Of a stretch of 47,910 nt of DNA, positions 1-47,910 are shown one piece after another (positions within the stretch are counted from its first letter, which is position 1; every line of letters starts with the position of its first letter). The stretch is from Anaerolineaceae bacterium. GTDB lineage: Bacteria; Chloroflexota; Anaerolineae; Anaerolineales; Anaerolineaceae. The notes under the pieces were generated by a model. The model was given only the letters and a program-made list of their open reading frames with translations. It made no database searches and had not been told where the DNA came from. The position numbers and the translations under genes are program-made. The stretch lies in assembly GCA_017417055.1 (NCBI GenBank), contig JAFPZX010000032.1:1-47910 (forward strand). The letters are read 5' to 3'.

Positions 1-24
1 CAGCACAGCACAGCACAGCACAGC
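1..24. repeat. CAGCA pentanucleotide tandem repeat (cut by window edge)
   Basis: The window opens with at least four full CAGCA units and a partial fifth. The left boundary is unknown because the window begins inside the repeat. It is intergenic as far as can be seen. Confidence 0.8.
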
Positions 25-69
25 TAAATAAATTTCTTCTTTTAATTAATAATTTAATACTTATATTCC

Positions 70-110
70 AAAATTCCAATACAGTGTTTATTCGTGTTGG
101 AATTTTATTT
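70..110 (+). terminator. Probable intrinsic terminator of an upstream gene
   Basis: The arm AAAATTCCAA (70-79) pairs with TTGGAATTTT (97-106) and is followed by a T-rich run. It probably ends a gene lying before the window. The stem is AT-rich, so the call is moderate. Confidence 0.5.
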
Positions 111-129
111 TGTATCTGTTTAGGACGAG

Positions 130-206
130 GAGCACATGAGGACTGGTGTTTTATGCAGCGCAGCCCTCACTACCGTGCCATTCCTCATATGAGGAGCTTC
201 GTGCTC
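130..206. repeat. Dispersed GAGCAC...GTGCTC imperfect palindrome
   Basis: The element runs from GAGCACATGAGGACTGG to GTGCTC and lies in the 278-base gap before the first gene. The 3' flank CTGAATAGTT also follows a related element near 18576. It shares the GAGCACATG-GGACTG core with the copy at 19017-19087 (opposite strand). No gene is visible in this gap. Confidence 0.5.
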
Positions 207-278
207 TGAATAGTTATTGATGATTTGTAATTCAATGCACTCGCATATAAACATTTTTGAACTTTTTCAGGAGGAAAA

Positions 279-2351
279 ATGAAAAGAAGAATTGTTTTAT
301 TCTGGTTTTTATTATCGATATTTTTAGTTATGCCAAATCAAATTCGATCTGTCAATGCGGTTAGCATAATGGGTAACGGAACCGGGGGAGTATATATAAA
401 TATTGATAACTCTGTAAACTCCCATTACAGGTCACGAAACATAGTTGCGTATGGTCCATCAAGCTGCACATGGTTTGTTGTGTCCCGAACTGAGGAATTG
501 ACGAATATTAATATAAATACGGTTTGGGGACCAACCAGAATGGCTTCGTATCATCCATTTAATGGAAATGGCTTTGTATATAGTAGCAATAAAGATGCTT
601 TACCAACTTCCGGAAAGGCTGTAGCCATCTATTCAAACCATGTAAGGATTATTGAAAAAGTTGAGGGTAACAATGTATTGATAAGTGAAGGCGGATCAAC
701 ATATTATTCCGATGCTAATCATGGTTATTGTGTGATCAGGTGGATGTCCAAAGACGATGTAAAAAATAAGGATGGTGGATTGTTGGGGTATATCTATTTC
801 CCGAATGCAACTTCTAATCAAGTCCCTGTTGGTCATATTGATAGATTTTATGGTTCTGAAAACCCGAATTATGGAGCTGCAAACGGGATGATCCATATGG
901 TAGGCTATGCTTTTGATTATGATGATACATCACAGGATTTGGAACTTCATGTATATGTTGGAGGTGCAGCCGGTTCCGGAGCAGGTCTATATCGGGTCAA
1001 ATGCAACCATGTTTTGAATGAAGGTGTGGTTAGCATGCATGGTGATGTTGGCGATCATCACGGTTGTGTGTTGGCAATTCCGGTTTCTGAAAGAGGTACC
1101 AAGGACGTTTATGTTTATGCAATTGATATCGGAGATACTTTTACTGAGAATCCAATGATTGGTCATGGGACTGTTACCATTACGGATGATGGCCATACAC
1201 CCAGAGGCGAAATTTATTCCGTAGAGAATAAGGATAATGGGACTATCCGCATACGGGGATGGGCATATGATCCGGATACACCTGGTGAAGGGATCAAACT
1301 GCATGTGTATGTCGGGGGAAAACCGGGAACGGGTGCAAGTCATTATGAAGTTCAGACAAGCACCCCGTCGAATGAATATAATTATGAGTTTGATTTTCTG
1401 ATTCCTGTTCAGGAAAGAGGTGAAAAGGACGTTTATGTCTATGCACTGGATAAAGGAAATCCTTTTACAACAAATCCGGTAATTGGATATGGTTGGGTCA
1501 ATATCACGAAAACAGCTAAATCTCCGAATGGATATATTGAGAAAATTGAAGGCTCGGATAACGGGACAATTTATATCCAGGGCTGGACATGGGATCCGGA
1601 TGATATTACGCAAGACCTTATGCTTCATGTTTATGTTGGCGGTGCAGCCGGGATCGGAGCAGGTCCATATCGCGTTCAATCCAACCATATCCGCTGCGAT
1701 CTGGCGATCCCCAAAGATATGTGTGATGCAGTAGTTGACAAACATGGAAATGTTGGCAATTATCATGGCTTTGATCTAAGAATACCGGTAAATGAAACAG
1801 GAACAAATGATGTCTATGTCTATGCAATTGATGTGGGAACACCTTCTAAAGATAATACAATGCTACGTCATGAAATTGTTAAGATTTCAGCTTATTATCC
1901 AAATTCAATTTCATTGAATAAAACACAGTTAAATTTACCCAGTGGAACATCGGAAACTTTGTCTGTCAATTATTTTCCATCTGGTGCTGAGATAAAAACA
2001 GCATGGTGGAGCAGCAGCAATACTGAAGTAGCAACGGTAACCAATGGTGTAGTAACTGCAAAAGGTCTTGGAACGGCAGTAATTACAGCAACTGCATATG
2101 GAAACAGTGATGCAACAGCGACTTGTACTGTTACTGTAACAGAGCCTGCCCCTGCTTGCAAAAAACCGGGAGATTTTACCGGAGATGGTGAGATTACCGG
2201 AAAAGATCTGATGCGTTTGCAGCGCTATCTGGTGGATAAAAATACGCCGATGTCCTGCTCAGGAGATGTAAATGGAGATGGTTCCGTTACCGGAAAAGAT
2301 TTGATGCGTTTGCAGCGCTATTTAGTGGATAAGACAACAATCCTTTATTAG
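279..2351 (+). CDS. Secreted CHAP-type murein hydrolase with repeat domains, BIG2-like domain and dockerin
   Basis: 690 aa. A signal peptide (about 1-27) is followed by a CHAP-like domain (about 40-160) with a candidate catalytic Cys63 in SSCTWFV, His121 in SNHVRIIE and Glu137 in ISEGG. CHAP enzymes are amidases or endopeptidases that cut peptidoglycan; that activity is inferred here. Three copies of a roughly 100-residue domain with the pattern GWxxDxD...LHVYVGG...DVYVYAID follow (about 183-300, 306-410 and 414-537), then a BIG2-like domain (about 543-622). The C-terminus is a type I dockerin with two calcium-loop repeats (632-643 and 663-674), each followed by the same LMRLQRYL helix. Cys627 and Cys660 precede the two repeats symmetrically. 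The start has a strong AGGAGG site at 271-276. The next two genes follow after short gaps of 56 and 76 bases, so the three are probably co-transcribed. The third encodes the likely cohesin partner. Confidence 0.85.
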   Translation: MKRRIVLFWFLLSIFLVMPNQIRSVNAVSIMGNGTGGVYINIDNSVNSHYRSRNIVAYGPSSCTWFVVSRTEELTNININTVWGPTRMASYHPFNGNGFVYSSNKDALPTSGKAVAIYSNHVRIIEKVEGNNVLISEGGSTYYSDANHGYCVIRWMSKDDVKNKDGGLLGYIYFPNATSNQVPVGHIDRFYGSENPNYGAANGMIHMVGYAFDYDDTSQDLELHVYVGGAAGSGAGLYRVKCNHVLNEGVVSMHGDVGDHHGCVLAIPVSERGTKDVYVYAIDIGDTFTENPMIGHGTVTITDDGHTPRGEIYSVENKDNGTIRIRGWAYDPDTPGEGIKLHVYVGGKPGTGASHYEVQTSTPSNEYNYEFDFLIPVQERGEKDVYVYALDKGNPFTTNPVIGYGWVNITKTAKSPNGYIEKIEGSDNGTIYIQGWTWDPDDITQDLMLHVYVGGAAGIGAGPYRVQSNHIRCDLAIPKDMCDAVVDKHGNVGNYHGFDLRIPVNETGTNDVYVYAIDVGTPSKDNTMLRHEIVKISAYYPNSISLNKTQLNLPSGTSETLSVNYFPSGAEIKTAWWSSSNTEVATVTNGVVTAKGLGTAVITATAYGNSDATATCTVTVTEPAPACKKPGDFTGDGEITGKDLMRLQRYLVDKNTPMSCSGDVNGDGSVTGKDLMRLQRYLVDKTTILY

Positions 2352-2407
2352 TTTTGTCGGTGTATAGCAATATCGGCTATTTTTAGAATCGAAGAAAGAG
2401 GATCAAC

Positions 2408-4414
2408 ATGGGGAAAAAATGGATTAAATCATTGCTTATTATTGTCTGTTTTTTAGGTATATGCAACTTTTCTTTTACAGAAGCTTTTGCTGATACCTGG
2501 GTTTGGCCGGTTCCTTCTGTGAGTATAGGCAGTAATATTTCTACTTATTTCAGCTCCAGTCATACAGGAATTGATATATATAGCAGTCTTGGTACGCCAA
2601 TTGTTGCGGCGAGATCGGGCACTGTCGAAAGGGCCTTTTCGGGTGATATACCGAATACATATTATGGAGGGGGAAATACTGTTGTAATTAAACACGGTCC
2701 AAACTTATTCAGTCACTATGCTCATTTGAATTCTTACATTGTATCAGCTGGGCAAAGTGTTACGGAAGGACAAGTCATTGGTTACATGGGAAGCACTGGA
2801 AATTCTACCGGGGTCCATCTTCACTTTGCAATAAAAAGTAATTCATATGGTGGTGATAATGGGGCAATAAATAATAACCCGGGATCTGTAACTTATGTGA
2901 ATGCAGGTTCATCTAATCAACTTCCGGTAGGTAGTATTGATTCAATTTATGGAACAAGTACAGGAACACTTCATATAAGTGGGTGGGCTTTTGATTGGGA
3001 TCGTGTGTCTGCAAATGATGTAGGACTTGATATTGCATTGAATCCAGGGGCAAGTAATGAAACCTGGATTCCCAGGGTTCATGCAAATGGAGTATATCGT
3101 CCTGATGTTGAAAATGCATATCCAGGAGCCGGAAATTATCATGGTTTTGATCTTGAATTTGATGTAACACAACGAGGTACTTTTGATTATAATGTTTTTG
3201 CGATTGGTGATAAACATGTTTCCGGATCCGGAGGATATTGGGATGCAACGAGGATTGGGGAGGGTACGATAACTATTTCTGCCGATTATGCAAATACAAT
3301 TTCATTGAATAAAACACAGTTAAATTTAGACAGTGGTAATTCAGAAACTTTATCTGTCAATTATTTCCCATCTGATACTGTGAATAAAAAGGTATGGTGG
3401 AGCAGCAGCAATACTGAAGTAGCGATGGTATCCAATGGTGTAATAACTGCAAAGGCTCCCGGGAAGGCAGTGATTACTGCAAATGCATATGGAAACGATA
3501 ATGCAACAGCGACTTGTACAGTCACTGTAACAGGTATTCCTGTGTCTTCTTTGAAATTTATTAACAATTTCATCGAAATTCCAATTGGATATGAGGTGGA
3601 TGGAACAATTTATACCGAAGAAGTTGATGTTCAAGCGAAAATTGATCCGAGTAATGCATCTACAAAAAAAGTTATATGGTTTCCCGAGTATGATAAATTA
3701 TATAAAGATGGAAATTGGTGGAGAAAACCCACAGCTGAACTTTTAAACGCAGATGGATGTCAAGAATTGTGGCAACCCGATGGTAATATATTTATATGTC
3801 CGGATGATAGCTACGTACTAAAAATACAAGGTGGAATTTATCCTAAGGCAAAAATAGGAGAAACAAAACAATTTAAAATTTCTACTTCGAAAGATTTCGA
3901 TGATTATTCAGATATATTAACCGTTAGGCTTGTTTCTGCTATAAAATCGATCGTCATAACCAATTCTTCTGATATAGATATTACGGAGCAAACGGTTTCT
4001 GTTGCCAGAGGTTCGTCTTTGCAATTGTCTGCTGCAGCGGAACCTTTTTATAATCCTCAAACTTTTACCTGGATGAGCAGTGATACATCAATAGCGACGG
4101 TAGATTCAACCGGAAATGTAACATATATCGGTCCCGGTACTGTAATAATTACCGCTACATCCACCGATGGCGGCGGTAAATACGAATGGGTGAAACTGAC
4201 TGAGGAACCCGTTTCAACTTGCAAAAAACCTGGCGATTTTACCGGAGATGGTGAGATTACCGGAAAAGATCTGATGCGGCTGCAGCGCTATTTAATTGAT
4301 AAGAGCACGCCTATGTCCTGCTCAGGTGATGTAACCGGAGATGGAGAAATAACAGGGAAGGACCTGATGCGTTTACAGCGTTATCTTGTTGATAAAACGA
4401 CAGTACTTCATTGA
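2408..4414 (+). CDS. Secreted M23 (LytM-type) metallopeptidase with BIG2-like domains and dockerin
   Basis: 668 aa with a signal peptide (about 1-28). The M23 domain (about 35-165) has the family zinc motif HTGID (His52, Asp56), HYAHL (His103, His106) and HLH (His137, His139), so it should be a catalytically intact murein endopeptidase. One domain related to the GWAFD repeats of the preceding protein follows (about 172-290). Next come a BIG2-like domain nearly identical in sequence to that of the neighbour (about 296-375), a less clear region (380-510), a second BIG2-like domain (about 512-595) and a type I dockerin (calcium loops 610-621 and 641-652). The dockerin matches the neighbour's almost residue for residue, implying that both bind the same cohesin. 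The domain order of catalytic N-terminus, Ig-like spacer and C-terminal dockerin mirrors cellulosomal enzymes, but with a peptidoglycan hydrolase as the catalytic unit. Confidence 0.88.
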   Translation: MGKKWIKSLLIIVCFLGICNFSFTEAFADTWVWPVPSVSIGSNISTYFSSSHTGIDIYSSLGTPIVAARSGTVERAFSGDIPNTYYGGGNTVVIKHGPNLFSHYAHLNSYIVSAGQSVTEGQVIGYMGSTGNSTGVHLHFAIKSNSYGGDNGAINNNPGSVTYVNAGSSNQLPVGSIDSIYGTSTGTLHISGWAFDWDRVSANDVGLDIALNPGASNETWIPRVHANGVYRPDVENAYPGAGNYHGFDLEFDVTQRGTFDYNVFAIGDKHVSGSGGYWDATRIGEGTITISADYANTISLNKTQLNLDSGNSETLSVNYFPSDTVNKKVWWSSSNTEVAMVSNGVITAKAPGKAVITANAYGNDNATATCTVTVTGIPVSSLKFINNFIEIPIGYEVDGTIYTEEVDVQAKIDPSNASTKKVIWFPEYDKLYKDGNWWRKPTAELLNADGCQELWQPDGNIFICPDDSYVLKIQGGIYPKAKIGETKQFKISTSKDFDDYSDILTVRLVSAIKSIVITNSSDIDITEQTVSVARGSSLQLSAAAEPFYNPQTFTWMSSDTSIATVDSTGNVTYIGPGTVIITATSTDGGGKYEWVKLTEEPVSTCKKPGDFTGDGEITGKDLMRLQRYLIDKSTPMSCSGDVTGDGEITGKDLMRLQRYLVDKTTVLH

Positions 4415-4490
4415 ATCAGATATTGAAAAATATTTTTTCAAACATATACCAGTTATTCTGGAATATAGATGAAAATACAAGAGGTGAAAA

Positions 4491-6794
4491 ATGAAAAGGA
4501 ATAAAATTATTTTGATGATTTGTTTTACGGTTTTGTTATGTTTTGCAGTATTTTCTGCTGAAGCACAAGACCAAACAAGTTCTATCGGGATTCAGATTTC
4601 AACCGCAGCTGCAAAAACGGGAGAAGACGTAACGCTTTCCGTGAGTCTTACTGAGAATCCGGGTGTATCATATTTGAGCCTGAAATTCACATATGATACG
4701 GCAAAGCTCTCCTTTGAAGGATTCGACGACGTTGTAGAGTCCGCGGAATTTTCCGGAAAATGGGAAAAGAACGCAGCCGAAGCGGCAGCGAACTGGAACA
4801 ACGGCCGGGCAAATTCGACATACACCGGCGAAGTCTTGAAATTGAAATTCAAGGCACTTGCTGAAGGTGAAGCAGAAGTGACTGCTGCCTTAGGCGATGC
4901 GGATGGGGCTTTGCAGTATGAAGAGGGTACCGATGGAAAAAATCTGACGCCTGAATTTACCCAAGGTAAAGTGACGATTACCGAACCTGTGACATCGGAA
5001 AAAATCGGGATTCAGATTTCAACCGCAACTGTAAAAACGGGAGAAGAAGTAACGATTTCCGTGAGTCTTACCGAGAATCCGGGTGTATCATATCTGAGCC
5101 TGAAATTCACATATGATACGGCAAAGCTCTCCTTTGAAGGATTCGACGACGTTGTAGAGTCCGCGGAATTTTCCGGAAAATGGGAAAAGAACGCAGCCGA
5201 AGCGGCAGCGAACTGGAACAATGGCCGGGCAAATTCGACATACACCGGCGAAGTCTTGAAATTGAAATTCAAGGCACTTGCCGAAGGTGAAGCAGAAGTG
5301 ACTGCTGCCTTAGGCGATGCGGATGGGGCTTTGCAGTATGAAGAGGGTACCGATGGAAAAAATCTGACGCCTGAATTTACCCAAGGTAAAGTGACGATAG
5401 TTCCACCTGTTTTGCCTGAAACTATAGTTTTGAACCCGAAGACCGCAAGTATTGGTGTCGGACAGGATTTGGCAGTTTCTGCAACGATTTTACCGGACAA
5501 TGCTGACGATCTGGGTATTATCTGGACATCATCTGATTCTTCCATAGCTACAGTGGCACAGAGTAAAGGTAAGTCTGTTGTGATGGGTGTTGTGACCGGT
5601 GTCTCCGAAGGTGTTGTGACGATCACAGCAAGATCAAGTGCAAATGAAGCACTACTCGATACCTGTGTTGTGACGGTAATACAATCACCTGTTGTGATTC
5701 CGACTTCCATTGTTCTTGATCCGGCTTCTGCAAGCATAAAGGTTGGGGAAGAAATATCAATTATAGCAATTGTTACTCCGGATGAAGCTGAAAATAAGAC
5801 TGTTACCTGGGTAAGCAATAATCCTTCTGTTGCCGTAGTAGATCAAAACGGAAATGTAACCGGTGTGGCTGAAGGTACAGTGACGATTACGGTTATTTCC
5901 AATGCGGATCCGACTGTCACTGCACAGATTATGGTGACTGTCACTGCGCAAGTTGGACCACAGCCGCCGGTACCTGTGCTGCCGACAAGCATCGTTTTAA
6001 ATCCTTCCGGCTCCGCTTCTGTTGAAAGCGGGAAGACGTTACATCTGACAGCCACTGTTTTGCCGGCGAATGCCGCGGACAAGTCGGTCCGGTGGCAAAG
6101 CAGTGATCCTACTGTTGCCACAGTGGATGCGAGTGGTCGCGTGACCGGTGTGAACAAAGGAACGGCAGCGATCATAGTTACTTCCAATGCTAATCCGGAT
6201 GTTTCTGCCCGCATCATTGTAAATGTAACTGAACCGGTCAATCCTCCGCAGCCACAGCCGCCTTTCTGGCATTTTGATATTATCGGGCAGCCGCTGCCGC
6301 GCACCGGGTTCACCTCACTTCGTCCGCAGGCACTGCCCGAAATGCCGCTGAACCTGAGCTATCAGCCGCTGCACCGGACGCTGGAGATCCCGTCCCTTTC
6401 CGTTGCTGCCGATATAGTGGAGATTCCGAATGAAAATGGCGAATACCCGATCACCTGGCTGGGTGATAAGGTTGGTTTGCTGGAAGGCTTCGCGCTGCCC
6501 GGTGAAGGGTACACGGTTCTGACCGGACACAATCACCTGAATACTACGGAAGCCGGTCCGTTTGCGTTACTTTCTTCCATGGAAGAGGGCGACCGCATCT
6601 TCGTTCGTGATTCTAAATACAATTTGAAGACTTATGTGGTCTATGCCAATGAAAAAGTCAGTGAAACCGATTACGAAGCGGTGGAGTCCATTGCCGTGAA
6701 ATATGAGGGTTCTCTTACCATGATCACCTGCGAGGACGAACGTATAGAAGGCGGGTACGCCAGCCGCCGTATCGTCGCTGCGCGGCCGTATTGA
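4491..6794 (+). CDS. Cohesin-bearing scaffold with LPRTG motif and fused C-terminal sortase domain
   Basis: 767 aa with a signal peptide (about 1-25). Two near-identical cohesin-like domains lie at about 32-164 and 172-303. Both open with IGIQIST and contain YLSLKFTYDTAKLSF and GEVLKLKFKAL, typical of the cohesin beta-sandwich. Three BIG2-like domains follow (about 308-398, 403-486 and 498-580), then a Pro-rich linker, the sorting-type motif LPRTG (602-606), and a sortase domain to the end. The sortase has His680 in LTGHNH, Cys747 in TMITC, and Arg759/Arg760 in ASRRIVAA, so its catalytic triad looks complete. No membrane segment follows the LPRTG, unlike a classical sorting signal. Both upstream neighbours end in dockerins, so this is probably their scaffold. 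Whether the sortase acts on its own LPRTG, on another protein, or on pili is unknown. Confidence 0.85.
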   Translation: MKRNKIILMICFTVLLCFAVFSAEAQDQTSSIGIQISTAAAKTGEDVTLSVSLTENPGVSYLSLKFTYDTAKLSFEGFDDVVESAEFSGKWEKNAAEAAANWNNGRANSTYTGEVLKLKFKALAEGEAEVTAALGDADGALQYEEGTDGKNLTPEFTQGKVTITEPVTSEKIGIQISTATVKTGEEVTISVSLTENPGVSYLSLKFTYDTAKLSFEGFDDVVESAEFSGKWEKNAAEAAANWNNGRANSTYTGEVLKLKFKALAEGEAEVTAALGDADGALQYEEGTDGKNLTPEFTQGKVTIVPPVLPETIVLNPKTASIGVGQDLAVSATILPDNADDLGIIWTSSDSSIATVAQSKGKSVVMGVVTGVSEGVVTITARSSANEALLDTCVVTVIQSPVVIPTSIVLDPASASIKVGEEISIIAIVTPDEAENKTVTWVSNNPSVAVVDQNGNVTGVAEGTVTITVISNADPTVTAQIMVTVTAQVGPQPPVPVLPTSIVLNPSGSASVESGKTLHLTATVLPANAADKSVRWQSSDPTVATVDASGRVTGVNKGTAAIIVTSNANPDVSARIIVNVTEPVNPPQPQPPFWHFDIIGQPLPRTGFTSLRPQALPEMPLNLSYQPLHRTLEIPSLSVAADIVEIPNENGEYPITWLGDKVGLLEGFALPGEGYTVLTGHNHLNTTEAGPFALLSSMEEGDRIFVRDSKYNLKTYVVYANEKVSETDYEAVESIAVKYEGSLTMITCEDERIEGGYASRRIVAARPY
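4584..5399 (+). repeat. Near-identical tandem duplication encoding the two cohesin domains
   Basis: Units 4584-4979 and 5004-5399 (396 bp each, 420-bp period) differ at only a handful of positions, most of them near the start of the unit. The stretch from the AAATTCAC motif onward is almost perfectly identical. This is recent duplication or gene conversion within the scaffold gene. It is also a potential assembly-collapse site. Confidence 0.95.
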
Positions 6795-6868
6795 TCATTG
6801 ATCCGAATTGGAATCACACGCATTTTTCCCTGAATGTGTGTGTTCAGGATGCCATGTAAATTATGAAC

Positions 6869-6910
6869 ATGAGCTGCCGTATTTGCGGCAGCTCATGCTT
6901 TGTACGTTAT
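6869..6910 (+). terminator. Hairpin after the scaffold-sortase gene
   Basis: ATGAGCTGCCG (6869-6879) pairs perfectly with CGGCAGCTCAT (6886-6896) across a 6-base loop. The following T content is modest. It lies 75 bases after the stop codon and probably ends the dockerin/cohesin operon. Confidence 0.55.
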
Positions 6911-7032
6911 TTTAGATAAAAGCATCCTGTATTTTGTGGTACGCAGGTAGGCAAGAGCGTACTTATCTTCTTGTGTGCCGACCGGGAACGAAATAATTTC
7001 TTATCAGAGAAAGGTTTCGTTTGAAGTGAGTT

Positions 7033-7062
7033 TTGGAAACTTTGGTTCAAATGGGTTATAAT
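7033..7062 (+). promoter_or_regulatory. Candidate sigma-70-type promoter for deoD
   Basis: TTGGAA (7033-7038) and a perfect TATAAT (7057-7062) are separated by 18 bases. It lies about 195 bases before deoD, and the MITE-like element sits between it and the gene. Confidence 0.5.
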
Positions 7063-7143
7063 GGTTAGAGTAGTGCAATGGGTGAATTTTTCTGCCGATG
7101 TTCTTATTCAGGGAAATAGCATCCGTTGGCACATCACGAGACA

Positions 7144-7233
7144 GGAAAACGCTGATTAATTCCCTTGAAAGCGAATGGACAGGTCTGCTTTTCGTGCAAA
7201 ATCGTCCGCGAAACTGAATTAATCAGTTTATCC
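7144..7233. mobile_element. MITE-like element, about 90 bp
   Basis: The left end GGAAAACGCTGATTAATTC and the right end GAATTAATCAGTTTATCC are inverted repeats of one another. The same ends occur at 9833-9985 and 17464-17588. There is no coding capacity. It is placed in the deoD leader, so it would be transcribed as part of the mRNA. Confidence 0.6.
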
Positions 7234-7255
7234 ATAGAAAACAAGGAGTAAAACC

Positions 7256-7969
7256 ATGGCTAAAACACCGACCCCGCATATTGGCGCAAAACTGGGTGAA
7301 ATCGCGAAGACCGTCCTGATGCCGGGCGATCCGCTGCGCGCGAAATTTATCGCTGAAAACTTTTTGGAAAACGCAAAACTTGTCAACAAAATCCGCAATG
7401 CTTTCTGCTACACCGGTACTTATGAAGGGAAAGAAGTTTCCGTGATGGGGTCCGGAATGGGGATGCCTTCCATCGGACTCTATTCTTATGAACTTTACAA
7501 TTTCTATGATGTGGACCAGATCATCCGCGTCGGTTCTGCCGGCGCTTATGCTGACGGACTGCAGCTTTATGACATCGTGATTGGTCAGGCTGCCGCGACC
7601 AACTCCAGTTATTTCAATTATCTGAAGCTTCCGGGCACCCCTGCTCTCTGCGGCGATTATGAGCTGATCGAAAAGAGCGTTGCCTACGCAAAGGCGAACA
7701 ACCTGCGCTACCGCGTCGGCCCGATCCTCTCCTCTGATGTTTTCTATGGTGATCCGGAAGATGCTCCCAAATGGAAAAAGATGGGCATTTTGGCTGTGGA
7801 AATGGAAGCCGCTGCCCTTTATACCAACGCGATCCAGGCAGGGAAGAAAGCTCTCGCTATCCTGACGATTTCCGATATCGTTTTGGGCGGTACTCCGGTG
7901 GAAACCACCGCCGAAGAACGTGAAACCAAATTCACGGATATGATGAAGATGGCGCTGTCACTTGCCTAA
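7256..7969 (+). CDS. deoD: Purine nucleoside phosphorylase, DeoD type
   Basis: 237 aa, close to the 239 aa of the E. coli enzyme. It catalyses phosphorolysis of purine (deoxy)ribonucleosides to base and (deoxy)ribose-1-phosphate in cytosolic purine salvage. Family signatures are visible: PHIGAKLGEIA at the N-terminus, the phosphate-binding LMPGDPLRAKFIAENFL, IRVGSAGAY, the nucleoside-binding EMEAAALYT (near 180) and the catalytic Asp in ISDIVLGG (near 205). It is full length with an AAGGAG site at proper spacing. It is apparently monocistronic, since the next gene is separated by about 190 bases containing two repeat elements. Confidence 0.95.
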   Translation: MAKTPTPHIGAKLGEIAKTVLMPGDPLRAKFIAENFLENAKLVNKIRNAFCYTGTYEGKEVSVMGSGMGMPSIGLYSYELYNFYDVDQIIRVGSAGAYADGLQLYDIVIGQAAATNSSYFNYLKLPGTPALCGDYELIEKSVAYAKANNLRYRVGPILSSDVFYGDPEDAPKWKKMGILAVEMEAAALYTNAIQAGKKALAILTISDIVLGGTPVETTAEERETKFTDMMKMALSLA

Positions 7970-7973
7970 AAAC

Positions 7974-8049
7974 AGAGCACACCATGGTCTGCCCTGATGC
8001 TGCGGCGAAGCCCGCACAGCAGGACTGCACTTTGTGTGCGGCTCTGTGA
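7974..8049. repeat. Dispersed palindromic repeat, GAGCACACC copy
   Basis: The core GGTCTGCCCTGATG...GCACAGCAGGACT is shared almost base for base with the reverse complement of 14626-14708. A looser copy lies at 20326-20396. The ends GAGCACA and TGTGCGGCTC are inverted repeats. It begins directly after deoD and may act as its terminator. Confidence 0.65.
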
Positions 8050-8059
8050 GTGGATATGC

Positions 8060-8134
8060 GGGACTGTCCCTTTATGGGACTGTCCCATATACTAATTTTG
8101 ATTCGTGGGGACAGTCCCATAAAGGGACAGTCCC
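8060..8134. repeat. GGGACTGTCCC-family inverted repeat
   Basis: The 27-base arm 8060-8086 is a perfect reverse complement of 8108-8134, with a 21-base spacer. Each arm contains two GGGAC-GTCCC palindromes joined by a TTTAT/ATAAA linker. The second arm ends 23 bases before the mrp start, so the hairpin would lie in the mrp leader. Confidence 0.9.
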
Positions 8135-8157
8135 CGGTGTTGATAACAAAGGATAAA

Positions 8158-8982
8158 ATGAGCGATTGTAATCATGATTGTTCGAACTGCGGCAAGAGCT
8201 GCGGTTCACGGACGGAACCGCAGAGCCTGCTGGTTCCGCAGAATGCCGAATCAAATATCAAAAAAGTGATCGGCATCGTTTCCGGTAAGGGCGGCGTCGG
8301 GAAGTCCATGGTGACTGCCCTGCTTGCCTGCGCCATGAATCGTGCCGGGAAAAAGGTTGCCCTGATGGACGCGGATGTGACCGGTCCTTCGATCCCGAAG
8401 ATGTTTGGGCTGAACGAGCGGGCTGTGGCGGATGACAAATATATGTATCCGGCGGAAACCATCGGCGGCATCAAGGTGATGTCCCTCAACCTGCTAGTGG
8501 AAAATCAGACCGACCCGGTGATCTGGCGCGGTCCCGTTGTCGCGGGACTGATCCAGCAGTTCTGGAAGGATGTCAAGTGGGGCGATGTGGATTTTATGTT
8601 CATCGATATGCCCCCGGGAACCGGCGACGTGCCGCTGACCGTTTTCCAATCCATCAAGCTGGACGGAATCATCATCGTAACCACCCCGCAGGAGCTTGTC
8701 TCCATGATCGTAAGCAAAGCGGTCAACATGGCAAAGATGATGAACGTACCGATCATCGGTATTGTTGAAAACATGAGCTACCTGAAGTGCCCTCACTGCG
8801 GAGAAGATATCCCGTTGTTTGGCAAGAGCCATACCGCGGAAGCTGCTGTAGAAAATGGCATTCCGCTGCTTGACCGGCTCCCGCTGGATCCGACACTGGC
8901 TGCGCAGAGCGATGAAGGACACATCGAACAGGCTGATACCGGCACCCTGATGACTGCGGTCCGGATGATCATGAGCTTGTAA
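8158..8982 (+). CDS. mrp: Mrp/NBP35-family P-loop ATPase, Fe-S cluster carrier
   Basis: 274 aa from ATG 8158, preceded by AAAGGA. The frame is open back to 8050, but that part encodes only the inverted repeat, so the shorter start is preferred. The N-terminus has a Cys cluster (Cys4, 8, 11 and 15: CNHDCSNCGKSC), seen in some anaerobe Mrp proteins. The deviant Walker A GKGGVGKS is at 43-50, the switch/Walker B region is FIDMPPGTGD (148-157), and the CPHC motif is at 211-214. In the family, the CxxC pair bridges a labile 4Fe-4S cluster between two subunits for delivery to apoproteins. The protein is full length and cytosolic. Confidence 0.93.
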   Translation: MSDCNHDCSNCGKSCGSRTEPQSLLVPQNAESNIKKVIGIVSGKGGVGKSMVTALLACAMNRAGKKVALMDADVTGPSIPKMFGLNERAVADDKYMYPAETIGGIKVMSLNLLVENQTDPVIWRGPVVAGLIQQFWKDVKWGDVDFMFIDMPPGTGDVPLTVFQSIKLDGIIIVTTPQELVSMIVSKAVNMAKMMNVPIIGIVENMSYLKCPHCGEDIPLFGKSHTAEAAVENGIPLLDRLPLDPTLAAQSDEGHIEQADTGTLMTAVRMIMSL

Positions 8983-9000
8983 TTTAAAAAAGTCATATTC

Positions 9001-9034
9001 AAAAAAGCAGACTGATTAAAAAGTCTGCTTTTTT
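9001..9034. terminator. Bidirectional intrinsic terminator between mrp and the PIN pair
   Basis: A 13-base perfect stem (AAAAAAGCAGACT at 9001-9013, AGTCTGCTTTTTT at 9022-9034) has an 8-base loop and T-runs on both strands. It separates the convergent mrp and the 80-aa gene. Confidence 0.88.
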
Positions 9035-9062
9035 GAATTGTCAATCCGTAAAGTAGAATTGT

Positions 9063-9305
9063 TTATAATCTTTCTGCGGTTCCTATATATGGGTGTTCTT
9101 TCGCGTAAGCGACAGCTTTTTGATGAAATTCATCCGGTGCAAATGCATCATAATATGCTGCACGCCATTTTGTATAATCCAATTTTTCTCTCAGCACCAT
9201 AGCAATAAATTCCTCTGCACCGATTATTCCAAAATGCGTTGTGAGGCAGTCCATTCCTTCAGCAGCCAGCTCAAAAGTATTGATCCTGTTTGTTGTGTAT
9301 TCCAT
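9063..9305 (-). CDS. Small uncharacterised protein coupled to a PIN-domain gene (possible antitoxin)
   Basis: 80 aa, acidic to neutral, predicted helical. I do not recognise a named family. Its ATG directly follows the stop of the PIN gene (TAAATG), and its GGAGGT site lies inside the last codons of that gene, so translation should be coupled. A small protein tied to a PIN nuclease suggests an antitoxin, but it would be encoded after the toxin, the reverse of the usual vapBC order. A role as a toxin partner is inference only. Confidence 0.6.
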   Translation of the reverse strand: MEYTTNRINTFELAAEGMDCLTTHFGIIGAEEFIAMVLREKLDYTKWRAAYYDAFAPDEFHQKAVAYAKEHPYIGTAERL

Positions 9306-9746
9306 TTAGACCTCCATTTCGGTTATAAAATCTATAGGATTCACTAATCTGATTTCAGCGGTTTTATATTTTAATAAACGTATGTCCGTGGTAATAAAAA
9401 ATGAGCAGCCAGCATAAATTGCCGAGGCAACGTGATAAGCATCTTGCTGCTTGATATTTGTATCCATGATTCTTTTTGCTATTATTGATATTTCCTTATC
9501 TCGTTCGATTCCTACGTATCCACTCATATTTTTGTATAGAAATTCTTTGATGGATCTTTTCCTCATGGGAACAGGAACATTGCTGCACTCGTAATCCAAA
9601 GTATAGGAACCTATCAACTCTAATTTTCCCTCTTCGATGAGGCGTTGAATTTTAAGTTTAGATTGTGTTTCCATTGATATTTTTAATTGATCCTGTGGAT
9701 CATATGGTCGATTAAAACAGCACATATCCAAATATATTCTCATCAT
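9306..9746 (-). CDS. PIN-domain protein, VapC-like putative ribonuclease toxin
   Basis: 146 aa. PIN-fold acidic residues are seen at Asp7 (RIYLDMCCFNRPYD), Glu53 (LDYECSN), Asp102 (KQQDAYHVASA) and Asp121 (FITTDIRLLK), consistent with a metal-dependent RNase. The family is typically a toxin cleaving tRNA or rRNA; the target here is unknown. The downstream 80-aa gene is translationally coupled. There is another, more standard VapBC-like pair at 32247-32879. Confidence 0.75.
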   Translation of the reverse strand: MMRIYLDMCCFNRPYDPQDQLKISMETQSKLKIQRLIEEGKLELIGSYTLDYECSNVPVPMRKRSIKEFLYKNMSGYVGIERDKEISIIAKRIMDTNIKQQDAYHVASAIYAGCSFFITTDIRLLKYKTAEIRLVNPIDFITEMEV

Positions 9747-10203
9747 TAATTCCTCAGTACATATGTATATTATAACGAAAAAAAAAGGAAATTCAGCTAT
9801 TTATTTTTCATTGATTTTCATAATTAAGCTAAGGAAACACTGATTAATTCCGGGAAAAGCGAGGAGACAGCGAAAGACCCGGCTCTGAAAGGTACAGACT
9901 TCGTCTGAATTGGATTCAGATCCGGAGCTGCGCCCCACTCGTTCCTCGGGAGAACCGTCCCCGAACCCATTAATCAGTGCTTTCCGAAAGACCAAATCTC
10001 ATCACTGGACTCAGGTATTTATTGTGTTTTTTGCCCCATTAAAATATCAGTCCCAATTGAGCCGCGAGACACTGAATAGTTACACTATTTGTGATTAAAA
10101 TGATGATAAAAATACATTATATAATGTAATATAATGCCTGTAATATACTTTGTTACCTAAATGCGTACTATAATTATCTATGTGGTCAGGAATGGAGGTT
10201 GTT
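9747..10203. other. Intergenic region containing a MITE-like element
   Basis: This 457-base gap lies between divergent genes. It holds the element at 9833-9985 and AT-rich DNA before the ATPase gene. I see no convincing gene or RNA. Confidence 0.6.
9833..9985. mobile_element. MITE-like element, about 153 bp
   Basis: The left end GGAAACACTGATTAATTC and right end ATTAATCAGTGCTTTCC are terminal inverted repeats. Short open frames inside do not look like genes. It belongs to the same family as 7144-7233 and 17464-17588. Confidence 0.7.
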
Positions 10204-11517
10204 ATGTACCGCAAAGTCTATGATTATCTGAAAAAATGGAAGGATGACAAATATCGCAAACCGCTGATTATTCAGGGCGCACGGCAGGTTGGAAAAACAT
10301 ATTCCATCCTTGAATTTGGAAAAGAGAGTTATGACAACGTTGCTTATTTTAATTTCCAGACAAATGCTGCACTTTCTTCTACTTTTGCTGAGAATATCTC
10401 TCCTTCCTATCTGATTCCAATTCTTTCTCATATCTGTGGACAGACAATCACAAAAGGGCATACGCTGATTGTTTTTGATGAAGTGCAGCTGTGTGAGCGT
10501 GCTTTGACTTCTTTGAAATACTTTTGTGAAGAAGCTCCTGATTATCATATTATTGCAGCAGGAAGTTTGCTTGGCGTTGCTGTCAATCGTGAAAAATATG
10601 CGTTTCCGGTAGGCAAGGTGGACCGTTTGACAATGCATCCGATGGATATGGAAGAATTTCTGATTGCCCTTGGAGAATCTGATCTTGTGGGGCTTATTCA
10701 CAAATGCTATGAAAATAACAGTCCGATGCCTGCCGCGCTGCATGAAACGGCACTGAAGCTTTATCGTCAATATCTTGCTATCGGCGGGATGCCGGAAGCA
10801 GTGGCCAGGTTTCTTGATACACAGGATTATATTCAGATCCGTCATGTGCTGGAGACAATTCAAATGGATTATCTTGATGATATGAGCAAATATCAGGAAA
10901 GCTCAAATGAAATTAAGAAAACCCGCTTGACATATGGAACCATATCAGTACAGCTTTCGAAAAAAAACACACGCTTTCAATATAAAATCATAAAAACCGG
11001 TGCTCGTGCTGCTGAATTTGAAAACGCAATCGAATGGCTGATATCAGCGGGTCTGATTTCACGTATCTATCGCGTGAAACAGATTATGAAACCATTAGAG
11101 AATTACAAGGATATTGATGATTTCAAGGTATTTCTTTCCGATATGGGGCTCCTTTGCGCGCAGAAGGGTCTGAGAGCGGAAGATGTTTTCTATATGGAAG
11201 ACGAGCTTACTGATTTCAAAGGGGGAATGACTGAAAATTATGTGAACATACAACTGACCTGCGCCGGATTCAAACCGTTCTTTTGGCGGAATGATAATGG
11301 TACAAAGGAGGTTGATTTTATCGTTCCGATACAAGGGAAATTGATCCCAATCGAGGTGAAAAGCGGCGATAACGTCGGTTCTTCCAGCCTTACTGAGTAT
11401 GCAAAGTTGTTCTCGCCCGCCTTGTCCATACGCGTTTCTGCTCGGAATTTTGGCTTTGAAAACAATATTCGCTCAGTACCTTTGTATGCGGTTTTCTGTA
11501 TTACGGAGATGGACTAA
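10204..11517 (+). CDS. AAA-type ATPase with DUF4143 domain
   Basis: 437 aa from ATG 10204, which has GGAGG five bases upstream; a longer start at 10180 lacks one. Walker A GARQVGKT is at 25-32 and Walker B LIVFDEVQ at 88-95. The C-terminal DUF4143 region includes EVDFIVP...IPIEVKSGD (about 368-390), which resembles a PD-(D/E)xK nuclease-like core. This widespread family has no settled function and is often strain-variable. A MITE-like element lies upstream and a matching inverted-repeat end overlaps its stop codon, suggesting accessory DNA. Confidence 0.85.
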   Translation: MYRKVYDYLKKWKDDKYRKPLIIQGARQVGKTYSILEFGKESYDNVAYFNFQTNAALSSTFAENISPSYLIPILSHICGQTITKGHTLIVFDEVQLCERALTSLKYFCEEAPDYHIIAAGSLLGVAVNREKYAFPVGKVDRLTMHPMDMEEFLIALGESDLVGLIHKCYENNSPMPAALHETALKLYRQYLAIGGMPEAVARFLDTQDYIQIRHVLETIQMDYLDDMSKYQESSNEIKKTRLTYGTISVQLSKKNTRFQYKIIKTGARAAEFENAIEWLISAGLISRIYRVKQIMKPLENYKDIDDFKVFLSDMGLLCAQKGLRAEDVFYMEDELTDFKGGMTENYVNIQLTCAGFKPFFWRNDNGTKEVDFIVPIQGKLIPIEVKSGDNVGSSSLTEYAKLFSPALSIRVSARNFGFENNIRSVPLYAVFCITEMD

Positions 11518-11533
11518 GGAAGGGCTGATTAAT
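11514..11533. mobile_element. Solo MITE-like end overlapping the ATPase stop codon
   Basis: CTAAGGAAGGGCTGATTAAT matches the TTAAGGAAACACTGATTAAT end at 17462-17481. The stop codon TAA (11515-11517) lies inside the match. A decayed partner end may be ATTAATTCAGT near 11590, but this is weak. Confidence 0.4.
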
Positions 11534-11842
11534 CTGACATGTGATGATATTTGTTTATATTTTGAGATACTGAATAATAATTCACTGAATATTAATTCAG
11601 TAAAAATAGTATATGCAAAACGTACATTGCTGTTAAGTGTGGGAAATGCAGTTTCTGGGACAATGGCTGCGATTCAGAACAGAGATCGTCAGGAACAGGC
11701 TCTTGCGTATTGAAACCCAAATAAGTCTATTCGTTTTTTTTAAAGCTGTAAAATCAAAAAAAATTCTGGGACAGGCCCCCGGGCTTGTCCCGCTATGCAA
11801 GTCATGTGTGGAAAGTGAGACAGGTCCGGAGGCCTGTCCCGT
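11518..11842. other. Intergenic region between convergent genes
   Basis: This 325-base gap holds the solo MITE-like end at its start and the GGGACAGGC inverted repeat (11768-11840) at its end. Short frames in between show no protein-like signal. Confidence 0.6.
11768..11840. repeat. GGGACAGG-family inverted repeat after rnj
   Basis: GGGACAGGC...CTTGTCCC (11768-11791) and GAGACAGG...CCTGTCCC (11817-11840) are each palindromic and are related to each other. The element ends two bases from the rnj stop codon and may serve as its terminator on the minus strand. Confidence 0.65.
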
Positions 11843-13513
11843 TTATATACTGTAAATATTGACGAACGTCCAGGGAGCGCGGTCGATGGTGGCGAAGAAG
11901 TTCTTGCGGACGATCTGCATGATGTCCTTCTGAAGCTGGTCTTCGGTGCGGGTATGCATGTTTTTTGCGCAGTGTTCGATGACCTGCCGTTTGATCTGAT
12001 CTTCCGCCTGGATCAGATCCTCCTCGTTGGTAACACCGGAGAAGACGAATTGCGGTTCCTTGATCAGCCCGCCATGCTGCTTGTCCAGCAGCAGTGTGAC
12101 AATGACAATGCCGCTTTCAGAGAGGTTTTCCCGCTGACGCATCACGTCCGCGGTCACCTCGCCGACGCCTTTCCCATCGACAAACACGAAACCGGAGGGA
12201 ACCTTATCCCCTAATTTCATCTTTCCGTCCTTGAGGATCAATGTCTGCCCGTCTTCTACCACAAAAATATTCGCTTCAGGAATACCGACGCTTTTCCCAA
12301 CCTTGGCCTGAGCAACCAGATGGCGCAGCTCTCCGTGGACCGGGATCAGATATTTCGGACGGACGAGGTTCATCAGCAGTTTCATTTCCTCCTGACAGGC
12401 ATGACCGGAAACGTGAACGGAGAGCACGGAGTTGATGATGACGTCCGCACCCAGACGGTAGAGACGGTTGATGACGCCGGAGATGTTTTCCTCATTTCCC
12501 GGGATCGGAGAAGAAGACAGCACGATGGTATCACCCTTTTTGATACTGAACGCGTTGTATTTTCCGCGGGAAAGACGTCCGAGGATGGAAGATTCTTCCC
12601 CCTGGGATCCGGTGCAGAGGATCAGGACCTCTTTGTCGGGGAGGCTAAGCGCCTGTTCCAGCGGGATAACGCTTTCCTCCGGTAAATCAATATAGCCTAA
12701 TTTCCGTGCGAGGTTGAAATTGTCCACCATGGAAGCTCCGACAATGCAGATTTTCCGCTTGTGATGACGGGCAATGGTGGAGACCTGCTGCAGCCGGGAA
12801 ATCAGTGATGCAAAACTGGAGATGATGATCCGGCCTTTTGCTGTTGAAAATACTTCCTCAAAGTTGCGGTTGATCTCCATTTCCGAAGGTGTGTTCCCGG
12901 GACGCTCCGCATTGGTGGAGTCGCTCAGCAGCGCCAGCACGCCGCGTTTCCCGAGCTCAGCCAGTTTGGCGAAATCGCTCGGCCAGTGGTCGATCGGGGT
13001 CTGGTCAAATTTATAATCACTGCTCATCACGATCAATCCGGCTGGAGTTTCAATGGCAACGCCAACGCTGTCGGGAATGGAATGAGCCATATGGAAGAAT
13101 TCGATGTGGAAAGGGCCGACTTCAAAACTGTCTCCTGCCTGTTTGACATTCATTTTTGCTCTGGAGATCCTGCCGCCTCTGGCCAGTTTGACTTCCGCCA
13201 TTTCAGCTGTCAAGGGTGTAGCGTAAACAGGTACATCTTCGAGGATGTCAAAGAGGTAGGGAACACCGCCGATGTGGTCCTCATGACCATGGGTAAGGAT
13301 CACACCGGCGACTTTTTCATTTTTACCATTCAGGAACTGCATGTCCGGGATGATATAATCAACGCCGATCATATCATTGTTCGGAAAAAGGATCCCGCAG
13401 TCTACGATCAAATACTGATCCTGATAATCAAATACCGTCATATTGCGGCCGACTTCTCCCAGGCCGCCTAACGGGATAATAGATATTTTATTTTCGTTGT
13501 TTTTTTTAGTCAT
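11843..13513 (-). CDS. rnj: Ribonuclease J
   Basis: 556 aa, typical of RNase J (about 555). It is an MBL/beta-CASP ribonuclease with 5'-exo and endo activity in mRNA decay and rRNA maturation. The zinc motif HGHEDH is at 75-80, and the frame keeps PLGGLGEVGRNM at the N-terminus, SDSTNAERPG, and the C-terminal domain. The start ATG overlaps the last 8 bases of the DnaJ-like gene (13506-13513), so the two are co-transcribed and probably translationally coupled. Chloroflexota and Firmicutes rely on RNase J. Confidence 0.95.
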   Translation of the reverse strand: MTKKNNENKISIIPLGGLGEVGRNMTVFDYQDQYLIVDCGILFPNNDMIGVDYIIPDMQFLNGKNEKVAGVILTHGHEDHIGGVPYLFDILEDVPVYATPLTAEMAEVKLARGGRISRAKMNVKQAGDSFEVGPFHIEFFHMAHSIPDSVGVAIETPAGLIVMSSDYKFDQTPIDHWPSDFAKLAELGKRGVLALLSDSTNAERPGNTPSEMEINRNFEEVFSTAKGRIIISSFASLISRLQQVSTIARHHKRKICIVGASMVDNFNLARKLGYIDLPEESVIPLEQALSLPDKEVLILCTGSQGEESSILGRLSRGKYNAFSIKKGDTIVLSSSPIPGNEENISGVINRLYRLGADVIINSVLSVHVSGHACQEEMKLLMNLVRPKYLIPVHGELRHLVAQAKVGKSVGIPEANIFVVEDGQTLILKDGKMKLGDKVPSGFVFVDGKGVGEVTADVMRQRENLSESGIVIVTLLLDKQHGGLIKEPQFVFSGVTNEEDLIQAEDQIKRQVIEHCAKNMHTRTEDQLQKDIMQIVRKNFFATIDRAPWTFVNIYSI

Positions 13514-14486
13514 TATCTCTCAATTTCTTGAACAACTCGGTTTGATGAGGGTTCAGATTGCGAGGTAAAGAAACGCGTATTCTGGCAAACAGATCTCCGC
13601 GGGCACCGTTCTGGTTCAGTTTCGGCATTCCCTTGCCGGTGAGACGCATCAGCTGATCCGGCTGTGTTCCGGCAGGAATTTTGAGCATATAATTTCCGTC
13701 TTTTGAATGAACCATGGCCTCTCCGCCCAGCACGGCCGTATAAAGATCTACCGGGACATCCACATACAAATTGTCATCGATACGTTCAAAGGCACCTTCC
13801 TTGCTGGGGACACTGACATTGATAATCAGGTCTACCATAATCCCATTGGAATTGAATGCCTTGCTCAGGCGGATCTTCGTCCCATCCTTAACGCCGGCTG
13901 GGATGTTCGCTTCGATTTTCTGATCGCCCATGGTGACCTGACGTTTGCAGCCATGGAAAGCCTCATCCAGTGTGATCTGTGCATCGAGTTCCTGCGCTTT
14001 CGGCTGTGAAACCGGTGTGTCATATTCCACCGTGCGGACACGGGAACGCGGACGTGTATAGGTGCGCTGTGTGCCGGCTGCACCGCCGCCAAAGCCGCCA
14101 AAGCCATCCATACCTCCCATTCCGTCGAAAATCTGAGAGAAGAAATCGGAGAATCCGCCGAAATTTCCCGTTGTTGAGTAAGTTGTACGGCCGCCGCCCG
14201 GCGTGCCGGAGAACCATTCGCTCCAGTTATAATTTGCGGCATTTCCGCCGTTCTGTTCCCACTGCTTGTAGGAGGAGCCCAGCTGGTCATAGCGGGCACG
14301 CTTTTCTTTATCCTTTAATACTTCATAAGCCTCGTTAATAGCTTTAAATTTCTCTTCCGCGTTTTTGTCACCCTGATTGTGATCAGGATGATATTTTTTT
14401 GCAAGTTCTCTGTACGCGCTTTTAATCTCAGCTTCGGTAGCCGTTTTTGATACACCTAACGTCTGATAATAATCCTGATATTCCAT
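13506..14486 (-). CDS. DnaJ-class J-domain co-chaperone, CbpA-like (no zinc finger)
   Basis: 326 aa from ATG 14486, with an AAGAAGGG site upstream; an upstream TTG would add eight residues. The J domain (about 4-70) has the HPD motif at 33-35. A Gly/Phe-rich segment (about 115-152) leads to two C-terminal substrate-binding domains. The Cys-rich zinc finger of type I DnaJ is absent, making this a type II, CbpA-like protein that stimulates a DnaK ATPase. It overlaps rnj by 8 bases. A DnaK or GrpE gene is not in the window. Confidence 0.9.
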   Translation of the reverse strand: MEYQDYYQTLGVSKTATEAEIKSAYRELAKKYHPDHNQGDKNAEEKFKAINEAYEVLKDKEKRARYDQLGSSYKQWEQNGGNAANYNWSEWFSGTPGGGRTTYSTTGNFGGFSDFFSQIFDGMGGMDGFGGFGGGAAGTQRTYTRPRSRVRTVEYDTPVSQPKAQELDAQITLDEAFHGCKRQVTMGDQKIEANIPAGVKDGTKIRLSKAFNSNGIMVDLIINVSVPSKEGAFERIDDNLYVDVPVDLYTAVLGGEAMVHSKDGNYMLKIPAGTQPDQLMRLTGKGMPKLNQNGARGDLFARIRVSLPRNLNPHQTELFKKLRDND

Positions 14487-14625
14487 GTTTACCCTTCTTT
14501 CCTGCACCAAAGCATAATTATATATTATAAAGAGCTTTTTAAATTCCTCTTAAATAATACAGGAAATTTATTAGAATAATGTTGGAATCAGATTACAATT
14601 CATGCATTCGCCAAAATTGCTGTGC

Positions 14626-14708
14626 CGCATCACAAAGTGAAGTCCTGCTGTGCCGGCTTTGCGGCACCATCAGGGCAGACCTTATGTGCTCCAAGAACAG
14701 TAATTGAA
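14626..14708. repeat. Dispersed palindromic repeat (reverse copy of 7974-8049)
   Basis: On the minus strand this reads GAGCACATAAGGTCTGCCC and continues with a GCACAGCAGGACT core, matching the copy after deoD at most positions. It lies between the MBL gene and the DnaJ-like gene, which has only 231 bases of leader. Confidence 0.65.
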
Positions 14709-14741
14709 TCAGGAGCGGAAATTCGCAGCAGATGAAACGTA

Positions 14742-15635
14742 TCAGCCGGCTGTCGGTTCTTCTGTCGGCGGGTTGAACCTGGTATGAATAAAGGAATATC
14801 GGTTCCCGGTGACAAATCGCTCCGCGTATCGAACTTCATCTTCAGTGAGTTCGTGTTTCAGTTCTTTTTTTAATTTGGTTTTCCCTTCGCTGATTTCATC
14901 GATGTTTCCGATGATTTCACCGATTTTTACGGTTTCGGACATCTTTTTCATGAAATCTTCCTTGCGGATCGGTTCATCGTGAGAAGGAATAAACCATTCT
15001 GCGTCAAAGGTTTCCAGCCGCTTGAGCAGGGTTTTGAGCTCCCCGAGGCGGATGGCTCCACCGCCGGTATAAATATCTTCCCGGTAGCAGTCACCGATAA
15101 AGAGTACTTTGTCACTGGGGATGTAGGCAACGGTAGAGTCTTCACTGTGCGGTCCGCCGACGTGATGCAGTTCGACCTGAATGGTTTCAAGCCGGATGTT
15201 GATGCGGGATTCAAAGGAAATGTCTGTGGAAGTGACTTTGAACGAGTGCCGCATCGGTACCTCTTTACGGATACTTTCAGCAAAGGCAGGGATTTCGAGC
15301 CCCGCGGCAACACGGGAATTCAGCGCACTGTCTGACCAGTCCCAATGCTGCATATTGAGCAGCCGTTCATTCGTCAAATTGTTGGCCACAGATTTTGCGG
15401 GAGAGCTGCCCATGCCGAACACATGATCCCAATGCCAATGGGTCACCATGGAAAAAGACGGATCAGGCATGCCCTGGGAACGGATATGACCGTACATGTC
15501 GGAAATATGTTCCGGGGAATTGCCCGTATCGATCACCATGCTCATCGGGCCGCAGCAAACATAGCCTAACGCAGGGCGATAGTGCTCTTCTTCTTTGGGC
15601 ATATACCATATATGTTCAGAAACCTGTTTCAGCAT
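14742..15635 (-). CDS. MBL-fold metallo-hydrolase
   Basis: 297 aa. The metal-binding motif HWHWDH is at 66-71. Further candidate ligands are in HHVGGPHSED, FIGDCYRED and IPSHDEP. The core is the usual alpha-beta-beta-alpha fold, giving a hydrolase of unknown substrate. The C-terminal charged helix (about 230-270) is not typical of beta-lactamases. The start is supported by GGGAGTGG upstream. It is a single gene separated from neighbours by repeats and a hairpin. Confidence 0.88.
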   Translation of the reverse strand: MLKQVSEHIWYMPKEEEHYRPALGYVCCGPMSMVIDTGNSPEHISDMYGHIRSQGMPDPSFSMVTHWHWDHVFGMGSSPAKSVANNLTNERLLNMQHWDWSDSALNSRVAAGLEIPAFAESIRKEVPMRHSFKVTSTDISFESRINIRLETIQVELHHVGGPHSEDSTVAYIPSDKVLFIGDCYREDIYTGGGAIRLGELKTLLKRLETFDAEWFIPSHDEPIRKEDFMKKMSETVKIGEIIGNIDEISEGKTKLKKELKHELTEDEVRYAERFVTGNRYSFIHTRFNPPTEEPTAG

Positions 15636-15795
15636 ATTTCCACTCCCGCTATTAATTTTAGCTTATTCGATTTAAAAAATCAATTATTATCGCAAATTTG
15701 GGAATTTTAACCATTAAGTTCTTTGCTTTTTTAATGGTATGAAAACAAAACTTTGCAAAAAATGATATGATTTGATAATAATTGCATTTTATCAG

Positions 15796-15821
15796 AAAGG
15801 CCCGGGTTTTCCCGGGCCTTT
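15796..15821. terminator. Strong GC-rich hairpin downstream of the NBR1-Ig gene's original stop
   Basis: The arms AAAGGCCCGGG (15796-15806) and CCCGGGCCTTT (15811-15821) are perfect with a TTTT loop on the plus strand. It lies 21 bases after the TAA (15843-15845) that ends the read-through frame on the minus strand. That spacing fits a terminator of the longer gene. The T-run after it on the minus strand is poor. Confidence 0.55.
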
Positions 15822-15842
15822 GCAGAATGCTGTGTTGAAGAT

Positions 15843-16043
15843 TTATTTGGCAGGCGCTTCAAAATAGAATTCGCAGAAACCTTCTTCACCGGAATTCATG
15901 TAGAATTCCATCCAAAGCGGATCTTCAGAGGATGTGCTGCTGTCAATATTGATATTGAAGCTCAATGCAGCGGTTTCACCCGGAGCTGTCAGCGGAACAG
16001 CGATATTTGCATCAGCAAGTGTGATAACAGGATTGGAATCAGA
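15843..16043 (-). pseudogene. In-frame continuation of the NBR1-Ig gene beyond a TAG
   Basis: Immediately after the TAG at 16044-16046 the same frame stays open for 66 codons and ends at TAA (15843-15845). It reads SDSNPVITLADANIAV, then PLTAPGETAALSFNINI, and finally PLWMEFYMNSGEEGF. This is the missing second half of the third NBR1-type Ig domain: compare VAPGNTVDISVNV and SGQWMLQAP in the first domain. Either the gene has a recent nonsense mutation or assembly error, or the TAG is read through. Confidence 0.8.
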
Positions 16044-17351
16044 CTACACGAGAGTGTAGCCATCCCAGGTTGCTGTACCGTTGTTGACGGCAGACCAGTT
16101 CACTTCATATCCGGTTTCAGTCGGCTTCAGCGCGATGGACTGTTCGCCGCATTTGTTCGCCTGTTCAGCAGTCTTTTCATCCAGAACTTCCACCAGGGCG
16201 GGATCAGTTCCTTCAGGGATTTCCATGTCCTGATAAGAAGCATTGGTATTGCTGCTTGTTACAGACCCATAACTGGCGGTAGAGGAACTTGATGAGGAAC
16301 CTTTTCCGTCATCGGCAACAATAACATTTACCCAGAATGCGGAATCAGCATAAGAACCGAAGCCGAATTCATAGCCGTAGTTGTCGCGGAGCTTGAAATA
16401 GCTTTCATACATACCGGATGCCATGGGAGCCTTCAGGTCTACAGAAACATACACATAATCGCCGGGGTAGACTTTGATATTCTTTGGGCGGTTGACCTGA
16501 TATTTCGGACCGGAATTGCTGGTCATGTCAACACCGGCAGGGGTGATGGTGACCTGTCCGTCAAAACCGAGGTCATCACCATAGAAAAAGCTGACGAGAT
16601 AATTTTCATCCCAAACGCAGGTACCGCCGTTCTTCATGCGCCAGGTTTTGCGGAAGGTGGTACCGGGTGCCACAATTGTTCCGTCCGGATAAGTCACGTC
16701 TTTGACTTCGCGGATCTTGTTATTGCAGTAGGGGTTGCGTCCGGGTTTATAGCTCGGGGCTTTGCAGTTGCAGACCGGCTGGCCAAGGCAGGAGCAAGCG
16801 CCGTTTGTCCAGGTTTTGACAGAAAGCCAAATCGGCGTTTGACCGTTGCAGCCGACACCGAACAGGGTACCGTCAGGAGCCTGCAGCATCCACTGGCCGG
16901 AAACATTCGTGCCGTAGCTCGGCGCAGTTACATTGACGCTGATATCGACGGTGTTGCCGGGCGCCACATAATACGGAACATTTCCATTGACAGCGACTGC
17001 CGGATCACCGGAGATATACACCAGTTTTGTGTTGGTGTTCCAGGCCTGGGTACCTACGTTGCGGATGCGCCAGGTCTTGGTAAAAGTGGAACCGGGCATT
17101 ACATAAGTGCCGTCGGGATAGGTGACGTCACGAACGAATTCAGCCTGGAACGGGGCCATATAATTGGCTGCCGCGCAGTAATAATCGCCGTTCCATCCGT
17201 AACTGTAGTTGTAATAATTGACACCGCATGTGCCGGAAGTACAGTAATAGCCATCCCAGTTGGACAGTTCAGGTTCTGCCGAAGCGGCGAAAACACCGAA
17301 TGCCAAAACCATAACGATGGCGAGGCAAAGGTAAAGTTTATACGTTTTCAC
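16044..17351 (-). CDS. Secreted protein with NBR1-type Ig-like domains, interrupted by TAG
   Basis: 435 aa from a GTG at 17351 that sits behind a strong GAGGAGG site; the upstream ATG at 17381 adds ten residues and lacks such support. A signal peptide (about 1-26) precedes a Cys/Tyr-rich stretch and two full NBR1-type Ig domains (about 65-180 and 220-345) with the signature GSTFTKTWRIRNVGTQAWN and GTTFRKTWRMKNGGTCVWD. A Ser-rich linker follows, then the first half of a third domain ending GTATWDGYTLV at a TAG. The remainder of that domain continues in frame beyond (see 15843-16043). In bacteria this domain is common in secreted Chloroflexota proteins and its ligand is unknown. A second, single-domain member lies just upstream. 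Confidence 0.82.
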   Translation of the reverse strand: MKTYKLYLCLAIVMVLAFGVFAASAEPELSNWDGYYCTSGTCGVNYYNYSYGWNGDYYCAAANYMAPFQAEFVRDVTYPDGTYVMPGSTFTKTWRIRNVGTQAWNTNTKLVYISGDPAVAVNGNVPYYVAPGNTVDISVNVTAPSYGTNVSGQWMLQAPDGTLFGVGCNGQTPIWLSVKTWTNGACSCLGQPVCNCKAPSYKPGRNPYCNNKIREVKDVTYPDGTIVAPGTTFRKTWRMKNGGTCVWDENYLVSFFYGDDLGFDGQVTITPAGVDMTSNSGPKYQVNRPKNIKVYPGDYVYVSVDLKAPMASGMYESYFKLRDNYGYEFGFGSYADSAFWVNVIVADDGKGSSSSSSTASYGSVTSSNTNASYQDMEIPEGTDPALVEVLDEKTAEQANKCGEQSIALKPTETGYEVNWSAVNNGTATWDGYTLV

Positions 17352-17463
17352 AAAATCCTCCTCAGGTATCTTCCGGTACACAGCGTTCTTATTTTTCCGG
17401 AAAGATCGAGTTTAACTCAAATTTATTGTGTGCAAGAATAGTGCCAATTCTTATTAAAATTTT

Positions 17464-17588
17464 AAGGAAACACTGATTAATAGCCATATCGAATGAAAAG
17501 AGTCAATGCAGCCTGTTTTCATTGACTCAAGACTGAGTCAACGAAAACAGGTCCCTTTGACTCTGAACGGATTAATCAGTACTTCCTT
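17464..17588. mobile_element. MITE-like element with a long internal palindrome
   Basis: The ends AAGGAAACACTGATTAAT and ATTAATCAGTACTTCCTT are inverted repeats, with TTAA at both outer edges. Inside, 17500-17528 and 17535-17563 form a near-perfect 29-base inverted repeat bounded by GAGTCAA/TTGACTC. It is the best-formed copy of the family in the window. Confidence 0.75.
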
Positions 17589-17618
17589 AAGATATCTGTT
17601 TCTTTATTAAAATCGGAA

Positions 17619-17640
17619 CGGTGCAGGGGAAGCTGCACCG
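17619..17640 (-). terminator. Intrinsic terminator of the single-domain NBR1-Ig gene
   Basis: CGGTGCAG and CTGCACCG form an 8-base stem with a 6-base loop. On the minus strand it is followed by TTCCGATTTTAAT. It lies 41 bases past the stop codon at 17682. Confidence 0.6.
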
Positions 17641-17681
17641 GTCCAATTCGATGATTAAACACACGATTTAAAAATCGGCCA

Positions 17682-18341
17682 TTACCACCACGGATATCTT
17701 GGGGGCATCGGGTCACCGTTACCGTCGCGGGTAAAGTCCCGAGCACCGCAATTCCATCCGCAGCAAGGGGGCTGTGGACGCGGAGCGCAGCAATTATAAT
17801 TATAGCCATAGCAACAGTTATAACCATAATTGTAGGTATAAGTCTGGACATAATTTACGATCTGTGCCCAAACCGGCGTCTGGCAGTTTGCTCCAACGCC
17901 AAACCGTGATCCGCTTTCATTCGACAGCATCCATTCGCTCTTGTAGGAACCTGACTCTGCCGGGGCTGTCATTTGAACGCTGATGTCTACTGTCTGACCG
18001 GGCATGACGTTATACGGCAGATTGACCGCGGTCTGAGAAGTCATCGGTGTACCGGAGACAAACACCAGTTTGTAATTGGTGGTCCAGGTTGTCGTTCCAC
18101 AGTTGCGAATGCGCCATGTTTTGGTGAATGTGTTGCCGGGAGCGATGTAGCTGCCGTCTGCAATGGTGACATCCGAAACGAAGGATGCGCACTCCCGCGC
18201 AGCAGGCTGGGGATAATACGGCGTAGTATAGTAAGGATAACAATACTGACCGTAATAACAGCCATACCCGTCGGCGGAGGCCATTGCGAAACTCATCAAA
18301 ACAACGACAAGGACAAAGGGAATGATGTATCGCTTGCTCAT
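17682..18341 (-). CDS. Secreted single-domain NBR1-type Ig-like protein with Cys/Tyr-rich tail
   Basis: 219 aa. It has a signal peptide (about 1-23), a Tyr-rich stretch, and one NBR1-type Ig domain (about 50-165) with GNTFTKTWRIRNCGTTTWT. The C-terminal tail (about 168-219) is dense in Tyr, Cys, Asn and Pro (NYGYNCCYGYNYNCC) and ends MPPRYPWW. Ten or so cysteines suggest disulfides or metal binding on the outside, but nothing specific is known. The ATG follows a GGAGGAAACC site. It is paralogous to the downstream gene, with which it may share a role at the cell surface. Confidence 0.8.
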   Translation of the reverse strand: MSKRYIIPFVLVVVLMSFAMASADGYGCYYGQYCYPYYTTPYYPQPAARECASFVSDVTIADGSYIAPGNTFTKTWRIRNCGTTTWTTNYKLVFVSGTPMTSQTAVNLPYNVMPGQTVDISVQMTAPAESGSYKSEWMLSNESGSRFGVGANCQTPVWAQIVNYVQTYTYNYGYNCCYGYNYNCCAPRPQPPCCGWNCGARDFTRDGNGDPMPPRYPWW

Positions 18342-18489
18342 TGGTTTCCTCCTTTTAGATTTTCCGTTTTAAGACAAACGGAATAAACTTTAACAGTGCA
18401 AGAATCGTTCTCAAATCGGTTTTTATTTTTGATTTTCAGCTTTTGTATTATTTTTCTTACCAAATCGCTTTGTCTATCTTTTAAGGTAA

Positions 18490-18586
18490 CTGCTCAGAAC
18501 GGAGCAAACGGGGTCAGGTAACTTGCTGCCGCGAAGCCGACACAAGTGACTGTCCTCTGTGCTGCGCCGCCGGGTTCTGAATAGTT
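18490..18586. repeat. Dispersed palindrome, GGAGCAAAC copy
   Basis: It contains GGGGTCAGG, GCCGCGAAGCCGACACAAGTG and a distal CTCTGTGCTGC. It is followed by CTGAATAGTT, the same flank as the element at 130-206. Similarity to the other copies is partial. Confidence 0.4.
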
Positions 18587-19016
18587 GCCTTTTTTAGAAT
18601 GTAATTTTGCGAAATATCCTTTTCTTATGTTTTGTTAACAAATAATACGATTTCAAAAACAAAAAGTTTCCGTTAATTTGAAATATCCGATTTCCGGTAC
18701 TGCCGGGGACTGTTCCATTTCTATTTTCTCAAATTATCTTATAACCCAAAAGTCTGTCGTTAATTTTGAAAACCACATTTACGGCAGTCCGTATAGCAAT
18801 AGAACAGGCTGTTATGACTCTTTCCACAGCAGAGAGTTTCGAATTGATATTACAAATGTCGGAAAACAGAGTGATTTTTGTCAGATTTTATTAGAAATAC
18901 ATAGAAATGTATTGACAAAGTAGAAATATATATTAGAATAAACATTATAAAATAATTGAGATTGAAAAACATCAGGTATCAAAATTGAGATCTCAAATAT
19001 AACTGATCTGAAATTG

Positions 19017-19087
19017 GGCGGCGCATACGGGAACAGGCACACTTTTTGTCGGCTTCGCGACACAAGGTGCCAGTCCCCATGTGCTCA
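19017..19087. repeat. Dispersed palindrome, GCATACGGG/CCCCATGTGC copy
   Basis: GCATACGGGAACAGGCAC is inverted as GTGCCAGTCCCCATGTGC at 14 of 18 positions, around a GTCGGCTTCGCGAC core. It ends 45 bases before the next gene and could form a leader hairpin. Confidence 0.6.
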
Positions 19088-19131
19088 ATCCTGAACAGAT
19101 AAAAAAATCAAGGAAAGGAGGAAAACCGGAG

Positions 19132-20169
19132 ATGGCACAGACAAATGGTGAAGAGCTGCTGAACGAGTTGGATCAGGTTTTGATTGACAACACCGAACAG
19201 AACGCATCTGCAGACGCGGACAGCGACAGCTCCCTGCCGTTTGAATCGCTTGATGAATACGGAACTGATGCCGTATTGTTCAGCGAAATGTCATTGAAAA
19301 TGCTCAACAGGGTTGATGATGTTTTCGATCTGGCCGTCAAATATAACCGACATTCCTCCCAATATCCCAAATTAGCAGTACAGCTGGACAAGGGGATCCG
19401 CTATCTTGCGGGCAGCTGCTTGACGAAGATCGCATTGGAAAAGAACAGACAGTCTTTCCCGGAGCTCAGTCAGCTGACGACAGAAAAACTATACCGGATG
19501 GCCTCCGTCCATTTCCGCAAGATCGACAGGGCGCTGAGTGAATACCTTAAAGAAAAACATGAAATGAGCGATGAGCTGCTGGAGTTGGAATTCCGCTATT
19601 ACAATCTGCTGGACCGACTTCGTGCCACGGAAGCGAAAATAAAGAAATACCAATACGATTCTATCGATGGTGATGAAAGCTGGGATCCTTACAGACGGGG
19701 AATGGCATTCTCAAAATCGAAGGAAAACTGTGACTTCAGCGCAAAAGCTCATGAAGCCTCGGCTTTTCGTCAGGCAAATGCCTTCAGTCCGCTAAAAGCA
19801 TTCCAACCCGGAAATCCGGTGACTGATAAGCGGGATTCCATTGAAAATAAGCATGTGGAAACCGACAGACAGACGTCAGATCTGAATCCCTCGCTTCTGA
19901 ATTCACCTGTGCCCTGCGCAGACAACAAGGGCATCCCTGCCAATCTCGCCGGAATTATCAAACCGGAAGATCGTCATTGGGTTGAAATTCTCTCAAGAGC
20001 AGCACAAAGAAACGCTGGTTTGCCTGATGTTCCGGAAGGGAAGGCCGCCTACTCTTTTACCAAAGGCGAAATGCGGGAGCTGGTGAATGACAGCAGATTC
20101 TGTGAGGTTTATCCAAAAATGTCCGGTGAAATTCGGGAGTTCCTGAAGCAATGCGAGGACAGCGGGTAA
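19132..20169 (+). CDS. Uncharacterised helical protein
   Basis: 345 aa from ATG 19132, which has AAAGGAGG upstream; an in-frame GTG at 19081 would start inside the repeat. I do not recognise a family. Residues about 45-185 are predicted as long amphipathic helices with alternating charge (for example KLYRMASVHFRKIDRALSEY). The region about 200-280 looks disordered, and a short conserved-looking C-terminal segment (about 280-345) contains RHWVEILSRAAQRNAG. There is no signal peptide or membrane segment, so it is probably cytosolic. It stands alone with repeats on both sides. Confidence 0.75.
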   Translation: MAQTNGEELLNELDQVLIDNTEQNASADADSDSSLPFESLDEYGTDAVLFSEMSLKMLNRVDDVFDLAVKYNRHSSQYPKLAVQLDKGIRYLAGSCLTKIALEKNRQSFPELSQLTTEKLYRMASVHFRKIDRALSEYLKEKHEMSDELLELEFRYYNLLDRLRATEAKIKKYQYDSIDGDESWDPYRRGMAFSKSKENCDFSAKAHEASAFRQANAFSPLKAFQPGNPVTDKRDSIENKHVETDRQTSDLNPSLLNSPVPCADNKGIPANLAGIIKPEDRHWVEILSRAAQRNAGLPDVPEGKAAYSFTKGEMRELVNDSRFCEVYPKMSGEIREFLKQCEDSG

Positions 20170-20172
20170 AGA

Positions 20173-20240
20173 GAAATCAGAAATCAGAAATAAGAAATAG
20201 GCAATAGGGGATAGGCAATAGGGGATAGGACATAGGAGCA
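20173..20240. repeat. Low-complexity tandem tract (AATCAG / CAATAGGGGATAGG units)
   Basis: AATCAGA-type units shift into repeats of GGCAATAGGGGATA. Similar degenerate tracts of different sequence occur at 33661-33807 and 34612-34688. Confidence 0.75.
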
Positions 20241-20325
20241 GATTTTTAAAAAAGCGTTGGAAGAGGGCTTTCAGCGCACTTTTCGGGTTCCTGCGCTGTG
20301 ACAGGGGCGGTTATTGTGAATTTAA

Positions 20326-20396
20326 AGCACACCAAGGTCTGCCTTTTTGCTGTCGTGCAGCTGACAAAAAAAGACTGCACTTAGTGTGTGATCTCC
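20326..20396. repeat. Dispersed palindrome, diverged copy
   Basis: AAGCACACCAAGGTCTGCC and AAGACTGCACTTAGTGTG match the flanks of the copy at 7974-8049. The middle has diverged. Confidence 0.5.
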
Positions 20397-20475
20397 TAAA
20401 TTCATTTATCGTGGCGCCTGTGATGGCATGTTTGATTAATTTGTGCTTCCTTAAAAATGAATTAAAATAGATTGT

Positions 20476-21993
20476 ATGGAAAACAGAAACAGGTTTATCA
20501 GGCATAACGAAGGCTTCTCATGTGGAACTCCCGGCACCCGGGATAATCCCTCTCTGCCGAAAGTGACGGCACAGCGGGAACGCCTGCGCGGATCCCGTTC
20601 AAAGAAAAGAGGATCTATCCTGATTTTTGCTGCGTCACTGATCCTAATCGGCAGCTTGTTTCTATTTTCTTCTGCAAAGAAAACGATTGAAATCGTGGTA
20701 AGCGGGGAATCCCGGACGGTTCATACAGCCGCATCCCGTGTTTCCGACGTGCTGCGTGAGGCAGGGATTTCCTATACAGCGTCGGACCGTATCCGTCCCG
20801 GACTGAATGAACATATCGGGAATTGCGGCAGAATCAGTATCGACCGTCCTGTCAATGTATCTCTCGATGTTGGGAATGGTATTGCTGATTTGAATTTCAC
20901 CTCTTATCAGCGTTTTGGCGGGAACATCCTTTTGGATGCCGGACTGCGCTTATATCCCGGGGATCGGCTTCGCTGGAATGGCAGCGAGCTGCTGCCTTCA
21001 TTCCCACTGGACGGGATCAGCGGCCTTAACCTGGTCCTTGAAAGAGCTGATACATTCACCCTGATCACGGAAAATGAACCGGGCGGGAAACTAACCCATG
21101 GTTCCGGAAAGTCGGTTTTTGACGCGCTTCTTTCCGCCGGGATTAAAGTGAGCAAGAGCATGATGGTCATTCCGGATGGGGACGCGGCTTTTGAACCGGG
21201 TATGACTATCGAAGTATTAACACTCAGGACATTGCAGATTTCGAAAAACGGGAATCTTGTCATGGCTGTCAGTGCCGGAGCGACTGTGGGAGAAGCACTG
21301 GCACGTGCGGGAATGCCCCTGACCGGTTCGGATGTCAGTATTCCCGCGGCTGGTGAAGCGCTCCCTGATGACGGGCGGATCCTGATCGTTCCGGTCAGTG
21401 ATGAATTTTCAGTAAATGCCGAACCGATTCGGAAGGAGACGGAGTGGACTGCGAACGCGGAGCTTGACCTTGATGATACGCGTCTGCTTGCGGAAGGCAG
21501 TGACGGGCTGCGTGGGACGATCACCCGTATCCGCAAAGAAAACGGTGAAACGGTTCTTGAAAAAACATATCCGGAAACAATTTTGGTTCAGCCTGTCAGT
21601 GAAAAACGGGAATATGGGACGAAAATCAATATTCGAACGCTGAACACACCCGACGGCACCATTGAATATTACCGGGCTGTGAATGTGTATGCCACGTCTT
21701 ACTCCCCCTGCCGCAGCGGTACCGCGAGCTGCATCACGGGAACATCCTCGGGCATGAAAGTTCAAAAAGGTGTGATCGCTGTCACTTCAGGCTGGTACAA
21801 TCAATTTGGCGGACAGTCGGTTTATGTCCCGGATTATGGAAAAGCCGTCATCGCGGATGTAGGCGGGGGAATCCCCGGAAGGCGCTGGATCGATCTGGCG
21901 TATGAGGACGATAATTTTGAAGGCTGGAGCCGGGAGACGACGCTTTATTTTCTCACCCCGGTCCCGGCAGATATGGTATGGGTACTGCAATGA
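20476..21993 (+). CDS. Membrane-anchored YabE/RpfB-like protein: ubiquitin-like (DUF348), G5 and 3D-like domains
   Basis: 505 aa. A short basic cytoplasmic segment precedes one transmembrane helix (about 47-65). Ubiquitin-like DUF348-type repeats follow (from about 70, including IEIVVSGESRTVHTAASRV), then a G5-like domain (about 335-405) and a C-terminal 3D-like fold (about 412-505). The 3D-like part has NVYATSYSPC, YVPDYGKAVIADVGGGIPG and RRWIDLAY, resembling MltA-type lytic transglycosylase folds. The first of the three aspartates is replaced (IAVTSG where IAVDP is usual), so activity is uncertain. It overlaps rsmA, as in Firmicutes, where yabE lies near ksgA. It is likely a cell-wall remodelling or resuscitation-type factor. 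Confidence 0.82.
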   Translation: MENRNRFIRHNEGFSCGTPGTRDNPSLPKVTAQRERLRGSRSKKRGSILIFAASLILIGSLFLFSSAKKTIEIVVSGESRTVHTAASRVSDVLREAGISYTASDRIRPGLNEHIGNCGRISIDRPVNVSLDVGNGIADLNFTSYQRFGGNILLDAGLRLYPGDRLRWNGSELLPSFPLDGISGLNLVLERADTFTLITENEPGGKLTHGSGKSVFDALLSAGIKVSKSMMVIPDGDAAFEPGMTIEVLTLRTLQISKNGNLVMAVSAGATVGEALARAGMPLTGSDVSIPAAGEALPDDGRILIVPVSDEFSVNAEPIRKETEWTANAELDLDDTRLLAEGSDGLRGTITRIRKENGETVLEKTYPETILVQPVSEKREYGTKINIRTLNTPDGTIEYYRAVNVYATSYSPCRSGTASCITGTSSGMKVQKGVIAVTSGWYNQFGGQSVYVPDYGKAVIADVGGGIPGRRWIDLAYEDDNFEGWSRETTLYFLTPVPADMVWVLQ

Positions 21994-22805
21994 TTCAAAC
22001 AACATCTCCGAAAAAACTGTTGGAAAAATACCACTTGAAACCGCACAAAGGTCTTGGGCAGAATTTCCTTTCCGATGATACTGTGCTCTCTGGTATCGCG
22101 GACGCTGCCGGAATCCCGGAACACGCACCGGCGCTGGAGGTTGGCCCCGGACTGGGCAGTCTGACCCGTCATCTGGCGGAAAGGGCTGAACGTGTGGTCG
22201 CGGTTGAGTTGGATAATGACCTGATCCCGGTGCTGCGGAAGGAATTCTCGGACTGCCCGAATGTGGAAATTGTCCATGGGGATATTCTGGAATTCAGCCC
22301 GGATGAGTATTTTGCGGACGGCGATTATTATGTCGCGGCAAATATCCCCTACTACATCACGTCCGCGGTCATCCGTCATCTGCTGGAAGGAAAGGCCCGA
22401 CCGAAACAGCTGGCGCTTACGGTTCAGAAGGAAGTCGCGGAGCGGATCTGTGCTGCTCCGGGTAAGATGAGCTTGCTTTCTCTCAGCGTTCAGGTCTACG
22501 GAAAGGCGGACATCCCCATAATCATCCCGGCTGATGCTTTTTATCCGGTGCCGAATGTGGATTCTGCCGTTGTTCGTATAGCGTTGTATGATGAGCCGTT
22601 GGTTCCGCGGGAGAAAATGGATGATTTCTTTGCGCTGGCCAAAGCCGGTTTTGGCCAAAAGCGCAAGACACTGCGCAATTCACTTTCATCCAATCTGCAC
22701 ATCAGCGGGACGGATGCGGAAGAAAAGCTGCGCGCTGCCGGGATCGACCCGATGCGCCGTGCGGAGACACTTACGATCGAAGAGTGGACGCGATTAATGG
22801 AATGA
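21978..22805 (+). CDS. rsmA: 16S rRNA dimethyladenosine transferase (KsgA)
   Basis: 275 aa. It dimethylates two adjacent adenines in helix 45 of 16S rRNA. Motifs: KGLGQNFLSDDTVL, the SAM-binding EVGPGLGSLT, and the catalytic NIPYYITS (commonly NLPYxxS/T). ATG 21978 overlaps the previous gene by 16 bases; ATG 21990 (ATGA overlap) would remove four residues and is also possible. Neither has a strong ribosome binding site, so translation is probably coupled to the upstream gene. Confidence 0.95.
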   Translation: MGTAMIQTTSPKKLLEKYHLKPHKGLGQNFLSDDTVLSGIADAAGIPEHAPALEVGPGLGSLTRHLAERAERVVAVELDNDLIPVLRKEFSDCPNVEIVHGDILEFSPDEYFADGDYYVAANIPYYITSAVIRHLLEGKARPKQLALTVQKEVAERICAAPGKMSLLSLSVQVYGKADIPIIIPADAFYPVPNVDSAVVRIALYDEPLVPREKMDDFFALAKAGFGQKRKTLRNSLSSNLHISGTDAEEKLRAAGIDPMRRAETLTIEEWTRLME

Positions 22806-22892
22806 TAAGCACGGGACAATGGAAAATAATTCCATTGAAGGCGGGAGGACAGTTCCGCGCTTCGCGTAAAACCGTCCCCAAGCCAAAAAAGG

Positions 22893-24251
22893 CTAATCAT
22901 CCAGCGGCTTCATGCTTTCCGGATGTTTCATGCAATAGCGGAAATAGATGATATCCGCGATCAGCTGCACCGCGGTGGAGCAGGGAATCCCCAGACCGAC
23001 TTTAAACATGGAAACAGGCTTTTGTTTGCTCATCATCCATGAAACCGGGATCCGTACGCAGAAAGCACCCAGCAGCCCTTCCCACATCACAAATTTCGTG
23101 TGTCCGATGCCGGTGAAAAATCCATGCACGCAGAAAAGGAACGGCGTCAGCAGACAGTCGATCGCATATGCGCGGATATAATCCCAGCCTGCTGCCACCA
23201 CTTCCGGTTTCCCGCTGACAAACAGCCCGATCAGCAGGTCCCCGTGGTAGTAGGTGAAGAAAAACATCGTAATGCCGGCCACGATTGAAGTCAGGATGGC
23301 ATAAACCAGGGCACGGATCGCCCGCTCCGGTTTTTGTGCTCCGATGTTGTGGGCTACATAGGCAGAAAGTGCCTGTGAGAAGGAACCGGGGACGATCATG
23401 ATGAAAGCACAGACCTTTTCGGCCACACCGGCTCCCGCGGATGCCACAACGCCAAGTTCATTGATAATGGCGATAATGACGAGGAAGGAAAGCGAAACCA
23501 GCAGATCCTGCAGAGCCATTGGCGTCCCGACCTTGAAGATGTTTTTCAGATGCGCGCGGTCCCGGCGGATCATATCTTTCCTGAAGGTGAATGGCAGACG
23601 GTTCCGTTTCATCACCCACAGCCCCAGTCCGACGCTCAGCGCCTGCGCGAAGACATTGGTAATGGCCGATCCGCCGGCGCCGAGTTTGAAATGTCCAACC
23701 AGAACGAAGTCCGCGGCGAAATTCAGCACAAAAGAGACCGAAACGATGATCAGCGGCGTTTTGGAATCGCCGACACCGCGGAAAATAGAACCGAGGACGT
23801 TATACAGCGCGACGAAAATTGTCCCAATGGCACAGATGCGGATGTAAAGAACGGTGCTGTGGAAGGCCTCTTCCGGGGCCTGCATCAGACGGGCCCAGAA
23901 CGGCGCCGGTATAAAAAGCACAAACGTCAGGACGATCCCCATTAGACCGAACAGCCAGACACTGGTTCCGACTACCTGTCCGGCTTCCTCTTCATGCTGT
24001 TTCCCCAGTTGCTGTCCGAGGAGTACAGTGGTGCCGATGGAAAGTCCCGCGATAAGCATACGGACCATGTCGACAATCCCGGATCCGGTGGATACCGCGG
24101 AAACGTCGCCGGTGGTCCCATAAAGACCTATGATGAACATATCTCCCGCGCTGTATAAGGCCTGCAAAAAGTTGGCGAACAGCAGCGGCAGCATAAAACG
24201 GACTAACGGTATGTAAATTTTTCCTTCAGTAAATTTGTGCTTTTGATTCAT
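22893..24251 (-). CDS. MATE-family efflux transporter
   Basis: About 452 aa with roughly twelve hydrophobic helices in two halves. It has the MATE-like start YIPLVRFMLPLLFANFLQALY and the recurring SxGxxxxVxxLLGQQLG pattern. MATE proteins export drugs and other cations using sodium or proton gradients; the substrate here is unknown. The ATG at 24251 is chosen; an ATG 12 bases upstream is possible. It converges on rsmA with 87 bases between, containing a GGGACA...GTCCCC type imperfect repeat. Confidence 0.92.
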   Translation of the reverse strand: MNQKHKFTEGKIYIPLVRFMLPLLFANFLQALYSAGDMFIIGLYGTTGDVSAVSTGSGIVDMVRMLIAGLSIGTTVLLGQQLGKQHEEEAGQVVGTSVWLFGLMGIVLTFVLFIPAPFWARLMQAPEEAFHSTVLYIRICAIGTIFVALYNVLGSIFRGVGDSKTPLIIVSVSFVLNFAADFVLVGHFKLGAGGSAITNVFAQALSVGLGLWVMKRNRLPFTFRKDMIRRDRAHLKNIFKVGTPMALQDLLVSLSFLVIIAIINELGVVASAGAGVAEKVCAFIMIVPGSFSQALSAYVAHNIGAQKPERAIRALVYAILTSIVAGITMFFFTYYHGDLLIGLFVSGKPEVVAAGWDYIRAYAIDCLLTPFLFCVHGFFTGIGHTKFVMWEGLLGAFCVRIPVSWMMSKQKPVSMFKVGLGIPCSTAVQLIADIIYFRYCMKHPESMKPLDD

Positions 24252-24287
24252 AGTCCTTCTCATAAAGTTACGATTTGCTGAGCTTTC

Positions 24288-24366
24288 GGGACTGTCCCTT
24301 TATGGGACTGTCCCCACTATTACGGTTTGTAAATCGATGAGGACAGTCCCAAAAAGGGACAATCCT
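24288..24366. repeat. GGGACTGTCCC-family inverted repeat
   Basis: The arm 24288-24314 is identical to the left arm of the copy at 8060. The right arm (24341-24365) carries a few changes (AAAAA for ATAAA). It lies in the 297-base gap between the divergent MATE and kinase genes, which shows nothing else but AT-rich DNA. Confidence 0.8.
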
Positions 24367-24548
24367 CGGTTAGTATTTTGCAATTATAAATTCAAAAAGA
24401 AAATTGATAGCTTTTCGGATCTTATTGGATTATAATATATATACTGAATATTAGGTTTGTTGTCAGGTCAGTTTTGTTTTGCTGAATGGAAACCTGTAAA
24501 TCAAAAATTTTGCGGAAAGTGATTTTTGCATAGAGGAGGATAACTGTT

Positions 24549-26222
24549 GTGGATTGGCTGTTGGACGGAATGATTTTTCTCGGCAGTGCATTGATGGTAT
24601 ATAACATATACAGTTATGTTCGCTATGCAAAAAATCTTCAGAAAAAAGAAGATTGGGGAAAAGAACGGAATATTTTATATATCCCGATTGTTTTACTGGT
24701 ATTGTTTCTTCTGGGCTATCTTGCTGTCGGTTTGTTTGGAAAACCGGATCTGGTTATTTCCGGCATTCTTTTTGGCGGCAGTATTTTTGTATTCCTCATA
24801 TTCTATCTGCTTCAGTTTATCACAGCCAGAGTTCAAAAAAATGAGCATCTGGAAGCCAAGCTGGCTGCCGCTGAGGAAACCGGCAGAGAAAAGAACCGGT
24901 TTTTGTCCAACGTCAGTCATGAAATGCGCACCCCGATGAACGGCATTATCGGTCTGGATTTCATCGCGCTCAAACGTCCTGATCTTCATCCGGAAACCAG
25001 ACGGCAATTGGTAAAAATCGGGGAAAATGCCGAGTATCTGAAAACCCTGATCAACAACATTCTGGATATGAGTGACATTGATTCCGGCAAAATTGTTCTG
25101 AAGCAAGATACATTTTCACTGAAAGACCTCCTGGAGGAGATCAATTTGATGCTGCGCAGTCAGTGCAGCCGGAAAGGGTTATATTACAGCTATTCTGTAA
25201 AAGGAGAGCTGAATGATTTTTATGTTGGGGATAAAGGAAAAGTCCGTCAGGTTTTGCTGAGTATTTTGGGAAATGCACTCAAATTCACTCCCGCACCGGG
25301 TGATATATTTTTTGAAACAGAGCAAATCGAGACGAATATTTACAATTCAACACTGCGCTTTACCATTACGGATACCGGTATCGGAATGGATCCGGAATAT
25401 ATCCCGAAAATATTTAATGTTTTTTCCCGTGAGAATGATTCCAATACAGATACCTATGGCGGAATCGGACTGGGCCTTACGCTGACAAAAAAGTTCGTTA
25501 AATTGATGAACGGTGACATTGATGTTGCCAGTAAAAAAGGTGAAGGCAGTACCTTTACTGTCACGATTGTGTTGGGATCATCAGACCGGAAAGCCGAACC
25601 GAAAGATATAAATGCCGAAATAAATATTATCCCGGAATTGGAAAGCGGTGATGGCACTGCTGAACAGACAGCGGAAACAGATGAAGCGATTAAATCGGTT
25701 CCCGACCGGATGGATTCCAATGCCTTTGTTTCAGCCGCTGCCTCACAGGATGAGCCGGTGCCGTCTGAGCTGAAATCGGAACCTTTTGAAAAAGATGTAA
25801 ATGTTTCTGATAGGACACAATCCGAGGGTGTACGTGTGCTGATTGCGGAAGATATTGATTTGAACGCGGAAATCCTTGCGGACCTTCTGGAGATGGAGGA
25901 TATTGCTTCTGACCGCGCTGAAAACGGTCAGGAATCTGTGAGGATGTTCAGCGAAAGTCCTGAAAATTACTATGATGCGATTCTGATGGATCTGCGGATG
26001 CCTGTGATGGACGGGGTTGACGCCGCACGGAACATCCGCAAACTGGACCGTCCGGATGCTTCGACGATCCCTATTATTGCGCTCACAGCCAATGCCTCTT
26101 ATGATGACCGGCAGAACGTGATCCGGGCCGGGATGAATAGCCATCTGACCAAACCGATTGACTCAGAATTATTGTATGAAACCTTGAGCAAGTTGATTAG
26201 AAAAAAACAGGAAACAGTATGA
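24549..26222 (+). CDS. Hybrid sensor histidine kinase with C-terminal receiver domain
   Basis: 557 aa from a GTG behind GAGGAGGA. Three membrane helices lie at about 3-24, 42-63 and 67-92, with no sizeable extracellular sensor. A short coiled coil leads to HisKA with the phospho-acceptor His124 (SNVSHEMRTPMNGI). The HATPase domain has the N box NALKFTP, DTGIGMD and GIGLGLTL. An acidic Ser/Glu-rich linker (about 345-425) leads to a receiver with Asp481 (ILMDLRMPVMDG) and Lys535. It lacks an Hpt domain; a free-standing Hpt gene is encoded downstream at 28086. Its kinase core resembles that of the transporter-kinase at 28598. The stop overlaps the next reading frame. Confidence 0.92.
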   Translation: MDWLLDGMIFLGSALMVYNIYSYVRYAKNLQKKEDWGKERNILYIPIVLLVLFLLGYLAVGLFGKPDLVISGILFGGSIFVFLIFYLLQFITARVQKNEHLEAKLAAAEETGREKNRFLSNVSHEMRTPMNGIIGLDFIALKRPDLHPETRRQLVKIGENAEYLKTLINNILDMSDIDSGKIVLKQDTFSLKDLLEEINLMLRSQCSRKGLYYSYSVKGELNDFYVGDKGKVRQVLLSILGNALKFTPAPGDIFFETEQIETNIYNSTLRFTITDTGIGMDPEYIPKIFNVFSRENDSNTDTYGGIGLGLTLTKKFVKLMNGDIDVASKKGEGSTFTVTIVLGSSDRKAEPKDINAEINIIPELESGDGTAEQTAETDEAIKSVPDRMDSNAFVSAAASQDEPVPSELKSEPFEKDVNVSDRTQSEGVRVLIAEDIDLNAEILADLLEMEDIASDRAENGQESVRMFSESPENYYDAILMDLRMPVMDGVDAARNIRKLDRPDASTIPIIALTANASYDDRQNVIRAGMNSHLTKPIDSELLYETLSKLIRKKQETV

Positions 26223-26251
26223 GTAAATTCAGTATCAAACTAGGAGATACT

Positions 26252-27952
26252 ATGATTAAATCAAAGCAAATTAAAAATCCTCAGTTGGTTCTTGTTGTGG
26301 ATGACCAGGAAATCAACCGTGATGTATTGGGTATGATACTGGATGACTATTACGAAGTGATTTATGCGGAAGACGGTCTGGAAGCGCTGGAGAAAATCCG
26401 TGAATATCAGGACAGGCTTTCTGTCATCCTCCTGGATCTGATGATGCCGAAAATGGATGGATTTACGGTTTTGGAAACGGTTCGGAGCGACGAGGTGCTG
26501 AACCACATTCCCATTATTGTTTTGACCGCGGAAAAGAATGCTGAATTGCGTGCGCTGCAAATGGGCGCTGCGGATTTTATCACAAAACCTTTCGACATGC
26601 ATGAAGTGATCCTTGCCCGAGTGGGAAGAATCATCGAGCTCAGCGAAGGCCGAAAACTGATTTCCGCGGCGGAACATGACCGGCTGACCATGCTGTATAA
26701 CAAAAACTTCTTTTTTGAATATGCCAACCGCATTTATCAATATCATTCGGAATGGAAAATGGATGCGATTGTGATGAACATTGAGCAGTTCCATATCATC
26801 AACGCGCTCAACGGACGGGAATTTGGCGACAATATTCTGCGGATCATTGGGAATGAGATCCGGGCTTTTTTGGGCGAAACGAATGGGATCGCCTGCCGCT
26901 TTGAGGCAGATCGCTTTGATATTTACTGCCGGCAGTGGAATGATTACCAGGGGCTGCTGGACCGTTTTCAGGCCAAAATTGATGAATTTTCGGGGAATGC
27001 CAATGTCCGGCTGCGCATGGGAGTTAAACCCTGTCAGGAAAATGTGGAACCGGTCGTGCTTTTTGACTGTGCACGGGCTGCCTGCAGCATGGTGCGCGGG
27101 AATAGTATGACGCACCTGATGATTTATGATGAAAATATGCGGATGAAGGAAATCCTTGGACAACGGCTGCAAAACGACTTGCAGACCGCTGTGAACGAAC
27201 ATCAGTTTCACGTATTTTATCAGCCGAAATATAGCATTCAGGGCGAAGAACCGCGGCTTATCAGTGCGGAGGCTTTGATCCGTTGGAAACATCCGGAGCT
27301 TGGGATGATCTCACCGGGAGATTTTATTCCGCTCTTTGAGGGCAATGGACAGATCCGGATCGTTGATAATTTTGTCTGGGCGGAAGCTGCCAAACAAATC
27401 GCATTGTGGCGGGATAAATTCGGAATTACCCTGCCGGTTTCGGTGAACCTTTCCCGTGTAGACGTGTTCGATCCTACGTTGGAAGAACGTCTGGTTCATT
27501 TAATCACAGACAATAACCTGGATTTCAAAAACATGAAACTTGAGGTGACTGAGTCTGCTTATACGGAAAACGGCGACCGGCTGATTGCGCTGATCAAACA
27601 CCTGCGGGAAATTGGCTTCGAGATCGAAATGGATGATTTCGGTTCCGGTTATTCATCACTGAACATGCTTTCCTCCATGCCTATCGATATCTTGAAGATG
27701 GATATGAAGTTTGTCCGCAACATTGAACATAGTGAAACGGATTTCCGTTTGGTGGAACTGGTGCTTGATATTGCCCGCTATCTGAAGGTTCCGGTGGTCG
27801 CGGAAGGTGTGGAAAATGAAAACCAGCTGGAGCTTCTCCGCAATGTCGGCTGTGACATCGTTCAGGGTTTTTATTTTTCTCCTCCGGTTCCGGCAGAGAA
27901 TTTTGAACGCTTCATCGTCAGTGAAATGGAATTAAGAAAAAAAGAAGCATAG
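26252..27952 (+). CDS. Response regulator: receiver, degenerate GGDEF, EAL phosphodiesterase
   Basis: 566 aa from ATG 26252, which has AGGAG five bases upstream; an alternative ATG at 26219 overlaps the kinase stop as ATGA. The receiver (about 10-125) has Asp62 (LLDLMMPKMDG). The GGDEF domain (about 145-300) is degenerate: the signature position reads FEADRF, so it should not make c-di-GMP. The EAL domain (about 310-555) keeps the EAL triad (340-342), VNLSR, LEVTES, DDFGSGYSS (461-469), the Lys in ILKMD, and AEGVE (517-521), so it probably hydrolyses c-di-GMP. It is likely phosphorylated by the kinase next to it. Confidence 0.93.
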   Translation: MIKSKQIKNPQLVLVVDDQEINRDVLGMILDDYYEVIYAEDGLEALEKIREYQDRLSVILLDLMMPKMDGFTVLETVRSDEVLNHIPIIVLTAEKNAELRALQMGAADFITKPFDMHEVILARVGRIIELSEGRKLISAAEHDRLTMLYNKNFFFEYANRIYQYHSEWKMDAIVMNIEQFHIINALNGREFGDNILRIIGNEIRAFLGETNGIACRFEADRFDIYCRQWNDYQGLLDRFQAKIDEFSGNANVRLRMGVKPCQENVEPVVLFDCARAACSMVRGNSMTHLMIYDENMRMKEILGQRLQNDLQTAVNEHQFHVFYQPKYSIQGEEPRLISAEALIRWKHPELGMISPGDFIPLFEGNGQIRIVDNFVWAEAAKQIALWRDKFGITLPVSVNLSRVDVFDPTLEERLVHLITDNNLDFKNMKLEVTESAYTENGDRLIALIKHLREIGFEIEMDDFGSGYSSLNMLSSMPIDILKMDMKFVRNIEHSETDFRLVELVLDIARYLKVPVVAEGVENENQLELLRNVGCDIVQGFYFSPPVPAENFERFIVSEMELRKKEA

Positions 27953-27960
27953 AGCTCACC

Positions 27961-28036
27961 GGTGTCTGTTCCTTTGTGGGATTGTCCCCACAACTGAGCA
28001 GCAAGATGGGGACTGTCCCATAAAGGGACAGATACC
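27961..28036. repeat. GGGACTGTCCC-family inverted repeat between the EAL and Hpt genes
   Basis: GGTGTCTGTTCC...GGGATTGTCCCC (27961-27989) is inverted as GGGGACTGTCCC...GGGACAGATACC (28008-28036). It fills most of the 133-base gap and may separate or attenuate transcription inside the signalling locus. Confidence 0.8.
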
Positions 28037-28085
28037 GAAGGTACACGAATAGCAACACAGTAATCATTGAAACAGGAGAATAATT

Positions 28086-28457
28086 ATGACATTGGAAGAA
28101 CTTTACGGTAAAATGGGTGGTAATTACGAACATGCCAAACAGATTATGAAAATGGATAAAATGATTGACAAATATGTCCGTAAATTAAAAAACAGCGGGG
28201 TTGGGGACGCACTGTCTGCAGCCGGGGAAACCATGGATGCAAACGGTTTGTTTGAAAGCGCTCATGCTCTGAAAGGTGTCTGTGCCAATCTGGGTCTGGA
28301 TGACCTTGCCGCCGCCGCCGAGGAAATTACCGAAGAATTTCGTCCGGGGAACAGTCGGAAACTTACTGATGCAGAAGTGAAAGCGAAAATTTCTGCAGTG
28401 ATCGAAAAATATCAAAATACACTTGCCTGCATTGCGGAATACGAAGTCGGTGCGTAA
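28086..28457 (+). CDS. Stand-alone histidine phosphotransfer (Hpt) protein
   Basis: 123 aa, all-helical. The phosphorylatable His60 lies in SAHALKGVCANLGL, the Hpt signature. Such proteins shuttle phosphate from a hybrid kinase's receiver to a response regulator. Both hybrid kinases of this locus lack their own Hpt domain, so this protein is the natural relay partner. The target regulator is not clear, because the locus has no DNA-binding response regulator. The start has AGGAG. Confidence 0.9.
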   Translation: MTLEELYGKMGGNYEHAKQIMKMDKMIDKYVRKLKNSGVGDALSAAGETMDANGLFESAHALKGVCANLGLDDLAAAAEEITEEFRPGNSRKLTDAEVKAKISAVIEKYQNTLACIAEYEVGA

Positions 28458-28597
28458 TGCGCACAGTATAGATGACGATTGAGCAATAGGGATAATATTA
28501 ATTTTTTTCATGGCCGTTGTTGTGGAAATGTGATGAAAAAAGGAGAAGTTTTCATCATTGTTTCCTTAGATCTCCATGGAGAGAGGATGTTCAGTTT

Positions 28598-31500
28598 ATG
28601 AATAGTTCCATGAAGGAGAAAGAGAAAAATTTAACAGGCTATCTGTCGCCCCTTGGCGCATGGGCGCTGTCTTTTGGCTGCGCAGTAGGTTGGGGTGCCT
28701 TTATGATGCCCGGTACTACATTTTTACCGATCGCCGGACCGGTGGGTACGGTTATCGGTATCACTGTGGGCGGGTTGATTATGCTCATTATCGCGGTCAA
28801 TTGTCATTATCTGATGAACCGTTATCCGGATGCCGGCGGCATTTTTACCTATACCAAAAATCTTTATGGCTATGATAATGGGTTCCTGAGCGCCTGGTTC
28901 CTGCTGCTCACGTATATCGCGATCATGTGGGCTAATGCTACTGCGCTGCCGCTGATAGCCCGCAATCTGTTCGGCGGCTTGCTGCAGTTTGGCTTTCATT
29001 ATGAAATTGCCGGTTATCAGGTTTATGGCGGTGAGGTGCTGCTGGCTCTCTGTGCACTGGGTGTGTCTGCGCTGTTATGCCTGCACAAAAAAGCTGCCGA
29101 AAAAGTACAGATACTCATGGCGCTGTTTTTAATAATCGGTGTCACGATCGGAATTTTTTCCGCTGTCTTAAATCCGAATGTGAGTCGTGACATTCTAAAA
29201 CCCAATTTTCCGCCCGGTGTAAAACCTTTTGAAGGTATCTTTACGATCATTGCGCTTGCCCCGTGGGCCTATGTCGGTTTTGAATCGATCAGCCATTCCT
29301 CTTCGGAATTCAGTTTTTCAAGCAAAAAATCCCTGATGATCATGGTTGTTGCCGTTATCGCGGCAGCTTTTGCTTATAGTGCGCTGGCTGTGCTGGCTGT
29401 GGCTGTTTTGCCGGAAGGTATTTCTTCCTGGCCGGAGTATATCGGCAATCTTGGCAGTTACAGCGGACTTGAGGGACTGCCCACCTTCTTTTCCGCGACT
29501 TCGCTGATGGGGACGATGGGTACAATTGTTTTGGCTGTCACCACGTTCGGCGCAATCGTTACCGGTCTGGTTGGGAATTATATCGCTTCCAGTCGTTTGA
29601 TTTTTGCCCTGGCTGAAGATCAAATGATGCCGGAGCGCTTTGCGGAACTCGATAAAAACCATACGCCGAAAAATGCCATTATCTTTCTTTTATGTATTTC
29701 TGTCATTATTCCTTTCCTGGGCAGGTCGGCAATCGGTTGGATCGTGGATGTAGCCACTGTCGGTGCGACGATTGCTTATGCTTACCTTTCCGCCTGTGCG
29801 TTTAAAGATTCGAAAGGGAAAAGCAAGATCATCCGTGTAAGCGGAATGGTGGGGTTTGTTGTTTCAATTTTATTTGTTCTGTATTTCCTGGTCCCGAGTT
29901 TGCTCGCGGTGGATACGCTTTCCATGGAATCCTACCTGATCCTTTCCGCATGGGGAATTTTCGGACTGATGTACTTCCTTCACCTGTTCAGACGGGACAA
30001 AAAGCGGCGTTTTGGACGGACTCCGATGTCCTGGATCATCCTGGTGATGCTCATTATCTTTTCGGCTTCTGTATGGATGCGGCAGTCTTCGGAATCTGTT
30101 GCGAAACAGGCACTGAGCCTGTCCCAGACCACTGTTACCGGAGAATTTTCCGGTAATGATACAATGAGCCATTTAGATGCGTTAATTCAGAGCGGACACG
30201 CCGGGGTTTTGAAAAAAATCAGTAATTCCCTGCTGTCCAGCAGTCTGGTTTTGTTTGGAATGATTTCTGCCGCGCTGGCGCTTTTGTTTTTGATCTTTTC
30301 CGTCATGCTCAAACGCGAGAAACAGATCGAGGCGGAAAAAGTTCTGGCTGAAGAAAGCAGCCGTGCCAAAACCAGCTTCCTTTCCAACATGAGCCATGAA
30401 ATCCGGACACCGATGAACGCGATCATCGGTCTGGATAATATTGCACTGAAAGATCCCAATCTGCCTCCGAACACCCGGGAGCAGTTGGAAAAAATCGGAG
30501 CCAGCGCCAAACATCTGCTCGGACTGATCAATGATATTCTTGACATGAGCCGCATTGAATCGGGCCGTATGGTACTGAAGGAAGAAGAATTCCCCTTCCG
30601 GGATTTTCTTGACCAAATCAATGTGATCATTAACGGGCAGTGCGATGACAAAGGGCTGTTTTATGAATGCCGCATTATCGGTCAGATGAATGATTATTAT
30701 ATCGGTGACGCGATGAAACTCAAGCAGGTGCTCATCAATATCCTGGGCAATGCGGTTAAATTTACCAATGAAGGCGGAAACGTTACCTTCACTGTTGAGC
30801 AAATCGCATCGTTTGAAGGACACTGCACGCTTCGCTTCACCATAACGGACAGCGGCATTGGGATGAGCAAAGAGTATATTCCGAAGATTTTTGAAGCCTT
30901 TTCTCAGGAAGAGAGCCAGACTGCCAATAAATACGGCAGCACCGGTTTGGGAATGGCGATCACGAAAAATCTGGTTCAGATGATGAACGGTGATATCGAT
31001 GTGGAGAGCGAAAAAGGCGTTGGAACGACTTTTATTGTCACGGTTACGCTGAAGTCATCCAGCCGCAGTATCTCTCATGAGTATTCTGTGAGCCTGCCGA
31101 AGGATCTGCGCGTTTTGCTTGTTGATGATGATGACGTGGCCTGTGACCATGCTCTTCTGGTGGCGAATGCCATTGGTGTTAATGCCGATAAGTCACTTTC
31201 CGGTGAGGATGCGCTGGGTCGTATTATCAAAAAACGGGAAGAGGGAAATCCTTATCAGATCGTTCTGACGGATTACAAGATGCCGGGTATGGATGGAATC
31301 GCATTCACCAGAGCGCTGCGTGCGTTTGATAACGGTGAAACCGGTGTGATCATCATGACCGGATACAGCTGGGATGACATGATCGATGATGCCAAAGCAG
31401 CCGGTGCGGATGGTTTTATTTCAAAACCGCTTTTTACCAACAGCCTTGTCGGTGAGCTGCATGCAGTGCTGCTCAAGCGGGATGAACTGTCGGAGGCGGA

Positions 31501-31930
31501 ACAAACAGAAACTGATGTGGAAGAGGAAAAAGCAGGTGTCAGTATTGAAGGCTTACATGTGCTGATCGCTGAGGATATGGATATCAACGCGGAAATCCTG
31601 ACAGATCTGTTGGAGCTGGAAGGGATCACTGCCGATCGTGCGGAAAATGGTCAGATCGCTGTGGAGATGTTCTCAAATCATCCGGAAAACAGTTATGATG
31701 CGATCTTGATGGATGTTCGTATGCCGGTGATGGACGGACTGGAAGCTACCAGGGCAATCCGTGCACTGGACCGCCCGGATGCCCATACGATCCCGATCAT
31801 CGCGATGACCGCCAACGCTTTTGACGACGATGTCCAGCGTTCTCTGCAGGCCGGTATGACCGCCCACCTTTCCAAACCGGTCGAGCCTGAACGCCTCTAT
31901 GAAACGCTCGGCAGGCTGATCAAGCGATAA
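28598..31930 (+). CDS. Amino-acid-permease-like transporter fused to hybrid histidine kinase with two receivers
   Basis: 1110 aa from ATG 28598 behind GAGAGGA; the frame is open from 28517. The first part (about 10-465) is an APC-superfamily amino-acid-permease-like domain of about twelve helices (for example GWGAFMMPGTTFLP near the start). A further helix (about 477-493), a short external loop and another helix (about 547-572) lead into the kinase. HisKA has His600 (SNMSHEIRTPMNAI), HATPase has NAVKFTN and DSGIGMS, then come receivers REC1 (Asp892, LTDYKMPGMDG) and REC2 (Asp1039, LMDVRMPVMDG). The domain order suggests that a solute-transport module serves as the sensor, as for the SLC5-type kinase CbrA, but here with an APC fold. 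No Hpt domain is included. Confidence 0.92.
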   Translation: MNSSMKEKEKNLTGYLSPLGAWALSFGCAVGWGAFMMPGTTFLPIAGPVGTVIGITVGGLIMLIIAVNCHYLMNRYPDAGGIFTYTKNLYGYDNGFLSAWFLLLTYIAIMWANATALPLIARNLFGGLLQFGFHYEIAGYQVYGGEVLLALCALGVSALLCLHKKAAEKVQILMALFLIIGVTIGIFSAVLNPNVSRDILKPNFPPGVKPFEGIFTIIALAPWAYVGFESISHSSSEFSFSSKKSLMIMVVAVIAAAFAYSALAVLAVAVLPEGISSWPEYIGNLGSYSGLEGLPTFFSATSLMGTMGTIVLAVTTFGAIVTGLVGNYIASSRLIFALAEDQMMPERFAELDKNHTPKNAIIFLLCISVIIPFLGRSAIGWIVDVATVGATIAYAYLSACAFKDSKGKSKIIRVSGMVGFVVSILFVLYFLVPSLLAVDTLSMESYLILSAWGIFGLMYFLHLFRRDKKRRFGRTPMSWIILVMLIIFSASVWMRQSSESVAKQALSLSQTTVTGEFSGNDTMSHLDALIQSGHAGVLKKISNSLLSSSLVLFGMISAALALLFLIFSVMLKREKQIEAEKVLAEESSRAKTSFLSNMSHEIRTPMNAIIGLDNIALKDPNLPPNTREQLEKIGASAKHLLGLINDILDMSRIESGRMVLKEEEFPFRDFLDQINVIINGQCDDKGLFYECRIIGQMNDYYIGDAMKLKQVLINILGNAVKFTNEGGNVTFTVEQIASFEGHCTLRFTITDSGIGMSKEYIPKIFEAFSQEESQTANKYGSTGLGMAITKNLVQMMNGDIDVESEKGVGTTFIVTVTLKSSSRSISHEYSVSLPKDLRVLLVDDDDVACDHALLVANAIGVNADKSLSGEDALGRIIKKREEGNPYQIVLTDYKMPGMDGIAFTRALRAFDNGETGVIIMTGYSWDDMIDDAKAAGADGFISKPLFTNSLVGELHAVLLKRDELSEAEQTETDVEEEKAGVSIEGLHVLIAEDMDINAEILTDLLELEGITADRAENGQIAVEMFSNHPENSYDAILMDVRMPVMDGLEATRAIRALDRPDAHTIPIIAMTANAFDDDVQRSLQAGMTAHLSKPVEPERLYETLGRLIKR

Positions 31931-32246
31931 ATTACAGAAAAAATAACGAATCCAATCTAAATGAAATGAAGGCTGTTTTTCGTGATAGACAGCCTTCTTC
32001 TAATAATGATCAATTCTCTATTGTAAAAACATGCTTTCTATTTTGCAGGGATGTTTTTTGGTCCCGGTGTCGTAATTTATGCCGACAAGAAGGATATTTC
32101 TTTCTGCTAAACCGCGGAAGTAATATTGCAATCAGCTCCTTTTTTTCTTCGTATTGGAATCAGTGGAATTTAAAGTACATTGAAAACGGTACCAAGTGCT
32201 ATGCAGTCGATAAAAGCGCAAATGATTCAATGTGCGTCTTTTATTT
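31931..32246. other. Intergenic region between convergent genes
   Basis: The 316 bases hold the hairpin above. A 94-codon plus-strand frame (31966-32250) starts inside that hairpin and has no protein-like signal, so I do not call it. Confidence 0.55.
31968..32000 (+). terminator. Probable terminator after the transporter-kinase gene
   Basis: GAAGGCTGT (31968-31976) pairs with ACAGCCTTC (31989-31997) over a 12-base loop. The following T content is low. It lies 38 bases after the stop codon. Confidence 0.5.
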
Positions 32247-32663
32247 TTAGACTGATAAAATACAAGGCTCCGTATAATATTTTAGTTTCGAGTCTGAAGT
32301 TATAAATTTCATTCCTTCATATTTAGCTTGGGAAACCAATAACCAATCATATGGATCTTTGTGATTTCTGACAGTGTCATCTTTTTGAAGTGTTTTCATC
32401 AATAATGCATGCTCCTCTGAAAGGGGCAGCATGATATAACCTGCCTGTCGGCTGAAAGCGATTACATCTTCCCCTGTTGGTATTTTTTCCTGAGGGTTTG
32501 TAATTCTTTTAATTTCGATTTCAAATATATTTACACTGCTGTAATATATAGAATTCAACGGATTATATAAGATATTTACAACAGTATCAGGTAGTTTTTT
32601 CCCGCTCAAGTTTTTGCCGGCAAGCGCCCATAAAAGAATATGTGTATCTAACAAATAATTCAT
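32247..32663 (-). CDS. PIN-domain toxin, VapC-like
   Basis: 138 aa. Acidic PIN residues: Asp6 (LLDTHILLW), Glu48 (NIFEIEIK), Asp103/Asp106 (HKDPYDWLL) and Asp124 (ITSDSKLKYY). This is the widespread type II toxin subfamily whose C-terminus has HKDPxDxLL. The upstream 71-aa gene ends with the TAA that abuts this ATG (TAAATG), so the two are coupled. The predicted activity is metal-dependent RNA cleavage; the target is unknown. Confidence 0.9.
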   Translation of the reverse strand: MNYLLDTHILLWALAGKNLSGKKLPDTVVNILYNPLNSIYYSSVNIFEIEIKRITNPQEKIPTGEDVIAFSRQAGYIMLPLSEEHALLMKTLQKDDTVRNHKDPYDWLLVSQAKYEGMKFITSDSKLKYYTEPCILSV

Positions 32664-32879
32664 TTACGATAATCCAAATAATTCTTCCGTTCCAAAATCA
32701 ATATCATCAAAGTTATCAGGACATGATATTTTTCCGGAAGCAATGCCAATTCTGTTGTTAACATCAATGGAACGTTTGTTTTCACGGGTAAACTCATCAA
32801 TTAGTGCGTTTATAATTGAAAACTGTTCATCGCTCAAATTTACAATTTTATCGTAAGCTGTTGTTGATATGATGTTCAT
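32664..32879 (-). CDS. Putative antitoxin of the VapC-like toxin
   Basis: 71 aa. A short N-terminal segment (MNIISTTAYDKIVNLSDEQF) and a charged helix precede an acidic C-terminal tail (DNFDDIDFGTEELFGL) that would suit toxin neutralisation. I do not assign it to a named antitoxin family. Its position before vapC and the TAAATG junction support the role. Confidence 0.75.
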   Translation of the reverse strand: MNIISTTAYDKIVNLSDEQFSIINALIDEFTRENKRSIDVNNRIGIASGKISCPDNFDDIDFGTEELFGLS

Positions 32880-33019
32880 TACTATCCTCCTTAATTAGAG
32901 TTATATTTAATGTTATTTTAGCATAGAATATATCAAATTACAGAATACGATCCGCAGTACAAGATGTATTCTTCATTTGTGCTGTTCAGTCTTTTGTACA
33001 AAAGCTACTGTCTTGAGGC

Positions 33020-33646
33020 TTAGTCAGAAGAAATTGTCAGGTAATCGAGAATCTTTCCACCGATGGGGAGCAGAATTGTCTGTAACCCCGCAGCCCGGGC
33101 GGCATTGATATTCACGTCCATGTCGTCGATAAAGACGGTGCGAGCAGGATTCAGCTGATAGCGGCTGATGATGAGCTTATAGATTTCTCTCTGTGGTTTG
33201 CGCATCCCACATTCAAAAGAAATCACCCGTCCGTCAAATTCATCAAGAAAAATGTTGTGTTCCTGCATCACGCGGAAACAGGTTTTTTGAAAATTGGACA
33301 GAATGTAGGTCTTCGCACCGGCTTCTTTGATTTGATAAAAGGCTGCGGCATTTTCCGGAATTGCCTTGAAATAGTCATACCAGTGCTTGTGATAACGGAT
33401 GATCTCTCTGCGGAGAGAAGGTTCCTTCCGCAAGGCGGAAGCCAGAAATTCATCGTCACTGATCACACCCATATCCAGCTGCTGCCATTCTTCTGACTGA
33501 GGAAAGATCTGCAGCAGACGGTCCGTGTGTTCTGGTGCGATCCCCATTTCCAGCATAAAGCGTTTCGGGTTGTAGTCTAAAAGAACATTACCCAGGTCGA
33601 ATATCACCGCATCTAATTTCGTATGGTTTTCATTCAGATATATCAT
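33020..33646 (-). CDS. HAD-superfamily hydrolase, YihX-like
   Basis: 208 aa. Motif I is FDLGNVLL (nucleophile candidate Asp17), motif II LSN, a Lys in GMRKPQREIY, and motif IV FIDDMDVN. The DLGNV form of motif I matches the YihX-like sugar-phosphate phosphatase branch; the substrate here is unknown. A paralogue follows on the same strand (33803-34432), separated by low-complexity repeats. Confidence 0.88.
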   Translation of the reverse strand: MIYLNENHTKLDAVIFDLGNVLLDYNPKRFMLEMGIAPEHTDRLLQIFPQSEEWQQLDMGVISDDEFLASALRKEPSLRREIIRYHKHWYDYFKAIPENAAAFYQIKEAGAKTYILSNFQKTCFRVMQEHNIFLDEFDGRVISFECGMRKPQREIYKLIISRYQLNPARTVFIDDMDVNINAARAAGLQTILLPIGGKILDYLTISSD

Positions 33647-33660
33647 CGTTCCTCATTTGG

Positions 33661-33807
33661 TGGTCTGGTGTCAGGTTTCAGGTGTCAGGTTTCTGTTGTC
33701 AGGTGTCAGATTGTAGGTGTTAGTTTCCAGGTTTTATGTATCAGGTTACGATGGGCAGAGAAACTCCTAACTCCTAACCCCTAACTCCTAACTCCTTACT
33801 CCTTACT
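33661..33807. repeat. Low-complexity intergenic tract: GTGTCAGG and AACTCCTAACTCC units
   Basis: Degenerate GTGTCAGGTTTC units (33661-33745) are followed by CTAACTCCTAACTCC units (33765-33800). The tract lies between two paralogous HAD genes. Confidence 0.8.
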
Positions 33808-34432
33808 TTTCCCTGATCTCCAGGTATTCTTCAATGACTCCCGCAGCGGGCAAGTTGAGTGTCAGCAGGCCGGCTTTTGAGCCGCCGTTGCAATTGGCTT
33901 TGACATCATCGACAAAAAGCGTATGCGCAGGATCGATTTCCGGGTAAGTTTTCAGCAGCAGGTCAAAAATCGCAGGATCCGGTTTGCAGATCTTGCAGGC
34001 TCCGGAAATCACGATCCCATCCATGTCGTGAAGGAAAATGAAGTGATCGTAAAAATAAGCGTAATCCTCTTCGGAACAGTTGGAAAGCAGATAGGTTTTC
34101 AGTCCCGCTTCCTTTGCCCGATACATCAATGCCACGTTTGGTGTGAGAGCTGTAAAACACTCTGCACGATGCTTGAGATAATGTTTGATTTCCCGGCGTA
34201 AAGATGGTTCATCCCGGATCGCCATCGCGGCAATATCGTCACGGGTATAAACGCCTTTATCGTAATCCGCCCATTCCGGACGCCCGTCGGTGATTTCAAT
34301 CAGGCGGGGAATATATTCCGGATTGATGCCGAGTTCAAACATAAAACGTTCCGGGTTATAATCGATCATTACATTGCCAAGGTCAAAAACCAGTGCGGTT
34401 AATTCTGTATTATTTCCTTTAAGGTAAAACAT
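33803..34432 (-). CDS. HAD-superfamily hydrolase, YihX-like (paralogue)
   Basis: 209 aa. It keeps FDLGNVMIDY (Asp17), LLSNCSEED, a Lys in ICKPDPAIFD and FVDDVKAN. It aligns end to end with the neighbour at 33020. The cap region differs most, which suggests different substrates after tandem duplication. The 155-base gap to its paralogue consists mostly of low-complexity repeats. Confidence 0.88.
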   Translation of the reverse strand: MFYLKGNNTELTALVFDLGNVMIDYNPERFMFELGINPEYIPRLIEITDGRPEWADYDKGVYTRDDIAAMAIRDEPSLRREIKHYLKHRAECFTALTPNVALMYRAKEAGLKTYLLSNCSEEDYAYFYDHFIFLHDMDGIVISGACKICKPDPAIFDLLLKTYPEIDPAHTLFVDDVKANCNGGSKAGLLTLNLPAAGVIEEYLEIREK

Positions 34433-34543
34433 AATTTATTTTGTTTCCTGTAAATATTATTTTATAAAATGTTAAGAATAGCTCGTAATCAAGACATTAT
34501 TCAGAATAGATGTAAAAAAACAAATAATCTTAATAAAAACACA

Positions 34544-34577
34544 AAGGCGAATCTGTAAATAAATATGGATTCGCCTT
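34544..34577 (-). terminator. Intrinsic terminator of serS
   Basis: AAGGCGAATC (34544-34553) and GATTCGCCTT (34568-34577) form a perfect 10-base stem with a 14-base loop. On the minus strand it runs into TTTGTGTTTTTATT. Confidence 0.8.
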
Positions 34578-34611
34578 ATCATTTCAAATCAATCAGTCAG
34601 TGTGCGCGATA

Positions 34612-34688
34612 TTTCTTCCAACTGACTACTGCCCACTGACAACTAACAACTAATAACTAACAACTCACAACTAACAACTAACAACTAA
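34612..34688. repeat. Low-complexity tract of ACAACTAACAACTAA units
   Basis: ACTGACTACTGCCCACTGAC is followed by repeated AACTAACAACTAA. The end of the tract encodes or abuts the serS stop codon (34685-34687). Confidence 0.8.
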
Positions 34689-35962
34689 TCTTCCTTTTCG
34701 ATCCGGTCGATGCCACCCATCCAGGGTTTCAGGACATCCGGAACCGTAATGGAGCCGTCGGGATTCTGATAGGTTTCCATAACGGCAATCAACGTGCGGG
34801 GCAGACCGAGACCGGAACCGTTCAGTGTGTGGACGAGACGCGGTTTGCCGCTTTCGGAATCGCGGTAGCGGATCTGAGCACGGCGGGCCTGGAAATCCCA
34901 GTCATTGGAAACGGAAGAAACTTCCAGCCATTCCTTGCAGCCTGGGGCCCAGACTTCCACGTCGTAGCAGATGCGTGCGTTGAAGCCGAGGTCGCCGGTG
35001 CACTGAGCGATAATGCGGTGATTCAGCCCCAGCAGTTTGCAGGTTTCGCAGGCCGCTTCCAGCATCCGTTCATGCTCTTCCTGGCTCTTTTCCGGCAGAC
35101 TGTAGCAGTACATTTCCACTTTGTCGAACTGGTGGCCGCGTTTGATCCCGCGGACATCGCGTCCCGCGCTCATTTTTTCGCGGCGGAAGCAAGGCGTATA
35201 AGCGGTGAAGCGCATCGGCAGCTGAGCTTCGTCGATGATTTCGCCCATATAAAGCCCGGTGAGCGGAACTTCAGCGGTCGGGACCATCCAGAAATCTTCT
35301 TCCACATCATGATACAGGTTGTCTGCGAATTTTGGCAGCTGACCGGCACCGTAAAGGATTTCGCCTTTAACCATGAACGGCAGATAGCGTTCTTTGTAGC
35401 CCTGTTTTTTGTGCAGGTCCAGCATATAGGCGATCAACGCGCGTTCCAACTGAGCGCCCTGACCGTTCAGAACGTAGAAACGGGTACCGGAAAGTTTGGT
35501 GCCGCGGTCAAAATCCATGATGCCGAGATTGGTGCCAAGATCCCAGTGCGGTTTGTCTTCAAAATCGTGCTGCAGCTCAGATCCAAAGGTGGTAACGACC
35601 TGATTTTCCGCGTCACTGACACCGTAGGGAACCTTTTCATCCGGGATATTCGGGATGTTAGAGATAATGTTCTTCAGTTCTTCTTCGGTTTCTTTGGTCT
35701 GTTTGTCCAGTTCGGCAATGCGGTCGCTGACGACTTTCATGGCAGCGATGCGTTCTTGACGTTCAGCCGGGTCTTTCGCTTTGCCGATGGCTTTGGATTC
35801 ACTGTTGCGTTTGGCTTTCAGTGCTTCTGCTTCGCCAAGCAGTTCACGTCGGGTTTTGTCCAGTTCAAGCAGGCGGTCGACATTTTCAACGCTCATCTGT
35901 CGGTCGCGCATAGATTTTTTAACAAGTTCGGGATTTTCACGAATCAGTGCGATATCCAGCAT
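34685..35962 (-). CDS. serS: Seryl-tRNA synthetase
   Basis: 425 aa, the usual length. It charges tRNA-Ser with serine. The N-terminal long coiled-coil arm (about 28-105) is followed by the class II core: PTAEVPLTGLYMGEI, motif 2 CFRREKMSAGRDVRGIKRGH and motif 3 GLGLPRTLIAVMETYQ. The start is preceded by an AGGAGATGG site. The 140-base leader shows no T-box-like specifier or terminator structure. Confidence 0.96.
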   Translation of the reverse strand: MLDIALIRENPELVKKSMRDRQMSVENVDRLLELDKTRRELLGEAEALKAKRNSESKAIGKAKDPAERQERIAAMKVVSDRIAELDKQTKETEEELKNIISNIPNIPDEKVPYGVSDAENQVVTTFGSELQHDFEDKPHWDLGTNLGIMDFDRGTKLSGTRFYVLNGQGAQLERALIAYMLDLHKKQGYKERYLPFMVKGEILYGAGQLPKFADNLYHDVEEDFWMVPTAEVPLTGLYMGEIIDEAQLPMRFTAYTPCFRREKMSAGRDVRGIKRGHQFDKVEMYCYSLPEKSQEEHERMLEAACETCKLLGLNHRIIAQCTGDLGFNARICYDVEVWAPGCKEWLEVSSVSNDWDFQARRAQIRYRDSESGKPRLVHTLNGSGLGLPRTLIAVMETYQNPDGSITVPDVLKPWMGGIDRIEKED

Positions 35963-36054
35963 TTTTCCATCTCCTAAGGTTTACTTTCCTCTGTATTATA
36001 AAACAATTTCCTCATTTCTTTCGATATGAGGAAAAAATCATGTTTCTTAAGTCA

Positions 36055-36080
36055 GGACTGTCCCATAAAGGGACAGGCCA
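36055..36080. repeat. Half copy of the GGGACTGTCCC repeat
   Basis: GGACTGTCCCATAAAGGGACAGG matches one half of the inverted repeats at 8060 and 24288. It lies between serS and the cyclase gene. Confidence 0.7.
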
Positions 36081-36103
36081 CGTGTGCTTTGTGAATCGTA
36101 ATG

Positions 36104-37534
36104 TCAGGATTGTCTTTCCTGCTTGTATTTTTTCTTGTTTTCGTACATGATGTGATCCGCTTTGCGGAAGACCTCATCAGCCGAATGCTCATCGGTATAC
36201 AGAGCGTATCCAATCGCGGCGCTGACCTTTTCCCAGGGTTCCCCCTTTGTTTCGGAGATCACCTGTTTGAATTTCTTGTCCAGGTTTTCGATATTGTCAT
36301 AATCGCGGTCTTTGAGGATCACCACAAATTCATCTCCTCCGATGCGGTAAACCGGTGAATGGACGAACACATCGCAGATAATGCCGCAGGTTTTTGTGAT
36401 GGCAAGGTTGCCCTTTTCATGTCCGTAGGTGTCATTCAGCTTTTTCAGATAATTCAGGTCAACCATCACGATACCGAAGCGGGCGTTCCCCTGACGAATA
36501 TCCTCGTCAAGCTCTTTCATTTTCTGGTCATAAGCCAGTTTGGAGCCTACCCCGGTCAACGCATCTCTATGGGCAAGTGCGTCCATTTCATCTGCCTTAT
36601 TCCTGGTGTTGATCAATTCCTGCGTTGTGTTCATCAGGTTGTCGATGTAGCCGTCAATGTCATGCATCATTTTTTTGATGGAATGATAAAGCGATTGGAT
36701 CTCGTCTCCGGTGCGGATGTTCAGGTTATCGATCTCGTTTTTATTTTCATGCCCGGCACTGTAATGAACAGTAGTGTTGGAAAGCATATTGATGGGGCGG
36801 ACGATAAAGCGGTTGACCACGAAGAGTGACGTGGCACTGATGATGACTGTCAAAAGCAAAAGTACGCCGGTCAAGGTGAGTGTGAACCGCTGCTGCTGCG
36901 CGCGGATGGCGTCCATGGAAATGTCAACCATTGTGTAACAGATAACTTCTCCGTCTTTGTTATAGACCGGAGCTCCTGCTGTAACCAGCCATCCATATGC
37001 TTCCGTATTGGTAATATAAGGCGGGAATCCTCTGGCTGGATTGGTCAGCAGTTCACGGTTTTCTTCAAAAATCGGATCAAGTACGCCAGGAGGGCAGGGA
37101 TCTTCTTCTGCCGCGTCAACCATATAGATAAAACCTTCTGAAGGAACATCGATCGCAGTGACATAAATGCAGTCAACATCATTCACATTCTGGATACGCC
37201 GTAATTGTTCCAGAACCGATTGGAATTCAGGCCGGTTTTCCAGCCCGTCAAAATGAGCCATATAGGCGTTGAACTCCGGCGAACCCCAATCGTCACTGGT
37301 AACTTTATTTTCGGTGCTGTTGTAGATTTTCATCAGTTCAGCTTTCAGCGTTTCAAGCTTTTCCGCGTCCACAACTTCGGCAACCGTGTCCGCGAGCTGT
37401 TTCGCATTGTTTTTATAGGAATTATCAACCATCCTTCGGATAAACGTGCTGCCGATAATCACACCGGATGCGCCAAAGATGATGGCGATAATGATGATCA
37501 AAATGAAGGTTTTGGTTCTTAGTGAAATTTTCAT
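36104..37534 (-). CDS. Membrane diguanylate cyclase with extracytoplasmic sensor, HAMP and GGDEF
   Basis: 476 aa from ATG 37534. TM1 is at about 8-30, an extracytoplasmic region (about 31-215) looks Cache-like (YMVDAAEEDPCPP, TAGAPVYNKDGEVICYTMVDI), TM2 is at about 217-240, then HAMP, a short coiled coil, and GGDEF (about 315-470). The catalytic RIGGDEF is intact (399-403). The RxxD inhibitory site five residues before it is absent (HSPV). It should synthesise c-di-GMP, the counterpart of the EAL protein at 26252. No partner gene is linked. Confidence 0.92.
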   Translation of the reverse strand: MKISLRTKTFILIIIIAIIFGASGVIIGSTFIRRMVDNSYKNNAKQLADTVAEVVDAEKLETLKAELMKIYNSTENKVTSDDWGSPEFNAYMAHFDGLENRPEFQSVLEQLRRIQNVNDVDCIYVTAIDVPSEGFIYMVDAAEEDPCPPGVLDPIFEENRELLTNPARGFPPYITNTEAYGWLVTAGAPVYNKDGEVICYTMVDISMDAIRAQQQRFTLTLTGVLLLLTVIISATSLFVVNRFIVRPINMLSNTTVHYSAGHENKNEIDNLNIRTGDEIQSLYHSIKKMMHDIDGYIDNLMNTTQELINTRNKADEMDALAHRDALTGVGSKLAYDQKMKELDEDIRQGNARFGIVMVDLNYLKKLNDTYGHEKGNLAITKTCGIICDVFVHSPVYRIGGDEFVVILKDRDYDNIENLDKKFKQVISETKGEPWEKVSAAIGYALYTDEHSADEVFRKADHIMYENKKKYKQERQS

Positions 37535-37892
37535 ATCTGGTTCACTCCGGCTGTTTGTGCATAGTATTGAATTACGAATGACGGTAGGAGCGGCTTTTAT
37601 CAACGCCCGGGGACATCAATAAACAATCGCAGCTGTTTCAGATCGCACCTCTGTCTTTTTGCTGCCGCTGGAAGGATAAGGTTCTTGCGCTGATTTTTGC
37701 TGCGCGAAACTCATCCCCTGCGGAGCGGTTTTATGAAGGCTGAACTGCTTGCTGTACTGATATGTAAACAGTATTTAAATTATAATATAAAAATCCATAA
37801 AATTCGGATGTAATTCAGCAAATAATCATATTTGTGTATTAATAAAAAACAGCGTTAAAAAACAGCATCGAAATGCCGTTTTTAACGCTGTT
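37535..37892. other. Intergenic region with terminator and AT-rich leader
   Basis: 358 bases. An imperfect GC-rich palindrome near 37680-37735 (GCTGATTTTTGCTGCGCG and TGCGGAGCG) and an AT-rich part lie before the U32 gene's terminator (37846-37894). No gene is seen. Confidence 0.5.
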
Positions 37893-37894
37893 TT
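37846..37894 (-). terminator. Intrinsic terminator of the U32 peptidase gene
   Basis: A 16-base perfect stem (37846-37861 with 37879-37894) encloses a nested GCAT/ATGC hairpin. On the minus strand it ends in a T-run (GCTGTTTTTTATT). It overlaps the last bases of the U32 gene, whose stop is at 37893-37895. Confidence 0.85.
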
Positions 37895-40343
37895 ATAGAA
37901 TTTGTTTGTCGTAGATGTTTTCATTAGGAGAAACAAAATGAGAAGTGTTGTTGATTATATTTTCGTAAATCTTAAAGATTCGTGATGTGTTCTCATAACT
38001 TTCATCATAAAAATTCAGACGGAAAGTTTTAACATTAAAAGAATGAATATCATCTCTTATGTCGATGGGCTGTTGTGTCGTGATCGTGCAGATGCAGTCG
38101 CGGCAATCGGTTTCCAGGCGGAAGCTGTCTTTCCCGGATCGCAGTGTATAGCTTTCTCTATGTCCGAATTTACCGCAGTGAATGGAGTCCTTTTTCCCGC
38201 CGGCAAAGTTTCCGACAGGGCACTGATGTGTGACCATCAGCGGAATGTATCCATAGGCGAGGAGCTCCGTGCAGGATTGATCCGGCAGCGCGTTGATTTC
38301 ATCTCGGCTCATCTCTACCGAAAGCGCGATGCTGTTCAGACCGAGCGTTTTCCAGAAGGCAACGGTTTGGCTATTCAGTACATTGGCGGTGAAGTCCAGG
38401 AAAAGTTCCTTTCCGCTGTTTTTCACCGCGTAATAGTGTCCCGGATTGGAAATCAGAAAGCCGTCGATCTCACTTGACATGCATTTTTTGAGCTCTTCCG
38501 CGTGGTTTTGCCGTATATACTCCCGCCAGATGCGGGGAAGTTTGACCGCGATCTTTTTTCCAGTCGAATGTGCTTTCTGACACATTTCTTCGATGTTGAC
38601 CATCAGCCCATTGTTCATCTCAGCGTGAATCACGGAAACCGGGTCAGACTCCAGTGCGGCTCTGAATTGCTCCGCTGTCCGCACGCATACGCTTAATAGT
38701 GTGAAGTGTGAAGAGTTTAGAGTGAAGTTAACTGTTTCCCACGTGTGTTTTCTCTGTTCGGAGGAAAGCACATGGGGACTCTTGGCTTCTGCATAATCTT
38801 TAGACTTACCTTGTAATATCGTATTCTTAGCAATTCGTTTTGCTGCTAATATCGTTTGATTTCGCAGTAATTCCGCTGCATTATTCTTTATGCTGTTTAA
38901 AGAAGATTTGTTAAGGTAAAGACCTTCTTCCAAATCAACAGATATGTTTTCACATGTGTAAATCGTGTTCCCGAGCTTTGAGATTTGTGCGGAAACGGTT
39001 TCCGCGGTCAGCGGCTGGTTTTGCGCGGGAGTGGGAACGTCTCCCTGAACAGTGACGGTCATGCCGGAAGAAGTAAGCGTCAGTTCCGCAGGCTTCCCCA
39101 CATGAATGGAAATGAAAGCTTCAAGCGGAACTTTCCGGCTGATCACCTCATATCGGGGTTTGAGCGAATCCATCAGACGTTTGTCGTAGGTTTGATAAAC
39201 AGCCTGATTTTCTCGGATGTCTCCCCGGATACCGATAAGCGATTTTTGACCGGCAGAAACCGCCTTGTTCAGGTAGGTTCCGACACCTTCTTCATTATCT
39301 GTCCGGATTTCGATACCGTCGCCCGGGATCATGTCTTTCTCAAAACGGATCGCTGCTGTTTGTTTTTTACGGTCATAGGCGAGCACTTTCCCGGCGTTTA
39401 CGCCCCAATGCTTTGGGTGCGTCGGGCACATCATCTCCAGTCCGGAGTGCGTTTGCAGATAGCCGTTGGAAAACGCGCCGCGGTTGAACAGCTGCTGAAG
39501 GATCAGGATATCCTTTGGATCAACACGGTAAGGTTTACCGCTGTAGTAAAGGTCCAGATATTTGCGGTAAATGCCCGTAACACCTGCCACATATTCCGGA
39601 CTCTTCATCCGTCCTTCGATTTTCAGGGAAGCCACGCCGGTTGTAAGCAGTTCCGGCAGGAGCGTCAGGGTGCAGATATCTTTTGTGCTCAGCAGATGTC
39701 CGTCAGTGACGACCTGTTTTCCCTGAAGCAGTTCATAGCATAAGCGGCAGTTCTGCGCGCATTTTCCTCGGTTCCCGCTGCGGTTCCCCAGCACCGAGCT
39801 CATCAGGCACTGACCGGAGTAAGAAACGCACAGAGCGCCATGAATAAAGGTCTCAATGCGTATATTTGTGGAAGAGGCGATATGTTTGATTTCTGTAAGG
39901 TTTAATTCCCGGCTGAGGACAACGGTCTTCAATCCCATTTCCTCGTAAAGTTTTACGTCATCAAGACTGTTGGCGGTGAGCTGCGTAGATGCGTGGACCG
40001 GCAGGTCCGGCCAGGTTTGACGAACCATGCGGATGGCTCCGAGGTCCTGCATGATCAGCCCGTCCACACCCATGGTGTAGAGAGCATTGATAAAGGAATA
40101 TAGTTCGGGGAATTCTTCGTCTTTATATAGCGTGTTGACCGTAACGTAAATTTTAACGCCAAAACTGTGACAGAGGTCACAGACCCGCTCCAGTTCCTCG
40201 TTATCAAAATTTGCCGCATATGCCCGCGCGCCAAAGGCTCTGCCGCCCAGATAAACGGCATCCGCTCCGGCGTTTACCGCAGCTTTTACGCAGTCAAAAT
40301 TTCCACTTGGAGCCAGCAGTTCTGCTTTTTGTTTGTTTTCCAT
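37893..40343 (-). CDS. U32-family peptidase / RlhA-like protein (DUF3656)
   Basis: 816 aa from ATG 40343; the frame is open to 40481, but the upstream part is the divergent promoter region. The N-terminus starts ELLAPSGNFDCVKAAVNAGA, a U32 signature. A Cys cluster (GALCVSYSGQC, then GKCAQNCRLC) matches the Fe-S-binding set of RlhA-type U32 proteins, which hydroxylate 23S rRNA. DUF3656-like sequence follows, and a second barrel-like part ends the protein. Residues around 538-565 come from a dispersed repeat and low-complexity DNA (see repeat 38699-38785). No ribosome binding site is evident; a TATAAT lies about 7 bases before the ATG, so the mRNA may be leaderless. Confidence 0.85.
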   Translation of the reverse strand: MENKQKAELLAPSGNFDCVKAAVNAGADAVYLGGRAFGARAYAANFDNEELERVCDLCHSFGVKIYVTVNTLYKDEEFPELYSFINALYTMGVDGLIMQDLGAIRMVRQTWPDLPVHASTQLTANSLDDVKLYEEMGLKTVVLSRELNLTEIKHIASSTNIRIETFIHGALCVSYSGQCLMSSVLGNRSGNRGKCAQNCRLCYELLQGKQVVTDGHLLSTKDICTLTLLPELLTTGVASLKIEGRMKSPEYVAGVTGIYRKYLDLYYSGKPYRVDPKDILILQQLFNRGAFSNGYLQTHSGLEMMCPTHPKHWGVNAGKVLAYDRKKQTAAIRFEKDMIPGDGIEIRTDNEEGVGTYLNKAVSAGQKSLIGIRGDIRENQAVYQTYDKRLMDSLKPRYEVISRKVPLEAFISIHVGKPAELTLTSSGMTVTVQGDVPTPAQNQPLTAETVSAQISKLGNTIYTCENISVDLEEGLYLNKSSLNSIKNNAAELLRNQTILAAKRIAKNTILQGKSKDYAEAKSPHVLSSEQRKHTWETVNFTLNSSHFTLLSVCVRTAEQFRAALESDPVSVIHAEMNNGLMVNIEEMCQKAHSTGKKIAVKLPRIWREYIRQNHAEELKKCMSSEIDGFLISNPGHYYAVKNSGKELFLDFTANVLNSQTVAFWKTLGLNSIALSVEMSRDEINALPDQSCTELLAYGYIPLMVTHQCPVGNFAGGKKDSIHCGKFGHRESYTLRSGKDSFRLETDCRDCICTITTQQPIDIRDDIHSFNVKTFRLNFYDESYENTSRIFKIYENIINNTSHFVSPNENIYDKQIL
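38699..38785. repeat. Dispersed palindrome and low-complexity tract inside the U32 gene
   Basis: AGTGTGAAGTGTGAAGAG (low complexity) is followed by a TCCCACGTGTGTTTT / AAAGCACATGGGGA imperfect inverted repeat, the same GCACATGGGGACT end seen at 19017-19087. It stays in frame in the U32 gene and encodes SSEQRKHTWETVNFTLNSSH. Confidence 0.6.
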
Positions 40344-40465
40344 ATTAGTAATTATAAAATGAAATTCCAATATTTGTGTCCGTTTTGTGTGAAGCACGGA
40401 CAGCTTGATCTGCGCAAAACCGTCCCATTTATGTCCCGATTCATGCGGGGAAAAAACAAAAGCGT

Positions 40466-40471
40466 TATAAT
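40466..40471 (+). promoter_or_regulatory. Candidate -10 box of the serine acetyltransferase gene
   Basis: A perfect TATAAT 24 bases before the ATG. No good -35 hexamer is seen at 16-18 bases. Confidence 0.35.
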
Positions 40472-40495
40472 ACGCTTGCACAAATACGGAGGATT

Positions 40496-41407
40496 ATGGC
40501 AGAAAACAAAAACAAATCATTGGCGGCCCATCTTGAAAAAGTAGCGGGAGAGTTTATCAAAATCGGAACAGCACCCGATAACGGTTCCTTCCTTGGATTG
40601 GAAAATGAAGTCATTGAGGCTATCGGATTTCTCTTTATTGCTCTTTTCCCTCATCATTTTGGGGCTGCCCGCGCCCGGTTTGAAGAATCGGAAAAACGTA
40701 CCTGGGAATTGATGCGGGCTTATGATTCTTTTTCTCAGTGTTTTTCCTCTGTCAGTGAAACACAGGATGAAGCTGATGCCCGGGCGTTGGAACTTATTGA
40801 CGCACTTCCCTCGATTTTGGAGGTTTTAAAGACTGATATACAAGCCGGTTATGAAGGCGACCCGGCTGCAAAAAATACGGATGAAATCATCCTGACCTAT
40901 CCGGCATTCAAGGCGATTACCATTTTTCGTGTGGCGCATAAGCTGTATGAGATGAATGTTCCACTGATTCCCCGAATTATGACCGAGTACGCCCATCGTA
41001 TTACCGGGATCGATATTCATCCCGGAGCAACCATCGGTCCGTACTTTTTTATTGACCACGGGACCGGTGTCGTGATTGGTGAAACCACTACGATCGGTGA
41101 CCATGTCAAGCTTTATCAGCATGTGACACTTGGGGCAAAAAGTTTTGAAGCTGGGCCGGATGGCGTTTTGGTTAAGGGAATAAAACGTCACCCGAATATC
41201 GGAAACCGCGTGGTGATTTATGCCGGCGCAACGATTTTGGGCGGTAACACAAATATCGGTGACAACTGTGTGATCGGAGGGAACGTCTGGCTCACGCATT
41301 CCGTCCCTGCCGGAAGCATTGTTACAGTACGCGTAGCTGAAGGGGAAAACAACAGCATCCATAACTCCGAGGCGGAAAATTATATCGTCGATGGTATGTT
41401 TATTTAG
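40496..41407 (+). CDS. Serine O-acetyltransferase, long EpsC-type
   Basis: 303 aa. It transfers acetyl from acetyl-CoA to serine, the first step of cysteine synthesis. The N-terminal helical region (about 1-170) is longer than in E. coli CysE, as in anaerobe EpsC-type enzymes. The left-handed beta-helix (from about 175) has [25 protein letters not shown] with its catalytic His/Asp, and [17 protein letters not shown]. The ATG has GGAGGA very close upstream. The gene is divergent from the U32 gene. No cysK is adjacent. Confidence 0.92.
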
Positions 41408-41424
41408 AAGAAAAAAAGGTGATT

Positions 41425-41453
41425 TTGTATCATCTCTAAGAACCTGTTATAAT
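41425..41453 (+). promoter_or_regulatory. Candidate promoter for recG-coaD
   Basis: TTGTAT (41425-41430) and TATAAT (41448-41453) have a 17-base spacer. A CCGGGGATTCCCCGG hairpin (41477-41491) lies in the leader before recG. Confidence 0.55.
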
Positions 41454-41525
41454 TTAATCACATCGTGCCGCCTTCTCCGGGGATTCCCCGGCCCGGGGGT
41501 AACTAAAGAAATGGAATAAAAAAAT

Positions 41526-44270
41526 ATGATCTTGTCACCTGTTGAAAAGCTCCGACGCTTTTTAAAACTGGAGCTGAGTCGGAATTGTGATAATCGAGCT
41601 GTTGTCGGCGGGATGGGAAAATTCCTTCCGAACTGGCAAAAGGAATCCGGTACCGCCGGTATCGAGCCTGAATTAAATGAAGCTGTTACCGAATTTTTGA
41701 ACAGCTATGGTGAAAAAGACCTGGATGGGCGTAAGGCTGCTATTGAGGAAATCATGCAAAAACTGCCGCATGAGGAACCTCTGCAGCGGGATCGGAATCG
41801 TCCCCGCCGCCTGGATGGTCCGGCAGTCCGTATGCAGTCCCGTCCGGATTTGTCTGTTCCGGAACAATCCGCGGAAAAAGGGTCTGAAAAACTCCCCGGA
41901 AGAACACCGGAGCGCAAGCCTTATAATGAACGGGCTGTCCCGATTCGAAAAGAAGAGCGTGTTGAACGAAAGCATCGACCGGAACCAATGGTCAATCAGT
42001 CCGAACACCATCGGGAATCATTTGAACAATCCGAACATACAAACCGGACTGTGACACAATCTACCGTTCCGCCACAGGGAGAACAGGCTGAACCGGTTCG
42101 CATTCATCATGAGCCTTATACCCGCCCTGCCGCGGCATCTGTCCGTGAATTGCGGGCGCGGTTCGGAAACCCGCAGATCAATCCCAAGGGACCTTCTATC
42201 GACAGTCCTGTCTCCAACATTCCCGGGATTGGCTTCTCCAATTCCAAAGCACTTGCGAAGCAGGATGTTCATACCGTGAGAGAATTTCTCTATTATTTCC
42301 CGCGTCGTTATGATGATTATTCTGCTTTCAAGCCGATCAACCGGGTTCAACCGGATGAAACCGTGACGATCATCGGTATTGTCCGTTCCATAAACAGTGG
42401 ACAACGCGGCAAATACCAGATCACGGAAGTGCTGGTTGATGACCGTACCGGAACAATGCGGGTGACCTGGTTCAACCGAGCATGGCTTGCCCATCAGATC
42501 CATGTCGGTATGAGTATTGTGCTTTCCGGGAAGATCGATATCTTTTTGGGAAGACCTGTGATGAGTAATCCGGAATGGGAACCTGCAGATCAGGAAAACA
42601 TTACGACCAACCGCATCGTCCCGATTTATGCATTAAACCAGAATCTCAAGCAGAATTTTTTGCGCCGTATGATGTATAACACAGTGCGCCATTGGACTTC
42701 CCAGCTGCCGGAATCCCTGCCGGAGTCAATTTTGGAATCCGCAGATCTGCTGCCGCTGCAAATGGCGATACAGAACATTCATTTTCCGGAATCCCGGGAA
42801 CTGCTGCGTTTTGCCCGGGAGCGTCTGGCTTTTGATGAAATCTTTTTCATGCAGCTGGCTGTACTTTCTCAAAAACAGGAATGGAACAGCCTTACAGCGG
42901 AACCGTTTGAAGTGAGTGATGAGCAGTTTAACAATGACTGGCTTGCGAACCTGCCGTTTGAACTGACAAATGCGCAGCTGAAAGCACTGGCAGACTTTCG
43001 CAAAGATATGGCATCCGGTCATCCGATGAACCGTCTGGTTCAGGGGGATGTTGGTTCCGGAAAGACCATAGTTGCCAGTTTAGCGGCATTGATCGTTATG
43101 CAAAAAGATGGACAAGCTGCTATCATGGCACCGACCGGTGTTCTGGCAGAACAGCATTACCGGAATTTTGTCCGCTTCCTGGATGGGCTTGGCGAACATG
43201 CGCCGATCAATGCCGATCAGGTGGGGTTGATGGTAGGCGCGACAGCGGATTCAAAGAAACAGGAGATTCGGGAGAGACTGGAATCCGGTGAGATCAGGGT
43301 TTTGATCGGTACGCATGCGCTCATTGAAGAACCGGTGCGCTTCCGCAATCTGCAGCTGGCTGTGATCGATGAACAGCATCGTTTTGGGGTGGACCAGCGT
43401 GCCGCGCTCCGGGCTAAAGGAACAAATCCGCATCTGCTGGTGATGACCGCTACGCCGATTCCGCGTTCACTTTCCCTGACAATTTATGGTGATCTTGATC
43501 TGACCCTGATCGATGAACTGCCTGCCGGACGGAAACCGGTTCGGACGGTGATCGTTCCGCCGGTTTGCCGTGAGCAGGTGTACAGCCGGATCCGCAAAGA
43601 GGTTGCTGCCGGTCATCAGGCTTTTATCATTTATCCGCTGGTGGAAGAGGGAGATGACGAGGACAAAGAAGGTCGGGCCGCCATTGAAGCAAGAGATTAT
43701 TTGCAGAGCCAGATTTTCCCGGACCTGAAAGTGGCTTTGCTGCATGGACGCATGAAAGGGATTGAAAAAGACACAATTCTGGAAGCATTCAAGAATCATG
43801 ACTATGACATCCTCGTTTCCACTTCCGTGATTGAAGTTGGTGTTGATGTGCCGAATGCGACGGTGATGGTGATTGAAGGCGCTAATCATTTTGGCTTGGC
43901 TCAGCTGCACCAGTTCCGTGGACGAGTTGGGCGTGGGGATGCGCAGGCCCGCTGTGCTTTGATCCCGGATAAGGATAATGATATCGAAAACCAGCGTCTG
44001 AACGCGATGGTTGAGACAAATGACGGATTTAAGCTTGCGGAAATGGATCTGGAAATGCGCGGCCCCGGTGATTTTATCGGAAAACGCCAGTCCGGTCTGC
44101 GGGAGATGAAGCTGGCTTCCATGTCGGATGTCCGCTTGATCGAAAAAGCCCGGAATGAGGCATTGAAACTTTTTGAAAGTGATCCGGAACTCAGTAAACC
44201 GGAAAATGAAATGCTAAAAACACATGTTATTGAAACTGCCGCTGCCCAGCGGAAAGGAGAAATCAGCTGA
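41526..44270 (+). CDS. recG: ATP-dependent DNA helicase RecG with long N-terminal extension
   Basis: 914 aa, about 220 more than the common 680-700. RecG remodels stalled replication forks and Holliday junctions. The extension (about 1-230) has a short folded-looking start and a Pro/Glu/Arg-rich disordered stretch (about 75-210). The OB-fold wedge domain follows, with YYFPRRYDDYS. Walker A GDVGSGKT is at 507-514, DEQH at 615-618, and TATPIPRSL and the QxxGRxGR motif (HQFRGRVGRG) follow. The stop overlaps the coaD start by one base (TGATG). Confidence 0.95.
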   Translation: MILSPVEKLRRFLKLELSRNCDNRAVVGGMGKFLPNWQKESGTAGIEPELNEAVTEFLNSYGEKDLDGRKAAIEEIMQKLPHEEPLQRDRNRPRRLDGPAVRMQSRPDLSVPEQSAEKGSEKLPGRTPERKPYNERAVPIRKEERVERKHRPEPMVNQSEHHRESFEQSEHTNRTVTQSTVPPQGEQAEPVRIHHEPYTRPAAASVRELRARFGNPQINPKGPSIDSPVSNIPGIGFSNSKALAKQDVHTVREFLYYFPRRYDDYSAFKPINRVQPDETVTIIGIVRSINSGQRGKYQITEVLVDDRTGTMRVTWFNRAWLAHQIHVGMSIVLSGKIDIFLGRPVMSNPEWEPADQENITTNRIVPIYALNQNLKQNFLRRMMYNTVRHWTSQLPESLPESILESADLLPLQMAIQNIHFPESRELLRFARERLAFDEIFFMQLAVLSQKQEWNSLTAEPFEVSDEQFNNDWLANLPFELTNAQLKALADFRKDMASGHPMNRLVQGDVGSGKTIVASLAALIVMQKDGQAAIMAPTGVLAEQHYRNFVRFLDGLGEHAPINADQVGLMVGATADSKKQEIRERLESGEIRVLIGTHALIEEPVRFRNLQLAVIDEQHRFGVDQRAALRAKGTNPHLLVMTATPIPRSLSLTIYGDLDLTLIDELPAGRKPVRTVIVPPVCREQVYSRIRKEVAAGHQAFIIYPLVEEGDDEDKEGRAAIEARDYLQSQIFPDLKVALLHGRMKGIEKDTILEAFKNHDYDILVSTSVIEVGVDVPNATVMVIEGANHFGLAQLHQFRGRVGRGDAQARCALIPDKDNDIENQRLNAMVETNDGFKLAEMDLEMRGPGDFIGKRQSGLREMKLASMSDVRLIEKARNEALKLFESDPELSKPENEMLKTHVIETAAAQRKGEIS

Positions 44271-44755
44271 TGAGTAAAAGAGCAATCTTCCCTGGAAGTT
44301 TTGACCCGATCCACAATGGACATATTGATATTGCCCGGCGTGCTGCCGAAATTTTTGATGAATTAATTCTGTGCATTTATGCCACGCCTTCAAAAAACCT
44401 GTTGTTTTCCTTTGAGGAACGTGTAGAAATGGCAAACCGGATTTTTGCTGATGTGCCGAATATTACGGTTGCGGGATACACCGGTTTGACAGTTGATTAT
44501 GCCCGTAAGGTGGGTGCCAAGTGTATGGTCCGTGGGTTGCGTGTATTTTCTGATTTCGATTATGAATTCCGTATGGCATTGGCTAATAAAAAACTGGCAC
44601 CGGACATTGAGACGGTTTCTTTAATTACGACACATCAGTATACTTTCGTTTCATCCTCAACGGTGAAAGAGGTTGTTTCGCTGGGTGGTGATGTGAGCGG
44701 GATGGTACCGGATTTTGTGCGTGATGCTTTGATCCGGAAATATTTCCCGAATTAA
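44270..44755 (+). CDS. coaD: Phosphopantetheine adenylyltransferase
   Basis: 161 aa, typical size. It makes dephospho-CoA from 4'-phosphopantetheine and ATP. The nucleotidyltransferase motif GSFDPIHNGH is at about 9-18. The substrate-binding RGLRVFSDFDYE and the C-terminal SSSTVKE follow. TGATG coupling to recG and an AAAGGAG site support the start. recG-coaD is a common Firmicutes/Chloroflexota order. Confidence 0.96.
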   Translation: MSKRAIFPGSFDPIHNGHIDIARRAAEIFDELILCIYATPSKNLLFSFEERVEMANRIFADVPNITVAGYTGLTVDYARKVGAKCMVRGLRVFSDFDYEFRMALANKKLAPDIETVSLITTHQYTFVSSSTVKEVVSLGGDVSGMVPDFVRDALIRKYFPN

Positions 44756-44870
44756 GAATAGCTGCTGCCGCTTAATACGCTGATGATCAGCTCTGCCTTT
44801 CCAGGATTGTTGATTGTTTTGGAAACAAAATGACAGGGTATGCCGTTAAACCTCAAAGGAGGTATTACTT

Positions 44871-47711
44871 ATGAGAAATACTAACAGGATCTTGCTTCTT
44901 GTCTTTAGTTTGCTGATATCGATATCCGCAATTTCTGCTGTTTCTGCACAGAATTGTGTTTGTCTTGATGCAAACGGTGTGTTATATCCGGCGTCGGCGC
45001 CGGCAAATTCAATTTGTTATATGTGTGGCCAGGATGGATGCACTCCGACAGCTCTGACCCTTTCAGTTTGTCTGCCTGCTGACCCCCAGCCGGTAGTATA
45101 TGAAGTGCAGCCAACCCAACCGCCGGTAATATATGAAGTGCAACCAACCCAACCTCCGGTGGTGCAGGAAGAACAGCCAATCCAGCAGCCGGTGGTATAT
45201 GAAGAACTGCCGACTCAGCAGCCGGTAGTGCAGGATGAACAGCCGACTCAGCAGTCTACCCAGCAGATTGAATTGGTAGTTTTGACAGATCCGGATAATT
45301 CTGATGATGAAAAGTCCATCCTCAATGAGTTGAATTATTCGGTATTTGAAGTGACGGAAACTGAAAAACCGGGCGAAAAGATCGATCCGATAGTCGAAGT
45401 GACGGAAACCGAACAACCGGATGAAAATAAAACCCCGGTGATTGAAGTGACGGAAACCGAACAGCCGGGTGAAAAGAACGATCCGGAAGTCGAAGTGACG
45501 GAAACCGAGCAGCCGGTTGAAACCACCGAGCCGACAGTTGAAGTGACGGAAACCGAAGAACCCGGTGAGATTGTCATTCCGGGTCTCAATATTTCTCCGG
45601 AAGCCTTGACTGAACTGTCACAATTGTTGACAGATGAGGAATTGGAGAATTTGAGTTCAGTTTTGACGCTGGAATGGCTGGAAGCAAACAGCGCTACCCT
45701 TTCAGAGCAAACCATGCTTGAACTGATGACTTTATTGAGTCATGAAGAACCGGTTTTCAATTTACTCGGCGCTCCGGGAACGCTCCCTTCTGTCGAAATT
45801 GAAGGAGAACTGACTGATTTGTTATTATTCTCCCCTATAAGCGGCACCGTAACTACGTCAAATGTTCCATTTATCTGGCTTTATGCCTATGATGGAGAAA
45901 CCGGTCCTACAGACGTGACATTCCTGCTTCAGCTGACGATTACAACCGCAGCTGATACGGTGACGCTGAATACGACAGTATCCACGGCATCCTGCGGTGG
46001 AAATATCTGCACCTATACCGCTGATTTGAGCTCTTATAATAATTCTCTCATCAGCTGGACTGTTGGCGGCGTCTATAAATCCGGTGAGACTACAGTGACT
46101 GTTCCGGGACCCACTGCACAGACCTTTGTGTTGAAATTCGAAAAACCGGAACCGCCTGAGCCGCCGAAACCGCCAAAAAAGCCAGAAGCACCGGTTCTGG
46201 AATGTCCCTATGGTACCTATGAAGTGCGGAAAATTGGATTTTATTGGGCTCCATCAAAATATGCCGAGTCCTATACAGTTGAATGGCATGACAACAGGGG
46301 CCGTCATGGAACCGCTAATCTGAGCAACAGTGACATTACATGCCAGATGGGCCGCTGCAATGTTCATCTGACTATGCCTGGATATGGCCAATATGCCTGG
46401 AGAGTGGTCGCTAAAAACAGCCTCGGTTCAGCAGCTTCAGATGAAATGCTGTTCAATATCAGGACCGGTGTTCCGACTCCTGCTCCCTATCGCCCGAGCG
46501 GATCGATCAGCAACAGCAGCTACATTGCCTTTGAATGGGAAGATGTGGGTCACGATGTAAGTGATTACCGTCTGCAAGTTGTCGGAAACAACGAAGATTA
46601 TTTCCGTATGGACCGCTGGTTCAAAGTTTCCGATATCTATGTTGGAAAAGGCGTCTGCTATGTCCAGACTGATCTGTATTTGCCGGCGGGTTCTTACAGC
46701 TGGCGTGTTCAGGCTGCTACCGGTGGTGAAACTTCCGGATGGTCTTCCTGGAAAGGCTTCAGCGTAAGCGGATACAATCCGGGCAGTTCCTATTATTATA
46801 ATTATACCAACACGATCCCGACCTGTCTGTCTCCGACCGGAACGATAACTGTGACCTCCCCGAATTTCCAGTGGCGGACAGTTACCGGAGCAGCCTATTA
46901 CATGGTAAAACTTTATGACAGTACCGGATCGGTTTTGTTTGATCGGCAGGTAACTTCATCCGGAAATTGTACGGCTGAAATATGCACCTGGACGCCGGAT
47001 TATAAGCTGACGAAAAATGGAAATTACAGCTGGAGCGTGCTGAGCTATGGCGGCAACAATGCGCTTTGGAGCAGTGCATCCGGTTCCTTCATGCTGCAGG
47101 GTGCAGTTGCACAAAAAGCGATGAGCTTCGTCAGTCCCAAACAGAATGGGCTGCTGACACAGGATGCGCCGGTGATTATCTGGACGGATCCCGGTGCTGC
47201 TACGGCAATTTTCCATGTTGAAATTTTCAGCAAAGCAAACAAGCAGCTGTTCAGCGCGGATCTGAACCGGGAACAGGCATGGTGTGACGGTCAGACCTGC
47301 TCGATCGAGTTCAAAACGATCCCGGATGCGGAGAACTATCGCATTACTATTACGCCTTATTCTGATTTGAACACGAAGGGCGATGCCATTTCCCTGGTCT
47401 TCAGTAAAGGCAGCAAAATCCTGAAACTGAATTCACCGAAGGAAGGCAGCACGGTGCAGGCCCGTCCGCTTTTCCGCTGGAACATGGATGCTTCGGATAC
47501 GAATGTCAGCTATGAGCTGATTCTGACTGATGCGGCAAATAACGTGACTACCATCTCACCGCTTGGCTGCACGATGGAAGGCGTGACCTGTGAGGACGGC
47601 GAAATGTTCTTCTCTCCGGCAATTTCACTGAAGTCCGGAGCCTACACCGCCAAACTTGGCTTGTACAATTCCACCGCGGTTAGCCCGGAACTGCACTTTA
47701 CTGTAAAGTAA
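44871..47711 (+). CDS. Large secreted surface protein with PT/E-rich stalk repeats and FN3/Ig-like domains
   Basis: 946 aa with a signal peptide (about 1-26) and a short Cys-rich segment (about 28-67, six Cys). Two stalk regions follow: five units of about 11 residues (PVVYEVQPTQP type, 72-126) and five 16-residue units of the VEVTETEQPGEK type (159-233). An acidic helical stretch (about 240-300) and five or more Ig/FN3-like domains follow, several with the W-x-V strand and [WY]-x-C motifs (GNICTYTADL, AEICTWTPDYKL). No LPXTG or C-terminal anchor is visible, so it may be released, S-layer-like or bound by another protein. It resembles large adhesin-like proteins of Chloroflexota. The ATG has AAAGGAGG. 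Confidence 0.82.
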   Translation: MRNTNRILLLVFSLLISISAISAVSAQNCVCLDANGVLYPASAPANSICYMCGQDGCTPTALTLSVCLPADPQPVVYEVQPTQPPVIYEVQPTQPPVVQEEQPIQQPVVYEELPTQQPVVQDEQPTQQSTQQIELVVLTDPDNSDDEKSILNELNYSVFEVTETEKPGEKIDPIVEVTETEQPDENKTPVIEVTETEQPGEKNDPEVEVTETEQPVETTEPTVEVTETEEPGEIVIPGLNISPEALTELSQLLTDEELENLSSVLTLEWLEANSATLSEQTMLELMTLLSHEEPVFNLLGAPGTLPSVEIEGELTDLLLFSPISGTVTTSNVPFIWLYAYDGETGPTDVTFLLQLTITTAADTVTLNTTVSTASCGGNICTYTADLSSYNNSLISWTVGGVYKSGETTVTVPGPTAQTFVLKFEKPEPPEPPKPPKKPEAPVLECPYGTYEVRKIGFYWAPSKYAESYTVEWHDNRGRHGTANLSNSDITCQMGRCNVHLTMPGYGQYAWRVVAKNSLGSAASDEMLFNIRTGVPTPAPYRPSGSISNSSYIAFEWEDVGHDVSDYRLQVVGNNEDYFRMDRWFKVSDIYVGKGVCYVQTDLYLPAGSYSWRVQAATGGETSGWSSWKGFSVSGYNPGSSYYYNYTNTIPTCLSPTGTITVTSPNFQWRTVTGAAYYMVKLYDSTGSVLFDRQVTSSGNCTAEICTWTPDYKLTKNGNYSWSVLSYGGNNALWSSASGSFMLQGAVAQKAMSFVSPKQNGLLTQDAPVIIWTDPGAATAIFHVEIFSKANKQLFSADLNREQAWCDGQTCSIEFKTIPDAENYRITITPYSDLNTKGDAISLVFSKGSKILKLNSPKEGSTVQARPLFRWNMDASDTNVSYELILTDAANNVTTISPLGCTMEGVTCEDGEMFFSPAISLKSGAYTAKLGLYNSTAVSPELHFTVK
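45084..45248 (+). repeat. PVVYEVQPTQ-type stalk repeats
   Basis: Five imperfect in-frame units of 11 residues (33 bp), for example PVIYEVQPTQP and PVVQEEQPIQQ. They probably form a stiff proline-rich stalk. Confidence 0.9.
45345..45569 (+). repeat. VEVTETEQPGEK-type stalk repeats
   Basis: Five in-frame units of 16 residues (48 bp), strongly acidic. The EVTETE core is invariant while the linker varies. Confidence 0.9.
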
Positions 47712-47735
47712 ACCAGGTTTCATAACAAAATAAAC

Positions 47736-47773
47736 ACGGCGGAGCGTTTAAACGCTCCGCCGTTGTTTGTTTT
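47736..47773 (+). terminator. Intrinsic terminator of the surface-protein gene
   Basis: ACGGCGGAGCGTTT (47736-47749) is followed directly by its complement (47750-47763), then a T-rich tail (TGTTTGTTTT). It lies 24 bases after the stop codon. Confidence 0.9.
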
Positions 47774-47774
47774 G

Positions 47775-47910
47775 GTGTGCCGGGCATGGCACGATTCTAA
47801 CGGGTGAAAGTCCCGTCGCGGGTAGTTACCGCCAAGCGTAGTGAACTGCAAGCCACCGACAGCAATGGAGGTGGGGGAGGAAGCAGGGTAGCAAAGCCGA
47901 GGAGCCTACG
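47775..47910 (+). mobile_element. Group II intron, 5' part (truncated by window end)
   Basis: It begins GTGTGCCGGGC and has GGGTGAAAGTCCC, AGCGTAGTGAACTGCAAGCC and GGAGGAAGCAGGGTAGCAAA, the look of domain I of a bacterial group II intron. It begins two bases after the T-tail of the terminator. Group IIC introns are known to insert after terminator hairpins. The reverse transcriptase, if present, would be outside the window. Confidence 0.88.

Follow-up and report, generated by a model that had tools for sequence, protein, structure and literature searches.

A cohesin–dockerin gene trio with a sortase-fused scaffold and putative wall hydrolases in an Anaerolineaceae bacterium

Three adjacent genes from an Anaerolineaceae bacterium probably encode a small surface complex of peptidoglycan hydrolases that is particular to this locus, a two-enzyme mini-'lyticome', and it is quite likely that these hydrolases are tethered by the scaffold that the third gene specifies. 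The whole stretch analysed, here called the window, is 47,910 nucleotides long and is contig C125 of a 4.4-Mb assembly that is 85% complete. Two of the genes end in type I dockerins and the third bears two cohesins, Big_2 spacers, an LPRTG motif and a sortase domain, as a first-pass annotation of the same DNA had read them; the positions and order of the genes and the profile scores given below agree with that reading. The locus appears to be a variant of the cohesin–dockerin kind and, on the evidence seen, not a cellulosome: its assembly is likely, whilst its function is what we infer from the domains. The use that we prefer for the complex, tentatively, is an outward one, against the peptidoglycan of other cells or of nearby cell debris.

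Gene layout and the two hydrolase genes

The three open reading frames lie on the forward strand at 279-2351 (ORF1, 690 aa), 2408-4414 (ORF2, 668 aa) and 4491-6794 (ORF3, 767 aa). The gaps between them are 56 and 76 bases, and each frame follows a purine-rich ribosome-binding stretch. All three proteins begin with a signal-peptide-like hydrophobic segment in a hydropathy scan, on which basis ORF1 and ORF2 would be secreted; the one further hydrophobic segment in the trio is at residues 391-409 of ORF3, at the junction between two Big_2 domains. Because the contig ends at the first base of the window and bases 1-278 contain no ORF as long as 80 aa, there may be an additional partner gene upstream of ORF1.

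Downstream of ORF3, a hairpin whose 12-bp stem is perfect (6868-6897, forward strand) is a possible terminator and is absent from the list returned by the terminator scan. Between ORF1 and ORF2 there is a weak stem followed by TATTTTTAGA (2356-2377), possibly an attenuator that would give unequal expression of the two genes; in the terminator scan, sites of this sort were about equally frequent in shuffled sequence. Elsewhere in the window, at 28517-31930, a 1137-aa fusion of an amino-acid permease, a histidine kinase and two receiver domains lies near further two-component and GGDEF/EAL genes.

Behind its signal peptide, ORF2 comprises a Peptidase_M23 domain (2558-2842), one copy of an accessory repeat, two Big_2 domains (Pfam 88.9 bits over two stretches) and a type I dockerin (Dockerin_1 40.4 bits, cut-off 22.9). 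Both profile score (93.6 bits, cut-off 28.7) and motifs place it in the M23 family, with HTGID, YAHLN and HLHF forming what we take to be the zinc-ligand and catalytic motifs. A search against PHROG matched it to phage M23 endolysins and peptidases as well as to Ig-domain phage families. The matches of ORF1 were to Ig-domain phage families only. This protein carries, after the signal peptide, a CHAP-like region (residues 61-138; 459-692), three accessory repeats, Big_2 (35.2 bits) and a type I dockerin (43.7 bits, cut-off 22.9).

The first-pass annotation had described the catalytic parts as M23- and CHAP-type. The M23 assignment stands, whereas the CHAP assignment is weak: Pfam gives 22.3 bits (E 1.9e-4), below the cut-off of 26, and a frame scan gives 25.7 bits for the region alone and 26.2 bits with its neighbours against the same cut-off. 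A Cys/His/Glu-like set can be read in GPSSCTW, SNHVRI and LISEGG, which presumably corresponds to the catalytic set of a CHAP enzyme. Structure prediction of the region gave a model too poor to use (pLDDT 38.3). When the CHAP-like domains of ORF1 and of the paralogous locus C80 were aligned by hhalign with the CHAPs of family members, the probability was 1.5%, barely more than the 0.1-1.0% of four unrelated control domains. A phmmer search with the region against solved structures found no CHAP protein in 18 matches at E <= 1, these being designed SAKe proteins, antibody chains, a baseplate protein and an ectoine synthase. Read from its sequence, the region is probably a CHAP domain. Among 147 genomes of the family it has a match in its own genome alone, so the exact trio is known from one genome.

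The accessory repeat, of about 108-128 aa with the pattern GxI...GWAFD...HVYVGG...VYAIDxG, was defined by alignment and has no Pfam match at E <= 1. It occurs three times in ORF1 (819-1901), once in ORF2 (2918-3292) and once more in C80. It thus lies beside both catalytic domains, and is a candidate binding domain.

Dockerins, cohesins and their relatives

The dockerins of ORF1 (2166-2324) and ORF2 (4229-4387) are 89% identical and share 151 of 189 bases in DNA. Both belong to the type I family (PF00404), both calcium loops are visible in each with a genus profile (A2), and Gly-Lys stands at the recognition position in both repeats of each. ORF3 consists of a signal peptide, two cohesins, three Big_2 domains, LPRTG and the sortase domain. 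Its two cohesins (4590-4979 and 5010-5399) score as such (PF00963; 49.8 bits over two stretches, cut-off 24.1) and also have the cohesin fold, which bears out what had been supposed of these repeats. They are 94% identical in protein, and since 388 of 405 bases are identical in DNA, a recent duplication is likely. The Big_2 spacer region follows in three stretches, with approximate limits of 5406-6230 (159 bits). In a plasmid search ORF3 matched 364 records, and the best 8 of the 364 are all confined to its Ig-like part, residues 255-582; neither these matches nor those to PHROG bear on assembly. The scaffold would extend outward on these Big_2 arms, and fold, family, adjacency and the 2:2 matching suggest that the near-identical, symmetric dockerins of ORF1 and ORF2 would dock on its two near-identical cohesins.

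The solved structures nearest to the window's dockerins and cohesins are mostly cellulosomal, and the RUG in the name of a sister MAG presumably denotes a rumen genome; both would suit a reduced cellulosome for plant fibre. As the first-pass annotation had it for the window, however, the dockerin proteins are without glycoside hydrolases: Pfam finds neither these nor carbohydrate-binding modules in the genome's four dockerin proteins, and such a reduced cellulosome is very improbable. A plain cellulosome was rejected, no such domain being found by Pfam in the four dockerin proteins of this 85% complete genome or in the cohesin proteins scanned.

All four dockerins and six cohesins that Pfam detects in the genome sit within three compact loci of two or three genes (the window, C80 and C89), so the trio is not a chance arrangement. 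At C80, a protein with M23, CHAP-like, Big_2, cohesin and dockerin domains is followed by a protein with a cohesin and YDG repeats; at C89, a BspA-LRR, cohesin and dockerin protein is followed by one with a cohesin, DUF285/LRR and Big_2. Carrying M23 and CHAP-like domains in one chain, C80 unites what the window splits over two dockerin proteins, and so provides a natural fusion linking the ORF1 and ORF2 partners. The CHAP-like domain of C80 shares 32% identity with its counterpart in ORF1 and lacks the aligned Cys, whilst the M23 motifs are kept (L019:5433-5906); the former is possibly a wall-binding pseudo-enzyme. The cohesin of the C80 scaffold reached 33.2 bits in the genome scan, yet is absent from protein-level Pfam at E 0.01.

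Two other genomes of the genus each contribute a locus. G005 has an M23-cohesin-dockerin protein and then a cohesin protein; G006 has a 355-aa cohesin-LPGTG-sortase protein and then a 1455-aa protein with dockerin, Big_2, LRR and caspase-like domains. The G006 cohesin, which scores 17.9 bits in protein-level Pfam against a cut-off of 24.1 and is not detected by the PF00963 genome scan, was recovered by a nine-row profile (A1) that has G006 among its rows and is therefore not independent. In all five loci read in the genus the number of scaffold cohesins equals the number of dockerin proteins, at two of each in the window and one of each in C80, C89, G005 and G006. Three of the dockerin proteins (C80, C89 and G005) also bear a cohesin of their own.

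At what we take to be the recognition position of the dockerin loops, each locus has its own residues: Gly-Lys throughout the four repeats of the window, Ile-Phe in C80, Ala-Leu in C89, Val-Lys in G005, and Glu-Gln and Ala-Gln in G006. The two repeats are symmetric in four of the five loci. The role of this position, and the association of symmetric repeats with dual binding modes in known dockerins, are drawn in part from passages of PMC5301203. A mirror test that compared scaffold cohesins with dockerins in the five loci gave an r of 0.46, which 16 of 120 permutations reach or exceed and which is not significant; with the dockerin proteins' own cohesins used where present, r was 0.36 (19 of 120, again not significant).

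Dockerins are found in three of the 14 genus genomes, by PF00404 alone and by profile A2 alike, the latter having been built with the six genus dockerins that it recovers. Among the 147 family genomes A2 adds one, G017, which is marginal (E 8.9e-4) and was not counted; over the order it matches 13 of 400 sampled genomes, weakly outside the genus (best E 7.1e-8). A stretch of 40 residues resembling a cohesin, matched by A1 near a transposase-like ORF in G013 (L092:1501-1620) and likewise not counted, is probably a remnant, and suggests that a sister species has lost a locus of this kind.

The two kinds of module go together. In 81 genomes scanned with Pfam, 14 have a cohesin and 12 a dockerin, and 10 have both, against 2.1 expected if kinship is ignored. 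A cohesin lies within 3 kb of 17 of the 22 dockerins, counting that of G006, whose cohesin came from profile A1; the contigs of the remaining five hold no cohesin. Co-occurrence in relatives therefore holds for the cohesin–dockerin pair but not for the exact trio. Assembly on a scaffold is the natural reading, since the domains are genuine, they are adjacent across relatives, and the M23/CHAP-like pairing recurs in C80.

The proteins that bear the dockerins vary. M23 is present in four of the seven cohesin–dockerin loci whose dockerin proteins were scanned with Pfam, namely the window, C80, G005 and G059, and not in C89, G006 or G052. The last of these and G059 belong to other families of the order: G059 has an M23-cohesin-dockerin protein (L087:3300-5642) near a cohesin-dockerin protein, and G052 has a subtilase-dockerin protein beside a cohesin gene. 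The genus does not reserve this toolkit for murein, as dockerins there are also borne by proteins with BspA-type LRR or a caspase-like peptidase. The pairs could form a general display or adhesion kit by which large secreted proteins of any kind are joined in a network at the surface, with hydrolysis incidental or directed at host or feed proteins. M23 and CHAP enzymes may cut non-murein substrates too, and the BspA LRR, YDG, Big_2 and caspase-like cargo of other loci, together with the subtilase of G052, would fit such a kit; but the recurrence of M23 in four of seven loci and the zinc-ligand motifs kept in ORF2 argue otherwise, and a general kit does not seem likely to us.

A complex of wall hydrolases remains the preferred reading, in which the docked enzymes would cut peptidoglycan at the cell surface. 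The first-pass annotation had proposed a wall-remodelling complex, of which the complex survives as just described and the remodelling becomes one possibility, an alternative use on the local wall. On that account the M23 and CHAP-like hydrolases would be set on the cell's own wall, in septum splitting or growth. A wall-anchored scaffold would hold them there, and four PBP transpeptidase matches in the genome make it probable that the organism has peptidoglycan. However, dockerins are patchy, being present in so few genomes of a genus in which all members need wall growth, which argues against a housekeeping role. The paired modules, moreover, are so nearly identical that they seem to stem from recent duplication, and this is not what one would usually see in a core division system. 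Own-wall remodelling is thus unlikely. The patchy presence and the Big_2 arms favour instead a foreign or dead-cell target, and Chloroflexi of activated sludge are reported to live on debris from lysed cells and on N-acetylglucosamine (passages of PMC6753630).

The LPRTG-sortase cassette

The scaffold ends in an LPRTG sorting motif (6294-6308), a linker and a fused C-terminal sortase domain (6381-6788). It is not a classical LPXTG wall anchor, because the motif precedes a sortase domain and the hydropathy scan places no hydrophobic segment, and thus no trans-membrane tail, after it. The domain belongs to the sortase family, with 62.8 bits in protein Pfam (cut-off 26.6) and 67 bits in the genome scan, and has the His (TGHNH), Cys (ITCED) and Arg (SRRIV) expected of it; phmmer against solved structures gave one sortase match, 2kw8 (E 0.0013). 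Family and catalytic residues are shared with the class F and class E sortases (NCBIfam NF033748 and NF033747), but the scores of ORF3 are far below the cut-offs for these classes (36.2 bits against 166 and 22.6 against 160, respectively), and the ORF3 domain differs in being fused behind an LPxTG motif on the same chain.

The genome has 26 sortase-domain matches, of which that of the window and 20 others were read and five were left out. An LPxTG-type motif is present in 17 of the 20, where motif and sortase together form the end of the protein; the motif is LPxTG in 15, as in the window, and TPKTG and IPDTG once each, and lies 26 to 34 residues (mostly 29) before the sortase domain. The cassettes of this genome are at G000 loci L021-L038, with that of the window at 6294-6791. 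One other carrier has a calcineurin-like phosphoesterase by Pfam. The three proteins without the motif are at C63, at C101 and at the second match on C69. Those at C63 (a frame of 313 residues that includes a membrane-like segment) and C101 (a lipoprotein-like frame of 192 residues) are stand-alone sortase genes.

All 19 aligned cassettes, comprising the 17 of the genome, that of the window and that of G006, keep the motif's P, T and G and the catalytic His, Cys and Arg without exception. Upstream of the motif, only four of the 153 pairs among the 18 own-genome carriers are similar at E 1e-5. Since motif and catalytic residues are kept on carriers so dissimilar upstream, the cassette seems to be under selection for its own activity. 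A profile of the cassette matches all 14 genus genomes and 93 of the 147 in the family, at 21 to at least 24 matches per genome in five genus genomes; among the matches listed, all but three begin at model position 1 or 2, which is the position of the motif in profile coordinates.

That the scaffold is anchored by a sortase of its own, as had been claimed, is made plausible by the LPRTG motif and by the His, Cys and Arg of the fused domain. The sortase as a special feature of ORF3 was rejected, because the same cassette is found on 17 other proteins of the genome and throughout the genus. The cassette thus appears to be an ordinary feature of the genus, and one that is undescribed in the literature searched. 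It is absent from the scaffolds of C80, C89 and G005. Those of C80 and G005 (L019:8708-13018 and L084:9291-15686) share a Cys-containing tail, EIGAY...FHTYDICM...GYERCFHKE, with no sortase; this tail is possibly an alternative anchor.

The simplest mechanism would be that the cassette cleaves itself and transfers the protein to which it is attached. In ORF3, as motif and catalytic residues suggest, the sortase domain would cleave between the T and G of LPRTG in its own or a neighbour's chain and pass the scaffold to the wall, so standing in for the usual trans-membrane tail. Alternatively, a stand-alone sortase could anchor ORF3 in trans, the fused domain being a leftover or a structural cap. 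The genes at C63 and C101 could supply such an enzyme, but the conservation of all 19 cassettes on mostly dissimilar carriers would not be expected of a leftover, and anchoring in trans is rather doubtful.

Relation to known systems and significance

A partial precedent exists in Ruminococcus flavefaciens, where, by unpublished results mentioned in PMC3573020, a dockerin-borne putative NlpC/P60 cysteine peptidase (RflaF_05439) interacts with ScaE. Passages of PMC5301203 report a peptidase-dockerin, probably of that same protein, whose binding to ScaE in ELISA is some ten-fold weaker than that of the best binder. The ScaE system as presented in passages of PMC3573020 and the window are alike in having a dockerin-borne peptidase and a sortase-anchored cohesin, the pairing in the window being predicted from sequence; the residues at the postulated recognition sites are Gly-Arg in the R. 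flavefaciens peptidase-dockerin (PMC5301203, in part) and Gly-Lys in the window. The R. flavefaciens peptidase, however, is given in these passages as one among more than 220 proteins with dockerins, in a system that degrades fibre and has LPXTG and a sortase enzyme, whereas the window has two hydrolases, one scaffold, a fused sortase and no glycoside hydrolase seen.

The term 'lyticome', met in PMC6403190 alone among the literature searched, was proposed there, by analogy with the cellulosome, for an extracellular multi-enzyme complex for bacterial lysis, a concept that the window resembles as a candidate. The same source credits dockerin-containing wall hydrolases to Morais 2016 and Bensoussan 2017. 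Its section on the lyticome names no gene set; the window provides a concrete candidate from Chloroflexota. The mucinolysome of Limousia (PMC12997984, in passages) is a cohesin–dockerin complex that acts on something other than cellulose and has a scaffoldin with LPxTG, as is predicted for the trio. Its cargo, however, is for mucin, the main text using neither 'M23' nor 'CHAP', and its scaffoldin has an LPxTG anchoring domain for which these passages report no sortase fusion, whereas the sortase of the window is fused.

The earlier statement that no characterised system has this combination must thus be narrowed, since the concept is in print in the lyticome and in the ScaE binder. Among the matches listed in searches of titles and abstracts, no Chloroflexota cohesin–dockerin wall-hydrolase complex was found described, which is the part of the statement that holds, and no LPxTG-sortase self-fusion either. 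A survey of cellulosomes (PMC11557425) does not use the word Chloroflexi in the part of its text consulted; part of PMC5817068 served as a general source of comparison.

The fullest version of these proposals would be a true lyticome, dedicated to murein hydrolysis outside the cellulosome bacteria and displayed by a single-turnover self-sorting module in which the sortase takes the place of the membrane tail after LPxTG; this module would have spread, in several species of a single Chloroflexota genus, to about two dozen surface proteins in each genome. Such a version is conceivable, but we think it rather unlikely. The locus itself, with three genes compact enough to clone, is a candidate for the kind of multi-enzyme wall-lysis complex that previously existed only as a proposal, and it would be a case of Chloroflexota using cohesin–dockerin modules for something other than carbohydrate. 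The LPxTG-sortase cassette fits no curated sortase class tested and is a possible one-piece tool for protein display; in these bacteria, it may be a general display module.
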